This document shows positions 1-64,000 of a stretch of DNA of 64,000 bases, piece after piece. Origin of the DNA: Sulfurimonas paralvinellae (GTDB lineage: Bacteria > Campylobacterota > Campylobacteria > Campylobacterales > Sulfurimonadaceae); the NCBI RefSeq assembly GCF_014905135.1, contig NZ_CP041406.1:1302001-1366000 (forward strand). Direction: 5' to 3'. Position numbers and translations under genes: made by a program. Below the pieces are notes generated by a model, which was given only the letters and a program-made list of their open reading frames with translations, had not been told where the DNA came from and searched no databases. Every line of letters starts with the position of its first letter. The first letter of the stretch is position 1.

Positions 1-686
1 GTAGAGATCGTAACGATTGCCCAGTAGATAGCCTCATAAAGTGTATCTATCGGTGATGCTGGGTTATTTCCTTCCATAACATAGATAAGTACGGAAGATA
101 TAAAAATGACAACTGCTGCAAAGATACCAAGTGTAAGAAATTCAAACTTCTTAGTCGCTAAAACAGAGGAGAGGGTTTGCAGACTTTTTGCATATCGAAA
201 GAGTTTAAAGACACGAAAAAGAATAAAAAGGCGTAAAAGACGCAGCTCATGATAAAAAGGCAAAATTGCAAAGAGATCAATGAGCGCCATAGGTGAAAGC
301 ATATAGGCCAGTTTGACTTTAACAACATCACGAAATGCCTTATAAAGGTTTACTTCACGGTGTAAAAAGGTATCGTGTTCCGCTCGGGCGACAATGATCT
401 TGCTCACACTGCTGCTTACCCAAAATCGAAGCAGATATTCAATTAAAAAGATAAAAGAGATGACATAGTTGCTAAAGAACATCAAATGATCATCTACATG
501 GTGTTTCACTTCACGAATAAGTACACCAACACTGATAAAAATAAGAATCGCCATAAAAATATCTATATATTTTTTATATTTATTTTTATCATCTTCTAAA
601 ATATTATAAAAAAAGCGCTTGCGTTTTTGATACGATTTTGATGTATCGAGATAATAGGCAAAATTGATTATCCAGCGCTTTAACAT
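1..686 (-). CDS. Voltage-gated (potassium-type) ion channel, C-terminal part outside window
   Basis: This is an open minus-strand frame of 228 codons from the ATG at 684-686 that runs off the window edge. Hydrophobic segments appear in the S1-S5 order. The arginine-rich stretch RLLRLFILFRVFKLFRY is a typical S4 voltage sensor. The last visible residues, YWAIVTIST, are the pore helix just before the expected selectivity filter (TVGYGD in potassium channels), which lies outside the window. The product should be an inner-membrane tetrameric cation channel; the selectivity cannot be read here. The start lies 6 nt after the gatB stop, with AGGA upstream inside the gatB end, so it is probably co-transcribed with gatB. 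The six-TM channel family is near certain, potassium selectivity less so. Confidence 0.85.
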   Translation of the reverse strand, partial: MLKRWIINFAYYLDTSKSYQKRKRFFYNILEDDKNKYKKYIDIFMAILIFISVGVLIREVKHHVDDHLMFFSNYVISFIFLIEYLLRFWVSSSVSKIIVARAEHDTFLHREVNLYKAFRDVVKVKLAYMLSPMALIDLFAILPFYHELRLLRLFILFRVFKLFRYAKSLQTLSSVLATKKFEFLTLGIFAAVVIFISSVLIYVMEGNNPASPIDTLYEAIYWAIVTIS

Positions 687-692
687 TACGAA

Positions 693-2123
693 CTATCCTA
701 ATTTAGCTTTGAGGATCTCATTCACGGCCTGTGGATTCGCACTTCCTTTGGATGCTTTCATAACTTGCCCGACAAAGAACCCAAAGAGTTTTTCTTTTCC
801 GGCTTTATATTGCTCAACTTTATCTTGATTTGCACTGATGATCTCGTCACACATTGTTTCAATGGCACCTGTGTCTGTCATCTGTTTGAGTCCAAGCTTC
901 TCAATAGCAGCATCGACATCAGCATCTTCATTTTCCATAAGATAGTCAAGTACCTCTTTGGCAGCTTTACCTGAAATGGTCTTGTCATCGATTCGTTTAG
1001 CAAGAAATCCGAGTTTATCTGCATCTACCGGAGAGTTGTTAATAGTCATCTCTCCTTTAAGGCGGCCAAGCAGCTCAACCATCAACAAAGATGCAGCCGT
1101 CTTGGCAGTCACACCCTCTTCATTCATCATTGTCTCAAAGAAATTCGCCATCTCTACAGAAGATGTAATGACCATCGCATTGTACTCACTCATACCGTAC
1201 TCATTCAAAAAGCGATCTTTCTTCTCATCCGGAAGTTCCGGAATCTGTGAATACTGCTCCATCATTTCATCGGTAACGACACATTTAAGGAGATCCGGCT
1301 CTGGAAAATATCTATAATCTGCCGCTTCTTCTTTACCTCGCATAGAACGGGTTTCTTGTTTGACTTGATCAAAAAGACGCGTCTCTTGAACAATCTCTTC
1401 ATCATAAGTGCCATCTTCCCATGCTTCGACTTGACGGGAAACCTCTACCTCAATCGCTTTTTGAATAAATTTAAAAGAGTTTATATTTTTAATTTCAACA
1501 CGAGTATAGAGATTTTCATCGCCTTTTGGACGGATGGAAACATTTACATCGACACGGAAAGACCCCTCTTGCATATTTGCATCACCGATATCTATGTAAC
1601 GAATGATAGAGTGTAGCTTTTTCAGGTACAAAATCGCTTCTTCAGCACTTCGCATATCAGGTTCACTTACAATTTCGAGCAGCGGTGTACCTGCACGGTT
1701 AAGATCCACTTTCGAGATATCACCTTCATGTATATTTTTTCCCGCATCTGCTTCTATATGAGCGCGATTCACACGGATTATTTTATTGGATCCATCTTCG
1801 AAATCTATTTGCAGTTTTCCATGTTCAACTATCGGAGTGTAGAGTTGTGTAATCTGATAAGCTGAGGGAGAATCCGGATAAAAGTAAGACTTTCTATCAA
1901 AATATGAAACACGGTTTATCGTCGCTTCAAGAGCGGTACCGAGCATAATGGACTTATGAACCACCTCTTTGTTAAGGACAGGCAGGGCACCTGGAAGTGC
2001 TAAACATGTAGGACAAGTATTTGAATTTTGTTTATGATTAAAACTCGTAGCACACGAGCAAAAAAGTTTTGATTTTGTGTTTAACTGTACATGGACCTCA
2101 AGTCCGATAACTACTTCAAACAT
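693..2123 (-). CDS. gatB: Aspartyl/glutamyl-tRNA(Asn/Gln) amidotransferase subunit B
   Basis: GatB is the subunit of the GatCAB complex that phosphorylates misacylated Glu-tRNA(Gln) or Asp-tRNA(Asn) and receives ammonia from GatA. At 476 residues it has normal family length. The N-terminus [18 protein letters not shown], the [15 protein letters not shown] segment and the [17 protein letters not shown] motif are diagnostic, and the C-terminal third is the helical YqeY-like tRNA-binding tail. Campylobacterota generally lack GlnRS and/or AsnRS specificity, so GatCAB is essential there (family knowledge). The start is supported by AAGGA a few bases upstream. gatA and gatC are not adjacent in this window, as is usual in the phylum. 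A channel gene follows 6 nt downstream. Confidence 0.97.
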
Positions 2124-2220
2124 AGTTTTCCTTAGATAAAATAAAAATAAATTATTCTATTTTAGCCAATCTATGCTTTAAAATACGTTATAACAAGGCA
2201 GTTTGCAAAAGAAAGAAAAA

Positions 2221-2238
2221 TGTGATATAATTATCACA
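2221..2238 (+). promoter_or_regulatory. Promoter -10 box inside an inverted repeat, upstream of the riboswitch
   Basis: TGTGATATAATTATCACA consists of 7-bp arms (TGTGATA/TATCACA) around TAAT, and a consensus -10 box TATAAT (2225-2230) sits within it. The expected transcription start, about 2237-2240, falls just before the riboswitch P1 helix at 2242. The arms resemble Crp/FNR-family half-sites, but the 8-bp gap between TGTGA and TCACA is not the standard 6. A dimeric regulator bound here would block the -10 region. The operator role is inference. Confidence 0.6.
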
Positions 2239-2241
2239 TTG

Positions 2242-2333
2242 ATAAATATAAGAAAAGCCAACCTTACTGTGAAGTAAGCACGGAAAGTTATGGGTCTTTG
2301 TAAAAAGATCGCCAGACTACCAAATGTATTTAT
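2242..2333 (+). promoter_or_regulatory. GEMM-I riboswitch (cyclic di-GMP class I, possibly cGAMP variant)
   Basis: All three helices of the GEMM-I fold can be drawn. P1 pairs 2242-2250 (ATAAATATA) with 2325-2333 (TGTATTTAT), 9 bp with one G-T. P2 is CTTACT/AGTAAG (2263-2268/2273-2278), closed by a GTGA tetraloop as expected for the tetraloop-receptor contact. The conserved internal strands GCCAACC (2257-2263) and CGGAAAG (2281-2287) follow, then a GGTCTTT/AAAGATC hairpin and the 3' strand GCCAGACTACCAAA. The CGGAAAG form resembles the Geobacter GEMM variants. Aligned so that position 21 (C) pairs with position 46 (G), the ligand-reading position 20 is G (c-di-GMP); a one-base shift would make it A (3',3'-cGAMP). 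A T-run at 2342-2348 follows, but no clear terminator stem is seen, so the expression platform is unresolved. Confidence 0.72.
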
Positions 2334-2406
2334 ACCCTGCATTTTTTTCTATATCTATCATAATATCAAACACAATGATTTCGTAGATCGTTGGATGGAG
2401 AATATT

Positions 2407-2676
2407 ATGAAATATTTACTGCAAACCCTACTCTATCTTCTGCTATCGACACAAGTTGTAGCAAATGACAAAGTTTCTGTTGATTTTAACACGATTGATA
2501 TCTATGAGAGTACACTCTCAAAAATATCGCTATCAATAGAACCGCAAAAGAAGAATGATTTTTCTTTTATCTTTTCTTATGTAAGTTCGTTATTTTCGTT
2601 TGAAAAAACACCGCAGAGATATAATAACACTGAAGACTATAAACAGGTTCACATTGCTTTGAATTTTAGATTTTAG
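2407..2676 (+). CDS. Small exported protein under riboswitch control, function unknown
   Basis: The product has 89 residues. The frame is open from 2290, but codons upstream of 2407 lie in the riboswitch and its linker. The ATG at 2407 follows GGAG (2397-2400) with good spacing and opens a clean signal peptide (MKYLLQTLLYLLLSTQVVA), so I chose it. The mature part is about 70 residues, polar, with alternating hydrophobic stretches. It ends in HIALNFRF, an aromatic C-terminus like those of outer-membrane strands. I do not recognise a family. It converges with the small membrane-protein gene at 2680, only 3 nt away. Control by a second-messenger riboswitch suggests a surface or biofilm role; that is inference. 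Confidence 0.7.
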   Translation: MKYLLQTLLYLLLSTQVVANDKVSVDFNTIDIYESTLSKISLSIEPQKKNDFSFIFSYVSSLFSFEKTPQRYNNTEDYKQVHIALNFRF

Positions 2677-2679
2677 TAT

Positions 2680-2943
2680 CTATTTAGTATGTTTTGCGTA
2701 AATTTTTTCAAGAAGTTTCGTCTGTTTGATAGCTTCTTGCAAACGTTTTTTATTCACTAAAAATGCATCAAGAGCTAAGATCAAAAAGAGTGAAATCATG
2801 ATATAAAGAAGTGTGAGAAAAATCGCCAAAGCCAAGCCAAGCGAAATAAAGAGTTTAAATGTTATAAGAGCACCGAAGAGGACAATCGCCCATGATGCTC
2901 CAAGCAAAAAGCTTATGATTCTCTCATAGACATCTTTTTGCAT
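2680..2943 (-). CDS. Small integral membrane protein downstream of atpB
   Basis: The product has 87 residues with two hydrophobic helices (about residues 12-37 and 38-63) and a basic C-terminal tail rich in Lys and Gln. It starts 9 nt after the atpB stop, so it is very probably in the atpB operon. A small membrane protein next to atpB is, as I recall, conserved in Campylobacterota (Cj1203c-like). No functional motif is visible. It might help ATP synthase assembly given its position, by analogy with AtpI, but it does not look like AtpI in sequence. Function unknown. Confidence 0.8.
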   Translation of the reverse strand: MQKDVYERIISFLLGASWAIVLFGALITFKLFISLGLALAIFLTLLYIMISLFLILALDAFLVNKKRLQEAIKQTKLLEKIYAKHTK

Positions 2944-2952
2944 CAGAAAGTT

Positions 2953-3627
2953 TTAGTGCTCTTCTACAACAATTGCACCGGCAAGGTAAACATATGTTAG
3001 CATCATAAAGATAAATGCCTGCAAGAATGCACCAAATGTTAAAAGACCAAAAGGAATCAACGGCATAACCCATGGAACAAGCATTAAAATTACCGCCAAG
3101 AACATATCATCACCTTTGATATTACCAAATAGACGGAAACTAAGCGAGATGATACGTGAGAAGTGAGAAACGATCTCAACAGGGAACATCAACCATGCAA
3201 GCCACCAAACAGGACCTGTAAAGTGCGCAAAATATTTAACAATACCGTGTGTTTTAATACCAACATAGTTATAGTATACAAATACAGAAAGTGCTAAAGT
3301 AAGTGTCATATTCAAGTCAGCAGAAGGAGCTTCAAAACCTGGGATAATACCTATGAAGTTTGCAATAAATACAAATAGACCTATTGTCGCGACTAAAGCA
3401 ACATATTTACGAGCATGTGCTTTACCCATAACGTCTGTTCCCATTTCTAAAACACCATTAACGTATGCTTCCATAAGGTTTTGTGTACCTTTTGGTACAA
3501 GCTGTAAATTTGACATCGCAACTTTTGCAAGTACAACTGCGATCAATGCTGATAAAATCATGTGTGAAAGAAAAAGAAAATCATGATTTTCTGAAATAAG
3601 CCCGAAAAAAGTAAACATTTCACCCAT
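2953..3627 (-). CDS. atpB: F0F1 ATP synthase subunit a
   Basis: This is the F0 membrane subunit that forms the two proton half-channels against the c-ring. The product has 224 residues and several long transmembrane helices. The signature [11 protein letters not shown] contains the essential arginine that faces the c-ring carboxylate. The start is supported by GGGAG upstream and a minus-strand -10 box TATAAT (complement of 3662-3667). In this phylum atpB is normally split from the rest of the atp operon, as here. It is followed by a small membrane-protein gene 9 nt downstream. Confidence 0.96.
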
Positions 3628-3738
3628 AGGCGTGCTCCCTTGTCTTTAAAAAATTTAGGGAATTATAGTTTAATTTGCATTAAATTATCCTAAGTCTTGC
3701 TACAATTCCTTTATTACATTAACAATTCGGAGGAATTT

Positions 3739-4317
3739 ATGAAGATTTTAAAAGTAATGACACTTGTTGGCCTTACAGCCTCTCTACTCGCAGCAGCCCC
3801 ACAGAAAAATAGAGATGCGAAGTTTAAAGAGATCGTAAAAACAGGACAGAAAAGTTCAAAAATGCTTATGCAGACACTCGGTAAAAACATGAAGAAGAAC
3901 ATGAAAGCAGGCGGTCCTATAAAAGCTTTGGATTTTTGTTCAAAAGAGGCTTATAACCTTACGGAAAAAGTGAATACAAAACTGCCAAAGGGTGTCAATG
4001 TAAAAAGAATCAGCATGAAGTTTAGAAATCCTGCAAATGAGCCACAAGGCAATGAAGCAAACGTCTTAGAGGCACTTGCAAAATTAAAAAATGCCAATGT
4101 TGTTCTTCCTAAACATCTTATCGAAAAAGTCGATGAACATACATATAAGTACTATAAACCTATAATCATCAACAAGCAGGTATGTCTAAAATGTCACGGA
4201 GATGTTAAAGATACTGATCTCAAAAGAGCCATTCAAACAAATTATCCGATTGACAAAGCAATGGGATATAAAATGGGCGATCTTCGTGGTGCAGTAGTTG
4301 TTACAATTAAAAAATAG
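3739..4317 (+). CDS. Periplasmic Tll0287-like (DUF3365) haem-binding protein
   Basis: The product has 192 residues. The chosen ATG follows GGAGG (3729-3733) and starts a signal peptide (MKILKVMTLVGLTASLLAAA); a more upstream in-frame ATG at 3697 would put the signal peptide inside the protein. The body matches the Tll0287-like/DUF3365 fold by its LDFCSKEAYNLTEKV and RNPANEPQGNEA-type segments. It carries one c-type haem motif, CLKCH, near residue 150, so it should be a periplasmic monohaem cytochrome or haem-based sensor. A -10 box TACAAT lies at 3701-3706. It stands alone between atpB (divergent) and rny (convergent). The redox partner is unknown. Confidence 0.85.
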   Translation: MKILKVMTLVGLTASLLAAAPQKNRDAKFKEIVKTGQKSSKMLMQTLGKNMKKNMKAGGPIKALDFCSKEAYNLTEKVNTKLPKGVNVKRISMKFRNPANEPQGNEANVLEALAKLKNANVVLPKHLIEKVDEHTYKYYKPIIINKQVCLKCHGDVKDTDLKRAIQTNYPIDKAMGYKMGDLRGAVVVTIKK

Positions 4318-4322
4318 TTTAT

Positions 4323-4349
4323 TTTGCGAAGTATAATCTACTTCGCAAA
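4323..4349. terminator. Bidirectional hairpin between DUF3365 gene and rny
   Basis: TTTGCGAAGTA and TACTTCGCAAA form a perfect 11-bp stem around the 5-nt loop TAATC. The stem overlaps the last codons of rny, and on the minus strand it is followed by an A/T-rich tail with six T. It lies between two convergent genes and probably ends transcripts from both. Confidence 0.6.
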
Positions 4350-5906
4350 CTCTATCGCTCTACTCTCACGGATAACATTCACTTTAATCTCACCCGGATA
4401 CTGTACACGATCTTCAATCTCTTTTGCAATCTCTCTTGCAATTAAAACCGATTCATCATCATTGACCATTGTCGCATTGACAATGACTCTCACCTCACGA
4501 CCTGCATTGATGGCATAAGCCTGTTTTACACCACTATGTGCCGAAGCTATATCTTCTATCTCCGTGACGCGTTTCAAAAAGCTTTCCAGCACTTCTCTAC
4601 GTGCACCAGGACGAGCTGCTGAAAGGGCATCAGCGGCACAGACTGCACCGCATTCTACAGAATGGATCTCCTGCTGTCCATGATGTGCATAGATGGCATT
4701 GATGACAACTTCATCTTCATTATAACGACGACAAATCTCTGCACCTAAATCAACATGGTTACCATCTACATCATGCGTGAGAGCCTTACCGATGTCATGC
4801 AATAAACCTGCCCTTTTTGCCAAGATAGGATCACCACCCATCTCTGCAGCCATAATACCGGCTAAATGAGCGACCTCCAATGTATGTGCCAACGCATTTT
4901 GTCCATATGAAGCACGGTAACGCAAACGGCCAAGGAGCTTCATAAGTTCTGGATGCATAACGCCGACATTGAGTTCAGCGACCAGCTCTTCACCTTCACT
5001 TAAGATCTTCGACTCAAATTCATCAGATACTTTTTTAAATATCTCTTCAATCCGCGCCGGCTGAATTCTTCCATCCTCTATAAGCAGCTGCAGTGTCTTC
5101 GTAGCTATCGCGCGGCGATAAAGATTGAAACTACTGACAACAATGGCATTTGGTGTATCATCAATGATGATATCAACGCCCAAAAGTGTCTCGAGCGCTT
5201 TGATATTACGTCCCTCTTTACCGATGATACGCCCTTTAAGTTCATCATTGTCCAAATGAACAAGATTTGTAAGGCGTTCACTTGCAAACTCTCCTGCAAA
5301 ACGGCTCGTAGCCTGTGCTAAAATGAAGTTCGCTTTTCTTTCGCTCTCTTCCTTTGCCTCATTCTCATAACGTCTTACGATGTGAGCTATCTCTCCGCGA
5401 GATTTTTCTTCCACCATTTCAAGAAGCATCTTCTTCGCTTCATCCTGCGTCATACCTGCACAATGTTCTATGGCATGCAGGGCTTCATCAATTTTCTGTT
5501 CATATCGCTCTTTCAATAGAGCCAGTGATTTTTCATTTCTCTCTAAATTGATCTTTTGTGCCTGCAGTGCTTGCTGCTTAAGCTGAATCTTTGTCTCTTC
5601 TTCTTGCTTCTCTCTTAAAAAGCTCTGCTCTTTTCGTATAAGAGCATCTTCTCTTTGATGCAGATCCGCTTTGGCTCTCGCTTTTGCACTGTCAAACTCT
5701 TTTTTAGCCTCCAGCTCGATCTCGCGTGACTTCAACTGAGCACGCTCTAAAAGGGTCTGCGCCTCGTTTTCTATCGCTTTCGCTTTGGCTTGGGCCTGTT
5801 CCAGATATATATCGAAATTTGCGCCCGTAATCTTTTTAGAGATGAAAAAACCAACGACTCCACTGACAGTGGCTATACCGCCACCCAGTAGTATCTCGTT
5901 TAACAT
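4338..5906 (-). CDS. rny: Ribonuclease Y
   Basis: This is a membrane-anchored endoribonuclease that initiates mRNA decay. The 522 residues show the family order: an N-terminal transmembrane helix (about 1-22), a long Lys/Glu/Gln-rich coiled coil (about 30-200), a KH RNA-binding domain (GRIIGKEGRNIKALE) and an HD phosphohydrolase domain (LLHDIGKALTHD). The HD motif supplies the metal-binding catalytic residues. The gene is followed upstream (3 nt gap) by the 5-formyl-THF cyclo-ligase gene, in the order I recall from Campylobacter. Length and all motifs are intact. Confidence 0.96.
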   Translation of the reverse strand: MLNEILLGGGIATVSGVVGFFISKKITGANFDIYLEQAQAKAKAIENEAQTLLERAQLKSREIELEAKKEFDSAKARAKADLHQREDALIRKEQSFLREKQEEETKIQLKQQALQAQKINLERNEKSLALLKERYEQKIDEALHAIEHCAGMTQDEAKKMLLEMVEEKSRGEIAHIVRRYENEAKEESERKANFILAQATSRFAGEFASERLTNLVHLDNDELKGRIIGKEGRNIKALETLLGVDIIIDDTPNAIVVSSFNLYRRAIATKTLQLLIEDGRIQPARIEEIFKKVSDEFESKILSEGEELVAELNVGVMHPELMKLLGRLRYRASYGQNALAHTLEVAHLAGIMAAEMGGDPILAKRAGLLHDIGKALTHDVDGNHVDLGAEICRRYNEDEVVINAIYAHHGQQEIHSVECGAVCAADALSAARPGARREVLESFLKRVTEIEDIASAHSGVKQAYAINAGREVRVIVNATMVNDDESVLIAREIAKEIEDRVQYPGEIKVNVIRESRAIEFAK

Positions 5907-5909
5907 CTT

Positions 5910-6479
5910 TTACTTCCTCTTTTTTATAGCCTTATTCATAATTCTTTTCGTTGGTGTTAACAACATATCACCTGTAACGTCGTATGCGTCACATATTTTC
6001 TCTTTTGTGTAACAAAGTTCCGGCTGAATAAAAATAGTATATGGTCTCTTTTGTAATTTTTCAAAGAAACGATCATACATTCCTTTTCCAAACCCAATTC
6101 TTTGCAAATTACCATCAACCCCAACTACAGGTACTATGGCTATATCAATTTTTTTAATATCTCTTAATGTATTTCCCGCTTCTAAAATACCAAACTTTTT
6201 TTTCTTAAGCGGTAATCTAAATGGTACCATCTTAAAACTTTTACCCACCATAAACGGCACAAAAACATTATGTTTTTTTCTCATTTTCTGCAAAACTTTT
6301 CGGATGTCTGCTTCATTTTGTAACGGATAGTAAAACAATATGTTTTTTCTCTTTTTAGCACTTAATTCCCTAAGTAACGAACGATTAAGAAGATAAGTGC
6401 TGTAATTTTTTCGGATATGACCGCTGGATGATAATTTTTTCAGACATTTTTCACGAAATTGGCTTTTTGTAAGAGGCAT
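5910..6479 (-). CDS. 5-formyltetrahydrofolate cyclo-ligase family protein
   Basis: The family converts 5-formyl-THF to 5,10-methenyl-THF with ATP, recycling an inhibitory folate. The product has 189 residues, normal length. The C-terminal RIGFGKGMYDRFF corresponds to the family's Gly-rich GxGxGYYDR signature, here with Lys-Gly-Met. The N-terminal K/R-rich helix (SQFREKCLKKLSS) fits the RxxxLxxR start. It lies directly upstream of rny and is divergent from the TlpA gene. Confidence 0.9.
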   Translation of the reverse strand: MPLTKSQFREKCLKKLSSSGHIRKNYSTYLLNRSLLRELSAKKRKNILFYYPLQNEADIRKVLQKMRKKHNVFVPFMVGKSFKMVPFRLPLKKKKFGILEAGNTLRDIKKIDIAIVPVVGVDGNLQRIGFGKGMYDRFFEKLQKRPYTIFIQPELCYTKEKICDAYDVTGDMLLTPTKRIMNKAIKKRK

Positions 6480-6536
6480 ATAAAATCTTTATGGATATAA
6501 TTTCGCACATTTTACATAAATTAAGGTTAAATATCC

Positions 6537-7097
6537 ATGTCAAAAACAATTCTTTTATCATCTTTACTTGCATTTTCACTCCTCTTTAGTGCCTGCTCTT
6601 CAGAAAAAAAAGAACAAGAAGATGCCAATGCCCTTCTTGCTAAAAATGAGATAGTCCTTACTGCAACCGACATGAAACAGTATGTACTTAAAAAAGACAA
6701 TGAAGGATATACGCTTGAGAATTCTAAAGCAAAAATTCTCATTCTTGATATCTTCGCAACCTGGTGTCCACCATGTCAAGCTGAAGCGACACACCTTAGC
6801 TCTTTACAAAAAAAATACAAAGATCAGATCAAAATTATCGGTGTAACGGTTGAAGAGAATGTTCCTAACACAAAACTGGAAACCTTTCGCAAAAAATTCA
6901 ACGCCCAATACCCACTGGTAAACTCTTCTGAAAACAGTCGCTTAATCGATGAAATAGCACAAAAACTACAACTTGGAAGAAATTTCGGCATTCCTCTTCT
7001 TGTTATTTATAAAGATGGGAAACTTGTAAAATACTATCAAGGTGCTGTAGAAGAAGAGTTCATAGAGAGCGATATCAAACGAGCTTTGGAAATTTAG
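6537..7097 (+). CDS. TlpA-like thioredoxin-fold lipoprotein
   Basis: The product has 186 residues. The N-terminus ends in a lipobox, LLFSAC (lipidated Cys near residue 20), so it is a membrane-anchored periplasmic protein. The thioredoxin-like domain has the redox motif WCPPC near residue 80 and the cis-proline segment FGIPLLV. TlpA/ResA proteins reduce disulphides in the periplasm, for instance in apocytochrome c; the substrate here is unknown. A -10 TATAAT at 6496-6501 and AAGG upstream support the start. ftsY begins at the next base after the stop, so the two are co-transcribed, an order I recall from Campylobacter. Confidence 0.93.
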   Translation: MSKTILLSSLLAFSLLFSACSSEKKEQEDANALLAKNEIVLTATDMKQYVLKKDNEGYTLENSKAKILILDIFATWCPPCQAEATHLSSLQKKYKDQIKIIGVTVEENVPNTKLETFRKKFNAQYPLVNSSENSRLIDEIAQKLQLGRNFGIPLLVIYKDGKLVKYYQGAVEEEFIESDIKRALEI

Positions 7098-7976
7098 ATG
7101 TTTGGATTTATAAAAAAGTCTCTCAACAAAACCGTTGATGCGATTAAAACCGTTGCTCCAAAGAGAAAGATCTCTTTTACCAAAGATGAAATCGAGGACA
7201 TCCTTCTTGAAGCGGACGTAGAATATGAGCTTGTAGAGATCATACTGCGCGAGATATATCAGGATAAAATCACGAGAGAGATACTGCGCTCAAAACTCTT
7301 AGCAACGCTTCGCTATGCAGAGTATAAAGAGCCTCAATATACACCGCCTTTCGTTGAACTGATTGTCGGTGTAAACGGTGCCGGCAAGACAACGACCATC
7401 GCAAAACTCGCTCAAAGATACAAGAATGAAGGCAAAAAAGTCATTCTCGGTGCAGGAGATACTTTCCGTGCGGCAGCTATTGAGCAGCTTACTCTCTGGG
7501 CAAAAAGACTCGATATTCCCATTGTTGCATCAAAACAGGGACATGACTCTTCTGCCGTTGCCTACGATGTCATTGACTCGGCAAAAGCAAAGGGCTTTGA
7601 CAATGTCATCATTGATACGGCTGGCCGTCTACATACACAGACAAATCTTGCAAATGAGCTTAAAAAGATAAATCGAATCTGCGACAAAGCTCACGCAGGG
7701 GCACCACATAGAACTATCCTTATTATTGACGGCACACAAGGAAATTCTGCCATTTCACAGGCAAAAGCTTTTCATGACATGATAGGCATTGACGGCATAA
7801 TCATTACAAAACTTGACGGTACAGCGAAGGGAGGCAGTATCTTCTCTATCGCTTATGCACTTGAACTGCCGATTTTATTTGTCGGAACCGGAGAACAGCC
7901 AGAGAATCTCACACCATTTGACAAATACGAATTTGTCGATAGTCTTCTCGATGCGATTTTTGATCAAGAAAAATAA
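7098..7976 (+). CDS. ftsY: Signal recognition particle receptor FtsY
   Basis: FtsY is the SRP-receptor GTPase that delivers ribosome-nascent chain-SRP complexes to the translocon. The product has 292 residues: only the N and G domains, with no long acidic A domain, which is usual in Campylobacterota. GTPase motifs are G1 [27 protein letters not shown]3 DTAGRLHT and G4 [10 protein letters not shown]. The ATG abuts the stop of the TlpA gene, suggesting translational coupling. Confidence 0.97.
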
Positions 7977-8033
7977 TAATTCTTTTGCAGATATGATAAA
8001 ATTGCATCTTCAAAACTAACAACAAGGATATTT

Positions 8034-8636
8034 ATGACAAAACAACTAAGTGCATTAACACTTGCAAGTATATTATCTGCAAGTGCTGCTTTGGCAAATG
8101 AAGAAGTTGCTAATACAAATGAAAACAAAGAGACTTTTCACCATAAAGAAGAGAAAGTATATGTTGTTGCAAAAGGACTTATGACTAACGGTGATACGAT
8201 CCAAGAGGGTGAAGCAAGTGTTAAGGGTAAAAATGGAAAAGGTTTCGGTATTGACCTTGGATACAGAACAGGTACGGGTGTAAACTTTGAAATAGACTAT
8301 GCCTACACAGAGCTCGATGTCACAGAAACAACACCTACTGAAGAGACTCATGCAACTGGTAAATATCATAGTTTCTCTTTTGATCTGCTCTATGCATATC
8401 ACCTCAATGAGCCATTTGCCATTTTTGCAAAGGCCGGTTATGAATATGAAAAAGAAAAAATCAATACTCTCGGTGTTGATAAAAGTGATACAGGATTCTT
8501 GTATGGTGCTGGTTTTGAGTATGAACTGAAAGAAAATCTTGCTTTCATCTTTGAATATGAGGACTCAACAATTGATGGACCAAAAGGCTATACTTTAGCA
8601 GCGGGCTTGGTTATTGGTTTAGACGTTTTACCGTAA
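8034..8636 (+). CDS. Outer-membrane beta-barrel protein (porin-like, 8-strand type)
   Basis: The product has 200 residues with a signal peptide ending in ASAALANEE. The rest alternates aromatic, polar and Gly residues in strand-like stretches (GFGIDLGYRTGTGVNFEIDYAY, shown by YHSFSFDLLYAYHL, FAKAGYEYE, GAGFEYELKENLAFIFEYE). This matches the OmpA-like/Opacity-type beta-barrel fold (outer-membrane protein beta-barrel domain). AAGGA upstream supports the start. A strong terminator follows at 8670-8710, so it is probably monocistronic. No specific substrate can be inferred. Confidence 0.82.
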   Translation: MTKQLSALTLASILSASAALANEEVANTNENKETFHHKEEKVYVVAKGLMTNGDTIQEGEASVKGKNGKGFGIDLGYRTGTGVNFEIDYAYTELDVTETTPTEETHATGKYHSFSFDLLYAYHLNEPFAIFAKAGYEYEKEKINTLGVDKSDTGFLYGAGFEYELKENLAFIFEYEDSTIDGPKGYTLAAGLVIGLDVLP

Positions 8637-8669
8637 ATAAGAATATAAACTTCTTAACACCTCCAATAT

Positions 8670-8710
8670 AAAAGTATAAAATCTGACAATTTGTCATATT
8701 TTATACTTTT
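8670..8710 (+). terminator. Long near-perfect hairpin, intrinsic terminator
   Basis: AAAAGTATAAAAT (8670-8682) pairs perfectly with ATTTTATACTTTT (8698-8710). Inside, TGACA/TGTCA pair around ATT after a single C-T mismatch, giving about 18 bp of stem. A T-rich tail follows. It lies between the outer-membrane protein gene and radA and most likely terminates the former. Confidence 0.75.
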
Positions 8711-8760
8711 TCTTTCAATTTTTCCTATAATTTTTTTAAAACTTCCAAAAGGCTTTGACA

Positions 8761-10107
8761 ATGGCTAAGAAAAAAATACTCTTTGAATGCCAGCACTGTG
8801 GACTTACCACTCCGAAATGGATGGGAAAATGCACCAACTGTGGTGCGTGGGACAGTTTTGTCGAGCTGAGTGAACAACAGCAGGAAGTCATCAAACAGAC
8901 AAAATCAACATCCAGCACTTCTGCAAAAGCTATCAGTATCAATAAAGTTATTGAAGAGGAAATTTACCGATTTTCTTCACTTGACACTGAACTCGATAAT
9001 GTTTTAGGAGGCGGCATAGTTCCCGGTTCTCTTACGCTCATAGGAGGGAGTCCCGGTGTCGGAAAGTCCACCCTGCTTCTTAAAGTCGGCTCCAATATTG
9101 CCTCAAGTGATAAAGATGTACTTTATGTAACTGGAGAAGAGTCCACTTCCCAGATAAAGCTTCGTGCCAATCGTCTTAAATCAAATCATGATTCTCTCTA
9201 TCTCTTAAGTGAGATACGCCTTGAGCAGATTCTTGTTGAACTTGAACACAGAGAGTATGATTTTCTCATCATCGATTCCATCCAGACCATCTACTCAGAA
9301 AATATCACTTCAGCACCCGGCTCGGTCACACAGGTACGCCAGATCACGTTTGAACTAATGCGCATAGCAAAAGAGAAGGATCTGGCAATTTTCATCATCG
9401 GTCACATAACAAAAGAAGGCTCTATCGCCGGTCCTAGAGTATTAGAACATATGGTCGATACTGTTTTATATTTTGAGGGAGATTCCTCGCAAGAGCTTCG
9501 AATACTCAGAGGTTTTAAAAACCGTTTTGGAGCGACAAGTGAGATTGGTGTTTTTGAGATGAAAGCCCAAGGGCTTGTCAGTGCTACCGACATTGCTTCA
9601 CGATTTTTCAATCGTAATTCTCAGCAGAGCGGTTCTGCACTTACAGTCGTTATGGAAGGAAGCCGTCCTATTATTCTTGAAGTTCAGGCTCTTGTTTCTG
9701 AATCACACACACCCAATGCAAAGCGTCAGGCAACCGGTTTTGACAACAACCGCCTTAATATGCTTTTAGCTCTCTTGGAACGCAAGTTAGAGATTCCTCT
9801 CTCAGGCTATGATGTCTTCATTAATATAACAGGTGGTATCAAAGTAACTGAAACTGCAGCCGATTTGGCAATACTTGCAGCAATTATAAGCAGTTTTCGT
9901 GACCGTGCCATCTCTAAAGAGACGGTCTTTATCGGCGAAGTCTCCCTTGTAGGTGATGTCCGAGAAGTTTACGGACTTGATACGCGTCTCAAAGAAGCAA
10001 AAATGCAGAATATCAATAAAGCGCTCGTTGCAAAAAAACCGCTTGAAAAGAGTGCAATGAAAACATACATTGTCGATGAAGTAACAAAATTACTGGAGTG
10101 GTATTAA
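8761..10107 (+). CDS. radA: DNA repair protein RadA
   Basis: RadA is a RecA-related branch-migration ATPase that processes recombination intermediates. The product has 448 residues. Domains in order: an N-terminal C4 zinc finger (CQHCG...CTNCG), a RecA-like ATPase with Walker A GGSPGVGKST, the RadA-specific KNRFG motif (GFKNRFGATSEIG), and a C-terminal Lon-protease-like domain. The ATG at 8761 is 8 nt after AAAAGG; an in-frame TTG two codons earlier is less likely. It lies downstream of ftsY, the order I recall for Campylobacter. Confidence 0.96.
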   Translation: MAKKKILFECQHCGLTTPKWMGKCTNCGAWDSFVELSEQQQEVIKQTKSTSSTSAKAISINKVIEEEIYRFSSLDTELDNVLGGGIVPGSLTLIGGSPGVGKSTLLLKVGSNIASSDKDVLYVTGEESTSQIKLRANRLKSNHDSLYLLSEIRLEQILVELEHREYDFLIIDSIQTIYSENITSAPGSVTQVRQITFELMRIAKEKDLAIFIIGHITKEGSIAGPRVLEHMVDTVLYFEGDSSQELRILRGFKNRFGATSEIGVFEMKAQGLVSATDIASRFFNRNSQQSGSALTVVMEGSRPIILEVQALVSESHTPNAKRQATGFDNNRLNMLLALLERKLEIPLSGYDVFINITGGIKVTETAADLAILAAIISSFRDRAISKETVFIGEVSLVGDVREVYGLDTRLKEAKMQNINKALVAKKPLEKSAMKTYIVDEVTKLLEWY

Positions 10108-10179
10108 AATAAGCAATAATAAGTTCTTTTTTTTCAGAATGGTTGTATAATACCCAAATAAAATTTTTGAAGGTAAAAA

Positions 10180-10443
10180 ATGATTGATACTGAATTTAGA
10201 AGTGAAGAGAGATTTGCAAGATTGGCTATTGCTTATGAAACACCTGAAGAAAAAGAGTGTGTAAATGAACATGTAGATTCCATCTTGGCAAAATACGATA
10301 GAAAACCTGAAGAGATGTATACGACAAAAGTTGCCAATGGCAAAAAAGAGGTATTGGTCATTGAGTATCATGATTCTGACCGTGAGACCGGAGATATTTT
10401 TGAAGACATCATGAAGTCTTTACATATCACCTGCTGTTCATAA
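10180..10443 (+). CDS. Small acidic protein, function unknown
   Basis: The product has 87 residues, is rich in Glu and Asp, has no signal peptide or membrane segment, and ends in a Cys pair (ITCCS). A good -10 TATAAT at 10146-10151 and GAAGG upstream of the ATG support it as a real gene. The carbonic anhydrase gene starts 9 nt after its stop, so the two are probably co-transcribed. I do not recognise the family. The terminal Cys pair could bind metal or form a disulphide, which is only a guess. Confidence 0.75.
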   Translation: MIDTEFRSEERFARLAIAYETPEEKECVNEHVDSILAKYDRKPEEMYTTKVANGKKEVLVIEYHDSDRETGDIFEDIMKSLHITCCS

Positions 10444-10452
10444 GGACGGATA

Positions 10453-11100
10453 GTGAATCTTCAAGAGTATGCAAAAGGCAATGAACTCTTTCGAACATAC
10501 TTTAAAAAGAACAAAGAGTCCCTTCTTGAACTCGTAAAAAGCGGTCAATCACCAAAAGCCCTTTTTATCGGCTGTTCTGATTCGCGTGTCATTCCGGACA
10601 TGATGCTCCAAACCAATCCCGGTGATCTTTTTGTCATCCGCAATGTTGGCAATCTTGTACCTCCCTATAAACCCGATGAAGATTTTCATGCAACGGCATC
10701 AGGCATTGAGTATGCAGTGAGTGTTTTGAAGGTACAGGAGATCATTATCTGTGGGCATACACACTGCGGTGCTTGCGAACATCTCTTTGAAGCTATTGAA
10801 GATAAATCTCTTATTCATACAAAAAAATGGCTTGAACTTGGTGAAAATGCAAAAAAATCAGCGATATTAAGTCTTGGTGCCAATGCACCTAAAGATGAAC
10901 TGCTGCGTTTGACCGAAAAACTCTCAGTTATCAATCAAATTGACAATATACTAACGTATCCAAGTGTCAAAAAATATTTTGAAGATGGTTCTTTGCACAT
11001 ACATGGATGGTGTTATGACATAGAAACAGGTAAAATTGAGTATTACAATGCTGATACTTATGAGTTTTTACCACTCAAAGAGTTGGTTTTACAAAATTAG
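10453..11100 (+). CDS. Beta-class carbonic anhydrase
   Basis: The enzyme interconverts CO2 and bicarbonate. The product has 215 residues and starts at GTG preceded by AAGGACGG. The zinc ligands and catalytic dyad of the beta class are visible: CSDSR near residue 40 (Cys, Asp-Arg) and HTHCGAC near residue 100 (His, Cys). No signal peptide, so cytoplasmic. In an autotrophic Campylobacterota it would feed bicarbonate/CO2 to the reductive TCA cycle or anaplerosis (inference). It is the second gene after the 87-residue unknown protein. Confidence 0.95.
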   Translation: MNLQEYAKGNELFRTYFKKNKESLLELVKSGQSPKALFIGCSDSRVIPDMMLQTNPGDLFVIRNVGNLVPPYKPDEDFHATASGIEYAVSVLKVQEIIICGHTHCGACEHLFEAIEDKSLIHTKKWLELGENAKKSAILSLGANAPKDELLRLTEKLSVINQIDNILTYPSVKKYFEDGSLHIHGWCYDIETGKIEYYNADTYEFLPLKELVLQN

Positions 11101-11181
11101 CAAAAAAAATACTAAATAATTTTTCATAATTTTCGATATACTAACAAAACTATTATAATTTTATAATTTCAAGGAAGAAAT

Positions 11182-11739
11182 ATGGCTGAAGAAGAGACAA
11201 CAGAAGAAGAATCTGCACCCAAAGAGAAAAAATCAAGTAATTTACTGATGATAATCATCATTGTTGTTCTGATACTTATCATTATCATAGGCGCTGTAGT
11301 AGCAGTACTTCTTATGAGTGGTGATGACGAGGCTGTAGACGCTACATCTGCTCCACAGGCAAAAGAGAAAACTGTATCAAAACAGAGCCGAAGAAGTGCT
11401 TCAAGTGCACTTGAAGACACAAGAACACTTGACCAGATCGGTACGCTTTATCCATTAGACACATTTACGGTAAATTTAAAAAGTGATTCGGGAAGAAGAT
11501 ATCTGAAAGTTACTATGTCCCTTGAACTCGAAGGCGAAGAGTTAAGTATGGAACTCGATGCAAAAGCCCCGGTACTTCGAGACAGAATCATTCGCATACT
11601 CTCTTCCAAAACATTAGAAGAAATATCATCAAAGAAAGGGAAACAAAAAGTTTCCGAGCAGATTATGGATACTTTGAATGCCATGCTTACAGATGGTAGA
11701 ATAAAAGGCATCTATTTTACTGAGTTTGTTATTCAGTAG
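11182..11739 (+). CDS. fliL: Flagellar basal body-associated protein FliL
   Basis: FliL is an inner-membrane protein that surrounds the stator units of the flagellar motor. The product has 185 residues: an acidic/basic cytoplasmic N-terminus, one very Ile/Val-rich transmembrane helix (about 25-50) and a periplasmic FliL domain that begins YPLDTFTVNLKSDSGRRYLKV and ends in IKGIYFTEFVIQ. A -10 TATAAT at 11154-11159 and AAGGA before the ATG are present. acpS starts at the next base after the stop. No other flagellar gene is adjacent, which is common in this phylum. Confidence 0.94.
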   Translation: MAEEETTEEESAPKEKKSSNLLMIIIIVVLILIIIIGAVVAVLLMSGDDEAVDATSAPQAKEKTVSKQSRRSASSALEDTRTLDQIGTLYPLDTFTVNLKSDSGRRYLKVTMSLELEGEELSMELDAKAPVLRDRIIRILSSKTLEEISSKKGKQKVSEQIMDTLNAMLTDGRIKGIYFTEFVIQ

Positions 11740-12117
11740 ATGATTGGTATTGACTTGATAAGTGTTCCTCGCATGGAACGCTTGTTAAAGAAGTTTGGCA
11801 AGAAAGCGCTTCTTCGGTTTTTATGCGAAAAAGAGATAGAACTTGTAAAAAATGGTACTACTGCCTCTGGATTCTGGGCTGCAAAAGAAGCTTTTTCAAA
11901 AGCATTGGGTACGGGAATAGGTGCTGACTGCTCTTTTCATGACATTAAAATATATAAAGACAAACAAGGTGCCCCAAAAATTGCTCTCTCACGCAGGATA
12001 ATCCAAAAATTCGACATCACACAAGTTGCCCTCTCCATTACTCATGACGGAGAATTTGCAATAGCCGTTGTCACATTGGAGACATCAACCTCCGCCGACA
12101 AAGTCAAGGAGTTCTAG
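11740..12117 (+). CDS. acpS: Holo-[acyl-carrier-protein] synthase
   Basis: AcpS transfers 4'-phosphopantetheine from CoA to apo-ACP. The product has 125 residues. The N-terminal IGIDLISVPRMERL and the FWAAKEAFSKALGTG motif carry the Mg-binding Asp and Glu of the AcpS family. It is translationally coupled to fliL (adjacent stop/start). Its last 33 nt overlap, tail to tail, with the 3' end of thiS on the other strand. Confidence 0.95.
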   Translation: MIGIDLISVPRMERLLKKFGKKALLRFLCEKEIELVKNGTTASGFWAAKEAFSKALGTGIGADCSFHDIKIYKDKQGAPKIALSRRIIQKFDITQVALSITHDGEFAIAVVTLETSTSADKVKEF

Positions 12118-12285
12118 CTTATCTCCGTCATGGATGATATAATTGTTCCAGGAATCTTGTTTGATGATATTCATATTCACAGCAGCAGCCATGACTTTTC
12201 CTTCAAGTGATAATTTTTGAAGGATTTCTTGAAGTGTCGTTTTCTCTGCAAACTCCCTTGTTTCTCCATTTACAATGACTTTCAT
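12085..12285 (-). CDS. thiS: Sulfur carrier protein ThiS
   Basis: ThiS carries sulfur as a C-terminal thiocarboxylate for thiazole formation in thiamine biosynthesis. The product has 66 residues: a beta-grasp fold starting MKVIVNGE and a C-terminal LLDFVGGG. ThiS proteins end in GG, so this one has an extra Gly before the usual pair. The ATG at 12283-12285 has AGGA about 8 nt upstream; a more upstream ATG would add MLRNIE. The 3' end overlaps that of acpS by 33 nt. No other thiamine gene is next to it. Confidence 0.88.
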   Translation of the reverse strand: MKVIVNGETREFAEKTTLQEILQKLSLEGKVMAAAVNMNIIKQDSWNNYIIHDGDKLELLDFVGGG

Positions 12286-12385
12286 CTCTATATTCCTAAG
12301 CATAAATTTTCAAAATTGTACCACTGTTACTTGAATATAGCATCAATACTTATCCTCGTAACGCAAAGCTAAAGAAAACTTAATG

Positions 12386-12880
12386 CTAAAGTTTTGAAAT
12401 ATACTCAGCCAGTGCTTTTATGTCAGCATCGCTTAGTTTTGAAGCCTGCCCTTGCATCACTGCTTTCATTGCACCGCCATATGTACCGTCTTGATAGCCT
12501 TTTAGTGCATTTTCTGTCTTAGTCGCATTCCAACCTGCAATTATTTGTGATTTACCAAGTGCTTTTTTCTCAGCTTTTGTACCGTGACAACCTGCACATG
12601 CTGTAAAGAGTTTCGCTCCATCCGGTGCAGTAGATGCGACTGTGACAGCTGCTTCTTTTGATGCTTCTTCAGTTTTAGTCACTGCAGGAGCTGTTACTGT
12701 TGGCGTAACTTTTTCTTGAGTAGCAGCTGTTTGTTCTATTTTTGGTACTGCCGGTTTTTCTGCAACAGCTACTTTTTCTACAGGTGTTGTACTTTTCACT
12801 TCTTGTTGTGTCTTTGATTGATTATCACCACATCCTATTAAAATAAGTGCCACAATGGCAGATAAAGCTATTTTTTTCAT
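12386..12880 (-). CDS. Class I cytochrome c lipoprotein
   Basis: The product has 164 residues. The N-terminus has a lipobox (LILIGC), so it is lipid-anchored on the periplasmic side. A long low-complexity linker rich in Pro, Ala, Thr, Val and Lys (about 22-85) separates the anchor from a single cytochrome c domain with CAGCH near residue 97. The axial Met is probably in GGAMKAVMQGQ, and the domain ends in DIKALAEYISKL. It is likely a tethered electron shuttle between respiratory complexes. It stands alone between thiS and an outer-membrane protein gene. Confidence 0.93.
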   Translation of the reverse strand: MKKIALSAIVALILIGCGDNQSKTQQEVKSTTPVEKVAVAEKPAVPKIEQTAATQEKVTPTVTAPAVTKTEEASKEAAVTVASTAPDGAKLFTACAGCHGTKAEKKALGKSQIIAGWNATKTENALKGYQDGTYGGAMKAVMQGQASKLSDADIKALAEYISKL

Positions 12881-12951
12881 AATTATTCCTCGTATTTTTT
12901 ATATAATGATTATATCAAAATTTAAAAAACATATTATGAGATACTCTTTTT

Positions 12952-13797
12952 TTAAAACTGAATCGGCACAGTTATATAAGCCTGAACGATCATATCATTA
13001 TCAAATGGAAGAACCGATACACCTATATCAGGTCTATAAAATCTTGATAGATCATACTTTACATACTTCACTTTAAGATTCAGCTTAGCACCTTCACTAA
13101 GAAATGAACCATCTCCATACTCTGCATGGAATTCATAGTCTTGTTCAAGTTTCTCAAAACCAGTATTTGCACTATACTGTTTTGCGCCTATAGTTAAAAC
13201 AAAATCTTTATTTATTGCATATTTTCCTGTAAATTCAACGATACTTGAAGATTCACCGTCATCAAGGTCTTGTCTTTCATATCCTCTACTCACAGGAACA
13301 TCATCATCAAACTCTATATAATAAAACCCAAAATAAAGATTTGCTCCAAAACTCAAATGATTATTGTCAAAGAGATATCCAACACCTACATGTTGTCGGA
13401 CTTCTCTTTCTACCGAACTTACAGTATTTTGTCTGTTATCCATCAATAAATGCCAGTTCAATCTGTTTTTTTCATTGATTGTATACATAGGACCATTGGC
13501 CTTTACAAAAGCATCAAACCAAACAGAATAATGATCTGGATCAAGATGATCCTTGTCTCTGTCGATAAAAGCTTCGATCTTTGCTGCCAAGCTTATGCCA
13601 TTTTGTGTTACATGTTTAACGTAAATAGCAGTGTTTAAGCCTAATGTATGTGATGTCCCCTTTGGCAAACCATCTTGCGGCACATCATTCTTAATATCCT
13701 GTACAATAAAATCATGGACACCTACACTCAAATCATATTCTACTGCATAACTTGCAGAAGAAAGCAGCACACATAAAACAATAATTATCTTTTTCAT
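12952..13797 (-). CDS. Putative outer-membrane beta-barrel protein
   Basis: The product has 281 residues with a signal peptide (MKKIIIVLCVLLSSASYA). The mature part is made of amphipathic strands with many Tyr, Phe and Gly residues and ends in a C-terminal Phe (YITVPIQF), the usual outer-membrane barrel assembly signal. I do not recognise a named family or substrate. It is separated from the cytochrome gene by about 70 nt, so it may be a separate transcription unit. Confidence 0.75.
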   Translation of the reverse strand: MKKIIIVLCVLLSSASYAVEYDLSVGVHDFIVQDIKNDVPQDGLPKGTSHTLGLNTAIYVKHVTQNGISLAAKIEAFIDRDKDHLDPDHYSVWFDAFVKANGPMYTINEKNRLNWHLLMDNRQNTVSSVEREVRQHVGVGYLFDNNHLSFGANLYFGFYYIEFDDDVPVSRGYERQDLDDGESSSIVEFTGKYAINKDFVLTIGAKQYSANTGFEKLEQDYEFHAEYGDGSFLSEGAKLNLKVKYVKYDLSRFYRPDIGVSVLPFDNDMIVQAYITVPIQF

Positions 13798-13868
13798 CTA
13801 TTCTCCTAAATAAAAGGGTTGAAAATCACCTACTCTAAATGTAAGAGAATATAATAGCAATATTTTAT

Positions 13869-14723
13869 TTAGTAGATGATATATTTGATCAGTTTATCAT
13901 TTTCATATCCGAATATCCAGCGGATCACTGCAATTATAAACCATAAAAACAAAAGAGGAAAAAGCACAGTTTGCACTACAAAAACAGTAATGAGCGAAAT
14001 TATATTACGTGTTGCATCATCGATACTCTTTTCTAAACTATCAAGCTGTTTTGAAAGATTAAGACTTTCAACGACACTATCATATTTACTGCCAAGAGAA
14101 TCAAGAAAACCCTGCTCTTTTTTCTGCTGAAGTATCGATTTGTTCTTTGTTTCTATCGCTTCAAGTTCTGTCTTTGTCTTTGTTATTACCTTCGTTGCAT
14201 GCACATATTCATTTTGCAGTAAAGAATCATAAAGTATTTGCGAAGAGTAAACAAATACAACCGCGGCAAACCGGATGACAAGTAGAAACAAAAAGATTTT
14301 CAAGCTATATGCCAAAAAGAGGCTGTTTTTTAGTTTTTTTATCCATAAAAAAGATAAAGTCAGCACACCACTGAGACTTAAAGCAATCTGTAAAAAAAGT
14401 TTTGAGCTAAAGATCAAAAGTAGTTTTTCAATGCCAAGAGCTACCGATGATAAGAGCATTACCCAGGAAAAACGCTCGACAATATCATTGAAAGGATCTA
14501 AAACCTCACCCACACTAAAATTAAGCCCTATACCGACAGGCGTAAGTGAAAGTTCTGTACCTTGAATTAACGAGATAACAGCATTGAGGGCTTTTGCAAG
14601 TCCAAATGCCACCATAGCTCTGTCAAATGAAGCGTCAAGCATTGTCATCGCCTCCGCATCTAACTGCCAAAGTGTACTCAACACTGCCAAGATAATTATA
14701 ACGATGCTCAGTCCTATTTTCAT
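13869..14723 (-). CDS. Conserved multi-spanning membrane protein, unknown function
   Basis: The product has 284 residues. It has an N-terminal hydrophobic segment, several transmembrane helices in the first 165 residues, a polar coiled-coil-like region (about 170-235, rich in Lys, Glu, Ser and Leu) and a strong C-terminal transmembrane helix. The coiled coil lies between membrane segments and is probably periplasmic. I do not recognise a family name. It is transcribed divergently from dapC. Confidence 0.7.
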   Translation of the reverse strand: MKIGLSIVIIILAVLSTLWQLDAEAMTMLDASFDRAMVAFGLAKALNAVISLIQGTELSLTPVGIGLNFSVGEVLDPFNDIVERFSWVMLLSSVALGIEKLLLIFSSKLFLQIALSLSGVLTLSFLWIKKLKNSLFLAYSLKIFLFLLVIRFAAVVFVYSSQILYDSLLQNEYVHATKVITKTKTELEAIETKNKSILQQKKEQGFLDSLGSKYDSVVESLNLSKQLDSLEKSIDDATRNIISLITVFVVQTVLFPLLFLWFIIAVIRWIFGYENDKLIKYIIY

Positions 14724-14803
14724 ATGCAGTCCTAAATTGATAATACTAATAATCGATAAATAGTTTTTCGATATAATTGCACTAATTTAATAAAGTGAAA
14801 AAC

Positions 14804-15943
14804 ATGCATTTTGAGCCATATCCATTTGAAAAACTAAATGACCTACTAAAAGACATTATACCAAATAAAAACTATACCCCCTCTGTTTTAACTATTGGTG
14901 AGCCGCAGTTCGAGACACCGGACTTTATACAAAAAACACTCTGCGACAATACGGCACTGCTAAAGAAATACCCTAAAACAACAGGTGAAACCGAGCTGCG
15001 TGAGGCTATGCGCGGTTTTATGCAGAGACGTTTTCATATCTCACTTACCGATGCTGAGATCATTCCTACTTTTGGAACGCGTGAAGTACTTTTCAATTTC
15101 CCGCAATTTCTGCTTTTTGAAAAAGAAAATCCTGTCATGGCATATACAAATCCTTTTTATCAGATCTATGAAGGTGCAGCCATTGCCACTCGCTCCAAAG
15201 TCATTCATCTCAATCTCGATGCACAGAACAACTTTAAACCACAAATCAATGAAGATGAGTTAAAAAGCTGTAACCTCGTCATCATTAATTTTCCAAACAA
15301 CCCCACAACAGCATCACTTTCTCTTGATGAACTCGGTACGTGGGTAAAGCTGGCACTGAAATATGACTTTATTCTTTTAAATGACGAATGCTACAGTGAA
15401 ATTTACACAGACAAGCCTGTACCTTCTCTGCTTGAAGCGGCAAAACATGTCGGCAATGAAGATTTTAAAAATACCCTTGTAATAAACTCCATCTCCAAAC
15501 GCTCCTCTGCGCCGGGACTACGTTCCGGATTTATCGCGGGTGATGCAAAGATATTAAAAGAATATATGAAGTACCGTACCTATGTCGGTTGTGCTTCACC
15601 GTTGCCGCTGCAGGCAACTGCTGCCGCCGCATGGAGTGATGAAGCCCATGTCGCTGCCTCACGCAAAATATATCAGGAAAATTTCCACGTAGCACAAGAG
15701 ATACTTGGAGTAGAGATCCCTGAAGCCACTTTCTATCTATGGCTTCATGTCGGCGATGCACTTGCATTTACGAAAAAACTCTACAAAGAGTACAATGTCA
15801 AAGTACTGCCCGGAGAGTATCTTGCCCGTAAAAATTCTGAGGGGAAAAATCCTGGAATCGGGTATGTACGGATCGCTCTTGTTGAGAGTGTAGAAAAGAC
15901 CAAAGAAGCATTAACGCGCATAAAGGAGTGTTTAGGTGAATAA
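14804..15943 (+). CDS. dapC: Succinyldiaminopimelate transaminase (class I PLP aminotransferase)
   Basis: DapC catalyses the amino transfer to N-succinyl-2-amino-6-ketopimelate in lysine/meso-diaminopimelate synthesis. The product has 379 residues from ATG 14804; a GTG three codons upstream is also possible. Features include MHFEPYPFEKLNDLLKD, INFPNNPTTASLS, the ILLNDECYSEIY segment and the PLP lysine in SISKRSSAPGLRSGF. The order with murC and mutS2 downstream matches the H. pylori locus as I recall it, which supports DapC over other aminotransferases. A -10 TATAAT lies at 14772-14777. The stop overlaps the next start by 8 nt. Confidence 0.88.
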   Translation: MHFEPYPFEKLNDLLKDIIPNKNYTPSVLTIGEPQFETPDFIQKTLCDNTALLKKYPKTTGETELREAMRGFMQRRFHISLTDAEIIPTFGTREVLFNFPQFLLFEKENPVMAYTNPFYQIYEGAAIATRSKVIHLNLDAQNNFKPQINEDELKSCNLVIINFPNNPTTASLSLDELGTWVKLALKYDFILLNDECYSEIYTDKPVPSLLEAAKHVGNEDFKNTLVINSISKRSSAPGLRSGFIAGDAKILKEYMKYRTYVGCASPLPLQATAAAAWSDEAHVAASRKIYQENFHVAQEILGVEIPEATFYLWLHVGDALAFTKKLYKEYNVKVLPGEYLARKNSEGKNPGIGYVRIALVESVEKTKEALTRIKECLGE

Positions 15944-16436
15944 AGAAGATCTCAAAGCTAAAATTTTAGAGGCTCATAAAGAGGCCGATATCGCATCACT
16001 CTATATTCTTGAGCAGCAAACCCATGAACTCTTCGATGAAGAGACACTCCACGGATACTACGCAAACATTCTCGATCTCGCGCTTGAAAAGCTGACAGAG
16101 ACACTTGAGGCACACCGCGTTATGGATATGAATGAAGTACAGGATTTTGCAACACTGCGTGCCCTCTATGAATACGCAATGGAACACTACTCAGCAGGAA
16201 AACCAAGTGATGCTGCCGCTCTTTTTGAAGTGCTTGGAGGCCTCAGCAATGACGAGAAGTTTTCAGATGCTATGAAAATCCATCGCTCAGCTGCTTCAGA
16301 GAATCTTGCGTTGGACGATTTTTTAGAAAAGCTTGCAGACTTGCAGGAGACTGAAAATACCGGCACTTTTTATGTGTCTCGCTTTACAAAAGAGGCACAA
16401 GAGTTGCTAGATAATAACAAAAGCACAGAGGAATAA
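15936..16436 (+). CDS. Conserved hypothetical cytoplasmic protein between dapC and murC
   Basis: The product has 166 residues and starts at GTG with AAGGAG 8 nt upstream. It is highly acidic and mostly helical, with TPR-like helices in the middle (LRALYEYAMEHYSAGKPSDAAALFEVL). No signal peptide or membrane helix. It overlaps dapC by 8 nt and ends 4 nt before murC, so it is firmly in the operon. I do not know its function; a scaffold or regulator role for the cell-wall genes would be a guess. Confidence 0.8.
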   Translation: MNKEDLKAKILEAHKEADIASLYILEQQTHELFDEETLHGYYANILDLALEKLTETLEAHRVMDMNEVQDFATLRALYEYAMEHYSAGKPSDAAALFEVLGGLSNDEKFSDAMKIHRSAASENLALDDFLEKLADLQETENTGTFYVSRFTKEAQELLDNNKSTEE

Positions 16437-16440
16437 CGGT

Positions 16441-17754
16441 ATGAAAATTCACTTTATTGGCATCGGTGGTATCGGCATCTCCGGGCTTGCACAATACATG
16501 CAGTACAAAGGTCATACCGTAAGCGGTTCAGATATAAAAGAGACCGTTATTACCAAAAAAATGCGTAATCAAGGCATTGATGTCACTGTTCCTCACGCAG
16601 CTTCTGCCATCACAGATCAGGATTTAGTAGTGCATTCAGCCATCATTCGTCCTGACAATCCTGAAATCGTAGCGGCAAAAGAAAAAGGCATCGAAGTGCT
16701 TGCTCGCCGTGAAGCACTGCTCAAGATCTTAGATGATCAAAAAGTATACTCTGTTGCCGGTGCTCACGGTAAAAGTACGACAACTGCCATCCTCACTTCC
16801 ATCATGGACGGTTCAGCAATAATCGGTGCAGAATCCAAAGCCTTCGGATCAAATGTACGTTATGATGAAAATAGTGATATGATGATATTTGAAGCTGATG
16901 AATCCGACGGTAGTTTTTTAAACTCAAATCCGCACTGTGCTATCGTTATCAATGCCGAACCTGAGCATATGGAATACTATGACTACAACTATGAACGTTT
17001 TTACGACTCTTACAAGACATTTATAAAGTCAGCGAAACACAGAGTGCTCAATGCAGAAGATCCATTTTTGGCAACACTCAAAGATGAGATCGACGCACAA
17101 TGGCTCTATCCTTCACAAGATATTCAAAACATAGAGTATGTTCTTCTCAATAATGAACCGCATACACGTTTTACTCTTCGTGACCTTGGCAGTTTTGATG
17201 TATGGGGCTTTGGGAAGCATATTGCCCTTGATGCAGCACTTGCAATACTTGCAGCTCAGGAGTCAATGGATATAGAAACGATTCGTCAAAAACTGCTTAC
17301 TTTCAAAGGCATTAAAAAACGTTTTGACATCATCTCGCTTGAAAACGACAGTGTTATCATTGATGATTACGGCCATCATCCTACAGAGATAAAAGCGACA
17401 TTTGAATCTGTCAAAGAGTATGCCCAGCTCAAAGGTTTCGATAAGATCACCGCTATTTGGCAGCCGCATAAATACTCTCGAACTATCGATAATCTTGAAG
17501 AGTTCATCAAGTGTTTTGAAGGTGCGGCGGAACTTATCATTCTCCCTGTCTGGGCAGCCGGCGAAGCACCACGTGAGATCGACTTTCAAGAGAAGTTTAA
17601 AGAGTATAACCTTACGATGGCAGACTCTATCAAGCGAGCCAACAACACTATCACGGTCATTAAAGACAAAGAGGATCTTGAAACACTTGATAAAGGACTT
17701 ATCATCGGCTTTGGTGCCGGAGATATTACCTACCAGATACGGGGTGCGAGTTAG
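16441..17754 (+). CDS. murC: UDP-N-acetylmuramate-L-alanine ligase
   Basis: MurC adds L-Ala to UDP-MurNAc, the first step of the peptidoglycan stem peptide. The product has 437 residues: an N-terminal Rossmann domain (IHFIGIGGIGISGLA), a central ATPase with AGAHGKSTTT and the FEADESDGSF motif, and a C-terminal ligase domain with DDYGHHPTEIKAT. All are intact. It follows dapC, placing two cell-wall precursor genes together. The next gene starts on the last base of its stop codon. Confidence 0.96.
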   Translation: MKIHFIGIGGIGISGLAQYMQYKGHTVSGSDIKETVITKKMRNQGIDVTVPHAASAITDQDLVVHSAIIRPDNPEIVAAKEKGIEVLARREALLKILDDQKVYSVAGAHGKSTTTAILTSIMDGSAIIGAESKAFGSNVRYDENSDMMIFEADESDGSFLNSNPHCAIVINAEPEHMEYYDYNYERFYDSYKTFIKSAKHRVLNAEDPFLATLKDEIDAQWLYPSQDIQNIEYVLLNNEPHTRFTLRDLGSFDVWGFGKHIALDAALAILAAQESMDIETIRQKLLTFKGIKKRFDIISLENDSVIIDDYGHHPTEIKATFESVKEYAQLKGFDKITAIWQPHKYSRTIDNLEEFIKCFEGAAELIILPVWAAGEAPREIDFQEKFKEYNLTMADSIKRANNTITVIKDKEDLETLDKGLIIGFGAGDITYQIRGAS

Positions 17755-18083
17755 TGGCATATATCTACGGACTCATAATTGTAGGACTGTTGACCCTTGC
17801 CATGCACTACTTTACTGAACTCAGCACAAAACAAAAAATCAGTGCTGCTATTATCATACTGATACTGATTTTGAGTGCCGTTGCATACAATAAATACCAG
17901 GATGCTCAAAGAGAGAAGATGCTTGAGATCGTCATAAAGTATGAACAGGGAAAAACAATTCGCTGCGGCAACAGAGATGTCAATGCATCGAACTACTCAC
18001 TGAGTGTTGGTACCTACACTTTTATAGGAAAGAAAAACACTCCGCACTATGCAGAGATGATAGACGCCTTTACATGTCAGTAG
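17754..18083 (+). CDS. Small membrane protein between murC and mutS2
   Basis: The product has 109 residues and a GTG start overlapping the murC stop by 1 nt. Two hydrophobic helices (about 3-19 and 26-43) are followed by a soluble tail with KTIRCGNRDVNASNYSLS and a second Cys at CQ near the end. The two Cys could form a disulphide if the tail is periplasmic. It overlaps mutS2 by 10 nt. The position corresponds to HP0622 in H. pylori as I recall it. Function unknown. Confidence 0.8.
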   Translation: MAYIYGLIIVGLLTLAMHYFTELSTKQKISAAIIILILILSAVAYNKYQDAQREKMLEIVIKYEQGKTIRCGNRDVNASNYSLSVGTYTFIGKKNTPHYAEMIDAFTCQ

Positions 18084-20296
18084 ATCCAAAACAGAACAAG
18101 ATCACAAAGCTCATCACGCAGCTTGACCTCACGCAGCACATTAGTGAATTTGAATCATTCTTCTCACGCAGTCATTCTCTCTACATCGAAGGTGATCAGG
18201 AACTGCATTTTCGCTACATTAAAGCGCTCGATGCACTTGAGTTCAACGCACCACCGAAGGTTGCAGATTTTACAGAGATAAAACTGCATCTGAAAAAACA
18301 TGGTGTTCTTAATTTTGAACAGATATTTGAACTTGTCAAAGTTGTGCGCTATTTTCGCTACTTTAAAAATCGTGAGCTTGAAGGGCTCATCGGCGAGTGG
18401 ATGGAGAAAATTGTCACTCCTGAGAGCTTTACCGAGATAGAGAAATACTTTACCCATGACGGAAAATTTGAAGAGAATCTCGATGAGACGCTCTTTGGAC
18501 TCTCACAAAGAATAAAAGAGTACAAAAATGAGATGAGCGGCGCACTCAAACGTATGATGAACAGCTCGAAACTTGCCGGCTATCTCATCGACACACAGGT
18601 GCACTACATCAACAATGAAGAGTGTCTGCTTGTTCGCGGCGGTTTTAACCATGTCCTCAAAGGTGCCGTTGTCGGACGCAGCAGCGGCGGCTTTTTCTAT
18701 GTTGCACCTGATGCGATCTTAAAGACAAAAGAGAAGATCCGCTACATCGAGCAGGAGCGTGAAGCTATCTTTTACAGTTATGCAAAAGAGTTCTCTGCAA
18801 AACTAAGTGAGCTTCTGCCTTTTATAAACTTCATCGACAAAGAGTTTACAAAGTTCGACAACTATCAGGCACGTGTTTTGTTTGCAAAGAGCAAGAACAT
18901 GCAGCTTGTCAAGAGTCAAAAAGACTCCAAGATTCTTCTAAAAGATTTTATCCACCCTGCTCTGCATAATGCCAAGCCTATCAGCGTTGATTTTTCAAAA
19001 AATATTTTGATGATAACAGGTGTCAATGCCGGTGGTAAGACGATGCTTCTCAAATCAATTCTAGCATCTGCTTTTATGGCAAAATACATCATCCCAATGA
19101 AGCTCAATGACAACAAATCGCATATAGGAAATTTCAAAGCTATCGAAGCCATCATCGATGATCCACAAAATGTAAAAAATGACATCTCGACTTTTGCAGG
19201 ACGTATGCAGCAGTTCTCACGTATCTTTGAATACCGCTCTGCCCTTGTCGGTGTCGATGAGATAGAACTCGGAACAGACTCAGATGAAGCAGCGGCACTT
19301 TTTAAGGTAATACTTGACGACTTGATAAATCGCGGACAAAAAGTCGTCGTTACAACCCACCATAAACGTCTCGCCGCCCTTATGGCAGACCGTGACGATG
19401 TGGAGTTGATGGCTGCCGTGTATGATGAAGAGGCTCGCCGTCCAACCTATGAGTTCATGCAGGGAATCATTGGGAAAAGCTATGCCTTTGAAACGGCATC
19501 ACGCTACGGCATTGCCAACAAACTCGTAAACGAAGCCAAAAAAGTCTACGGAGATAATTCTGAAAAACTCTCATTGCTTATTGAACGTGGAAGTCAGCTT
19601 GAACGTGAACTCAAACAGAAGCATAAAGCGGTTGATGAAAAACTCGAAGAGCTGCAAAAAAAAGAGCGTGCTTTAAAAGAGCAGAAAGATGAACTGCAAA
19701 AAGAGCTCCAACGTCAGAAAGCAGAACTTAAACGTGAGTACGACCTTGCCATAAATGAGGCGAAAAAAGCAGCACGTGAGGGTGACACAAAAGCCATTCA
19801 CCGTGCCATGAACAAAGCCAATAAAAAACTGCCGCGTGAACAAAAAGAGCATATCAAACAAGACGTAGCCTTCAATGTCGGCGATGAAGTAAAATACCAC
19901 TCACAAAGCGGTGTAATCGTCTCTATGAAAGGCAAAGACGAAGCTATCATCGAAGCAAACAGTATGAAGGTCCGTGTCAAAACAAAACATCTCAAACACA
20001 CGAAGATCGTCAAGCCAAAACCACAAACGAATGTCAACCTCAATGTCACAAAAAAAGCAGGGCTGAAATGTGATCTGCATGGCATGCGAGCCGATGAAGC
20101 CACAGAAGTGCTTGATAAGTTCTTAAACGATGCCCTCATCAACGGCTGGGATGAAGTACTTGTTTATCACGGTATCGGTACAGGAAAACTCTCCTATGCC
20201 GTCAAAGAGTTTCTAAAAACACACCCGAGAGTAAAAGGTTTCGATGACGCGCCACAGCATATGGGTGGATTTGGTGCGAAAGTGGTCTATCTCTAA
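18074..20296 (+). CDS. mutS2: Endonuclease MutS2
   Basis: MutS2 is a MutS relative without mismatch-recognition domains; it limits recombination or acts on collided ribosomes in different species. The product has 740 residues: a core/lever region, an ATPase with Walker A GVNAGGKTMLL and the GVDEIELGTDSDEAAAL Walker B region, a long charged coiled coil (about 495-600) and a C-terminal Smr nuclease domain with CDLHGMRADEA and YHGIGTGKL. It overlaps the previous gene by 10 nt and the next by 1 nt. It is distinct from the MutS7 protein at 35.5-38.6 kb. Confidence 0.95.
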   Translation: MSVDPKQNKITKLITQLDLTQHISEFESFFSRSHSLYIEGDQELHFRYIKALDALEFNAPPKVADFTEIKLHLKKHGVLNFEQIFELVKVVRYFRYFKNRELEGLIGEWMEKIVTPESFTEIEKYFTHDGKFEENLDETLFGLSQRIKEYKNEMSGALKRMMNSSKLAGYLIDTQVHYINNEECLLVRGGFNHVLKGAVVGRSSGGFFYVAPDAILKTKEKIRYIEQEREAIFYSYAKEFSAKLSELLPFINFIDKEFTKFDNYQARVLFAKSKNMQLVKSQKDSKILLKDFIHPALHNAKPISVDFSKNILMITGVNAGGKTMLLKSILASAFMAKYIIPMKLNDNKSHIGNFKAIEAIIDDPQNVKNDISTFAGRMQQFSRIFEYRSALVGVDEIELGTDSDEAAALFKVILDDLINRGQKVVVTTHHKRLAALMADRDDVELMAAVYDEEARRPTYEFMQGIIGKSYAFETASRYGIANKLVNEAKKVYGDNSEKLSLLIERGSQLERELKQKHKAVDEKLEELQKKERALKEQKDELQKELQRQKAELKREYDLAINEAKKAAREGDTKAIHRAMNKANKKLPREQKEHIKQDVAFNVGDEVKYHSQSGVIVSMKGKDEAIIEANSMKVRVKTKHLKHTKIVKPKPQTNVNLNVTKKAGLKCDLHGMRADEATEVLDKFLNDALINGWDEVLVYHGIGTGKLSYAVKEFLKTHPRVKGFDDAPQHMGGFGAKVVYL

Positions 20297-21489
20297 TGGC
20301 GAAGCATATAGCTGTTATCGGCGGAGGTGCTTCGGGACTTATGAGTGCCATACTCTGTGCCCGTGCAGGTTTGGAAGTTTCACTTTTTGAGCAGAACAAC
20401 AAACTTGCCAAAAAGATTCTGGTCTCGGGAAACGGCCGTTGTAATATTACCAACGCAAACCTCTCACACAATGACTATTTTTCCCAAAACCCTGCTTTTG
20501 TTGAGTACGCTCTGCGTGAGTTTGGATTTAAAGCATTTGAGAAATTTGCCGCTTCCATAGGGCTTTTGCTTGATGTTAAAGAAGACGGCAGAGCCTATCC
20601 ACTCTCAAACGAGGCCAAAAGTGTCGCTAAGATATTTGAAGAGTATGCAAAGAGTCTTGGTGTCATCTTTCATACCAATGCCAAGATAAACTCCATTAAA
20701 GAGTTTATAACAAAATACGATGCCCTCATAGTCGCTACCGGCTCACGTGCGGCTTCACATCTTGGCGGTAACAGTGACGGAGAGGAGTTTGCACGTGAGT
20801 TTGGACACAACATCATCCCTGCTTATCCTTCCCTTGTCCAGCTAGAGATTGATTCCAAGTTTATTCATAAAATGGCAGGTGCCAAAGTTGATGGAGAAGT
20901 CACACTCTTTATCAACTATCAAAAAGAACTCAGTGCCAAAGGCGACATCCTCTTTACGAACTACGGTATCTCCGGTTTTGCCATTTTAGATATCTCGCAG
21001 GCAGCATCCAAAGCACTGTTGGAATTTTCTCATGTTGCTGTTTCACTTAATCTGCTTCCAAGCCTCACGCAGCAGCAGATCGCAAGTCATGTATCCACTC
21101 TTACAAAAGAACTGCCGCACTTTACACTTTTGGATATTTTAGTCGGTCTTCTGCCATTGAAAATCGCTGCAACTATTTTAGACTTTTTAAAATTTCCTCA
21201 CGCAACTAAAGCCAAAGATATTAATACAAAAACAGCCAAAAAAATTGCCAACTGTGTGAATAACTGGCGATTTGAAATCGAAGAGACGCATGGTTTTCGT
21301 CACGCAGAGGTCAGCGGCGGTGGCATTGACACCAATGAAGTCAATCCAAAAACCATGGAATCACTCAAACAAAAGAATCTTTACTTTACAGGAGAAGTGC
21401 TCGATATCGTCGGCAGACGCGGCGGCTACAACTTCGCTTTTGCATGGGCATCTGCTTATTTGGCCGCGCAAGATATAATCAAAAAATAA
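20296..21489 (+). CDS. YhiN/HI0933-family flavoprotein
   Basis: The product has 397 residues. The N-terminal FAD-binding motif AVIGGGASGLMSAILCARAG, the KILVSGNGRCNITN segment and the C-terminal FTGEVLDIVGRRGGYNF are hallmarks of the HI0933/YhiN family (NAD(P)/FAD-dependent oxidoreductase, aminoacetone oxidase type). The physiological substrate is not known for most members. The ATG overlaps the mutS2 stop (TAATG), so the two are translationally coupled. Confidence 0.9.
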   Translation: MAKHIAVIGGGASGLMSAILCARAGLEVSLFEQNNKLAKKILVSGNGRCNITNANLSHNDYFSQNPAFVEYALREFGFKAFEKFAASIGLLLDVKEDGRAYPLSNEAKSVAKIFEEYAKSLGVIFHTNAKINSIKEFITKYDALIVATGSRAASHLGGNSDGEEFAREFGHNIIPAYPSLVQLEIDSKFIHKMAGAKVDGEVTLFINYQKELSAKGDILFTNYGISGFAILDISQAASKALLEFSHVAVSLNLLPSLTQQQIASHVSTLTKELPHFTLLDILVGLLPLKIAATILDFLKFPHATKAKDINTKTAKKIANCVNNWRFEIEETHGFRHAEVSGGGIDTNEVNPKTMESLKQKNLYFTGEVLDIVGRRGGYNFAFAWASAYLAAQDIIKK

Positions 21490-21524
21490 TCTGCTATAAT
21501 AAATAAAACAAATAAAGGTTAACA

Positions 21525-22082
21525 ATGTCAACACCTCTTATTATTCTCATAGTACTGGCAATCATTCTCGTTTTGATGTACAACTCTCTTGTTGCAAAGA
21601 AAAATCAGGTTGAAAATATCTTCGCATCTGTTGATACACAGCTTAAAAAACGCTACGACCTCATCCCGAATCTTGTCGCTTCGGTTTCAAAATATATGGA
21701 TCATGAAAAGTCTCTTCTTGAAGAGGTGACAAAGCTCAGAAGTGAAGCCAACAGACCGAATATCTCCGATAAACAGAAGATGAACCTCGATGCAAAAATC
21801 ACAAAAGCACTCGGTTCCATTATGATAGCCGTTGAGAACTATCCTGACTTAAAAGCCAATGAAAATGTAATGCACCTGCAGCGCTCTTTAAATGAAGTAG
21901 AAGAGCAGATAGCGGCAGCCAGACGTGCTTATAACCAGGCCGTTACAGATTACAACAATGCGTTAGAGATGATTCCGACAAATATCATGGCATCTATGAT
22001 GGGTTACAAAGAAAAAGATGTCTTTGAGATCACAGAAGATGAGAGAAAAAATGTCAATGTAGGTGAGTTGTTTTCTAAATAA
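21525..22082 (+). CDS. lemA: LemA family protein
   Basis: The product has 185 residues: one N-terminal transmembrane helix (about 3-20) and a helical bundle with RYDLIPNLVASVSKYMDHEK, the LemA signature. The precise role is unknown. A new promoter is likely (-10 TATAAT at 21495-21500), with AAAGG before the start. The following DUF3137 gene overlaps the stop, and LemA/DUF3137 pairing is frequent in bacteria, so they probably act together at the membrane. Confidence 0.93.
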   Translation: MSTPLIILIVLAIILVLMYNSLVAKKNQVENIFASVDTQLKKRYDLIPNLVASVSKYMDHEKSLLEEVTKLRSEANRPNISDKQKMNLDAKITKALGSIMIAVENYPDLKANENVMHLQRSLNEVEEQIAAARRAYNQAVTDYNNALEMIPTNIMASMMGYKEKDVFEITEDERKNVNVGELFSK

Positions 22083-23041
22083 TGAAAACTATCAGCGAAC
22101 TTACAGACTTCTACTACAAAACCCTCTACCCTGTACTTCAGGAGCTGGAGGAAGACAGAAAAGCACTCAAACAAAGAGTCATCAGCTTTGCGAGTGTCTA
22201 TATCATCGCTGTTGCCCTTATCGCACTCTCAATTTATAAATATGTTGATATTGATATGCTCTTTTTTATGGGTGTTTTTGCACTTGCAGGTTTTGGCTGG
22301 CTCTATCGTTTTTTAGTTAGTGACTATACCAGTGATTTCAAACAAAGGGTTATAGCACCGCTTATTCACGAAATAGATGAAAATCTTGACTATCTTCCTG
22401 AACTCCATGTTCCTGTTGCAAATTTCAACCGCTCAAAACTCTTTACCTCCCGACCTGACCGTGTGAGCGGAAATGACTATGTTCGTGGCAAAATAGATGG
22501 AATCGATATTGCATTTTCCGACTTTCACGCAGAGAAACGTCATAAAGATTCTAAAGGCAGAGAGTCATGGACGACAATCTTTCAAGGACTGTTTATTATC
22601 TCGGATTTTCATAAAACATTTCATGGAGAAACTGTCATACTACCCGACTACGCCCAGTCTACTTTTGGAGACCTCATCGGCTCATGGCTGCAGACAAATA
22701 ACTTCTCACGTAAGCAGCTTGTCAAAATGGACTCGCCAGAATTTGAAAAAGCATTCGTCGTCTACGGGACAGATCAGGTAGAAGCGCGATACATCCTCAC
22801 GCATACATTGATGCAAAAACTTTTAAACTACAAAAAACGTTCAAAACACCCGCTATATGTCTCTTTCATCCGCGGAAAAATCTATATGGCCATCGAATAT
22901 AACGACGATATGTTCGAGCCGGCTGTTTTTCGTTCACTTTTAAACTATAAAATAGCAATGCAGTACTTAGCAACCCTGCACCTTGCCATCGGCATTGTAG
23001 AAGAGTTGAAACTCAATCAAAAACTGTGGAGTAAAAAATGA
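22082..23041 (+). CDS. DUF3137 membrane protein, LemA partner
   Basis: The product has 319 residues. Two transmembrane helices lie near residues 37-80 and are followed by a soluble domain with YVRGKIDGIDIAFSDFHAE and KTFHGETVILPDYAQ, matching DUF3137. The enzymatic role is unknown. It overlaps the lemA stop by 1 nt and the following gene by 4 nt, so a single polycistronic message is expected. Confidence 0.85.
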   Translation: MKTISELTDFYYKTLYPVLQELEEDRKALKQRVISFASVYIIAVALIALSIYKYVDIDMLFFMGVFALAGFGWLYRFLVSDYTSDFKQRVIAPLIHEIDENLDYLPELHVPVANFNRSKLFTSRPDRVSGNDYVRGKIDGIDIAFSDFHAEKRHKDSKGRESWTTIFQGLFIISDFHKTFHGETVILPDYAQSTFGDLIGSWLQTNNFSRKQLVKMDSPEFEKAFVVYGTDQVEARYILTHTLMQKLLNYKKRSKHPLYVSFIRGKIYMAIEYNDDMFEPAVFRSLLNYKIAMQYLATLHLAIGIVEELKLNQKLWSKK

Positions 23042-23559
23042 AAATAAAAGTAACACTCATAGCCCTCATGGCCGTTGCAAATCTCTTTGCACTGAATGTT
23101 GGAGAGAAACCAAAAGAGGTCGTCATAGAGAAAGAGAACGGCGGGCTTGTCAAAGACGGTTCCCCATGGAACTCCAATATGCTTAAAGAAAAAGTCTATG
23201 TAATGTTCTACGTCGATCCCGATGAAAAAGATCTCAATGAAGATTTTTCGCAAGCACTCAAAGCCAAAGAGTACAGGAAAAAAGGCGACTTCGGCAGTCT
23301 TGCCGTTATCAATCTAGCTGCGACATGGAAGCCAAACTTCATCATCGAGTCTATCTTAAAAGGCAAGCAAAAAGAGTTTCCAAAAACCATCTATGTCAAA
23401 GACAAAAACAAAGTTCTCGTCAATGAGTGGGATATTGCCGATGACAACTCCGACATCATCATCTTTGACAAAAGCGGCAAAGTGATTTTTTACAAAGCAG
23501 GAAAAATGAACGATGAAGATATGCAGCAGGCATTTCAACTTATAGAGGAAAACATATAA
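23038..23559 (+). CDS. YtfJ-family periplasmic protein
   Basis: The product has 173 residues with a short signal peptide (MKIKVTLIALMAVANLFA). The mature domain has a thioredoxin-like fold outline (VYVMFYVDPDEKDLNEDF, ATWKPNF, DIIIFDKSGKVIFYKAGK) but no CxxC, which matches the YtfJ family. The function of this family is not established. It is embedded in the lemA operon (ATGA overlap with DUF3137, 0-nt gap to the next gene). Confidence 0.82.
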   Translation: MKIKVTLIALMAVANLFALNVGEKPKEVVIEKENGGLVKDGSPWNSNMLKEKVYVMFYVDPDEKDLNEDFSQALKAKEYRKKGDFGSLAVINLAATWKPNFIIESILKGKQKEFPKTIYVKDKNKVLVNEWDIADDNSDIIIFDKSGKVIFYKAGKMNDEDMQQAFQLIEENI

Positions 23560-24345
23560 ATGGACAACGAAACAAGCATACTCAGTCTAAGCATTAAAGA
23601 TCTCTTTACGAAGAAGATGATCACCTACTCTATCATGCCTTTTATCATCTCGATGATAGTGCTCTACATTCTCTTTTTCATCGTTGCAGGACTTGGCATC
23701 GACCAAATGACAACGATGGACGTACAGACAACACAGACGACAATACAAAACGGTGTGCCGCATACTGAGAGTTTTCAGGCGACCTTAGCAGGCACGGCAA
23801 TAATGAAGTTTCTCATGAGCTCCGCACTCACTTCCTGGATAGCAACCTTTTTTATCTACACGATCGGCGGTTTTTTAACACTCTACGCTTCTATATTTGT
23901 GGCTTTGATCGTCATTGGTTTTTTAACGCATAATATTCTGCGTGAGATACAGTTTCGACACTATCAGGATGTAGAGTTGATAGGCTATTCAAACGCCTTT
24001 GAGAGTATCTTTTTTACACTCAAATGGGTACTCATCATGATAGCGCTCTTTTTTCTCTTTATTCCACTTTATTTCATTCCCGTAGTAAATGTCATCGCTT
24101 TTAACTTTCCGCTGTATTACTTCTTTCATAAAATGATGACCTACGATGTCAGCTCGAACATCTGTACAAAAGAAGAAGATATGAAGATCCGTTTTTTTTA
24201 CGGTTCAACACTCAGACTCAAAACACTGGGACTCTATCTGCTTTCACTCATCCCTTTTGTTATCTTCTTTGCATCTGTATTTTATGTCATCTATTTGGGA
24301 CACAGTTATTTTATTGAAGTCAGAAAATTAAGAGCGGAGGATTAA
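23560..24345 (+). CDS. EI24-domain integral membrane protein
   Basis: The product has 261 residues. Four to six long transmembrane helices surround a polar loop rich in Thr and Gln (about 53-75). The pattern and the LRLKTLGLYLLSLIPFVIFF end match the EI24/CysZ-like superfamily. CysZ members take up sulfate, but most EI24 proteins are uncharacterised, so I do not assign a substrate. It is the last gene of the operon, starting one base after the previous stop; a hairpin overlaps its stop codon. Confidence 0.82.
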   Translation: MDNETSILSLSIKDLFTKKMITYSIMPFIISMIVLYILFFIVAGLGIDQMTTMDVQTTQTTIQNGVPHTESFQATLAGTAIMKFLMSSALTSWIATFFIYTIGGFLTLYASIFVALIVIGFLTHNILREIQFRHYQDVELIGYSNAFESIFFTLKWVLIMIALFFLFIPLYFIPVVNVIAFNFPLYYFFHKMMTYDVSSNICTKEEDMKIRFFYGSTLRLKTLGLYLLSLIPFVIFFASVFYVIYLGHSYFIEVRKLRAED

Positions 24346-24359
24346 GAGAACATCTCTTA
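24343..24359. terminator. Short hairpin between convergent genes
   Basis: TAAGAGA and TCTCTTA pair around ACA. The stem contains the stop codons of both convergent genes (EI24 and helicase). The stem is only 7 bp and has no long T-run, so termination strength is uncertain. Confidence 0.4.
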
Positions 24360-26438
24360 GTCTTCTTCTTTGTCCGCCTCTTTCATAACAAGGGCGCGGT
24401 AATTCTCATCTTTTGCAACAAGTCCAGCTTCATAGAGAAACTGGCTTGGCAGGAAGTTCTGTTTTTTTATCTTGTCATACTTGGCATAGCTTAGGTAGAG
24501 AATATCTTTTGCACGTGTCACCGCAACATAAAAGAGGCGTCTCTCTTCATCAAGACTGCCTCCGCGCTGCATCAGCTTGCGGTTTGGAAATCTTCCGTCC
24601 ATCAAGTCAACAACATAGACCTCTTTATATTCAAGCCCTTTACTTGCGTGAACACTTAAAAGGTTCACACCCTCGCCCTGCGTGAGGTCAGAAGAGCCGA
24701 GTATCATCGCATTTAAGAACCTGTCATGCTCGTTATATGGTTTTGCCAACTCCTGCAACAGCAGCATCTTTCTGTTGATGCGGATATTGGACTCCTCTTT
24801 TTGCTTCTCATCAATGCTCCCGTCTTTGAGTGTCGCACGTTTTGTCGAAAGATAATCACCAATATATTTAAAAAGCTGAGAATCAACGATTTTACGAACA
24901 ATAGTTCTCGGCTGCTTAATGCCTTTTAAATCACGAAAGAGCAGATAGAAATTATGCAAAAATGTTGCGGATTCTTTTGTCAGTTTCGGATGTTTAAGCA
25001 CAGGGTTTTTCATAAACTTCGCTTCAAATCCGAGTTTGGCATATTTACCCACGGCACCGAGTTCCAAAAAGTCATCGAAAAGCCCCAGTTGATGGTTGAG
25101 CTTTCGTTTTTCAAAAGGATTCTTCACACTTTCATCAGGTGCATAGAGTCCATAGAACATACTCCCCTGCCCAAGAGATTTCAAGGCAATATAGAGCTCT
25201 TTTGCCATAGCACTTCCAATGCCGCGGGCAAACTCAAAGAGGTGAATAAAGGCCATCATATCCGCTTCATTGACAAGCAGCGTGTAAAGGTCAAGTACTG
25301 CCTTCACCTCACGCGAATCAAAGAAGCTCGTTCCACCTTTTCGCTTGCAGGCTATACCAAGCTCACGCAGCCCTACTTCAATACCATCTGCTGAAGAGTT
25401 GTTACGGAAGATGACAGCGATCTCCTCACGCGGCGTAGCACTTTGCGAGATCTTGTCAGCCACTCCATGATACTGATCAAAAAGTTCATCAAATGCCAAA
25501 AGCTTCGGAAGATGTGCATCATAATCACGTGTAACCTCGAGTTTTTTAGGATAGATTCTCTCATTTATCTCTATTACTTTGTTTGCCAACGACAAAATAG
25601 GTCGAGAAGAACGGTAATTTTTTGTCAAGGTATGGACAACTGCAGCAGGATACTTCTTCGTAAAAGAGCCTATGATGGTAATATCTGCACCGTTAAAAGC
25701 ATAAATAGACTGATCATAATCCCCCACGCAAAAGAGTGAAGGCGGATTCATCGCATCTATCAACGTGCCCTGCAATGCATTGGTATCTTGGTACTCATCT
25801 ACAAGTACCTCTTTATAACCAAGATCACTCTCTTTTGCCATCTTTCGAAACTCTAAAAGCAGGTCATTGAAATTCAAAAAACCATACTCACGCTTGAGCG
25901 CTTCGAACTCATCGACGACATCAGCGTATATCATGGCAAAAAGTTCATGTTCGGGATAGTTTTCTATAAGCCACTGTTCAAAATTCTTTTCCAACTCGGT
26001 ATTTTGATAGTAGGAGTAGAGATCATAGAGATAGTTACCGCCATAAGCCTGTACATCAGCATCTATATGCATAAAAGAACGTTTTTCAAATACAGAGCGA
26101 AAAAGAGTTTTCAACTCACGTTGCTGTTTAAGCACAACCCGTTTGTCCCGTTTTTTCAGCCAGCGATAGCTCACTGCATGAAAAGTTCCCGCATCTATCT
26201 TTTTTGCAACATCCCCGCCAAAATACTCCCCAATGCGTGCCACCATCTCAGCTGCTGCTTTATTTGTAAAAGTCAGCAGCAGTATCTCTTGAGGCTGTAC
26301 ACCGGAGTTCAGCAGGTGTGCGATTCTGCCGACTATCGTCGATGTCTTTCCGGTCCCTGCAGAAGCGATAATAAGATTTTGATTGGCTTTTGAAGTTGCA
26401 GCGGCATGCTGTTCTTCATTTAAACGGCTTAAAGGCAT
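24357..26438 (-). CDS. UvrD/Rep-family superfamily 1 DNA helicase
   Basis: The product is a 3'-5' DNA helicase of 693 residues. Motifs: Q-motif region LNEEQHAAATS, Walker A ASAGTGKTSTI, TFTNKAAAEM, Walker B VDEYQDTN, GDYDQSIYAFNGA, and motif V/VI VNLLSVHASKGLEYKEV and RRLFYVAVTRAKD. All helicase motifs are intact. It corresponds to the Rep/UvrD-like helicase that Campylobacterota carry for replication or repair. It converges with the lemA operon and is divergent from the GGDEF gene, with 29 nt between this start and the earliest possible GGDEF start. Confidence 0.94.
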   Translation of the reverse strand: MPLSRLNEEQHAAATSKANQNLIIASAGTGKTSTIVGRIAHLLNSGVQPQEILLLTFTNKAAAEMVARIGEYFGGDVAKKIDAGTFHAVSYRWLKKRDKRVVLKQQRELKTLFRSVFEKRSFMHIDADVQAYGGNYLYDLYSYYQNTELEKNFEQWLIENYPEHELFAMIYADVVDEFEALKREYGFLNFNDLLLEFRKMAKESDLGYKEVLVDEYQDTNALQGTLIDAMNPPSLFCVGDYDQSIYAFNGADITIIGSFTKKYPAAVVHTLTKNYRSSRPILSLANKVIEINERIYPKKLEVTRDYDAHLPKLLAFDELFDQYHGVADKISQSATPREEIAVIFRNNSSADGIEVGLRELGIACKRKGGTSFFDSREVKAVLDLYTLLVNEADMMAFIHLFEFARGIGSAMAKELYIALKSLGQGSMFYGLYAPDESVKNPFEKRKLNHQLGLFDDFLELGAVGKYAKLGFEAKFMKNPVLKHPKLTKESATFLHNFYLLFRDLKGIKQPRTIVRKIVDSQLFKYIGDYLSTKRATLKDGSIDEKQKEESNIRINRKMLLLQELAKPYNEHDRFLNAMILGSSDLTQGEGVNLLSVHASKGLEYKEVYVVDLMDGRFPNRKLMQRGGSLDEERRLFYVAVTRAKDILYLSYAKYDKIKKQNFLPSQFLYEAGLVAKDENYRALVMKEADKEED

Positions 26439-26533
26439 TCGGAATTATACCCACCGAGTATTAAAAATTGATAATTCACATAGCTTTAATGACAAAGAGG
26501 CTAAAATACACTCAAATCTTTCAAAGGATCAAA

Positions 26534-27355
26534 GTGGAAAAAGACAATGCAATTTTTAAAATCATCACTAATGAGACAAGAGAAAGTACCGAACCCATGG
26601 AAATAGTAACTCCTACTATTTATGCTTCCGTCTTTTCCAAGTTTGCCGACAAACATGACCTGTCTCTTGAAAATGAGGAAGAAATTTCACACAATATTCT
26701 TAAAGATGAGTGCTCTTTTTTAACTGAGCTGCAGACAAAAACATCAGAAAATGCAAATCGCTTAAGCAAAAATACAAAAAAAGCCATCAATGCGATCAAA
26801 GATAAAAATGACACACTGCTTAATGAGGTGCTACACGAAACAGAAGCACTGCGACTTGAAGTGGAAAAACTACGTGAATCCGTTTATAAAGATGAATTAA
26901 CACATGTATATAATCGAAAATGGCTTCATGACAATTGTATGCAAACAGACAAGGAGTCTTTCAACCAAGAAGGTGTTTTAGCAATGATCGACTTAAATTA
27001 TTTTAAACTCATCAATGACACATATGGTCATGTCATCGGAGATAAAGTGCTTATTTTTATAGCTAACAGACTAAAAAGCATCAACAAAAATGTCATTCGA
27101 TACGGCGGCGATGAATTTATTATTCTTTTTCCGAAAAACAGTTCAATTGAACATACTAGAGAACTATTGGATAGAACAAGAGAGAGTGTCTTATCCAAAA
27201 AACTCAAAGCCCATGAAGAGATGTTTACACTTAGTTTTTCTTTTGGTGTTGCCAGCTTTAAAAGTGGTAATAAACTTGCAAAAGTCCTCGAAGATGCCGA
27301 CAAAAGCATGTACAATGATAAAATCAATATAAAAAAGAGAATCACAGGCATCTAA
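26534..27355 (+). CDS. Cytoplasmic diguanylate cyclase (GGDEF)
   Basis: The product has 273 residues from the GTG at 26534, which has AAAGGA 5 nt upstream; the frame is open further upstream, but that segment has no SD and overlaps the divergent promoter region. The N-terminal 115 residues are helical and charged with no membrane segment. The C-terminal GGDEF domain has an intact RYGGDEF active site and an N-terminal DELTHVYNR. The RxxD inhibitory site normally found just upstream of GGDEF reads SINK here, so product inhibition at that site is not expected. The N-terminal domain may sense a signal or mediate dimerisation; the signal is unknown. Confidence 0.9.
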   Translation: MEKDNAIFKIITNETRESTEPMEIVTPTIYASVFSKFADKHDLSLENEEEISHNILKDECSFLTELQTKTSENANRLSKNTKKAINAIKDKNDTLLNEVLHETEALRLEVEKLRESVYKDELTHVYNRKWLHDNCMQTDKESFNQEGVLAMIDLNYFKLINDTYGHVIGDKVLIFIANRLKSINKNVIRYGGDEFIILFPKNSSIEHTRELLDRTRESVLSKKLKAHEEMFTLSFSFGVASFKSGNKLAKVLEDADKSMYNDKINIKKRITGI

Positions 27356-27392
27356 GAGATGCCTTATAAGCAAATTCTCACCTCTTTTTGGA

Positions 27393-27398
27393 TATAAT
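27393..27398 (+). promoter_or_regulatory. Promoter -10 box of valS
   Basis: TATAAT lies 47 nt before the valS start, with a T-rich stretch (CCTCTTTTTGGA) upstream in place of a -35 box. This is the promoter style usual in this phylum. Confidence 0.6.
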
Positions 27399-27444
27399 CG
27401 CGAAATTTTAAGTAAGACTCAAAAACTTCATTTAAGGCGATTAT

Positions 27445-30072
27445 ATGTCAGAAAACAAATACAATCCACAAGAAACTGAAAACAGATACTATAAAATTTG
27501 GGAAGATAGAAAATACTTCGAAGTAGATGGCAACAAGGCTATCCAAGAAGAAGGCAAAAATTTTGCCATCATGATGCCGCCGCCAAACGTTACAGGACGT
27601 CTGCATATCGGTCACGCACTTACTTTTACACTCCAAGACATCATCACACGTTACAAACGAATGGATGGGTATAAAACACTCTGGCAGCCGGGAACTGACC
27701 ACGCCGGAATCGCTACACAAAACGTCGTTGAGAAGCAGCTTTTAGCAGAAGGAACGACAAAAGAGGCTATCGGCCGTGAAGCATTTTTAGAACGTGCATG
27801 GAAATGGAAAGAAGAGTCTGCAGGCATCATGACAGAGCAGCTTCGTAAAATGGGCGTATCACCTGCATGGGAACGTGAACGTTTTACAATGGATGAAGGA
27901 CTTCAAAAATCTGTCAAAGAGGCTTTTGTACACCTCTACAATGAAGGGCTTATCGTTCGCGGCAACTATATGGTAAACTGGTGTACACATGACGGCGCAC
28001 TCTCTGACATCGAAGTGGAACACGAAGAAGAAGACGGCAAGTTCTACCATATGCTTTACCATTTTGCAGATGGCAGCGGCAGCATAGAAGTGGCAACGAC
28101 AAGACCTGAAACATATTTTGGAGATACGGCAGTAATGGTTCACCCTGATGATGAACGCTACAAAGACATCATTGGAAAAGAGGTCCTGCTTCCACTCCTT
28201 GACAAAAAGATAAAGATCATTGCAGACGACTATGTCGATATGGAATTTGGAACAGGTGTTGTAAAAGTCACGCCTGCACATGACCAAAACGACTACGAAG
28301 TCGGCAAACGCCACGACCTTGAGTTTATCACCGTATTTGACGAAAAAGGAATACTCAACGACTATGCCGGCGAATTCAAAGGTATGGAGCGACTTGAAGC
28401 GAGAGAGCCTATTGTAAAGCGTCTTGAAGAAGAAGGCTATATCGTCAAGATAGAAGACCACAAACACCAGGTAGGACACTGTTACCGCTGTAAAAACGTC
28501 GTCGAGCCGTATATCTCAAAACAGTGGTTCGTTCGTAAAGAAGTGGCTGACAAGTCCATTGAAAAGACAAATGAAGGTGAAGCAAAATTCTTCCCGCCGC
28601 ACTGGATCAACTCTTATAATTCATGGATGGGCGAACTGCGTGACTGGTGTGTCTCACGCCAGCTTTGGTGGGGACACCAGATACCTGTATTTTATTGTGA
28701 TGACTGCGGTCATGAGTTCGCTTCTCAGGAAGACCATCCGGAGTCGTGTCCAAAATGTGCTTCAAAGAACCTCACGCAAGATCCTGATGTTCTTGATACA
28801 TGGTTTAGTTCTGCGCTTTGGCCGTTTTCAACACTTGGCTGGGGTAATGGCGATACAGCGATGGACAAACTCTTCGAATCAAATGACATGAAAGAGTTCT
28901 ATCCAAACACACTCCTCATTACAGGTTTTGACATCCTTTTCTTCTGGGTTGCGCGTATGATGATGATGGGTGAGCACTTCATCGGTGAACTTCCGTTTAA
29001 CCATATCTATCTCCATGCTCTTGTGCGTGATGAACACGGTAACAAGATGAGTAAATCCCGCGGCAATGTCATCGACCCGCTTGACATGGTCAACAAATAC
29101 TCAGCGGATATTTTACGTTTTACCCTTGCAATCTCTGCGGCACAGGGACGTGACATCAGAATGAGTACAGATAAGCTTGAGCAAAACCGTAACTTTACGA
29201 ACAAACTTGTCAATGCTGCAAAATTTTTACAGATGAATGTGGAGACTTTCCCTGACATGAGCGGTTTTTGCATAGAGACTGACTTGGGACGTTACATGAT
29301 GAGCCGACTGAACCTTGCGACACAAGAGGTACGCGACTATCTTGAAGAGTATAAGTTCAACGATGCGGCACTTACTATGTACCGCTTTTTATGGAATGAG
29401 TTCTGCGACTGGGGTATCGAACTCTCTAAAGCCGATAAAGGCGCTATAGTCGAACTTGGCGCTATCTTTAAAGAGGCAATGAAGCTGCTTCATCCGTTTA
29501 TGCCGTTTATTACAGAGCATCTTTACCACCAACTCAGCGGCACTACGCTTGAAGATGGTGACTCCATTATGATAAAAAAATTCCCTCACAAGGTAAAAAG
29601 ACGTAAAGAAGAAGCAAAATTTGAGATCATCATGGATGCCATCATTTCCATACGCCGCGCCAAAGTACTTGTCGACATGGCAAACCAAAAGATAGAAAAA
29701 GCCTATGTTAAGATCGATGGTCTCAGTGATAAAGACAAAGAGATGATGCTGCCATTTATTGCAAAACTTGCAAAAGTTGAAAATGTTGCATTTACAGAAC
29801 AAAAGGTTGAAAATGCGGTAAGTGACATCGCTGATAAATGTGAAACATTCATTCCAACAGACTCAATTGATCTCACACCTATTATCAACAAGTTGACAAA
29901 ACAGTCAGAGAAACTTGAAAAAGAGATAGGAAAACTTAACGGTATGCTGAGTAATGAACGTTTCGTTGCCAATGCTCCTGCAGATGTTTTGGAGAAAAAT
30001 CGTGAAGCACTTGCAGAAGCAGAGGCAAAACAGACAAAAGTGCTTGAGCAGCTAAGCTCCCTAAAGGCATAG
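27445..30072 (+). CDS. valS: Valine-tRNA ligase
   Basis: ValRS charges tRNA-Val and edits Thr-tRNA. The product has 875 residues. The HIGH motif appears in PPPNVTGRLHIGHAL and KMSKS in GNKMSKSRGN; the editing domain lies between (TRPETYFGDTAVMVHP). A zinc-binding-type insert is visible (CDDCGHE...CPKCASK). The C-terminal coiled-coil tRNA arm ends the protein. It starts with ATG after AAGGCG. SulP follows 1 nt after the stop. Confidence 0.97.
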   Translation: MSENKYNPQETENRYYKIWEDRKYFEVDGNKAIQEEGKNFAIMMPPPNVTGRLHIGHALTFTLQDIITRYKRMDGYKTLWQPGTDHAGIATQNVVEKQLLAEGTTKEAIGREAFLERAWKWKEESAGIMTEQLRKMGVSPAWERERFTMDEGLQKSVKEAFVHLYNEGLIVRGNYMVNWCTHDGALSDIEVEHEEEDGKFYHMLYHFADGSGSIEVATTRPETYFGDTAVMVHPDDERYKDIIGKEVLLPLLDKKIKIIADDYVDMEFGTGVVKVTPAHDQNDYEVGKRHDLEFITVFDEKGILNDYAGEFKGMERLEAREPIVKRLEEEGYIVKIEDHKHQVGHCYRCKNVVEPYISKQWFVRKEVADKSIEKTNEGEAKFFPPHWINSYNSWMGELRDWCVSRQLWWGHQIPVFYCDDCGHEFASQEDHPESCPKCASKNLTQDPDVLDTWFSSALWPFSTLGWGNGDTAMDKLFESNDMKEFYPNTLLITGFDILFFWVARMMMMGEHFIGELPFNHIYLHALVRDEHGNKMSKSRGNVIDPLDMVNKYSADILRFTLAISAAQGRDIRMSTDKLEQNRNFTNKLVNAAKFLQMNVETFPDMSGFCIETDLGRYMMSRLNLATQEVRDYLEEYKFNDAALTMYRFLWNEFCDWGIELSKADKGAIVELGAIFKEAMKLLHPFMPFITEHLYHQLSGTTLEDGDSIMIKKFPHKVKRRKEEAKFEIIMDAIISIRRAKVLVDMANQKIEKAYVKIDGLSDKDKEMMLPFIAKLAKVENVAFTEQKVENAVSDIADKCETFIPTDSIDLTPIINKLTKQSEKLEKEIGKLNGMLSNERFVANAPADVLEKNREALAEAEAKQTKVLEQLSSLKA

Positions 30073-30073
30073 A

Positions 30074-31612
30074 TTGTTCGACATAAGAAAATATACATCA
30101 CCAAACATCAAAAATGACATCCTCTCAGGACTCGTTGTTGCCGTGGCACTTGTTCCTGAAGCCATAGCATTTAGTTTCATCGCCGGTGTCAGCCCTATCG
30201 TAGGGCTCTACACCGCTTTTATTCTTGGACTTATCACTGCCATCATCGGTGGAAAACCTGGGATGATTTCAGGCGCTACAGGAAGTGTCGCCGTTGTCAT
30301 CGTCGGACTTGTATTGGAAGCAAATGCAAAACTTACAGCACTTGGCATGAGTGGGGATGAACTCTATATCCATATGCTCAACTATGTTCTTTTGGCAACT
30401 ATCATGGCCGGTGTCATTCAGATCCTCGTGGGTGTTTTAAAATTTGGTAAGTTCATTCGTCTCGTACCGCAGCCTGCGCTGTATGGATTTGTAAACGGAC
30501 TTGCCATTGTCATTGCCATGGCACAGTTCAAGTTCTTCAACGGGCAAGGCATGAGTATGTATATCATCGTTGCCATCACTATGCTCATTATGTACTTTCT
30601 GCCTAAATTTACAAAAGCGATTCCATCAGGACTTGTTGCCATCGTCGTTTTAACACTCATAGTATACTTTATGAAAATAGACACTTTGACCGTTGGCGCG
30701 TTAGCCGATCTCTCAGAATTCAAAGGAAAACTACCGCACCTCATCATCCCGGATACGCTTTTTTCTCTTGATGCGATCATCATGGTACTTCCATATGCCA
30801 TTATCATGGCACTTGTCGGTCTTATAGAGTCGCTGCTTACCTTGGCAGTTCTCGATGAGATGAGCGGCACACGCGGCAGTGGTAATCAGGAGTGTATCGC
30901 TCTTGGATGCGGTAATGTTGCCAGTGGATTCTTCGGAGGAATGGCAGGCTGTGCGATGATCGGTCAGTCTATCATCAACTTCACATCAGGCGGTCTCGGT
31001 CGTCTTTCATCTTTTACCGCAGCCGTCGGGCTGATCATACTTGTTATTTCATTAACAGATGTACTCAACACCATTCCTGTCGGTGTACTTGTCGGTATCA
31101 TGTTCATGGTGAGTATCGGTACATTTGAGTGGTCGAGTTTTTCACATCTCAAGCATATGCCAAAATCCGACGTCTTTGTAATGATTGTCGTAACTATCAT
31201 TACGGTTGTTGAAGATTTGGCAGTTGCTGTCATCATCGGTGTTATCATCTCTGCACTCGTCTTTGCATGGAAACATGCCCGTATCTGGGCAAAAACATAT
31301 GTAGAAGAGGATGGAACAAAGGTCTATGAACTCGAAGGGCCGCTTTTCTTCGGAAGTGCTACGACATTTTCAGACAATTTCGATGTCAAAAACGACCCTC
31401 CAAAAGTTGTCATCGATTTTAGAAATGCACGTGTTATGGACTTCTCCGGTGTTGAAGCTATTGATACAATAGTGAAAAAATATGAACAAGCCGGTAAAAA
31501 TCTTCTCTTGCGACATCTCAGTGAAGACTGTAAAAGAATTATGAAAAAAGCAGGACCGCATTGTACCTATGAAGAAGACGATCCTACCTACAAGGTTGCT
31601 ATTGACTATTAG
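30074..31612 (+). CDS. SulP-family anion transporter (SLC26-like) with STAS domain
   Basis: The product has 512 residues and starts at TTG with AAAGG about 7 nt upstream, 1 nt after valS. The membrane domain has the SulP pattern of short paired segments (LSGLVVAVALVPEAIAFSFI near residue 20, and GNVASGFFGGMAGCAMIGQS). A C-terminal STAS domain follows (about 410-510: VVIDFRNARVMDFSGVEAID). SulP proteins move sulfate, bicarbonate or dicarboxylates; the substrate cannot be read from sequence. Given a carbonic anhydrase elsewhere in the window, bicarbonate is one option among several. It overlaps the convergent EAL gene by 14 nt. Confidence 0.92.
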   Translation: MFDIRKYTSPNIKNDILSGLVVAVALVPEAIAFSFIAGVSPIVGLYTAFILGLITAIIGGKPGMISGATGSVAVVIVGLVLEANAKLTALGMSGDELYIHMLNYVLLATIMAGVIQILVGVLKFGKFIRLVPQPALYGFVNGLAIVIAMAQFKFFNGQGMSMYIIVAITMLIMYFLPKFTKAIPSGLVAIVVLTLIVYFMKIDTLTVGALADLSEFKGKLPHLIIPDTLFSLDAIIMVLPYAIIMALVGLIESLLTLAVLDEMSGTRGSGNQECIALGCGNVASGFFGGMAGCAMIGQSIINFTSGGLGRLSSFTAAVGLIILVISLTDVLNTIPVGVLVGIMFMVSIGTFEWSSFSHLKHMPKSDVFVMIVVTIITVVEDLAVAVIIGVIISALVFAWKHARIWAKTYVEEDGTKVYELEGPLFFGSATTFSDNFDVKNDPPKVVIDFRNARVMDFSGVEAIDTIVKKYEQAGKNLLLRHLSEDCKRIMKKAGPHCTYEEDDPTYKVAIDY

Positions 31613-32852
31613 ATAGAATTTCTTTAGGCTCTCCTATAAAGTAACCTTGAGAGTAGTCTATTCCCAACTCTTCAATCTTTTGAAGGGTTGCTTCATTATG
31701 GACATACTCTGCAATGACCTTAATACCACTCTTTTTGCAAAACTCTACAATTGTTTCAACAATTAAGAGGCTCTTCTCATTTTCCAGAATATCCTTAATG
31801 AATATACCATCAATTTTCAGATAATCCGGGTGCAGTTCTAAAAGTCTGGAAAAATTAGAATTTTCCATACCAAAGTCATCCAAAGCTATTTTAAATCCTC
31901 TCTTACGTAATGATCTAATCTGCTCCAACATATTTGATTCTGTTAATGTAACAATATCTTCCAATAATTCCAGAACAACTCTCGATGGATCAATATTGTA
32001 CTTTTGAACATGAAGCATCAAAAACTCTTCAAGATAGCCTAAATTTATATCATTGGATGTAATATTGATAGAAAATTCATAATCGGTTGAATGAAAGACC
32101 TTAAATGCATTTGCAACAATTCGACGAGTGACTAATGACAATGTCCCTGTTATACGACATGCTTCCATAAAACGTATGGGTGAAGCTAAATTATTCCCAT
32201 CATTAATCCTTGCAAGACATTCATACTTTTCAATTTTCTTCGTTTTATTATTACGAATAGGCTGAAAAAAACCAAGTAGTTTTTCATCTTCTATAGCACT
32301 ACGGATCTTGTTAACCCAATAAATATTTTCCTGCTGTTTTTTTGCATATCCTGATTTCGTTTCAAAGATTTTATAGGAACTTTTTTTATAGAGTCTTGCT
32401 TCATGCACTGCTGCAGCTGCGTGATTGAGTGTTATAATACCATTACCCATAGCAACACCGATTGTGACTGAAATCTTTATGATAATATTATCATGATCAA
32501 GTTCAATTTCTGTCTGATTAAAAAAAGAGATAACAGATTCTGAAAAATCTTTAAGCTCTCTAAAGTTAAAAAAATCATTTACTATAAAAACGAACTCGTC
32601 ACCGTCAAAACGAAATAGTTGCGCATTTTGCGGCTTTAACAATGTTAAATATTTTGCAATTTCAGTCAATATTTCATCACCGACAACATAACCATAAGTA
32701 CTGTTGATATTGTTAAAATTATCTATATTGACAACAAAGATATTAAGACGACTATTGAGTTTTATATATTCAAGTAAAGCAAAATGATTATCTAACCCAG
32801 TTAATTGGTCTTTATAAAAATCCCAATCTCTTTTCTCTAGCTGAAAACTCAT
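31599..32852 (-). CDS. Soluble GGDEF/EAL protein, probable c-di-GMP phosphodiesterase
   Basis: The product has 417 residues and no membrane segment. The N-terminal GGDEF domain is degenerate (RFDGDEF in place of RxGGDEF) and probably inactive as a cyclase, perhaps GTP-binding. The C-terminal EAL domain (about 175-415) keeps catalytic-type residues: ECLAR (the EAL signature), an Asn in INITSND, the Glu in LELLED, LDDFG, KIDGIFIKDIL, a Glu in IAEYV and the QGYFIGEP end. It therefore looks like an active PDE. It lacks the HAMP and periplasmic domains of LapD. It converges on the SulP gene and lies downstream of flgH and the transglutaminase-like gene. Confidence 0.9.
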   Translation of the reverse strand: MSFQLEKRDWDFYKDQLTGLDNHFALLEYIKLNSRLNIFVVNIDNFNNINSTYGYVVGDEILTEIAKYLTLLKPQNAQLFRFDGDEFVFIVNDFFNFRELKDFSESVISFFNQTEIELDHDNIIIKISVTIGVAMGNGIITLNHAAAAVHEARLYKKSSYKIFETKSGYAKKQQENIYWVNKIRSAIEDEKLLGFFQPIRNNKTKKIEKYECLARINDGNNLASPIRFMEACRITGTLSLVTRRIVANAFKVFHSTDYEFSINITSNDINLGYLEEFLMLHVQKYNIDPSRVVLELLEDIVTLTESNMLEQIRSLRKRGFKIALDDFGMENSNFSRLLELHPDYLKIDGIFIKDILENEKSLLIVETIVEFCKKSGIKVIAEYVHNEATLQKIEELGIDYSQGYFIGEPKEILSNSQ

Positions 32853-32876
32853 AGATTCATTTTATCTTATTTTTAT

Positions 32877-34370
32877 TTATTCACTCTTAAGTCTGATAAA
32901 AGATTCCGGTTGAATATTTCTGTATTTTGGGATTTCCTGACCGATATTTGCATTGATATAGGTCGGATCAGCCATTACATACCTTCGTGAGCCCACTTTC
33001 ACACTGTCACCCCGCATAGGAATGTAGAGTGCCGTACTCATATGGTCGCTGTACTTCACACCGACAACACGCACACCAAAAAGCTTTTTAATCAAATAGG
33101 CAAACAATACAGCTCTATCCTCACAGTCAGAAGCTTTGTTGACCAAAGTCTCCTCGGCAAACATCACCTTTTCATGCCCAAACTGTTCTTCATCCCGCTC
33201 ATACACAAACGCTTTTTGAACAAAACGAAGCACAATGTTCATCGCTTCACTTATCTTTTTGCCGTCTGTATATCTTTTGATATCTTTCGCAATATCCCTG
33301 TAGGTAGTTATCTCCATAGGCGCATTAAAATATACTTTATAATCAACCTGCGGGTAACTGTTCATAAAATCGATTATGTTCTTATTGTATGAAAAGGATG
33401 TCCTGTACTCTTTGCCGTACTCTTTAAACGCAAGCTCTCTTGTTTGACTTTGCTCACGCAGTAAAGGCAACTTTTCCATAGTAAAATCAAGTGCTTTGTC
33501 AGCATCGGGATAATCCTGCTCGTATGTATAGATATTGCCGATGTCCTTTTTATTGTACTGCAATATCATATAGTAGTATCTGCCGCTGAATTTATAACGC
33601 GGTGTTGCATATATAATCTCTTTTGAATAGTGCAGTAAAAAAATATCATTGTTATCTGTCAATGCTATTTTAACACTGTAGCCTAATTTGCTAAGGAGAA
33701 ACCAGGCATAGATATTGGCTTCGTTTCTGTCATTGTAAAGAGTTTGAGCCAACTTTGAAACAAGCAGGTTGACACCCCAGTCATTTAAAGCAAGATTCTT
33801 TTTACAGCTTTTTATTTCACTCAGTGTTGTATCATAACGACTAGAAGCCAACATAGAAAAGAAGTTCGCTATTCCAGCTTGATTTTCAGGGTAAAATTTT
33901 GCATGATATATCTTTTTATCTATGCTGAAACCTACTGAAGTTCCAAAAAAATCAAAATTAACATCTTTCTTTTGGGTTTGCTTGATAGTCTCTTTTTTTG
34001 GGAGTTGTTTTGCTTTTGGTACTCTTATCTGCACAATAGGACCAACATTGGGTGCTTTCTTTTCCTGCAGCGGTGTTATGGATTTAGGTTTGGGCTCTTT
34101 ATATAATGGAGCTGTTATATATGCCTTATACTCCTGCCACTCGGCTTTTAAATAGTCATTAAAAGCATTGTCCCTCTCATCTTTATACTTTGAAAAAGAT
34201 GCTGACTGAACCCTCTTAAAATTCTCAAAACTACCTGCTGATAAAAGTGTAACACTCAGTAGCAGCAGTAAATTAAAACGGCCAAACTGACTGAATAAGT
34301 TTTGTACCCCATCCTTGTTTCGTTGCACGGTCCATATCTCCCTCTGTTTTATAGAGTATCTTCGCATCAC
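32877..34370 (-). CDS. Exported transglutaminase-like protein, start uncertain
   Basis: The frame from ATG 34370 encodes 497 residues, but its first about 32 codons overlap the end of flgH. A hydrophobic signal-peptide-like stretch (FNLLLLLSVTLLSAGSF) begins only near residue 32, and no ATG, GTG or TTG lies just before it. The nearest upstream candidates are the GTG at residue 15 and the ATGs at residues 1-2. The C-terminal third is a transglutaminase-like fold with Cys in ASDCEDRAVLFA, His in YSDHMSTAL and Asp in VMADPTY. A Lys/Pro/Gln-rich linker lies around residues 85-130. It could be a protease or a non-catalytic cell-wall protein. It differs in length and layout from LapG. Confidence 0.8.
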   Translation of the reverse strand: MMRRYSIKQREIWTVQRNKDGVQNLFSQFGRFNLLLLLSVTLLSAGSFENFKRVQSASFSKYKDERDNAFNDYLKAEWQEYKAYITAPLYKEPKPKSITPLQEKKAPNVGPIVQIRVPKAKQLPKKETIKQTQKKDVNFDFFGTSVGFSIDKKIYHAKFYPENQAGIANFFSMLASSRYDTTLSEIKSCKKNLALNDWGVNLLVSKLAQTLYNDRNEANIYAWFLLSKLGYSVKIALTDNNDIFLLHYSKEIIYATPRYKFSGRYYYMILQYNKKDIGNIYTYEQDYPDADKALDFTMEKLPLLREQSQTRELAFKEYGKEYRTSFSYNKNIIDFMNSYPQVDYKVYFNAPMEITTYRDIAKDIKRYTDGKKISEAMNIVLRFVQKAFVYERDEEQFGHEKVMFAEETLVNKASDCEDRAVLFAYLIKKLFGVRVVGVKYSDHMSTALYIPMRGDSVKVGSRRYVMADPTYINANIGQEIPKYRNIQPESFIRLKSE

Positions 34371-34998
34371 TTACCTGTGTAGAGCTTATTTTATTGTACT
34401 GATCGATGTCATACGGACGAATAACACCTGTTATCTGTATGATCTGCTTTTGATCATCAACAAGTATCTCACGTTTTCCGGAAATAAAATAGTTCCCATT
34501 TTGAAGCACTTTTACTATTCTAGCAGAAATAGTCGTGGTAAAGCTAGCATCTTTCGTTGCACTGCCTTTACCTTTATACGCAGAATCCGATTTTCCGGTG
34601 AAACCTATGTCACTGTATCCGTTTACTTTACTTATACCGCTTTTTACCCTGTCATTCCCTGCTCCCGCAGTTGAGAAGATACCACCACCCAATGTTGAAG
34701 AATCACTCTCACTGAGCTGCTTCGTTCCGGTGTTGGAGCTTTTTGCAGTTTCAGCAATAACAACGGTAACAATATCATTGACATGCATCGCCTTGTGGTC
34801 TGAAAAGAGCGGATTATCCCCTTTTCCAAAAAGGCTACCTGTCGATGCAAAGTCCTGTTTTTCCTCTTTTGGCGGCATCTGCTCAACATAAGCAGGCGGT
34901 TCAAAATCTATCTCCGGATCGGTCAACTTTGCAGTACATCCGGAAAAAATATATGTAATTAGGATAAAAGACAAAGGTATTAGTAATTTATTTTGCAT
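34273..34998 (-). CDS. flgH: Flagellar L-ring protein FlgH
   Basis: FlgH forms the outer-membrane ring around the flagellar rod. The product has 241 residues: a lipobox (YIFSGC) at the N-terminus, NPLFSDHKAMHVNDIVTVVIAE, a Gly/Ser-rich region, and FISGKREILVDDQKQIIQITGVIRP-type C-terminal strands, all typical. A -10 box TATAAT for yqeY lies between it and the divergent yqeY gene. The transglutaminase-like gene overlaps its 3' end in another frame. Confidence 0.95.
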   Translation of the reverse strand: MQNKLLIPLSFILITYIFSGCTAKLTDPEIDFEPPAYVEQMPPKEEKQDFASTGSLFGKGDNPLFSDHKAMHVNDIVTVVIAETAKSSNTGTKQLSESDSSTLGGGIFSTAGAGNDRVKSGISKVNGYSDIGFTGKSDSAYKGKGSATKDASFTTTISARIVKVLQNGNYFISGKREILVDDQKQIIQITGVIRPYDIDQYNKISSTQVSDAKILYKTEGDMDRATKQGWGTKLIQSVWPF

Positions 34999-35025
34999 TA
35001 AAACTCTTTAGTAACTTAATTAATG

Positions 35026-35031
35026 TATAAT
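35026..35031 (+). promoter_or_regulatory. Promoter -10 box of yqeY
   Basis: TATAAT lies 39 nt before the yqeY ATG, in the flgH/yqeY intergenic gap. No -35 box is evident. Confidence 0.55.
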
Positions 35032-35069
35032 TCTAGCAATTTCAGTTCCATATATAAGGATAATTACAA

Positions 35070-35513
35070 ATGAGTTTACGAGATACAATAAACAACGATG
35101 TCAAAGAGGCAATGAAAGCAAAAGATACAAAAAAAAGAGATGCCCTGCGTCTTTTAACATCGGCATTTAAACAGATAGAGGTCGATGAGAGAAAAGATCT
35201 CAGCGACGAAGATGTCATCAAGATCATTCAGACACAGATTAAACGCAGAAACGATGCAGCCAGCCAGTACAAAGATGCAGGCCGTGATGATTTAATGCAG
35301 ACAGAGCTTGATGAGATAGCGTACTATGAAGTTTATCTTCCAAAACAACTCACAGATGAAGAGTTGGAATCTGAGCTTAAAAGCATCATAGAAAAAGTAG
35401 GTGCAACTTCTCCTAAAGATATGGGAAAAGTAATGGGTGCAGCTTCTAAAGAGCTTGCCGGAAGAGCTGACGGTAAACGTATAAGCACTTACGTGAAAGC
35501 ACTTCTAGCTTAA
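35070..35513 (+). CDS. yqeY: GatB/YqeY domain protein
   Basis: The product has 147 residues. It is a stand-alone copy of the helical domain that forms the tail of GatB. Signatures: VKEAMKAKDTKKRDALRLL, QIKRRNDAASQYKDAGRDDL, YEVYLPKQLTDEEL and DMGKVMGAASKELAGRADG. The stand-alone protein may bind tRNA, but its role is not established. It starts at ATG after AAGGA and ends 2 nt before the convergent mutS7 stop. Confidence 0.92.
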   Translation: MSLRDTINNDVKEAMKAKDTKKRDALRLLTSAFKQIEVDERKDLSDEDVIKIIQTQIKRRNDAASQYKDAGRDDLMQTELDEIAYYEVYLPKQLTDEELESELKSIIEKVGATSPKDMGKVMGAASKELAGRADGKRISTYVKALLA

Positions 35514-35515
35514 GC

Positions 35516-38500
35516 CTACCAATCATCCAAGACGAAGCCTTTTGGCTCGTCATCTTCTTGCTTTTTCACTTCTACATTTTCATTTATCTCCGGCTCTTGT
35601 ATCTTTTTAACTTCAGGTTTACTCATCTGCTCTTCAAACTGCAGCTCCAAACCTTTACTTGTCATGATAAAACCGTTTACATGCAGTTTACCGTCATGTA
35701 TCTCTTTATGGTGCTCTTTACAAAGCGGTACAAGATTGTGTTTATTGTCTTTGTGAAAATGCCCGATAAAACCGGCCTTATCCGCAAGTGATTGATGAGA
35801 GATATGATGCACATCTTCAGCTACAGCACCGCAAATGACACACTTCGTCAAATACAATTCCTTGTTATACTTCGATTTTTTCTTTTTCACGAGCAGTTCA
35901 AGCTCATCAAAATCGTTGGCAAGTCTTTTTCTAATCGTATTGGCTATTTCCAAGAACTCACTGTCCATATGGAGTGATTTTGCAAATTCAAGCCCATAAA
36001 TACTGCTACCGCTTCCAGCCTGCAGCACACGATTGAAGACCAGTTTGTCCGACTCTTCGTCATACTCGACACTGAGATGCAAATCGACAACATTATTAAG
36101 CTGCGTGATCTCCGGCATGGTCGAGAGCTGATGCAGGTGTGTTGCAAAAAGAAAAAGACAGCGGACATCTGAGAGCTTTTTAATGGCACTTGCCACGATT
36201 GCTACACCTGAGAGTGTCTCCGTTCCGTGGCTTATCTCATCACCCAGAACCAAAGAGCGTACAGTGGAACGATTAAAGATGTTTTTGAGTTCAAGCATCT
36301 CAACGGCAAAAGTTGAGAGCCCCTTGGCAAGATTGTCTTTGGAGACGATTCGCGTAAAGAGCGAATCAAAGATGCTGAACTTCATAACAGCGGCACTGAC
36401 AAAGAAACCTGACTGAGCCATTAAAACAGCGATGCCGATACTTTTCATCAGTGAAGATTTTCCACTTGAGTTGATGCCGTAAAGCAGCACACCGTTAATG
36501 TCATGTCCATCATGCACACTTACATCGAGCATTACAGTTGTCGGATGCGGCAAATCGAGATAGTCGCGATTTCCCATCACAATGTCATTTGGCACATAGA
36601 TGCCGCCGCGCTCCTGCACCTCAATGAGCGGATGGCGCAGCTGCATGATCTGCATAAAGTTCTCATCCCCTTTAGCTTCTACGATCATAGGGCGGGAGTG
36701 TTTGTACTCCTGTGCGATCTTCGATGAACTCACGCCGACATCCAAATCGGCAACATAGGCAATGACTCTGCTAAAGAGCAAAGAATAACGGCGTTCAAAA
36801 AGATTTTGCAGCTGAATATAACGCTCTTTGACAAGAGTAACGATCTTACGGCGGTTTTTCATAATCCTATCTGAGAGATCATCGGTAAATGCAGAGGTGA
36901 TTTTCACGGAATTCGTCAATTTTTTCACTGTAAACTTGCTGAACTCCTCATCTTTTTTAAAAGTATTTTCAATGAGAGCGTAGCGATTCTTACTCAAAGA
37001 GATATAATATCCCTCTTTTTCCAAAAGTCCCAAAGAGACGACTTTAGCCGCACTGTTGGCTCCGGCATTTTCAAGCAGCGTTTCTATCTTTTTCATAATA
37101 TCTTCAAAGGCTATGAGCATCACGGCATTCTCTTTGACAAGGGTATCGATGGACTCATCCACACCGCTCATCAAAAAGTTCTCATCGACCGTGTTGTTTG
37201 TAAATCTGCGTGAGACATCAAGATCGATGCTCTTTTGAATCTCACGCAGAAACTCATCGACCTCACTCTCATGAAAAGGTGTCTTTTGGATCTTGTGTTT
37301 TTTAACGTAGCGCATCAACTCTTTAACACTCTGCATCGAATCATAAAGATGATTCATCTCAAAAGGATGCAGGCGGGCAAGGCTTAGTCTGCGTGAGAGA
37401 CGTTCCAAGTCATAAATTCCGCGCATCATCTCATCAAGATATCTCACGTGAGAAGATACTTTTTCTATTAAGTTGTAACGGCGTTCAAGCTCCTCACGCT
37501 CCATAATAGGATTAAGCAGGCGCTCTTTTAAAAGGCGGCGTCCGATCGCTGTGGAGCTTTTGTCCAGCATCTTCAGCAGTGTAAATTCACGTCTGTCTTT
37601 TGAAATAATTCCCATCTGCTCTAATGCATTATTGCCAAGGTACATAAAACGACGGTTATCTATGATACGTGGCAGTGACATCTTTTGGACAATATGATAA
37701 TCATGTTCTATGACAAAATTGATAAGAATCGCCAAAGATTCCGTTATCATAGGATTGCGTTCAAGATCGAGATGTTCTATGGGTGAAAGAAGTGACTGTA
37801 TCTGATAGACCTCTTTAAAGAGCTCATTTTGAAACTCTATCTTTGGACGAGCGTTGTTGACAGAGTAGTGATAGTGTTCTGGTATCTCAAGATACTGCAT
37901 CACATGTTTTTGGTTTTCAATGCCGTCTAAAAAGGTCATCACAACTTCACTCGTTCTATAAACATTCAAGAGATTGAACACTTCATCCAAAGCATATGAA
38001 GGGTCTTCACTCGTTCCATGTGTTTCATAGAGCCATGTCTTTCCTGTTGTGACATCGATGGCGGAGTAACCGACACTGTAGATATCTCTGTATTTATCCA
38101 CTAAAATCGAGACGATGTAGTTGTCATCATTATCGACGATGTGGTCAAAATTTGTTCCAGGAGAGACTATTTGAGAGATATAGCGGCTGATTTTGGGAGG
38201 ATTGCCCTTTTGTTTCACGACAATGACCGTATATTTTTGTTCAGATATCAAACGGCTGAGATAGCGTTCAAAACTGACAGCGGGTACACCGGCTAAAAGA
38301 GGGTTTTTATCGGAATTTTCAATGATGTTCTTGTTTTTCTTTGTCAGCTGAATATTTAAAAGTTCGGCAATCTCTTTTGCCTTACCAATCTGGGCTTCAT
38401 CATTGTTTACTTCATAGACCTCAAAAAAAGTGCCAATTTCCATAAAGACAACCGTATCTTTGCCATATTTAGACTCAAAATACTCCTGCAAATCAAAGTA

Positions 38501-38560
38501 AATCTGTGTCAATAACTTGTCTTTATTATTTAATAATTTTTCTACTTCAGATGAACGCAT
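35516..38560 (-). CDS. mutS7: MutS7-type mismatch repair protein with C-terminal HNH nuclease domain
   Basis: The product has 1014 residues. Domains in order: a MutS mismatch-binding domain with the Phe-x-Glu motif in GTFFEVYE (about 45), connector, core and clamp, an ATPase with Walker [10 protein letters not shown] and the [14 protein letters not shown] region, then a C-terminal HNH domain at about residues 907-957 ([28 protein letters not shown]). A charged tail ends the protein. Most bacterial MutS proteins lack a nuclease and rely on MutL or MutH. The MutS7 group with an HNH domain is known from marine Epsilonproteobacteria, octocoral mitochondria and giant viruses. The fusion suggests recognition and incision in one polypeptide. 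The HNH residues look intact. It is convergent with yqeY. Confidence 0.93.
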
Positions 38561-38640
38561 ATCTCTCTTTGCTTACTTTTGTAATTGTTATGTGATTATA
38601 ACATAAGAAAGATTCTGATTTTAAAGGTTTTTATTGATAT

Positions 38641-38663
38641 TACCGATGTATATTCGGTATAAT
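38641..38663 (+). promoter_or_regulatory. Promoter and operator-like palindrome of the type I secretion operon
   Basis: TACCGA (38641-38646) and TCGGTA (38654-38659) are inverted 6-bp arms 7 nt apart. The second arm overlaps a consensus -10 box TATAAT (38658-38663). tolC starts 44 nt downstream, with AAAGG 7 nt before its ATG. A dimeric regulator bound here would touch the -10 element. That the LuxR-type regulator of the operon binds here is only a hypothesis. Confidence 0.55.
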
Positions 38664-38706
38664 CGTTCAATATCAATTATTATATTTTTTTATAAAAGGT
38701 TTATGG

Positions 38707-40011
38707 ATGTTAAAAAATATTATTGCACTATCATTTCTTACTTGCGTAAGTTATTCTCAGACACTGCAAGAGAGCTTAGAAGAAGTTTTACAGACAAATC
38801 CCACTATTCAAGAACGACTGCAAAACTACAATGCGACAAAACAGGATATTACCAATGCAAAATCAGGTTACTATCCATCACTCGATCTCAAACTCGGAGC
38901 AGGACAAGAGAAGATCGAACGCCAATATACGACAACAGATTATTCTGCATACGAAACTTCTTTGAACTATACACAAAATATTTTTAACGGTTTTGGCACA
39001 ACGGCTTTAGTTGAAGGACAAGAATACAGAGCAGTCGCTGCTGCATACAGCTATGTAGAAAAAGTAAATGCCACATCTTCTGAACTGGTAAATACCTATC
39101 TTGAAGCCATGAAGAACGAAGAACTTTTAAAAACAGCGCAGGAAAATGTAGCCATTGATCAAGAGATATTCAATAAAGTTAAAAAACTATATAAAGCCGG
39201 TCTGACAACACTCTCTGAAGTTAAAAAGATAGAATCATCACTTGCTCTGGCAAAATCAAATCTTGTCGTTCAAGAAAATACACTTCTAAATGCTTCTTAT
39301 AACCTGGAAAAAGTTTTAGGGCATACGCTCGATGCTTCAGCGATGCAAAAACCAAACCTTGATAATGTCAACTTTCCCCAATCGCAGGAAGAAGCACTTG
39401 CCTTTGCCTTTAAGCATAATCCGTCACTCCTCGCCAATGAATACAATCTTAAGGTTGCAAAAGCAACGAACAAAGAGAATAAAGCGAAGTATTATCCTAA
39501 AATCGACCTTGATATCTCACAAGCATACAATCACAACGTGAGCGGCATCAAAGGAAAAGATGATGAATTCCGTGCCATGGCCTACCTCTCATACAACATC
39601 TTTAACGGTTTCAGTGATCAAAGCAGCATAGAAAAAAGTTACTCACAGATACAACAACAGTTTGAAAACAAACGCAGCGTCAAACGTGAAATCGTTCAGA
39701 GTCTCAAACTCTCCTGGGCAGCTCAAGAAAAACTACAAGAGCAGCTGATTCATCTTCAAGAGTATAAGAAATTTTCAAATAAGACACTTATTCTTTACTC
39801 AAAGGAGTATGATCTGGGACGTCGTTCTCTACTTGACTTGCTCTCGGCACAAAATGATTTCATCCGATCAAAAGCACAAATCATTACGACACAATACAGC
39901 ATACTCAATGCTAAATATAAAATCCTCAATACTATGGGTGTACTCGTAACAAGCATTATGCAAGATAATAAAGTTGTCTATTCAAAAGTTGATCTCTCAG
40001 GAGAGAAATAA
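38707..40011 (+). CDS. TolC-family outer-membrane channel of type I secretion
   Basis: The product has 434 residues with a signal peptide (MLKNIIALSFLTCVSYSQ). Two homologous halves of long helices and short strands, with repeated LxxAxxxNPxL-like starts (EVLQTNPTIQERLQNYN and FAFKHNPSLLANEYNLKVA), define the TolC/outer-membrane efflux family. The second half ends GRRSLLDLLSAQNDFI and YKILNTMGVL. Of two nearby ATGs (38703, 38707) the second has the better SD spacing. Its stop overlaps the ABC exporter start by 1 nt. It should export the RTX adhesin encoded at 44.1-49.5 kb (a LapE-type role). Confidence 0.93.
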   Translation: MLKNIIALSFLTCVSYSQTLQESLEEVLQTNPTIQERLQNYNATKQDITNAKSGYYPSLDLKLGAGQEKIERQYTTTDYSAYETSLNYTQNIFNGFGTTALVEGQEYRAVAAAYSYVEKVNATSSELVNTYLEAMKNEELLKTAQENVAIDQEIFNKVKKLYKAGLTTLSEVKKIESSLALAKSNLVVQENTLLNASYNLEKVLGHTLDASAMQKPNLDNVNFPQSQEEALAFAFKHNPSLLANEYNLKVAKATNKENKAKYYPKIDLDISQAYNHNVSGIKGKDDEFRAMAYLSYNIFNGFSDQSSIEKSYSQIQQQFENKRSVKREIVQSLKLSWAAQEKLQEQLIHLQEYKKFSNKTLILYSKEYDLGRRSLLDLLSAQNDFIRSKAQIITTQYSILNAKYKILNTMGVLVTSIMQDNKVVYSKVDLSGEK

Positions 40012-42179
40012 TGCTGATTGCAAATACTGACAACTTTAGAATGGATGCACTTCTTGACTCCCTTGTTCTTTTTACAAAAAAGTATCATAAACCTTTTTCA
40101 GCAGAGGCATTGACAGCGGGTCTGCCTATAGAACCGGGAGCAGAAGCACCGGAGCTTTTTTCTATAAATAATGCAAAAGGCCTTTTCTCCCGTGCAGCAG
40201 CACGTGCCGGGCTAAAGTCTTCTCTCATTCAACGACCTTTGCAGCAGATATCTAATCTGCAGCTTCCGATGATAATTTTGCTCTCCAATCAGGGAGCCTG
40301 TATCTTGGAAAAATTCTCAGATGACAGAAAACAGGCAAAGATCATAATGCCTGCAGAAGAGCCAATAGAACAGTGGGTTGATACACAAGACCTTGCCGAT
40401 GAGTACATGGGCTACGGTTTTATGATAAAAAAAGCTTTTACAGCTGAAGATGATGAAAAAAAGACACTCCAGACACACCAAAAACACTGGTTCTGGGACA
40501 CACTTAAGCTCTCCATTGGAATCTATAAAGATGTACTCTACGCCTCATTACTTGTCAACATTTTTGTTCTTGCCGCTCCGCTTTTTACCATGAATGTATA
40601 TGACAGGGTCGTACCAAACAATGCCATTGAAACACTCTGGGTATTTGCCATTGGTGTTGTCATCGTCTATGTCATTGATACTTTTGCAAAATTTTCACGT
40701 ACCTATCTTTTGGAAGTTGCAGCCAAGAAAAGTGACATTATCATGTCCTCTATCATCTTTGAAAAAGTACTCTCTTTAAAAATGGCTCATATACCTGCTT
40801 CTGTGGGTTCTTTTGCAAACAGCATCAAAGATTTTGACAATATCCGAGGCTTTTTGACAAATGCAACAATGGCAGCAGTGATAGACCTTCCTTTTGCCGT
40901 TATTTTTTTAGCGGTCATTGCATACATCGGCGGAACGATTGTACTCATTCCTATGGTTACGATGGGACTTATTTTGATCTACGCTTTTTTAATAAAAAAT
41001 CCTCTGCGTGAGAGTATAGAATCTACACATGAAGCAGCGGCTAAAAAAAGCTCCATTCTCATAGAATCACTCAACAACCTTGAAACACTGAAAACACTCG
41101 GCGCATTAAATCAAACACAATGGAAATGGGAAGAAGCGACAGGAGAGATCGCAGGAAAAAGTCTGCGTTCACGACTTTTATCAGCTTCTATTCCAACGAT
41201 CACGCAGCTGCTTATTCAACTCAATACTGTCATGATCATTGTCTATGGTGTTTACAAAATTCAGGATTTTGAACTTTCTCTGGGTGGTCTTATCGCTGTA
41301 GTTATCCTTACAGGAAGAACACTCGCACCGATGGGTCAGGTTGCCGGACTTATAACAAACTTTCAAGATGCAAAAACATCCTATGATATGCTCAACGAGA
41401 TCATCTCAAAACCAAGTGAAAGACCAGAAGGCAAACAGTTTCTTGAGAAGCCGGCTTTTAGCGGACATATTGAGTTTAGAGACGTCACTTTTACCTATCC
41501 TGGGTCAAGTGTACCTGCTCTTAAAAATGTCTCTTTTGTTATTCATCAACATGAACATGTCGCAATCATCGGTCGTATCGGTTCAGGTAAAAGTACTATA
41601 GAAAAACTCATCCTTGGACTTTATGAACCCGATTCAGGACAGATCCTCATAGACGGCATCGACATTGCCCAAATAGATCCTGCAGACCTGCGTAAAAACA
41701 TCGGCTATGTCTCACAAGATGTCATCCTCTTTAGAGGAACCGTTAAAGACAACATCACATTTAAAGCCTCTCACGCAAGTGACGGTGCTATGCTGCAGGC
41801 TTCGAAAATAAGCGGTACAGATGAATTTGTCAAAAAACATCCAAAAGGGTATGAGATGCCTGTAGGTGAACGCGGACACGGACTCTCCGGAGGACAGCGT
41901 CAAAGCATAGGTGTTGCTCGAGCATTTTTACTTGATGCTCCAATCTTGCTTATGGATGAGCCGACAAATGCTATGGACCAGGTCACAGAAGCAAATCTGC
42001 TCAATAATCTTGAAAAAGCGCTAAAAAATAAAACTGCGATTATAGTTACCCAGAAAATGACCCTTTTAAAGATAGTTGACAGAGTTATCATAATGAACGA
42101 AGGACGTGTTGTCATTGATGACGTCAAAGAACAGGCCATTTTAAAACTCCAGGGCGGAGGCAAAAAAAATGAAGCGTAA
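40011..42179 (+). CDS. LapB-like type I secretion ABC exporter
   Basis: The product has 722 residues. The N-terminal ~120 residues form a C39-peptidase-like domain that lacks the catalytic Cys (SAEALTAGLPIEPGAE stands where Cys and its context would be), as in LapB and HlyB-type exporters that do not trim a leader. The transmembrane domain spans about 160-440. The nucleotide-binding domain has Walker A GRIGSGKST, signature LSGGQRQS and Walker B ILLMDEPT. It forms the inner-membrane motor with the HlyD-type adaptor (overlap 11 nt downstream) and the TolC protein. Confidence 0.95.
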   Translation: MLIANTDNFRMDALLDSLVLFTKKYHKPFSAEALTAGLPIEPGAEAPELFSINNAKGLFSRAAARAGLKSSLIQRPLQQISNLQLPMIILLSNQGACILEKFSDDRKQAKIIMPAEEPIEQWVDTQDLADEYMGYGFMIKKAFTAEDDEKKTLQTHQKHWFWDTLKLSIGIYKDVLYASLLVNIFVLAAPLFTMNVYDRVVPNNAIETLWVFAIGVVIVYVIDTFAKFSRTYLLEVAAKKSDIIMSSIIFEKVLSLKMAHIPASVGSFANSIKDFDNIRGFLTNATMAAVIDLPFAVIFLAVIAYIGGTIVLIPMVTMGLILIYAFLIKNPLRESIESTHEAAAKKSSILIESLNNLETLKTLGALNQTQWKWEEATGEIAGKSLRSRLLSASIPTITQLLIQLNTVMIIVYGVYKIQDFELSLGGLIAVVILTGRTLAPMGQVAGLITNFQDAKTSYDMLNEIISKPSERPEGKQFLEKPAFSGHIEFRDVTFTYPGSSVPALKNVSFVIHQHEHVAIIGRIGSGKSTIEKLILGLYEPDSGQILIDGIDIAQIDPADLRKNIGYVSQDVILFRGTVKDNITFKASHASDGAMLQASKISGTDEFVKKHPKGYEMPVGERGHGLSGGQRQSIGVARAFLLDAPILLMDEPTNAMDQVTEANLLNNLEKALKNKTAIIVTQKMTLLKIVDRVIIMNEGRVVIDDVKEQAILKLQGGGKKNEA

Positions 42180-43506
42180 AAACAATACAGAATACACACA
42201 AAAAGAGTATGAGTTTATGAACTCGCTGAGTGCAGCGGTACTTGAACAGTCTCCCTCACGCATGAGCAAAGTCATCAAACTCTGGCTTATCACTATTCTA
42301 GCTTTCATTATCTGGGCATCTTTTGCAGAGATCGATGAGATAACACGAGGACAGGGAAAAGTCATTCCTTATGGACAAAACCAGATCATCCAGAACCTTG
42401 AAGGTGGGATTGTCGAAGCAATTTTGGTTCATGAAGGTGAACGTGTCAAGAAAGGTGAAGTGTTACTCAAGATAAAAAATCTTAAAAACATCTCCAGCAG
42501 TCAAACCAATGAAATGAAATATAAAGAACTTCTTGCAAAAAAACTACGTCTCTCTGCCGAAGCCAATGGTCTTCCTTTTAAAAGTATTAAAACTGATGAT
42601 AAAGAACTGCAAGAGCAAATAGCACTTGCTCGTGATCTCTACAACTCTGATATGTTGGAATTTAAAGCCCAAGACAATGGACTTATTCAACAAATAGAAC
42701 AAAAAAAACAAGAGTTAACAGAGGCAAAAGCAAAAATAAAATCTTTGCAAAAATCACTTACCTATGTCACAGAAGAGATCTCTATGACAGAGCCGATGGT
42801 CAAAGAAGGTGTAAAATCAAGAGTGGATTTTTTAAAACTAAAACGAGAGGCCAATGGTATCGAAAATCAGATAGAAGGGGCAAAACTCTCTCTACCACGT
42901 CTTAGATCAGCTATAAAAGAGTACCGCAATAAACGTATAGAAGCCAAACAGACCTTCCTATCCAAAGCAAAAGAAGAACTCAACAAAACAACGGCAGAGA
43001 TAGCCCGATTAAAAACACAACAAATTGCATTTAACGATCAAGTAGACAGAACGATGGTCAAGTCTCCGGTAGATGGTATTGTCCAAAAACTTTTTGTTCA
43101 TACCATCGGTGGTGTCGTTAAGCCGGGGGCCGATCTTGTCGAAATCGTTCCTATCAATGAAAAGTTATACTTAGAGATAAAGATAAAACCAAAAGATATC
43201 GCATTCATTCACCCTGGGGCAGAAGCAATGGTGAAGATTTCGGCTTATGATTTTTCTATTCATGGCGGGCTCAAGGGAAAAGTTGTCAATATCTCACCTG
43301 ACACCATCACTGATAAAGAAGGAAAAACTTTTTATCTTATCAACGTTGAAACAGAAAAAAACTATCTTGGAACAAAAGAGCATCCACTTAACATTATCCC
43401 GGGAATGACAGCAAGTGTTGACATCGTAACAGGTAAAAAGACAGTAATGCAATACATCTTAAAACCTATACTCAAATCAAAACAATATGTATTTAGTGAG
43501 AAATAA
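42169..43506 (+). CDS. HlyD-type periplasmic adaptor of type I secretion
   Basis: The product has 445 residues: one N-terminal transmembrane helix (about 37-55), a barrel/lipoyl half motif (QNLEGGIVEAILVHEGERVKKG), a long coiled coil (about 165-290) and the second barrel part (VKSPVDGIVQKLFVHTIGGV). This is the membrane-fusion protein layout (HlyD/LapC). It overlaps the ABC gene by 11 nt and is followed 1 nt later by the LuxR-type regulator gene. Confidence 0.95.
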   Translation: MKRKNNTEYTQKEYEFMNSLSAAVLEQSPSRMSKVIKLWLITILAFIIWASFAEIDEITRGQGKVIPYGQNQIIQNLEGGIVEAILVHEGERVKKGEVLLKIKNLKNISSSQTNEMKYKELLAKKLRLSAEANGLPFKSIKTDDKELQEQIALARDLYNSDMLEFKAQDNGLIQQIEQKKQELTEAKAKIKSLQKSLTYVTEEISMTEPMVKEGVKSRVDFLKLKREANGIENQIEGAKLSLPRLRSAIKEYRNKRIEAKQTFLSKAKEELNKTTAEIARLKTQQIAFNDQVDRTMVKSPVDGIVQKLFVHTIGGVVKPGADLVEIVPINEKLYLEIKIKPKDIAFIHPGAEAMVKISAYDFSIHGGLKGKVVNISPDTITDKEGKTFYLINVETEKNYLGTKEHPLNIIPGMTASVDIVTGKKTVMQYILKPILKSKQYVFSEK

Positions 43507-43507
43507 G

Positions 43508-44110
43508 ATGAAAACAGTACTGTTAAGCGAAAATGAAAACCTAATCTCAGAATGGAAAAACAAACTACAGAACACAAAAGTTCTCACGGCATATGATGAG
43601 GAGTCTCTGCGTGAGGTCACAAGCGGAAATCTCGATGAGTTTATAATTATTGCAGACTATGACACTATTGCGTCAGGAATCAATAAAATGCTCACAGCGA
43701 ACACTTTACCCAAACAACTCATCGTACTTGAAAAAATACCTGAAGTTCTAATCGGAAAAAATTTGATCTTACATGGGGTAAAAGCCTATGGAAATACCAG
43801 AATGTTAGAGAATCACTTCAGACAAATGCTCAAAACTGTAAGCAGTGGCAAGGTCTGGAGTTATCCAGAATTGACAGCCCAACTCTCCAAACTAAACACG
43901 CTCACGTCAGAAGCTCAGTCTATGCTTCATAATAAACTGACAGATAAAGAACAAGAGGTTACGCTACTTATACTTGAAGGACTGACAAACGAAGCGATTG
44001 CCAATAAGCTTGACATTACCATTCGTACCGTCAAAGCACATATCGGTTCCATCTTTCAAAAACTTCATGTCAATGACCGTCTTTCCTTAGTACTTTTGTT
44101 AAAGCAATAG
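43508..44110 (+). CDS. LuxR-type transcriptional regulator with receiver-like N-terminus
   Basis: The product has 200 residues. ATG at 43508 comes 1 nt after the hlyD stop; an earlier in-frame ATG at 43487 lies inside hlyD. The C-terminal HTH is a clear LuxR/FixJ type (LTDKEQEVTLLILEGLTNEAIANKL, then TVKAHIGSIFQKLHV, written here in two parts). The N-terminal ~120 residues look like a diverged receiver (IIIADYD could hold the Asp, GVKAYGN the Lys), not clearly phosphorylatable. It sits at the end of the secretion operon and faces the adhesin gene, so it probably regulates one or both, in the manner of CsgD-like biofilm regulators (inference). Confidence 0.88.
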   Translation: MKTVLLSENENLISEWKNKLQNTKVLTAYDEESLREVTSGNLDEFIIIADYDTIASGINKMLTANTLPKQLIVLEKIPEVLIGKNLILHGVKAYGNTRMLENHFRQMLKTVSSGKVWSYPELTAQLSKLNTLTSEAQSMLHNKLTDKEQEVTLLILEGLTNEAIANKLDITIRTVKAHIGSIFQKLHVNDRLSLVLLLKQ

Positions 44111-44131
44111 AACTTTTTCGTTCTATTAGCT
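44103..44131. terminator. Bidirectional terminator between LuxR gene and adhesin gene
   Basis: AATAGAAC (44106-44113) pairs with GTTCTATT (44120-44127) around TTTTTC. The stem extends by AAGC/GCTT with one bulged A. Both stop regions lie inside or next to the stem. Confidence 0.6.
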
Positions 44132-47100
44132 TTCATCTACCTGTATATGAGTATCAATTTCTATTGTTACCATTGAACCATCATCATTTTGATGTTCATA
44201 GACATCATATGTCTCACCTGTTGTTTCATCAGTAGTCTGAAAATCACCTAATTTCCATTCAGCGTCATCGCCTTTCGTATTTAAAGCAACAGAATCTTCC
44301 TCTGTTCCATCAATACGCAAAATATTATCACTATCAGTCATATCCAAAACATCTTCAACATGTAATGAAGTGATGTTTTGACTTCCTTCATCTAGATTAA
44401 TTGTTTCTATATTGGAAATACTATCACTAAGTGCACTCAAATCTATACTCATATCTTTACTAGCAATCAAGGTATCCAAACCTTCTCCACCGTTTATCAT
44501 TGCATCATGTATATCTAAGACTATAGTATCATCGCCTGCACCGGCATTTATTCTGTCTGAGCCTGCTCCACCGACAATAGTGTCATCACCACTTGTTCCT
44601 GTGATATTATCATTTCCGCTTCCGCCGTCATAGTTATGTACTGCTTCGTTTCCTATGATTGTATCGTTTGAAGCTGTTCCTTTGATTGCATCTACATTGC
44701 TGATATTTGTCTCGCTGAAGTCTGATGATGTATTGTGCCATCTATTTCCATCACCTACCTGGATAGTATTCGTTCCTGCGCCGCCATCTATGTTTTCAAC
44801 TGCACCTGCTTCGAAGTTTTTAAGTCCGATTGTATCATCGGCGTCACCACCTAAAATTGTATCATTACCTTCACCGCCGATGATTGTATCTTGACCGTTA
44901 TTAGTTCCATTTACTCTGAATGTATCATCGCCGGCTCCACCTTTGAGTGTATCCCAGCCTGCTCCACCGACAATAGTATCATCACCACTTGTTCCTGTGA
45001 TATTATCATTTCCGCTTCCGCCGTCATAGTTATGTACTGCTTCGTTTCCTATGATTGTATCGTTTGAAGCTGTTCCTTTGATTGCATCTACATTGCTGAT
45101 ATTTGTCTCGCTGAAGTCTGATGATGTATTGTGCCATCTATTTCCATCACCTACCTGGATAGTATTCGTTCCTGCGCCGCCATCTATGTTTTCAACTGCA
45201 CCTGCTTCGAAGTTTTTAAGTCCGATTGTATCATCGGCGTCACCACCTAAAATTGTATCATTACCTTCACCGCCGATGATTGTATCTTGACCGTTATTAG
45301 TTCCATTTACTCTGAATGTATCATCGCCGGCTCCACCTTTGAGTGTATCCCAGCCTGCTCCACCGACAATAGTATCATCACCACTTGTTCCTGTGATATT
45401 ATCATTTCCGCTTCCGCCGTCATAGTTATGTACTGCTTCGTTTCCTATGATTGTATCGTTTGAAGCTGTTCCTTTGATTGCATCTACATTGCTGATATTT
45501 GTCTCGCTGAAGTCTGATGATGTATTGTGCCATCTATTTCCATCACCTACCTGGATAGTATTCGTTCCTGCGCCGCCATCTATGTTTTCAACTGCACCTG
45601 CTTCGAAGTTTTTAAGTCCGATTGTATCATCGGCGTCACCACCTAAAATTGTATCATTACCTTCACCGCCGATGATTGTATCTTGACCGTTATTAGTTCC
45701 ATTTACTCTGAATGTATCATCGCCGGCTCCACCTTTGAGTGTATCCCAGCCTGCTCCACCGACAATAGTATCATCACCACTTGTTCCTGTGATATTATCA
45801 TTTCCGCTTCCGCCGTCATAGTTATGTACTGCTTCGTTTCCTATGATTGTATCGTTTGAAGCTGTTCCTTTGATTGCATCTACATTGCTGATATTTGTCT
45901 CGCTGAAGTCTGATGATGTATTGTGCCATCTATTTCCATCACCTACCTGGATAGTATTCGTTCCTGCGCCGCCATCTATGTTTTCAACTGCACCTGCTTC
46001 GAAGTTTTTAAGTCCGATTGTATCATCGGCGTCACCACCTAAAATTGTATCATTACCTTCACCGCCGATGATTGTATCTTGACCGTTATTAGTTCCATTT
46101 ACTCTGAATGTATCATCGCCGGCTCCACCTTTGAGTGTATCCCAGCCTGCTCCACCGACAATAGTATCATCACCACTTGTTCCTGTGATATTATCATTTC
46201 CGCTTCCGCCGTCATAGTTATGTACTGCTTCGTTTCCTATGATTGTATCGTTTGAAACATTACCAACAACATTTGTATATCCTGTTAAATCTTCACCGGA
46301 CAAATCATTTGTTGTATTATGCCATCTATTTCCATCACCAACATTATAATTATTTTGAACAACTGCATCATCAGACCCTGTAACATTCACAGTAATATTT
46401 GCCGTATCTTCTCCGCCCTTTCCATCACTTACAGTATAGTTAAAAGTCACATCCTGATTTTCACCTTTATTCATCTGCTGGAGCGTTTCACTTGGAGTAA
46501 AGTTTATTTTTCCAGAGACAACAGCAGCGGTGCCAAGAAGCATATCACTTCCATCTGTAGACATTATATTTACAGTTTGTCCTGCACTTACATCCTGGCC
46601 TTGAATCTCTGTAATACTTAAAGCATCACCCTCTTCATCCGTGTCATTGGCAAGAGCATCAATAGTTACTGAGTGATCTTCATCGGTCACAATACCTTCA
46701 CCTTCATGAAGCACTGCACTCGCACCAAGAACAGCATCATTACCGTTACCAGAACTATCTGCCAATGGATTTTGCCCTTGAAAATCCAAATGCAATGCCT
46801 CTTTCCCATCTATAGTGACGGCAATATTATCGACATCTCCATCCATTGAATATTTTCCGTTCCCATAAGGACGGTTACCAATCATCAAATCATTACCGTA
46901 ATCTATGATAGAACCTGTATAATTTTGTACATATGTATCCGTTACACCGTCTTCACCTGTATTGGTTATTGTGACATGTTCTCCGTCATATTTGAACGTA
47001 ATGTTATTAAGAGCATCCGCATTATATTCAACATCTGTTTTATGCCATACCCAACCTTCGTCAGTTGTTCTCATTGCAAACTGCAGATGTCCATCATTTG

Positions 47101-49483
47101 TAAAGGCCAATTCTACTGTACTTTCTTTATTGAAAATGATGTCATAATTTCCCTGCATGCCATCTGGCGTAACTGCTAAGGAGAGTTCAAAATTTTCTTT
47201 ACCGTTTAAGTTCAGCGTTGGTGAATCAGCTATTGTAATGTTTGATGTATTTGTATCGCTTAGAGTAATGGAATTATTAGCAATCTCATCAACTGCAATT
47301 GGTGCATCATTAACATCTGTTGTCGCTACAGGCATAACATCAACACTTACACCCTCACCTTCAAATGTTCTATGGATTTCCACACCCGCACCAAGAACAG
47401 CATCATTACCGTTACCAGAACTATCTGCCAATGGATTTTGCCCTTGAAAATCCAAATGCAATGCCTCTTTCCCATCTATAGTGACGGCAATATTATCGAC
47501 ATCTCCATCCATTGAATATTTTCCGTTCCCATAAGGACGGTTACCAATCATCAAATCATTACCGTAATCTATGATAGAACCTGTATAATTTTGTACATAT
47601 GTATCCGTTACACCGTCTTCACCTGTATTGGTTATTGTGACATGTTCTCCGTCATATTTGAACGTAATGTTATTAAGAGCATCCGCATTATATTCAACAT
47701 CTGTTTTATGCCATACCCAACCTTCGTCAGTTGTTCTCATTGCAAACTGCAGATGTCCATCATTTGTAAAGGCCAATTCTACTGTACTTTCTTTATTGAA
47801 AATGATGTCATAATTTCCCTGCATGCCATCTGGCGTAACTGCTAAGGAGAGTTCAAAATTTTCTTTACCGTTTAAGTTCAGCGTTGGTGAATCAGCTATT
47901 GTAATGTTTGATGTATTTGTATCGCTTAGGGTTACTGAACTCGCAGTAGTATCTGTTACTTCATGCACTGTTACACTATAATCCGGCAAATCTTGACCCA
48001 CATTAACAACGGCAGCACCTTTAGCCGTCAATGCGATATCACCATTATCATTAATCATATAATGCTCAGTATCACTTATCTCTAATAACGTAGTATCACC
48101 TTCAACATCATCAACTGCTGTTGTGGCTATTATAGTTCCCGCACTCACACTATCTTCTACTATGGATTCTACTGGTGAAACTGTAAGCGTTGGTACGTCA
48201 TTGACACTTGCAACATTGACTGTAAAGTTTTGCGTAGTTGTCGCTCCAGAATTATCGGTAATAGATATGGAAATATTATCAGTACCATTAAAGTTATGAT
48301 CTGGAGTATATAAAATGTCGCCATTGTCTTGCAGTGTCAATCTACCATGTTCTGCAGACATGGAACTTGTATCTATTGTTCCATCAATATCTGAAGCATT
48401 TGCGATTACCTGAGCTATATCTTCAGTTGCTGTAATATCTACTATATCTATTGTAGGAGCGTCATTTGAACCGATCACTCTTATTTCCACAGTTTTTGGT
48501 TCACTTACATGCTCTCCATCAGAAACTTCAACAGCAAAAGTAATATTTGCAATATCACCCTCGCCTAGCTTATCAAATTCGACATTATCAAAGTAAAAGT
48601 CACCAACCTGTGCATCAATTTGTGGATACAGATCTAAAAATTCCTGTGTAACCTGAACAACCGTCTCATCATAATGATTCGTTGTAGGATTACTAAAAAC
48701 TGCATCTGTAGCGCTCGGAGCTTTAAAATAATTATTACCACCGTCAGTATGCGCCAATGCTACTGTAAAATGGGAACTGTCACTGTCATGAATGTTTAAG
48801 TGGTTGAGCATCTCTGCCTGTGTAATAATAGAATAAACATCACCTGCCCATGTTGCACCGAAACCACGGAAACCTTCTAAATTATCTTCATTTACTATTA
48901 TATCACTGCTGTTAATGATTTCAGGAGTTGTATTTTCTATTGCAGAAGACTCTTCAGTTGCAGGAATAACTACTCTTTGTACCTGATCAGGCTGTTCATT
49001 TGCATTGGATACTGTATCTATATCTCTTAATTTTGTTGTAATATCTTGATCGAGAAAGTCTGTATTTATTTCTTGAAAGTCAGGAGTATAACTTGAATCA
49101 GAAGAGGCAGAACCGGAATCATCCCCTGCTGCTGTCTCCATATCATCAGGCTGCACAATATCATCAGTAGTATTATCTTCTCCAGATTCCATTTCTGCTA
49201 AGGCAGTTACAGCACTTATGTCAGTAACAGTTTCATCAGCTGAAAATGCTTCCTGTGTTAAAGAAGCATCAAAAAGCTGTTCCTCATCGGCTAGCATAAT
49301 CATTTCACTGCCGTCTTGCATAGAAATAATGATATTATTCATAGGATTATTTGAAGCTTCACCTATAACAATATCACCCTCATAAATTTTATCACCCTCA
49401 TGCAATTGTACTTGTGAACCATCAGGATGCTTCACATAAAAAACACCATTAACACTTGAAACCGATGCGATAATCTGAGCCAT
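44126..49483 (-). CDS. LapA-type RTX adhesin with retention module and LapG-cleavage motif
   Basis: The product has 1785 residues, surface-exported by type I secretion. It has no Sec signal peptide. Residues 1-120 form a LapA-type retention module (VNGVFYVKHPDGSQVQLHEGD at the start) that ends in TAAG at 117-120 (49124-49135), the motif cut by LapG in Pseudomonas. Next come a FhaB/VCBS-like part, a cadherin-like domain (about 340-440), two identical LamG/ConA-like domains (about 519-699 and 741-921), another VCBS-like domain, five RTX blocks of 132 residues (about 1045-1642), and a C-terminal secretion region. RTX nonapeptides (GGAGDDTF, GGSGNDNI) bind calcium. A -10 TATAAT (49504-49509, minus) and AGGAG (49490-49494) precede the ATG. 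Without proteolysis it should stay anchored in the TolC channel and mediate attachment. Confidence 0.93.
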   Translation of the reverse strand: MAQIIASVSSVNGVFYVKHPDGSQVQLHEGDKIYEGDIVIGEASNNPMNNIIISMQDGSEMIMLADEEQLFDASLTQEAFSADETVTDISAVTALAEMESGEDNTTDDIVQPDDMETAAGDDSGSASSDSSYTPDFQEINTDFLDQDITTKLRDIDTVSNANEQPDQVQRVVIPATEESSAIENTTPEIINSSDIIVNEDNLEGFRGFGATWAGDVYSIITQAEMLNHLNIHDSDSSHFTVALAHTDGGNNYFKAPSATDAVFSNPTTNHYDETVVQVTQEFLDLYPQIDAQVGDFYFDNVEFDKLGEGDIANITFAVEVSDGEHVSEPKTVEIRVIGSNDAPTIDIVDITATEDIAQVIANASDIDGTIDTSSMSAEHGRLTLQDNGDILYTPDHNFNGTDNISISITDNSGATTTQNFTVNVASVNDVPTLTVSPVESIVEDSVSAGTIIATTAVDDVEGDTTLLEISDTEHYMINDNGDIALTAKGAAVVNVGQDLPDYSVTVHEVTDTTASSVTLSDTNTSNITIADSPTLNLNGKENFELSLAVTPDGMQGNYDIIFNKESTVELAFTNDGHLQFAMRTTDEGWVWHKTDVEYNADALNNITFKYDGEHVTITNTGEDGVTDTYVQNYTGSIIDYGNDLMIGNRPYGNGKYSMDGDVDNIAVTIDGKEALHLDFQGQNPLADSSGNGNDAVLGAGVEIHRTFEGEGVSVDVMPVATTDVNDAPIAVDEIANNSITLSDTNTSNITIADSPTLNLNGKENFELSLAVTPDGMQGNYDIIFNKESTVELAFTNDGHLQFAMRTTDEGWVWHKTDVEYNADALNNITFKYDGEHVTITNTGEDGVTDTYVQNYTGSIIDYGNDLMIGNRPYGNGKYSMDGDVDNIAVTIDGKEALHLDFQGQNPLADSSGNGNDAVLGASAVLHEGEGIVTDEDHSVTIDALANDTDEEGDALSITEIQGQDVSAGQTVNIMSTDGSDMLLGTAAVVSGKINFTPSETLQQMNKGENQDVTFNYTVSDGKGGEDTANITVNVTGSDDAVVQNNYNVGDGNRWHNTTNDLSGEDLTGYTNVVGNVSNDTIIGNEAVHNYDGGSGNDNITGTSGDDTIVGGAGWDTLKGGAGDDTFRVNGTNNGQDTIIGGEGNDTILGGDADDTIGLKNFEAGAVENIDGGAGTNTIQVGDGNRWHNTSSDFSETNISNVDAIKGTASNDTIIGNEAVHNYDGGSGNDNITGTSGDDTIVGGAGWDTLKGGAGDDTFRVNGTNNGQDTIIGGEGNDTILGGDADDTIGLKNFEAGAVENIDGGAGTNTIQVGDGNRWHNTSSDFSETNISNVDAIKGTASNDTIIGNEAVHNYDGGSGNDNITGTSGDDTIVGGAGWDTLKGGAGDDTFRVNGTNNGQDTIIGGEGNDTILGGDADDTIGLKNFEAGAVENIDGGAGTNTIQVGDGNRWHNTSSDFSETNISNVDAIKGTASNDTIIGNEAVHNYDGGSGNDNITGTSGDDTIVGGAGWDTLKGGAGDDTFRVNGTNNGQDTIIGGEGNDTILGGDADDTIGLKNFEAGAVENIDGGAGTNTIQVGDGNRWHNTSSDFSETNISNVDAIKGTASNDTIIGNEAVHNYDGGSGNDNITGTSGDDTIVGGAGSDRINAGAGDDTIVLDIHDAMINGGEGLDTLIASKDMSIDLSALSDSISNIETINLDEGSQNITSLHVEDVLDMTDSDNILRIDGTEEDSVALNTKGDDAEWKLGDFQTTDETTGETYDVYEHQNDDGSMVTIEIDTHIQVDES
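44560..46345 (-). repeat. 396-bp tandem repeat array (RTX blocks) in the adhesin gene
   Basis: The motif GDGNRWHNT recurs at exact 396-bp intervals (44738, 45134, 45530, 45926 and 46322, read as plus-strand markers). Four units look identical at DNA level by eye, including silent positions. The first unit (high-coordinate side) is diverged in its first ~25 codons and the last unit is partial. Each unit holds several calcium-binding nonapeptides. Identity this high points to recent amplification or gene conversion. Confidence 0.9.
46722..47263 (-). repeat. LamG-like domain repeat, copy 2 of direct duplication
   Basis: About 542 bp that match 47388-47929 at a 666-bp offset with no difference seen by eye. 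It encodes a LamG/concanavalin-like jelly-roll domain (NLNGKENFELSLAVTPDG, DSSGNGNDAVLGA). This fold often binds sugars or proteins. Confidence 0.85.
47388..47929 (-). repeat. LamG-like domain repeat, copy 1 of direct duplication
   Basis: Direct duplicate of 46722-47263 at DNA level. The identical blocks are separated by 124 bp of unique sequence that encodes the linker between the two domains. Confidence 0.85.
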
Positions 49484-49503
49484 AACTTACTCCTAAAATT
49501 TTT

Positions 49504-49509
49504 ATTATA
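49504..49509 (-). promoter_or_regulatory. Promoter -10 box of the adhesin gene
   Basis: The minus strand reads TATAAT here, 20 nt before the adhesin ATG, with AGGAG between. The upstream region (49510-49609) holds no gene, and no strong -35 box is seen. Confidence 0.6.
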
Positions 49510-49609
49510 GAGTAATATTACTAGATTTTTAAAAAAGAAAATATTGTACTCAAGTACAAGATAGAATGGAAGTGTATAAGTTTTTAGGGGAAATAAAAAT
49601 CTTCAAGTG

Positions 49610-49632
49610 GTGGACGAGGAGAGATTCGAATC
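49610..49632 (-). repeat. Distal attachment repeat (3' fragment of tRNA-Ser)
   Basis: 23 bp identical to 56953-56975, the CCA end, acceptor 3' strand and T-loop of tRNA-Ser on the same strand. Identity ends inside the T arm, and no 5' half of a tRNA follows, so this is a fragment and not a second tRNA gene. Confidence 0.85.
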
Positions 49633-49780
49633 CTCCTAACACCCCTATTTTTTGAACAAAAAACGTCAAAATCCCTAATATAGGGGCTAGAATTCTTAAA
49701 AAAAACTGAACCTTAAACCGATTTCGTCAATTTTTGTAAAATATTTGGCACCAAAATGGCACCCGTGGCACCATATTTTC

Positions 49781-50479
49781 TTATAATTTTCGTTCAAATT
49801 CTGTAAGTTTTTCTTCTATTTTTTCATAGTCATACATATAAGCTCTTACTAACTTCCAAAATGCTTTAGAATGATTTTTGTACACAATATGTACCATTTC
49901 ATGCAGTACAATATATTCAATCAATTCAGAAGGTAATTTAATAATCTCGGTATTAAAAGTTATTCTATTTCGTTCTGAGCAACTTCCCCACCTTTTTGCA
50001 CTTTTTCTAAATCCTACATATTCTGGATATAGTTTCATTCGATTACTATGTGCTCTAAGAAGCTTTAAAACTTTTTTTTCTGCTTTTATTTTATAAAATC
50101 TATCAATAGCTTGATTCAATTCTATTTGATCGACTTCAGGCGGTGTATAAATTTTAAATTTTGAATGATTAAAAACAACTCTTATATCTTTACGAGATTC
50201 TTCTTTTAAAATCTCAACATAATAACTTTTTCCAAGATAAAAAAGTCGTGACCCTGTAACTATATCACCATAATCAACTGATCTTCCAACCTCTTTAATC
50301 TTTTTCATAATCCATTTTGCTTTGGATTTAACTAACACTTGTATTTTATTGTCAGGCATATCTTTAGGCACTTTTACAAGAACCTTTTGATCTCTTTCAA
50401 CAGTAATATATGTATTCTTAATCCTTGCATTTCTTTGCACTATACAATGAATTGTCTGTGTACCGTATTGTATTTTCAT
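49781..50479 (-). CDS. YgjP/SprT-like zinc metalloprotease of the restriction operon
   Basis: The product has 232 residues of the YgjP-like (DUF45) family. The zinc motif HEMVH lies near residue 193 (YIVLHEMVHIVYKNHSKAFW), with the downstream His in NHSKAFW, and RWGSCSERNRITFN is the family signature. The start overlaps the hsdR stop by 4 nt, so it is the last gene of the hsd operon. YgjP-like genes are frequent companions of type I restriction systems. Its substrate is unknown; clearance of HsdR after unwanted activity is a conceivable role (inference). Confidence 0.9.
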   Translation of the reverse strand: MKIQYGTQTIHCIVQRNARIKNTYITVERDQKVLVKVPKDMPDNKIQVLVKSKAKWIMKKIKEVGRSVDYGDIVTGSRLFYLGKSYYVEILKEESRKDIRVVFNHSKFKIYTPPEVDQIELNQAIDRFYKIKAEKKVLKLLRAHSNRMKLYPEYVGFRKSAKRWGSCSERNRITFNTEIIKLPSELIEYIVLHEMVHIVYKNHSKAFWKLVRAYMYDYEKIEEKLTEFERKL

Positions 50480-53469
50480 TGATTCTCTAAAATATCTAAA
50501 ATAGTTATTGGAAGAGTTTTTAATTGCTCTTTATCAATATTGGCACTTCTCAAAAGAGATTTAATATTCTTACGAATCTCTTTTTTAATATCGTCAAACT
50601 CTTTCCAGTCTTCTTTTGTAAGATATACACCAATTTTATCAAAGAGTGCTATGGTGAAATCTTTCGGATCTGCAACAACTTTTTCTAAGCTTTTATAGAC
50701 TGGAAATTGTTCAGGCGAACGCAAACCTAAACGCTTCCATTCTTCTTTAGCATTCCTTATATCTTCCATTATTTTGTTAAATTCTAAAAGCAGCTGTGCT
50801 TGATCTATTCGCTCTTCTTCTCTATCTTTTATTAACCGTTCCAGTCTTTTAGCAATATCTTCATAAAACTCCGGATTCTCTTTTTTATTGGCTTGAATCG
50901 TTTTTTTAATACGATTTTTAATTACAAGCTCTTTCGTTTTACCGCTTTTTCCTGCAAGCTCTTCTTCAAACTTTTTAGAGTCAGTTATATCAATAGCTTC
51001 GTCAAGTAGATACTCTACGCCAGAAGCTCTTAAATGCTCGTCTATGATCATTTGTATCTTCTTACTCTCTTCTCTAGTAATATGCAGCTTATCAGGTGTA
51101 TATGTATTCACAGCTTCAAGCTTAATATCATTAAAAAGTTTCAAATCATATTCATAAGCAACGGCAAATGGATCAGGCAGCACTATATCCATAGACTTGT
51201 TAAAAAATTTTACCAGGTCAATAAATTTATCTCTTAAATCTTCAGGCTCTAAATATAAAACACAAGCGTCCACATATTTATCTCTATCCTTCATGCGATC
51301 TATTTTTATACTTCTAAAGAAAGCTACCATTTTGGCATGTCTATTTTCTAAAATAGTTTTTTCCTGCTCAATATTCGTCATAACGTCATTGACTTCCAAA
51401 TCACCACTAAATATTTTAATAGCCTCAGCCAAATGTTCAGTAATACCTGCATAATCTACGATTAGACCATATTCCTTGCCTGGTGCTGTTCTATTTACCC
51501 GTGAAATTGCTTGAAGAAGATTATGCTCTTTTAAAAGCTTGTCAATATACATACATTGCACTATTGGAGCGTCATAACCAGTAAGCAGCATATCACTTAC
51601 AATTAAAATCGCTGTATTGTCATATTGTCGTTTGCCACCAAGTGACTTATCTGATTCGTTGCCAAATGGAAGCTTGAAGTTTTCAATAGTCTCTTTAATC
51701 TTATCTTCTGGAGTTGCTAGGTCTCTATATTCCTGTGGATCTTTCTTATGGTTAAAACTCATGATCACTTTAGACTCAAAGCTGTTTAAACCTTGTTCTT
51801 TGAGTTGTAAAAAAGCCTTTTGGTATGCAATGGCTTGTGCTCGATTATGACATACAAGCATTGCTTTAAAACCATTAGGGTATATCTTCTCTCTGTAATG
51901 AGTAATGATATTTTTTGATATCTCTTCAACTCTTCGTCTGGCAAGTAAAAATGTATCTAGTGAAGCAGCCTTACTTTTGAGTTTTGCTTGTTTCTCTTCA
52001 CTCTCATGACCAAAAGAGGCTTTAAAGACTTCATTCATAAGATCTTTTTCTATGAAATACTCAGGCATACCAGTTTGATACCTAATTGCTAAAGTATTGC
52101 CGTCCTCTACAGACTGCTTTATAGTATATTTGTCAATATAATCACCACCATAAAACTCTCTCAGTGTTGATTTACTCTCTTTGTCTATCGGTGTACCAGT
52201 AAATGCAATAAACTTCGCATGAGGTAAGCTAGCTCTCATATATGCTGCTGTCATGCCGCCTTGCGTTCTATGGGCTTCGTCAACAAGAACAAAGATATTT
52301 TCTTTATCACTCAACACTTCTATATCTTTTGGATCTATTCGCTCTTCGGCTCTCTCTTGAAACTTATGAATTGTAGTCATAAGTGTTTTACCGTAACTAT
52401 CTCGCAGCTCTTCTTTGAGGTGTGAGATACTTGCTGCTTGTTTGGTATTTGGAAATCCTGCACGTCTGAAAGTTGAGCTTATTTGATTGTCTAAATCAAT
52501 TCTATCTGTTACTACCAATATTGTAGGATTATCAAATCCTGCTTCTTCACGACGGAGTTTAATAGCAAGATATACCATAGAGATAGATTTACCACTTCCC
52601 GTAGTATGCCAAACAACACCACCTTGATTTTCATTTTTTAACTTATCAAGAATTTTATTAACCGCTCGTAGCTGTTGATAACGAGGTAGTTTTTTAATGG
52701 TTCTTCCTTGATCTACTTCAAAGATTGTGAAGTTTCTTACAATATCGAGCAATACACTTTTTTGAAAGAGTGAGTATATAAGTATATCCTGAGCTGTTGG
52801 CACTCTGTCTACTAAAGCACTTATCTCTTTCGTAGAATCAGCCTTGAATTTTGAGTAGTGATCGAATGAAGCTCCTATGGTTCCATACAGGGCTTTACCT
52901 TTGTTTATACCTACACATATTTGATTGTAGTTGAAAAGTTTGGGTGAATTGTTTTGATAATATTGTAAATCATTTATAGCGTCAGTGATTGGCACCTTTG
53001 GAGATTTTGCTTCGATAACTGCTAAAGGTAAGCCGTTTATATAAACCACTATATCAGGAATAGAATTATTTCCGTGTCCGTGATACTTCATTTGATTTAC
53101 AACGAGAAAGTCATTATTTTCAAGATTGTCATAGTCTATGATAAAAACAGGTTCGGGGTGAGCGTCAGGAGTTGGTTTTTCAGTAATAGAGTCTTTTTTT
53201 GTAATGAGTTCATACAAAGCCTGATTTGCTTCCATAAGTGTTGAAGCCTGAATATTTGTGATTCTACGAATAGTTTTTTCTAAAGAGTTTCCCTTGAGCC
53301 ATGGGTTTATCTTTGTAAGTGAATTTCTTAGTCTATCTTCAAGTATAACTTCATTAATAGAACTTCTTGGATCTTCTTTTGAGCCGTCAAAATATTCGTA
53401 GCCTAATTTTTGAAACAGTTCAATTGCTGGTAGTTCACTTTGTAGATATTCTGGGGTGTTTTGGCTCAT
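50476..53469 (-). CDS. hsdR: Type I restriction enzyme subunit R
   Basis: HsdR is the translocase and nuclease of the type I complex. The product has 997 residues. The N-terminal nuclease domain has NGLPLAVIEAKSP (PD-(D/E)xK type) and an earlier Asp in IPDIVVYINGL. The superfamily 2 motor has Walker A TTGSGKSIS, VDEAHRTQGG and FTGTPIDKESKS, and the helical C-terminus binds the methylase. All key motifs are intact, so the enzyme is probably active. It starts 19 nt after the small 71-residue gene. Confidence 0.96.
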   Translation of the reverse strand: MSQNTPEYLQSELPAIELFQKLGYEYFDGSKEDPRSSINEVILEDRLRNSLTKINPWLKGNSLEKTIRRITNIQASTLMEANQALYELITKKDSITEKPTPDAHPEPVFIIDYDNLENNDFLVVNQMKYHGHGNNSIPDIVVYINGLPLAVIEAKSPKVPITDAINDLQYYQNNSPKLFNYNQICVGINKGKALYGTIGASFDHYSKFKADSTKEISALVDRVPTAQDILIYSLFQKSVLLDIVRNFTIFEVDQGRTIKKLPRYQQLRAVNKILDKLKNENQGGVVWHTTGSGKSISMVYLAIKLRREEAGFDNPTILVVTDRIDLDNQISSTFRRAGFPNTKQAASISHLKEELRDSYGKTLMTTIHKFQERAEERIDPKDIEVLSDKENIFVLVDEAHRTQGGMTAAYMRASLPHAKFIAFTGTPIDKESKSTLREFYGGDYIDKYTIKQSVEDGNTLAIRYQTGMPEYFIEKDLMNEVFKASFGHESEEKQAKLKSKAASLDTFLLARRRVEEISKNIITHYREKIYPNGFKAMLVCHNRAQAIAYQKAFLQLKEQGLNSFESKVIMSFNHKKDPQEYRDLATPEDKIKETIENFKLPFGNESDKSLGGKRQYDNTAILIVSDMLLTGYDAPIVQCMYIDKLLKEHNLLQAISRVNRTAPGKEYGLIVDYAGITEHLAEAIKIFSGDLEVNDVMTNIEQEKTILENRHAKMVAFFRSIKIDRMKDRDKYVDACVLYLEPEDLRDKFIDLVKFFNKSMDIVLPDPFAVAYEYDLKLFNDIKLEAVNTYTPDKLHITREESKKIQMIIDEHLRASGVEYLLDEAIDITDSKKFEEELAGKSGKTKELVIKNRIKKTIQANKKENPEFYEDIAKRLERLIKDREEERIDQAQLLLEFNKIMEDIRNAKEEWKRLGLRSPEQFPVYKSLEKVVADPKDFTIALFDKIGVYLTKEDWKEFDDIKKEIRKNIKSLLRSANIDKEQLKTLPITILDILENQ

Positions 53470-53488
53470 AATTCCTCTCTTATTGTAA

Positions 53489-53704
53489 TTAACTTTTTTT
53501 ATTTTGCTTAATTTTTTTCAGAACATATTCATATTCTTTTATAGTTACTTTTTCATAATGAAGCCATATAAATGATTGTCTAATGAGCTTTTTATCTGGA
53601 TTGTTTTGTAGTAGTTTTTTTACTTCCTTGCTAAGTACAGGTTTTAGCTTTCCAAGATTTCTAATTACAGTAGGATTACCATGAATAACTTTCCCATTTC
53701 CCAT
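53489..53704 (-). CDS. Small basic protein between hsdS and hsdR, unknown
   Basis: The product has 71 residues and starts 2 nt after the hsdS stop (TAAGAATG), with a GA-rich SD inside hsdS. It is rich in Lys and Asn and has no membrane segment or motif I recognise (ends VLKKIKQNKKS). Its position inside a tightly packed hsd operon, with no gap before it, suggests a real gene. It could modulate restriction or simply be a cargo or toxin-like gene; there is no evidence to choose. Confidence 0.7.
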   Translation of the reverse strand: MGNGKVIHGNPTVIRNLGKLKPVLSKEVKKLLQNNPDKKLIRQSFIWLHYEKVTIKEYEYVLKKIKQNKKS

Positions 53705-53706
53705 TC

Positions 53707-54927
53707 TTACACCCTCACCTCACCAGTAAGCAATTTTTGCATTAAACCTTTTTTTAATTCTTCAAAAGATTCTTTTTTTACTTTTAGGTTTTCGAGTTTT
53801 TCGTCTGCTGTAGACAGTATTTCGGCTATTTGTTTTTGTTCTTCAAGAGGAGGAAGAGGTATCTTTGTATTTCTAAGTGTTTTTAATGATAAGTTTCTAA
53901 TAGTAGTTCCCGTAAGTTCCAATAAGAAATAACGTAAAATTGTACTTGACTTTAAAGTATAAAACAAAAACTGTTTCAATATTCTATCATTGACATTCAT
54001 ATATGCAATACTTTTTCCAAGCATTACTTTTTCATTATTAAAATAAGCAAGACTTCCTATTGTTCCATTAATAGATAGTAATACGGTAGTCTCATTTAAT
54101 ACTTTTTTATTTTTTAAATATTCTTCTTTACTTATACATTTAGTATTATCTGTAATTTCAATAATTTTACTATTAAGATTATTTCCATTAATAAAATAAT
54201 ACTCTGAATTTTCAACATATTTTGGTGTCCCATGCAACCCGTCCCCAATTTTAGTTGTAAGTTCTTCTAAAATATCTATATCCCAACTTTTAGGAATCCT
54301 ACCAATTTCACTATCTTTAAACTCAGTATGCCCAATACCTTCAGTTAAAAGCTTTTGCATTAAACCTTTTTTGAGAAGCTCAGTCTCTTCTATCTGATTA
54401 TCAACAAAAGCGATTTTTTGATCTACTGTGCTAAGAATTTCAGCTATTTTCTTTTGTTCTTGGAGGGGTGGAAGAGGAATTTTAAATTTTCTTACCTTTT
54501 GAGCATTTAAATTTTTTTGTGTTGTTTGATCTACAAATTTATCAATCTTATTTTTTATATCTAATAAAAATTGATATAAATATTCCATATCAATTTTACT
54601 TGTATCTGGAATAATACTCATAATTGCTTGATTAGTTGCTACAGGAAGTTTGTTGATTGCTACAAATCCAAGGGAAGCATACATAGAATATAAAATTACT
54701 CCTTCCGGAACCAACCATGCACTTGAATCGTTTAAGGCTTCTTCAGAGATTTTTGTTTTGGTTTCTATTAAAAATTTATTACTAGAAGTAATGTCGTCAA
54801 TCTTAACAAAAGGAATATTACCTTTGTAATATTCTTCGTTAGTAGATTTTGGTGTTCCCCCTGAACGCATTTTAGTGATCACTTCTTCTAAATTAACAAT
54901 TTTCCAATCGTCAGGTAACTTACTCAC
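53707..54927 (-). CDS. hsdS: Type I restriction enzyme specificity subunit
   Basis: HsdS chooses the bipartite DNA target. The product has 406 residues: two target-recognition domains (about 1-150 and 205-350), each followed by a conserved helical spacer. The spacers carry the repeated motif IPLPPLQEQKKIAEILST and IPLPPLEEQKQIAEILST, then LLKKGLMQKLLT and ELKKGLMQKLLT. The N-terminus SKLPDDWKIVNLEEV is typical. It overlaps hsdM by 4 nt (ATGA). The target sequence cannot be read by eye. Confidence 0.95.
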   Translation of the reverse strand: MSKLPDDWKIVNLEEVITKMRSGGTPKSTNEEYYKGNIPFVKIDDITSSNKFLIETKTKISEEALNDSSAWLVPEGVILYSMYASLGFVAINKLPVATNQAIMSIIPDTSKIDMEYLYQFLLDIKNKIDKFVDQTTQKNLNAQKVRKFKIPLPPLQEQKKIAEILSTVDQKIAFVDNQIEETELLKKGLMQKLLTEGIGHTEFKDSEIGRIPKSWDIDILEELTTKIGDGLHGTPKYVENSEYYFINGNNLNSKIIEITDNTKCISKEEYLKNKKVLNETTVLLSINGTIGSLAYFNNEKVMLGKSIAYMNVNDRILKQFLFYTLKSSTILRYFLLELTGTTIRNLSLKTLRNTKIPLPPLEEQKQIAEILSTADEKLENLKVKKESFEELKKGLMQKLLTGEVRV

Positions 54928-56480
54928 GATACAAACCCCAATTCTTTTAAAAAGCCATTTAATTTACTGTCTATATCTTTTTCTTTTGTCTCTATCTCAC
55001 TGATTCGACCAAGAACCTCTTTTATATCAACAATCTCTTCCTCTTCACTTGTATCTATATAACGGGCAATATTAAGATTGTAGTCATTTTCTTCTATCTC
55101 TTCAAGATCTACTACTCTCATATATTTTTCAACTTCTTCAAGAGCGTCATAAGAGCTTACTACTTTTTCGATATTCTCAGGAGTTAAAGAGTTTTGATTT
55201 TTACCTTCTTTATATTCATTTGAAGCGTCTATGAATATGACTTTCTTTTTTAAATGTTCAGGCTTTGATTTGTTTATGATTATTATACTTGCAGGTATAC
55301 CGGTGTTATAAAAAAGTTTTTCAGGTAAACCGATAATAGCTTCAATGAGATCGTCATTTAATAACCCCTCACGTATTTTTCCTTCAGCTCCTCCACGGAA
55401 GAGTACACCATGAGGTAAAACTATTCCCATTTTTCCGTTTTGTTTTAAAACACTTACCATGTGCTGTAAAAATGCTAAGTCACCATAACTTCGTGGTGGT
55501 ATGCCGTATTTAAAACGACCATACTCGTCACTTACCACTTGGTTATACTTAGGCGTAATGGTTTTACCTTTTGCGTCAGTTTTCAAATCACTCTCAGCAG
55601 CTTCCCACCAGTTTGACAACGAAAAAGGCGGATTTGCTATCACTCTGTCAAAAGTCTCTAGTTCACCATTCACAATGTGTTTCGGACTCCCAAGTGTATC
55701 ACCTTTACGAATATCACTGTCCTTAAAGTTATGAACAATCATATTGATCTTACAAATCGCCCAAGTTCCAAGATTTTTCTCTTGACCTTTTAAAGTACAG
55801 TCAACAAACTCACCAACCATACCACCGTGAGCCGCAATGTATTTTGCAGATTCTATAAGCATACCACCAGACCCACATGTAGGATCGTAAATGCTGTTGC
55901 CAGCTTCAGGTTTAATGAGTTGCACTAAAAGCTGCACAACCTCTTTAGGTGTATAGAATTCACCACCTTTCTTACCGCCAGCGTCTGCAAATTCTCTAAT
56001 GAGATATTCATAAGCATTTCCAAGTATATCAGGGTTTTCCAAGTCAGCATTAGCAAGAGAGTGTTTATTGAAATGATTTAAGAGTCGTGAGAGTAGGGTA
56101 TCGGGAAGTTTTTCACTGTCTCCAAAGTGAACAGTAGTCATAACACCTTCAAGTGCAGAATTATGTTCTTCAATAGCACTAAAGGCTTGATCTATCGCTT
56201 GACCAATATTCTCAGTCTTTTTGGTGATATTGCCCCACCATGCAACTTCAGGAACATAAAATCTATGAAAATCTTCGTCCTCTATAGCCTCTTCAAGAGA
56301 GATACCTTCTTCGTCAGCTGCAATTTTTGCTTCTTCAAAGAACTGATCACTAGCGCGCTTTAAAAATAAAAGTCCAAAAATATAGTTTTTAAAATCGGAG
56401 CTATCAATATGCCCACGCATAATATTTGCTGAATCCCACAACCAAGATTCTAAAGTTTCTAAATTTAATTTGTGTGCCAT
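54924..56480 (-). CDS. hsdM: Type I restriction enzyme N6-adenine methyltransferase subunit
   Basis: HsdM methylates adenine in the HsdS target. The product has 518 residues. SAM-binding motif DPTCGSGGMLIESA and catalytic NPPF (ANPPFSLSNWWEA) are intact, and the N-terminal helical domain (LESWLWDSANIMRG) is typical. It is the first gene of the operon hsdM-hsdS-small-hsdR-YgjP, all on the minus strand. A palindrome covers its -10 region, so expression may be autoregulated. Confidence 0.96.
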   Translation of the reverse strand: MAHKLNLETLESWLWDSANIMRGHIDSSDFKNYIFGLLFLKRASDQFFEEAKIAADEEGISLEEAIEDEDFHRFYVPEVAWWGNITKKTENIGQAIDQAFSAIEEHNSALEGVMTTVHFGDSEKLPDTLLSRLLNHFNKHSLANADLENPDILGNAYEYLIREFADAGGKKGGEFYTPKEVVQLLVQLIKPEAGNSIYDPTCGSGGMLIESAKYIAAHGGMVGEFVDCTLKGQEKNLGTWAICKINMIVHNFKDSDIRKGDTLGSPKHIVNGELETFDRVIANPPFSLSNWWEAAESDLKTDAKGKTITPKYNQVVSDEYGRFKYGIPPRSYGDLAFLQHMVSVLKQNGKMGIVLPHGVLFRGGAEGKIREGLLNDDLIEAIIGLPEKLFYNTGIPASIIIINKSKPEHLKKKVIFIDASNEYKEGKNQNSLTPENIEKVVSSYDALEEVEKYMRVVDLEEIEENDYNLNIARYIDTSEEEEIVDIKEVLGRISEIETKEKDIDSKLNGFLKELGFVS

Positions 56481-56496
56481 ATATATCCCATTATTC

Positions 56497-56513
56497 TAAT
56501 CTAATAGATTATA
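56497..56513 (-). promoter_or_regulatory. hsdM promoter -10 box overlapped by a 15-bp palindrome
   Basis: TAATCTAATAGATTA (56497-56511) is a perfect odd palindrome. The minus-strand -10 box TATAAT is the complement of 56508-56513. A repressor bound at the palindrome would cover the -10 element and the start site. No separate regulator gene lies in the island, so HsdM or a host factor might bind. Confidence 0.55.
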
Positions 56514-56952
56514 CAACTTTTATGATTAAAACTTCAAAAATACACAAAATCTACAAATAAGAGCAGAGACACTTTCCCGCAGTACAGTGCAAGTGTAACC
56601 CCTATAATAGGAATTTTAACAAGGTAATATTTTCAGGGTGCCATATTGGAGACAAATATAACTATGTAAAATGGGTAATTATACTTTACTTTTAGAAGGA
56701 TTTAACTATAAGTTTTTCAAATATATATTTTTTGATCTTAAGAATTATTTTATGTATTATGGCACCAAAATTATGGCACCCTGAAAACTTAAACGTCAAA
56801 AAGTGCCTAAAATAGGCTAGTAAAATTAGTGTACTTAGGGACAAAAAGGGACAAATGCAAATTACTGAGAAGTACGTCAGGGCAATTGATAGAGAGATTT
56901 TAGATATTATTTACAGTAATATTTTAAAATTAAATGAAAAAAATTGAAGAAA
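56514..56952. other. Non-coding right end of the island with repeated motifs
   Basis: About 440 bp with no convincing gene. It contains the palindrome CCTATAATAGG (56601-56611), inverted and direct TGGCACC copies, a 16-bp inverted repeat (56630-56645/56772-56787), ACGTCAAAA followed by GCCTAAAATAGGC (56793-56817), and two GGGACAAA copies 10 bp apart (56838-56855). A 30-codon frame (56855-56947) exists but has no support. Confidence 0.6.
56630..56787. repeat. 16-bp inverted repeat flanking 126 bp at the island end
   Basis: TTTTCAGGGTGCCATA (56630-56645) and its exact inverse (56772-56787). Each contains a TGGCACC core, also found three times at the left end (49746-49772). No target-site duplication is seen outside the arms, so a MITE is less likely than a set of recombinase-binding arms. 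Confidence 0.7.
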
Positions 56953-57042
56953 TGGTGGACGAGGAGAGATTCGAACTCTCGGTACAGTTACCCATACGCA
57001 TCCTTAGCAGGGATGTGGTTTCAGCCACTCACCCACTCGTCC
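56953..57042 (-). tRNA. tRNA-Ser (anticodon GCU)
   Basis: The minus strand folds as a class II tRNA: acceptor GGACGAG/CTCGTCC, D arm, anticodon stem CATCC/GGATG with loop CTGCTAA (anticodon GCT, reads AGC/AGU), a long variable arm typical of Ser, and T arm GAGAG/CTCTC with TTCGAAT. CCA is encoded. Its 3' 23 bp are repeated at 49610-49632, marking it as the island attachment site. The 5' half is on the lapG side and the gene is intact. Confidence 0.96.
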
Positions 57043-57124
57043 TTTTGAAGAGCGTAATAATAGTACGTTTTTCATAATATCTAGCTTAAATTTCTTGTTT
57101 TGCTTTTTAGAGTATAATATATGA

Positions 57125-57760
57125 ATGAGAAGTAAAATAGTACTGATTGTCTTGATGCTATTCAAAACAGTTGTTATAAATGCAGATGAATATCCTGCTT
57201 TTTCCACAAATGAACTTAACACTATCTGTTGTAGTAATCCAATATCAAAAAATAGAATCTTAGATTATCAACAAACCATGCAAAAACTGGCTATTTTACC
57301 AAAAAGTAAACAGCTCACGCAGCTCAATCTTTATCTCAATTCACTGCTGCCGCAATATGATGCCGTTACAAAACATAAAGAGGATTACTGGGCAACACCC
57401 AAAGAGTTTTTAACGATTGGGTATGGAGACTGTGAAGATTATGTCATTATAAAATACTATTCGCTGCTTCACCTTGGTTATGATAAAAGGCATCTCTACC
57501 TTACCATTGTCAAAGAAAAATTTCATGGCGGCTATCATATGGTTTTAAGCTATTTTAAACAATTGGGCAGCTCGCCTCTCATACTTGATAACCTCAGCTT
57601 TAAAATTTTACCGCTGAAACAGAGAAGCGACCTACAAGCAGAACTATTTATAAACACTGCAGGTGTTTACAAAATGGAGCGAAATGGATCATTAATCAAA
57701 ATAGCAGACAAATATAAAGAGTTTGAAGATTTACAAAAAAGAGTTCTAAAGAATCTTTAG
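57125..57760 (+). CDS. lapG: LapG-like periplasmic cysteine protease (BTLCP)
   Basis: LapG cuts the N-terminal retention module of LapA adhesins and releases the cell. The product has 211 residues with a signal peptide (MRSKIVLIVLMLFKTVVINA). The catalytic triad of the bacterial transglutaminase-like cysteine proteinases is visible: Cys in GDCEDYVIIKYYSLL (near residue 102), His in GGYHMVLSY and Asp in LILDNL. W in DYWATPKEFL also fits the family. A -10 TATAAT (57113-57118) lies only 6 nt before the ATG and no SD is seen, so the mRNA may be leaderless. The TAAG-bearing adhesin at 44.1-49.5 kb is the obvious substrate. LapD, which sequesters LapG when c-di-GMP is high, is not seen here. It overlaps pyrF by 4 nt, tail to tail. 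Confidence 0.92.
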   Translation: MRSKIVLIVLMLFKTVVINADEYPAFSTNELNTICCSNPISKNRILDYQQTMQKLAILPKSKQLTQLNLYLNSLLPQYDAVTKHKEDYWATPKEFLTIGYGDCEDYVIIKYYSLLHLGYDKRHLYLTIVKEKFHGGYHMVLSYFKQLGSSPLILDNLSFKILPLKQRSDLQAELFINTAGVYKMERNGSLIKIADKYKEFEDLQKRVLKNL

Positions 57761-58440
57761 AGCTGTTCTAAAATTTTTGCGACAACAGCAGATGGATTCT
57801 CTGACTGATAAATAGGACGGCCGACGACAATAAAGTTTACTTTCTGCTCTTTTGCAAACGCGACATCTGCTACACGTTTTTGATCCCCTGCATCTTCACC
57901 AAAAGGACGAATTCCTGGTGTAAGCGTCATAAAGTTTTCATCAGTGATTTTTTTAATAGAAAGCGATTCAAAAGCGGAACAGACAACACCATCAAGCCCA
58001 CTCTCCTCGGCATCTATTGCAAACTGATCTGCTTTACTGCCAATGTCGGCATTATAGACCGCTTTAAATTCATCTTCACTAAAAGACGTCAATGCAGTTA
58101 CAGCTAAAACAATTGGACGGTTTTCATATTTTTCAAGGCGCTGCATTACCGTATGCATAGCACGTCGTCCCGCACTTGCGTGAACATTGAACATATCTAC
58201 ACCAAGTCCCATAATTGACTCGGCGGCATCCGCCATCGTGTTTGGAATATCATAGAGTTTCAGATCTAAAAATATTTTAAAGTCAGGGTTTATCTGCTTA
58301 ATAGCTTTTAAAAATGCTTCACCATCACGAATATAAGAACGAAGCCCTACTTTGAGCCAAATGTCATGATCTTTGATTTTTTCAATAAGTGCTAGATTTT
58401 CTTCTTGGGAAGGAAGGTCAAGGGCAACGCATAATTCCAT
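57757..58440 (-). CDS. pyrF: Orotidine 5'-phosphate decarboxylase
   Basis: PyrF makes UMP from OMP, the last step of de novo pyrimidine synthesis. The product has 227 residues. The N-terminus ELCVALDLPSQEENLALI, the catalytic DLKLYDIPNTMADAA (Lys-Asp network) and the phosphate-binding TPGIRPFGEDAGDQKR and IVVGRPIYQS are all present. Single-domain form of usual length. Its 3' end overlaps the lapG 3' end by 4 nt. Confidence 0.97.
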   Translation of the reverse strand: MELCVALDLPSQEENLALIEKIKDHDIWLKVGLRSYIRDGEAFLKAIKQINPDFKIFLDLKLYDIPNTMADAAESIMGLGVDMFNVHASAGRRAMHTVMQRLEKYENRPIVLAVTALTSFSEDEFKAVYNADIGSKADQFAIDAEESGLDGVVCSAFESLSIKKITDENFMTLTPGIRPFGEDAGDQKRVADVAFAKEQKVNFIVVGRPIYQSENPSAVVAKILEQL

Positions 58441-58496
58441 AATAACTCTTTAGTGTTAATTTATGGAATTATAGCATTTTAGTTTTGATTTACTCT

Positions 58497-60449
58497 TTAT
58501 TTGGACTTCACCATATTTTCTATTTTTTCAACAATAGATGGATCTTCGAGTGTTGAGATATCCTGTGTAATTGCCTCACCTTTTGCAATAGAACGGAGGA
58601 TACGACGCATAATCTTTCCTGAACGCGTTTTTGGCAGACCAGGGGCAAAGACGATATCATCACATAAAGCGATATTCCCTATCTCTTTTTTAATGACATT
58701 ATTAATGGCTTTTACCTCTTCAACCTCATCGGCTACACCATCATCAGATTTTAGAACTACATAAGCAAAAATTCCCTCACCTTTAAGTTCATGAGGTTTA
58801 CCGACAACGGCAACTTCAGCGACATTAGGATGTTTTTTAATCGCCGCTTCAATTTCAGCAGTACCCATTCTGTGTCCGCTTACATTGATAACATCATCTG
58901 TACGGCCTGTAATTGTAATGTATCCGTCTTCGTCATAAACAGCACCGTCACCAGTAAAGTAAATAGGCTTTCCGTTTTTTTTCACATCACCAAAGTATGA
59001 CTTAACAAAACGCTCTTCATCACCCCAGACACCACGGATCATTGACGGCCAAGGACGTGTCACACACATATATCCAGTCTCACCCGTTTCGACTCTCTCA
59101 CCTGTTACAGGATCCAATATCTCACCCATGATTCCCGGTAAAGGAAGTGTTGCACATGCAGGTTTGATCGGAGTAGCCCCAGGAAGTGGAGAAACAATAT
59201 GTCCACCGGTCTCTGTCTGCCAGTATGTATCGACGATAGCACATTTTGAGCTGCCAACCTCTTCATAGTACCATTTCCATGCCGGCGGATCGATCGGCTC
59301 ACCAACAGTACCAAGAACTTTCAAGCTGCTAAGGTCATATTTTGCAGGCTCATCTTCACCCATTTTATGAAGTACACGGATAGCAGTAGGTGCTGTATAG
59401 AACTGGTTGATTTTATACTCTTCTACCATTTTCCAAGGACGACCGGCATCGGGATACGTAGGGACACCTTCAAATATCACAGTTGTCGCACCCATTGCAA
59501 GCGGACCGTAAACTATATACGTATGCCCTGTAATCCAGCCGACATCTGCCGTACACCAGTAAGTATCATTTTCTTTGACATCAAATACCCATTCCATAGT
59601 CATTTGTGCCCATAAGATATATCCTGCAGAATTGTGTTGCACACCTTTTGGTTTCCCTGTCGAACCTGAAGTATAAAGTAAGAAAAGTGGGTCTTCACTA
59701 TCCATAACTTCCGGCTCACAATGAACCTCTTGAGATTTTATAAGCTCATTATATGAGTAGTCACGTCCTGCGACCCATGTAATATCTTCATCATTTCGCT
59801 CAACAACGAGTACTTTATTTACAGGACTGCCGCCTTCAAGTGCTTGATCTACGACTGGTTTCAACATATACGGCTTATCTTTTCTATACGCACCATCTGC
59901 CGTAATTACCACTTTTGCATCAGCATCTTCAATACGATCACGCAGCGCTTCAGCAGAGAATCCACCAAAGACGATAGAGTGAATAGCACCTATTCTCGCA
60001 CACGCAAGCATCGCATACGCAGCTTCAGGAATCATAGGCATATAAATAACAACTCTGTCACCTTTTTTGACACCAAACTCTTTTTTCAGCAAGTTTGCAA
60101 ACCTGTTCACATTATAGTAAAGTTCAAGATAGGTAATGATCTGCTTATCTCCACGATCTCCTTCAAAGATGATCGCTGCTTTGTTCTTGCGAGTTTTAAG
60201 ATGACGGTCAATACATTGCTCGGCAACATTTAACTTTCCATCTTTGAACCATTTTACAAATGGAAAATTAGACTCATCCATAACTTCATTAAATGGCTCT
60301 ATCCAATCCAGTTTCTCTTTAGCGTAACGCCCCCAGAAACCTTCATAGTCTTCCATTGCTTCTTCTTGAAGCGCCTGATACTCACACATATTTTTAATTC
60401 TGGCTGTTTTAGCAAACTCTTTATTTGGTTTAAATACTGATTTTGACAT
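58497..60449 (-). CDS. acs: Acetyl-CoA synthetase (AMP-forming)
   Basis: Acs activates acetate to acetyl-CoA via acetyl-AMP. The product has 650 residues. Motifs: [14 protein letters not shown] (P-loop), [34 protein letters not shown] split over the A8 hinge, and the C-terminal SGKIMRR with the lysine that is acetylated in many Acs. The N-terminal ACAS domain ([15 protein letters not shown]) is present. It probably lets the cell use acetate or recycle overflow acetate. The gene stands alone, divergent from the PPIase. Confidence 0.97.
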
Positions 60450-60592
60450 CTATCCGCCTTTATGTTTAATTAGTTATCGAAAATTATATCTTGGAAAAAT
60501 TTATCTTTCCTTGAAGATAGATTTTGATTTATATTTAAAGTTAATTTTATTTGACTATAATTTCATAAATTTAACAATATAAGGTGAAAATA

Positions 60593-61096
60593 ATGTTTGG
60601 AAGAAGCACACAACTCAAAGAGTATGATTTAACAGATGTTCAAAAAGATCAATACGCGAAGATCGTGACAAATAAAGGTGATATCTGGATTAAACTCTAT
60701 CCGGATGAGGTACCAAATACAGTAGCAAACTTTGCACACTTGGCAAAAACAGGTTTTTATGACAACCTCAACTTTCACCGTGTCATCCCTGGTTTTATGG
60801 CGCAAGGCGGGTGTCCTCACGGAACAGGAACAGGTGGACCGGACTGGGCGATAGCATGTGAAACAGACAAAAATACCCATAAACATGTAAAAGGAACACT
60901 GTCAATGGCTCACGCAGGACCAAATACAGGTGGAAGCCAATTCTTCATCTGTTTCGTTCCATGTCCACACTTAGACGGTGTTCACACTGTTTTTGGCGGT
61001 ATTGAAGAAGATGATGCACAAAGTTTTGCAGTTCTTGATTCCATTGAAGGTCAAGATGATATAAAAACTATCGAAATTCACGAAACTCGCGACTAA
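60593..61096 (+). CDS. Cyclophilin-type peptidyl-prolyl cis-trans isomerase
   Basis: The product has 167 residues, with no signal peptide, so cytoplasmic. The cyclophilin active site is visible: FHRVIPGFMAQGGCPHGTG, GTLSMAHAGPNTGGSQFFIC and HLDGVHTVFGG. The ATG at 60593 follows AAGG by 8 nt; an in-frame GTG at 60584 is an alternative. A -10 TATAAT lies at 60556-60561. The stop is 9 nt before the proposed queH start, so the two are co-transcribed. Confidence 0.93.
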   Translation: MFGRSTQLKEYDLTDVQKDQYAKIVTNKGDIWIKLYPDEVPNTVANFAHLAKTGFYDNLNFHRVIPGFMAQGGCPHGTGTGGPDWAIACETDKNTHKHVKGTLSMAHAGPNTGGSQFFICFVPCPHLDGVHTVFGGIEEDDAQSFAVLDSIEGQDDIKTIEIHETRD

Positions 61097-61105
61097 GGCT
61101 CTCTT

Positions 61106-62188
61106 ATTTTAGTTCATATCTGCTGTAGTGTTGATTCACACTTTTTCTTGGAAAAACTTCAAAAAGATTTTCCCCAAGAGAAACTTACCGGTTTTTTTTA
61201 CGATCCAAATATCCATCCCTATTCAGAGTACAAACTTCGTCTTTTGGATGTTGAACGAAGCTGTAAAAAACTCGGTATTGAGTTGATTGAAGGCGAGTAT
61301 GATTACGAGTCCTGGCTCAAAGCTGTCCGCGGTTTGGAAAAAGAACCCGAAAAAGGAGCTCGCTGCGAGGTCTGTTTTGACAAGCGTTTTTTGACAAGCG
61401 CGCAAAAAGCACTTGAGCTTGGCGAAGACAAGATCACGACAACGCTCCTTGTCAGTCCATTAAAATCCCAAGAACAGCTCAAACACGTCGGCGATGATTT
61501 TCATGCAAAGCACGGTGTAGAGTTTATTGCCGTTGATTATCGCAGCGGCGGCGGCACACAGGATCAAAGCCGTGTTACAAAAGAAGAACAGCTCTATCGT
61601 CAGGACTACTGCGGCTGCATCTATGGACTTACCATGCAGCGTGAGCAACAGGAGAGACTGATGGATGAGATGTTCTCTCCAATCTCAGGACAAACACTGC
61701 CTGCTTCCATAGAAGAAAGGCTCCAACTTTACACCTCACGTAACGAACTCGAAGATGAAGGCAAAGCATATAGAATAGTTCGTCAGAAATTTCTCAACTA
61801 CAGACAATTCAATGTCAAACTCATTTCAGGAAAGAAAGAGATTGTAGATGCTCATGCACTCAGCTACTCGACACTCCCTCGTAAACGTGCACAAGGCCGC
61901 ATTGAGTTTGCCATTGAAGATGTTCATTACTTCAATCGTGAAGAGATCAAATTTATCACACTGCAATACTTCAACGATTTTTTCAATACACAGTATCAAA
62001 GCGTACGCGAATTGATTTTTAATCCACCTGATGTCAAAAAAGAGTTACAGCTGCGTGAGCATATTTGCGGTTTTTCTTATGATCTCAGCCCTATTATTGT
62101 TGTTCAACACATACCGGATACAAAGCTTACACTTCATATCGATGCAAAGCTCTATGAAGACACACGAGAAAAGCTAATCGTTTTATAA
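61106..62188 (+). CDS. queH: Epoxyqueuosine reductase QueH, apparent ATT start
   Basis: QueH (DUF208) reduces epoxyqueuosine to queuosine in tRNA. The conserved Cys motifs are [11 protein letters not shown] (at the very N-terminus), CEVCFDKR and YCGC, with DYRSGGGTQ also typical. The first in-frame standard start is TTG at 61148, which would lose the essential CC motif. An in-frame ATT at 61106 gives [10 protein letters not shown], and AAGG (61095-61098, overlapping the upstream stop) lies 7 nt before it. I therefore place the start at ATT, giving 360 residues. The C-terminal ~180 residues extend beyond the core QueH domain and look like a WYL-type or related extension. Confidence 0.85.
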
Positions 62189-62237
62189 TAATTTTTTTGG
62201 TAAAATATCCAAAATTATTATTATTAAGGTTTTCACT

Positions 62238-62687
62238 ATGCTTATGGATGTTATGGACATACAAAAAATTCTTCCTCACCGCTACCCATTTTTACTCGTA
62301 GACCGTGTTACAGGGCTAGTTCCGGGTGAATCAATCTCTGCTTACAAGAATGTTTCTATCTCTGAACCTGTTTTTGAAGGACACTTTCCCGGTCACCCTA
62401 TCTATCCGGGTGTTATGATACTCGAAGGTATGGCTCAAGCCGGCGGTATTTTAGCGTTTAAAAGCATGATAGATGTCAGCGAAGAAGAGATACAGAACAA
62501 AGTCGTCTACTTTATGAGTATCGACAAAGCAAAGTTCAGAAGCCCTGTTAAACCGGGTGACCAACTTGAGTACAGAGTCTCTGTCATTAAAAATAAGGGC
62601 GCCATCTGGCTGTTAAAAGGCGAAGCATATGTGAATGATAAACTCACAAGTGAAGCTGAACTAAAAGCTATGATCGTCGATAAATAG
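62238..62687 (+). CDS. fabZ: 3-hydroxyacyl-[acyl-carrier-protein] dehydratase FabZ
   Basis: FabZ dehydrates beta-hydroxyacyl-ACP in fatty acid synthesis. The product has 149 residues. Motifs: [14 protein letters not shown] with the catalytic His, [19 protein letters not shown] with the catalytic Glu, and the hotdog fold. The first of three nearby ATGs has AAGG 8 nt upstream. It is followed by lpxA, the classic lipid A neighbour that competes for the same hydroxyacyl-ACP pool. Confidence 0.96.
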
Positions 62688-62695
62688 GGAAAATT

Positions 62696-63481
62696 TTGAG
62701 TAAAATATCTGAATTAGCCATTATTGAAGATGGTGCGATTATCGGAGAAGATGTCGAAATAGCACCTTTTTGTTTTATCTCTAAAGATGCAACAATCGGT
62801 GATGGTACTACGATCGCACAAAACAGTTGCATTTATGGAAAAACGACTATTGGAAAGAACAATAGAATCTTCTCTCATGCAGTTATTGGTTCCATTCCAC
62901 AAGATCTTAAATTTAACGGTGAAGATGTGGAACTTATTATCGGTGATGACAACACTATCCGTGAATTTACACTTTTCAATCCGGGGACAAAAGGCGGCGG
63001 AGGCAAGACCATCATCGGCAACCACAATCTCTTTATGGGTTATGTTCACCTTGGACATGATGTCATCATTGGAAATCACTGTATCTTAGCAAATGCAGCG
63101 ACACTTGCAGGTCATGTCGAACTTGGAGACCATGTTGTTATCGGTGGGATGACACCGGTACATCAGTTCGTACATATCGGAGATTATGCAATGATCGGTG
63201 GAGCGAGTGCACTTGCACAGGATGTCCCTCCTTTTTGTATGGCAGAAGGCAATCGTGCAAGTCTACGTGGACTCAACCTTACAGGACTTCGCCGTAAAAT
63301 AGAGCGTGATGATATCAATGCACTAAAGTCTGCATACAGAGAACTTTTTGAGTCTGGAAAACCTTTAAAAGATGCAGCAGGCGAACTGCTGGAAACTACA
63401 ACCAACCACTATGTCATCGACTTATGTAACTTTGTTATCAAGACAAAACGAGGCATACCATTTGAGAGGAAGAATATATAA
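62696..63481 (+). CDS. lpxA: UDP-N-acetylglucosamine acyltransferase LpxA
   Basis: LpxA starts lipid A synthesis by acylating UDP-GlcNAc. The product has 261 residues, starting at TTG after an SD-like AGGGA. A left-handed beta-helix of hexapeptide repeats ([34 protein letters not shown]) is followed by the C-terminal helical domain. The catalytic His is in [15 protein letters not shown]. It overlaps the clpX start by 1 nt. Confidence 0.96.
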
Positions 63482-64000
63482 TGATACATAGACATTGCAG
63501 CTTTTGCGACGCAAGCGAAAGTGAAGAGAATCCGCTCATAGCAGGAAATGGTGTTTACATCTGTAAAAACTGTGTTATCTCTGCTTACAAGATCATGTTC
63601 GGTGATGAAAAAGAGCTGGCATCTACAGATAATAAAAAACTGACTGATCATGTTGAAAAACTGATGACACCAAAAGAGCTCGATAAATTCCTTGGTGATT
63701 ACATCATAGGTCAAGAACGTGCCAGAAAACTTGTCTCTGTCGCTGTTTACAACCACTACAAAAGAATCTTCAAGCTCCATAATGCAGCTGATGACGATAC
63801 AGAGATCGCAAAATCAAATGTACTGCTTATCGGACCGACAGGAAGTGGTAAGACACTCTTGGCTCAAACTATCGCTAGAGTTTTAAATGTTCCTATCGCT
63901 ATTGCCGATGCAACAAGTTTAACAGAAGCAGGCTATGTCGGTGAAGATGTTGAAAATATTTTAACCAAGCTTATACAAGCTGCAGACGGAGATGTCGAGC
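63481..64000 (+). CDS. clpX: ATP-dependent protease ATPase subunit ClpX (partial)
   Basis: ClpX unfolds substrates for ClpP. The first 173 codons are present; the gene continues past the window. The N-terminal zinc domain has four Cys (HCSFC and ICKNC), then the AAA+ domain begins with [17 protein letters not shown] and Walker [17 protein letters not shown], followed by [16 protein letters not shown]. It starts on the last base of the lpxA stop. Confidence 0.97.

Follow-up and report, generated by a model that had tools for sequence, protein, structure and literature searches.

A c-di-GMP-I riboswitch ahead of a small exported protein family in Sulfurimonas, with a predicted Vc2-like translational OFF switch

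The Vc2 riboswitch of Vibrio cholerae is a translational OFF switch in which P1 serves as the switching element (PMC9262584). Reporters of the Geobacter GEMM-Ib type, unlike the OFF switch predicted here, are ON switches and operate via anti-terminator formation (PMC6456294). Full-text searches found no paper on a c-di-GMP riboswitch in Sulfurimonas, Epsilonproteobacteria or Campylobacterota. Here, we analyzed a stretch of 64,000 nucleotides from Sulfurimonas paralvinellae (contig NZ_CP041406.1, positions 1,302,001 to 1,366,000; hereafter the window), in which one RNA is a genuine c-di-GMP-I riboswitch. The riboswitch class is known; the small exported protein family that forms its target is new.

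The aptamer architecture and the G20/A47/C92 pocket are those of Vc2, and P1 stability as the switching element and a translational OFF logic are predicted to be shared as well. Several features set the locus apart from Vc2. P2 opens with CC/GG (GC/GC in Vc2) and has a relaxed internal loop (AAC/CAC), the expression platform comprises a separate conserved anti-P1 strand and a hairpin around the AUG, and the gene under control encodes a small exported protein of a new family. With the Geobacter GEMM-Ib aptamers the window aptamer has in common a GNRA-capped P2 and a C-G pair that opens P2 after J1/2, whereas the ligand-determining base is A in Geobacter and G in the window. The variant model RF03167 (c-di-GMP-I-GGC), which belongs to the same clan, gave an overlapping match of 52.1 bits; however, this score lies below its cut-off of 59, and position 47 is A in the window but G in the variant consensus. 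The features of the locus, in window coordinates, are as follows.

2203-2231, + strand: sigma-70-type promoter, with -35 TTGCAA (2203-2208), a 17-nt spacer and -10 TATAAT (2226-2231)
2242-2250, + strand: P1 5' strand ATAAATATA, pairing with 2325-2333 in the ligand-bound form (9 bp)
2247-2324, + strand: c-di-GMP-I (GEMM-I) aptamer, RF01051, with pocket bases G2257 (position 20), A2284 (47) and C2320 (92)
2258-2283, + strand: P2 in the RF01051 alignment, made up of CC/GG, an internal loop, a 6-bp stem and a GTGA tetraloop (2269-2272)
2286-2318, + strand: P3 hairpin in the RF01051 alignment
2325-2333, + strand: P1 3' strand TGTATTTAT, partner of 2242-2250
2344-2359, + strand: anti-P1 strand TTTTTCTATATCTATC, complementary to 2241-2256 and conserved in relatives
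2358-2410, + strand: predicted start-codon-sequestering hairpin, TCATAATAT (2358-2366) with ATATTATGA (2402-2410)
2397-2400, + strand: Shine-Dalgarno sequence GGAG, conserved in the alignment
2407-2676, + strand: 89-aa exported protein (ATG 2407, stop 2674-2676) with a putative C-terminal beta-signal (...VHIALNFRF)

The whole 64-kb window was scanned with all 4227 families of Rfam 15. Only two matches exceeded the curated cut-offs, one tRNA and the c-di-GMP-I aptamer, which scored 56.7 bits against a gathering threshold of 35 (E 2e-8). The full RF01051 alignment contains no non-standard pair, and the window copy is the only one in the 2.08-Mb genome. An initial annotation, made from the letters of the sequence, had proposed a GEMM-I architecture from a 9-bp P1, a GTGA-capped P2, the CGGAAAG strand (2281-2287) and P3; all of these elements are present, and the covariance-model score that it called for bears the assignment out. 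The stems are conserved in relatives, with 97% of the cells of P1, P2 and P3 paired over 23 distinct sequences and two pairs showing compensatory change. Taken singly, P2 was paired in 100% of cells, with one compensatory pair, and P3 in 99.6%. Class, coordinates, promoter and target gene thus stand as first read, while the ligand base, which had been left open, does not. Not recorded in the initial annotation were anti-P1, the hairpin predicted to sequester the start codon, the protein's beta-signal and the wide spread of the riboswitch across genus and order.

The consensus -10 box noted at the outset is TATAAT at 2226-2231, with TTGCAA 17 nt further upstream. A -10 box matching at least five of six bases is found 8-13 nt ahead of the P1 5' strand (GATAA) in 23 of 24 relatives, mostly as TATAAT at 8-9 nt. 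This conserved spacing places the transcript start at the P1 5' strand. An inverted repeat, TGTGATA-TAAT-TATCACA (palindrome TGTGATATAATTATCACA, 2221-2238), has its centre on the -10 box; it is common only to the window and one other locus (L010) and is possibly an operator.

To describe the expression platform, 24 loci with the window's kind of 5' UTR were aligned. Beyond the P1 3' strand, the loci keep a strand resembling TTTTCTTTATCTATC, whose partner is GATAAATA. The resulting anti-P1 helix (4-11/129-136) is paired without exception (161 cells, 23 sequences), and the three pairs that change all go to G-U; since the helix barely varies, its covariation is uninformative and it counts as conservation. 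The anti-P1 duplex was calculated at -9.9 kcal/mol, compared with -3.9 kcal/mol for P1. On folding, the ligand-free window RNA favours anti-P1 by 3.5 kcal/mol, and hence ligand energy would be needed for P1 to form. Roughly half of the loci show either a balance between the two helices or a preference for P1.

The hairpin around the AUG is more stable than shuffled sequences in the window (z -3.2) and in most loci. Over 21 loci, its native strands matched each other better than exchanged strands did in each of 5000 permutations, a test that is inflated by the kinship of the sequences. Covariation in this helix is modest, with a score reached by 5 of 500 shuffles and two pairs changed on both sides, and at some loci (L033, L034 and those of the L054-L064 type) the helix is weaker or the Shine-Dalgarno sequence is paired in its place. 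The cost of opening the ribosome binding site (-12 to +6) was higher with P1 forced than with anti-P1 in all 24 loci (mean 8.7 versus 3.1 kcal/mol; window 8.1 versus 3.3 kcal/mol). Shuffling the linker reduced the difference in the window from 4.8 to 1.9 kcal/mol, so that part of it survives. When the window RNA was folded without constraints, anti-P1 and the AUG hairpin proved partly compatible, which makes the amplitude of the switch uncertain.

These data suggest how the leader may operate. The dedicated promoter would start an mRNA that begins with the P1 strand of the riboswitch. When c-di-GMP is lacking, the segment 2241-2256, which comprises the P1 5' strand and the purine-rich J1/2, would pair with anti-P1 (2344-2359), loosening the base of the AUG hairpin and making ribosome binding possible. 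When c-di-GMP is present, the aptamer would lock P1 (2242-2250/2325-2333) and release the anti-P1 strand; the hairpin 2358-2366/2402-2410 could then shut completely around the start codon and so block translation. The small exported protein would accordingly be made in the low-c-di-GMP state, in motile or dispersing cells. We consider it probable, on balance, that the promoter feeds a P1-controlled, Vc2-like translational switch that governs a small exported, probably outer-membrane and beta-rich protein; OFF is the most likely direction of switching.

The gene behind the switch had been described as encoding an 89-residue secreted protein without a known family, and this description holds. 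The protein carries a signal peptide, its end (VHIALNFRF) resembles an outer-membrane beta-signal, and neither the protein nor its 17 aligned relatives could be assigned to a Pfam or NCBIfam family. A scan of the genome contigs with the window protein as query returned no relative. Removal of the signal peptide would leave a mature product of about 70 residues. A 128-aa in-frame ORF from an ATG at 2290, within the aptamer, was considered and rejected: it has no recognisable Shine-Dalgarno sequence directly upstream, and the length of the frame extension varies among relatives. The AlphaFold2 model of the 89-aa protein contains four strands, at modest confidence (pLDDT 66), and strand amphipathicity exceeds chance for the C-terminal strand only. 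Trimeric autotransporter anchors are among the structural matches, but these do not rise above noise (Foldseek E 0.24; VIA Z about 4, a value that unrelated folds also reach). Like the anchors of YadA, Hia and AtaA, which it matches weakly in structure, the protein is of similar length and has a predicted four beta-strands per chain and a terminal aromatic residue; unlike them, it lacks a passenger or coiled coil, and no sequence similarity was shown. The protein is probably located in the outer membrane and beta-rich, and an oligomeric mini-barrel is a suggestion only. More speculatively, the family may be a new minimal outer-membrane type that Sulfurimonas produces only when c-di-GMP is low, and in which a chain of about 70 residues gives only four strands and at least two chains would build one beta-barrel; we put this forward as a tentative idea.

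The occurrence of aptamer and gene was followed through the genus and the order. Within the genus, 66 RF01051 matches above cut-off were spread over 49 of 135 genomes; in the order, 60 of the 349 genomes sampled had such matches (17 of 86 genera), the maximum being 12 copies in one genome. The genes behind these aptamers include NIT-domain and DUF4214 proteins, DUF1592-like lipoproteins, a 500-aa family without a Pfam match and small exported proteins. A second small exported family (128-129 aa) stands behind RF01051 aptamers at L007, L012 and L031, the L012 protein ending in GLNIRF. In other genera of the order, neighbouring RF01051 pairs lie about 150-200 nt apart (e.g. G211:C1:966511-966743, G237:C139 and G357:C77) and are probably tandem riboswitches.

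A profile search of the genus recovered full-length, intact relatives of the 89-aa protein in 23 genomes; further genomes yielded relatives that were weak or broken. The aptamer is present with the intact gene in all 23 genomes but one (G063, L080); in G125 the gene, at a contig end, is the one behind the L054 aptamer. As in the window, switch and gene adjoin gatB and/or a duf87-atpB pair in 14 genomes. At the same place, G032 has a mutated aptamer ahead of a gene with stops, G024 a deletion that fuses the start of the aptamer to the middle of the gene, and G128 a gene remnant only. This pattern of decay indicates that switch and gene tend toward joint loss. A single marginal match was found outside Sulfurimonas, and the family is essentially confined to this genus. 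At L026 and L052 the gatB-adjacent switch precedes not the small exported protein but a large cysteine-motif lipoprotein (L009/L015 cluster, L015 with a DUF1592 match), a pattern that resembles replacement of the controlled gene.

The same aptamer and ligand could also drive an ON switch or a transcription attenuator, in which an AU-rich hairpin with a T run (2322-2344), or some other fold, would terminate transcription in one state. The GEMM-I class is known to include both ON and OFF switches (PMC9262584), the window has a 7-bp hairpin followed by T residues at 2322-2344, and several relatives keep GCATTTTTT. This hairpin, however, reaches just -2.5 kcal/mol and is missing from many relatives, and a search for intrinsic terminators found no terminator-like site within 2100-2750. 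As the cost of opening the ribosome binding site indicates OFF in 24 of 24 loci, we regard an ON switch or attenuator as rather unlikely. A decayed or non-functional remnant would be in keeping with the decay of the locus in three relatives (L081, L082 and L083) and with the fact that, of the named gatB loci retrieved, only about one in seven keeps the switch. Against this stand the conserved aptamer bases, promoter, Shine-Dalgarno sequence and ORF, all intact in the window, and a 5' UTR pattern conserved over 24 loci, which together make decay improbable for the window copy.

The ligand itself was the other point to be decided, and the initial annotation had held that the determining base was G or A depending on alignment, leaving c-di-GMP and cGAMP both open. 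In the cGAMP riboswitch, A14 lies directly 5' of the P2 pair C15-G40 (PMC6274999), and P2 of the window likewise opens with a C-G pair, a likeness that could speak for a sensor of cGAMP, or of cGAMP and c-di-GMP alike (GEMM-Ib type). The same C-G pair fixes the register, however, and with it position 20 as G2257. In the RF01051 alignment, G2257 precedes the first P2 pair, A2284 follows P2 and C2320 is the pocket C ahead of the P1 3' strand; these bases correspond to G20, A47 and C92, the c-di-GMP triad, in contrast to the A20 of cGAMP riboswitches. An alignment with A at position 20 was rejected because it needs a P2 that starts with G-C, for which ACGGAAAG holds no G-C partner, and the covariance-model alignment overrules it. 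G20-CC is invariant in 24 of 24 relatives of the window type, and an A to G change at this base turns a GEMM-Ib riboswitch to c-di-GMP selectivity (PMC6456294). A20 does occur in some related aptamers of the genus: three Sulfurimonas genomes have RF01051 aptamers whose ligand base is A (L050:2959-3039, - strand; L053:213-295, + strand; and L051), each with rpsB 425-465 nt downstream; these are candidate cGAMP-type riboswitches.

The GGDEF proteins of the genome point the same way as the aptamer base. Hypr cGAMP synthases have Ser or Thr at the GGDEF selectivity position (PMC6456294). Among the 42 GGDEF loci of the genome, 40 were read, several with degenerate domains lacking a readable motif; every recognisable motif is GxxxGD, with the guanine-specifying Asp kept, and none of these shows the Hypr signature, a reading that covers the recognisable GGDEF motifs. 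Two GGDEF-domain loci lie inside the window, at 26885-27328 and 32442-32813, the latter partial. The ligand is therefore most likely c-di-GMP, and sensing of cGAMP by the window aptamer appears highly improbable.

With c-di-GMP as its most likely ligand, the riboswitch provides a direct and readable c-di-GMP output in a genus that has dozens of GGDEF proteins. It also singles out, as a c-di-GMP target that deserves study, a small unnamed family of exported proteins whose signal-peptide and beta-signal features are conserved.
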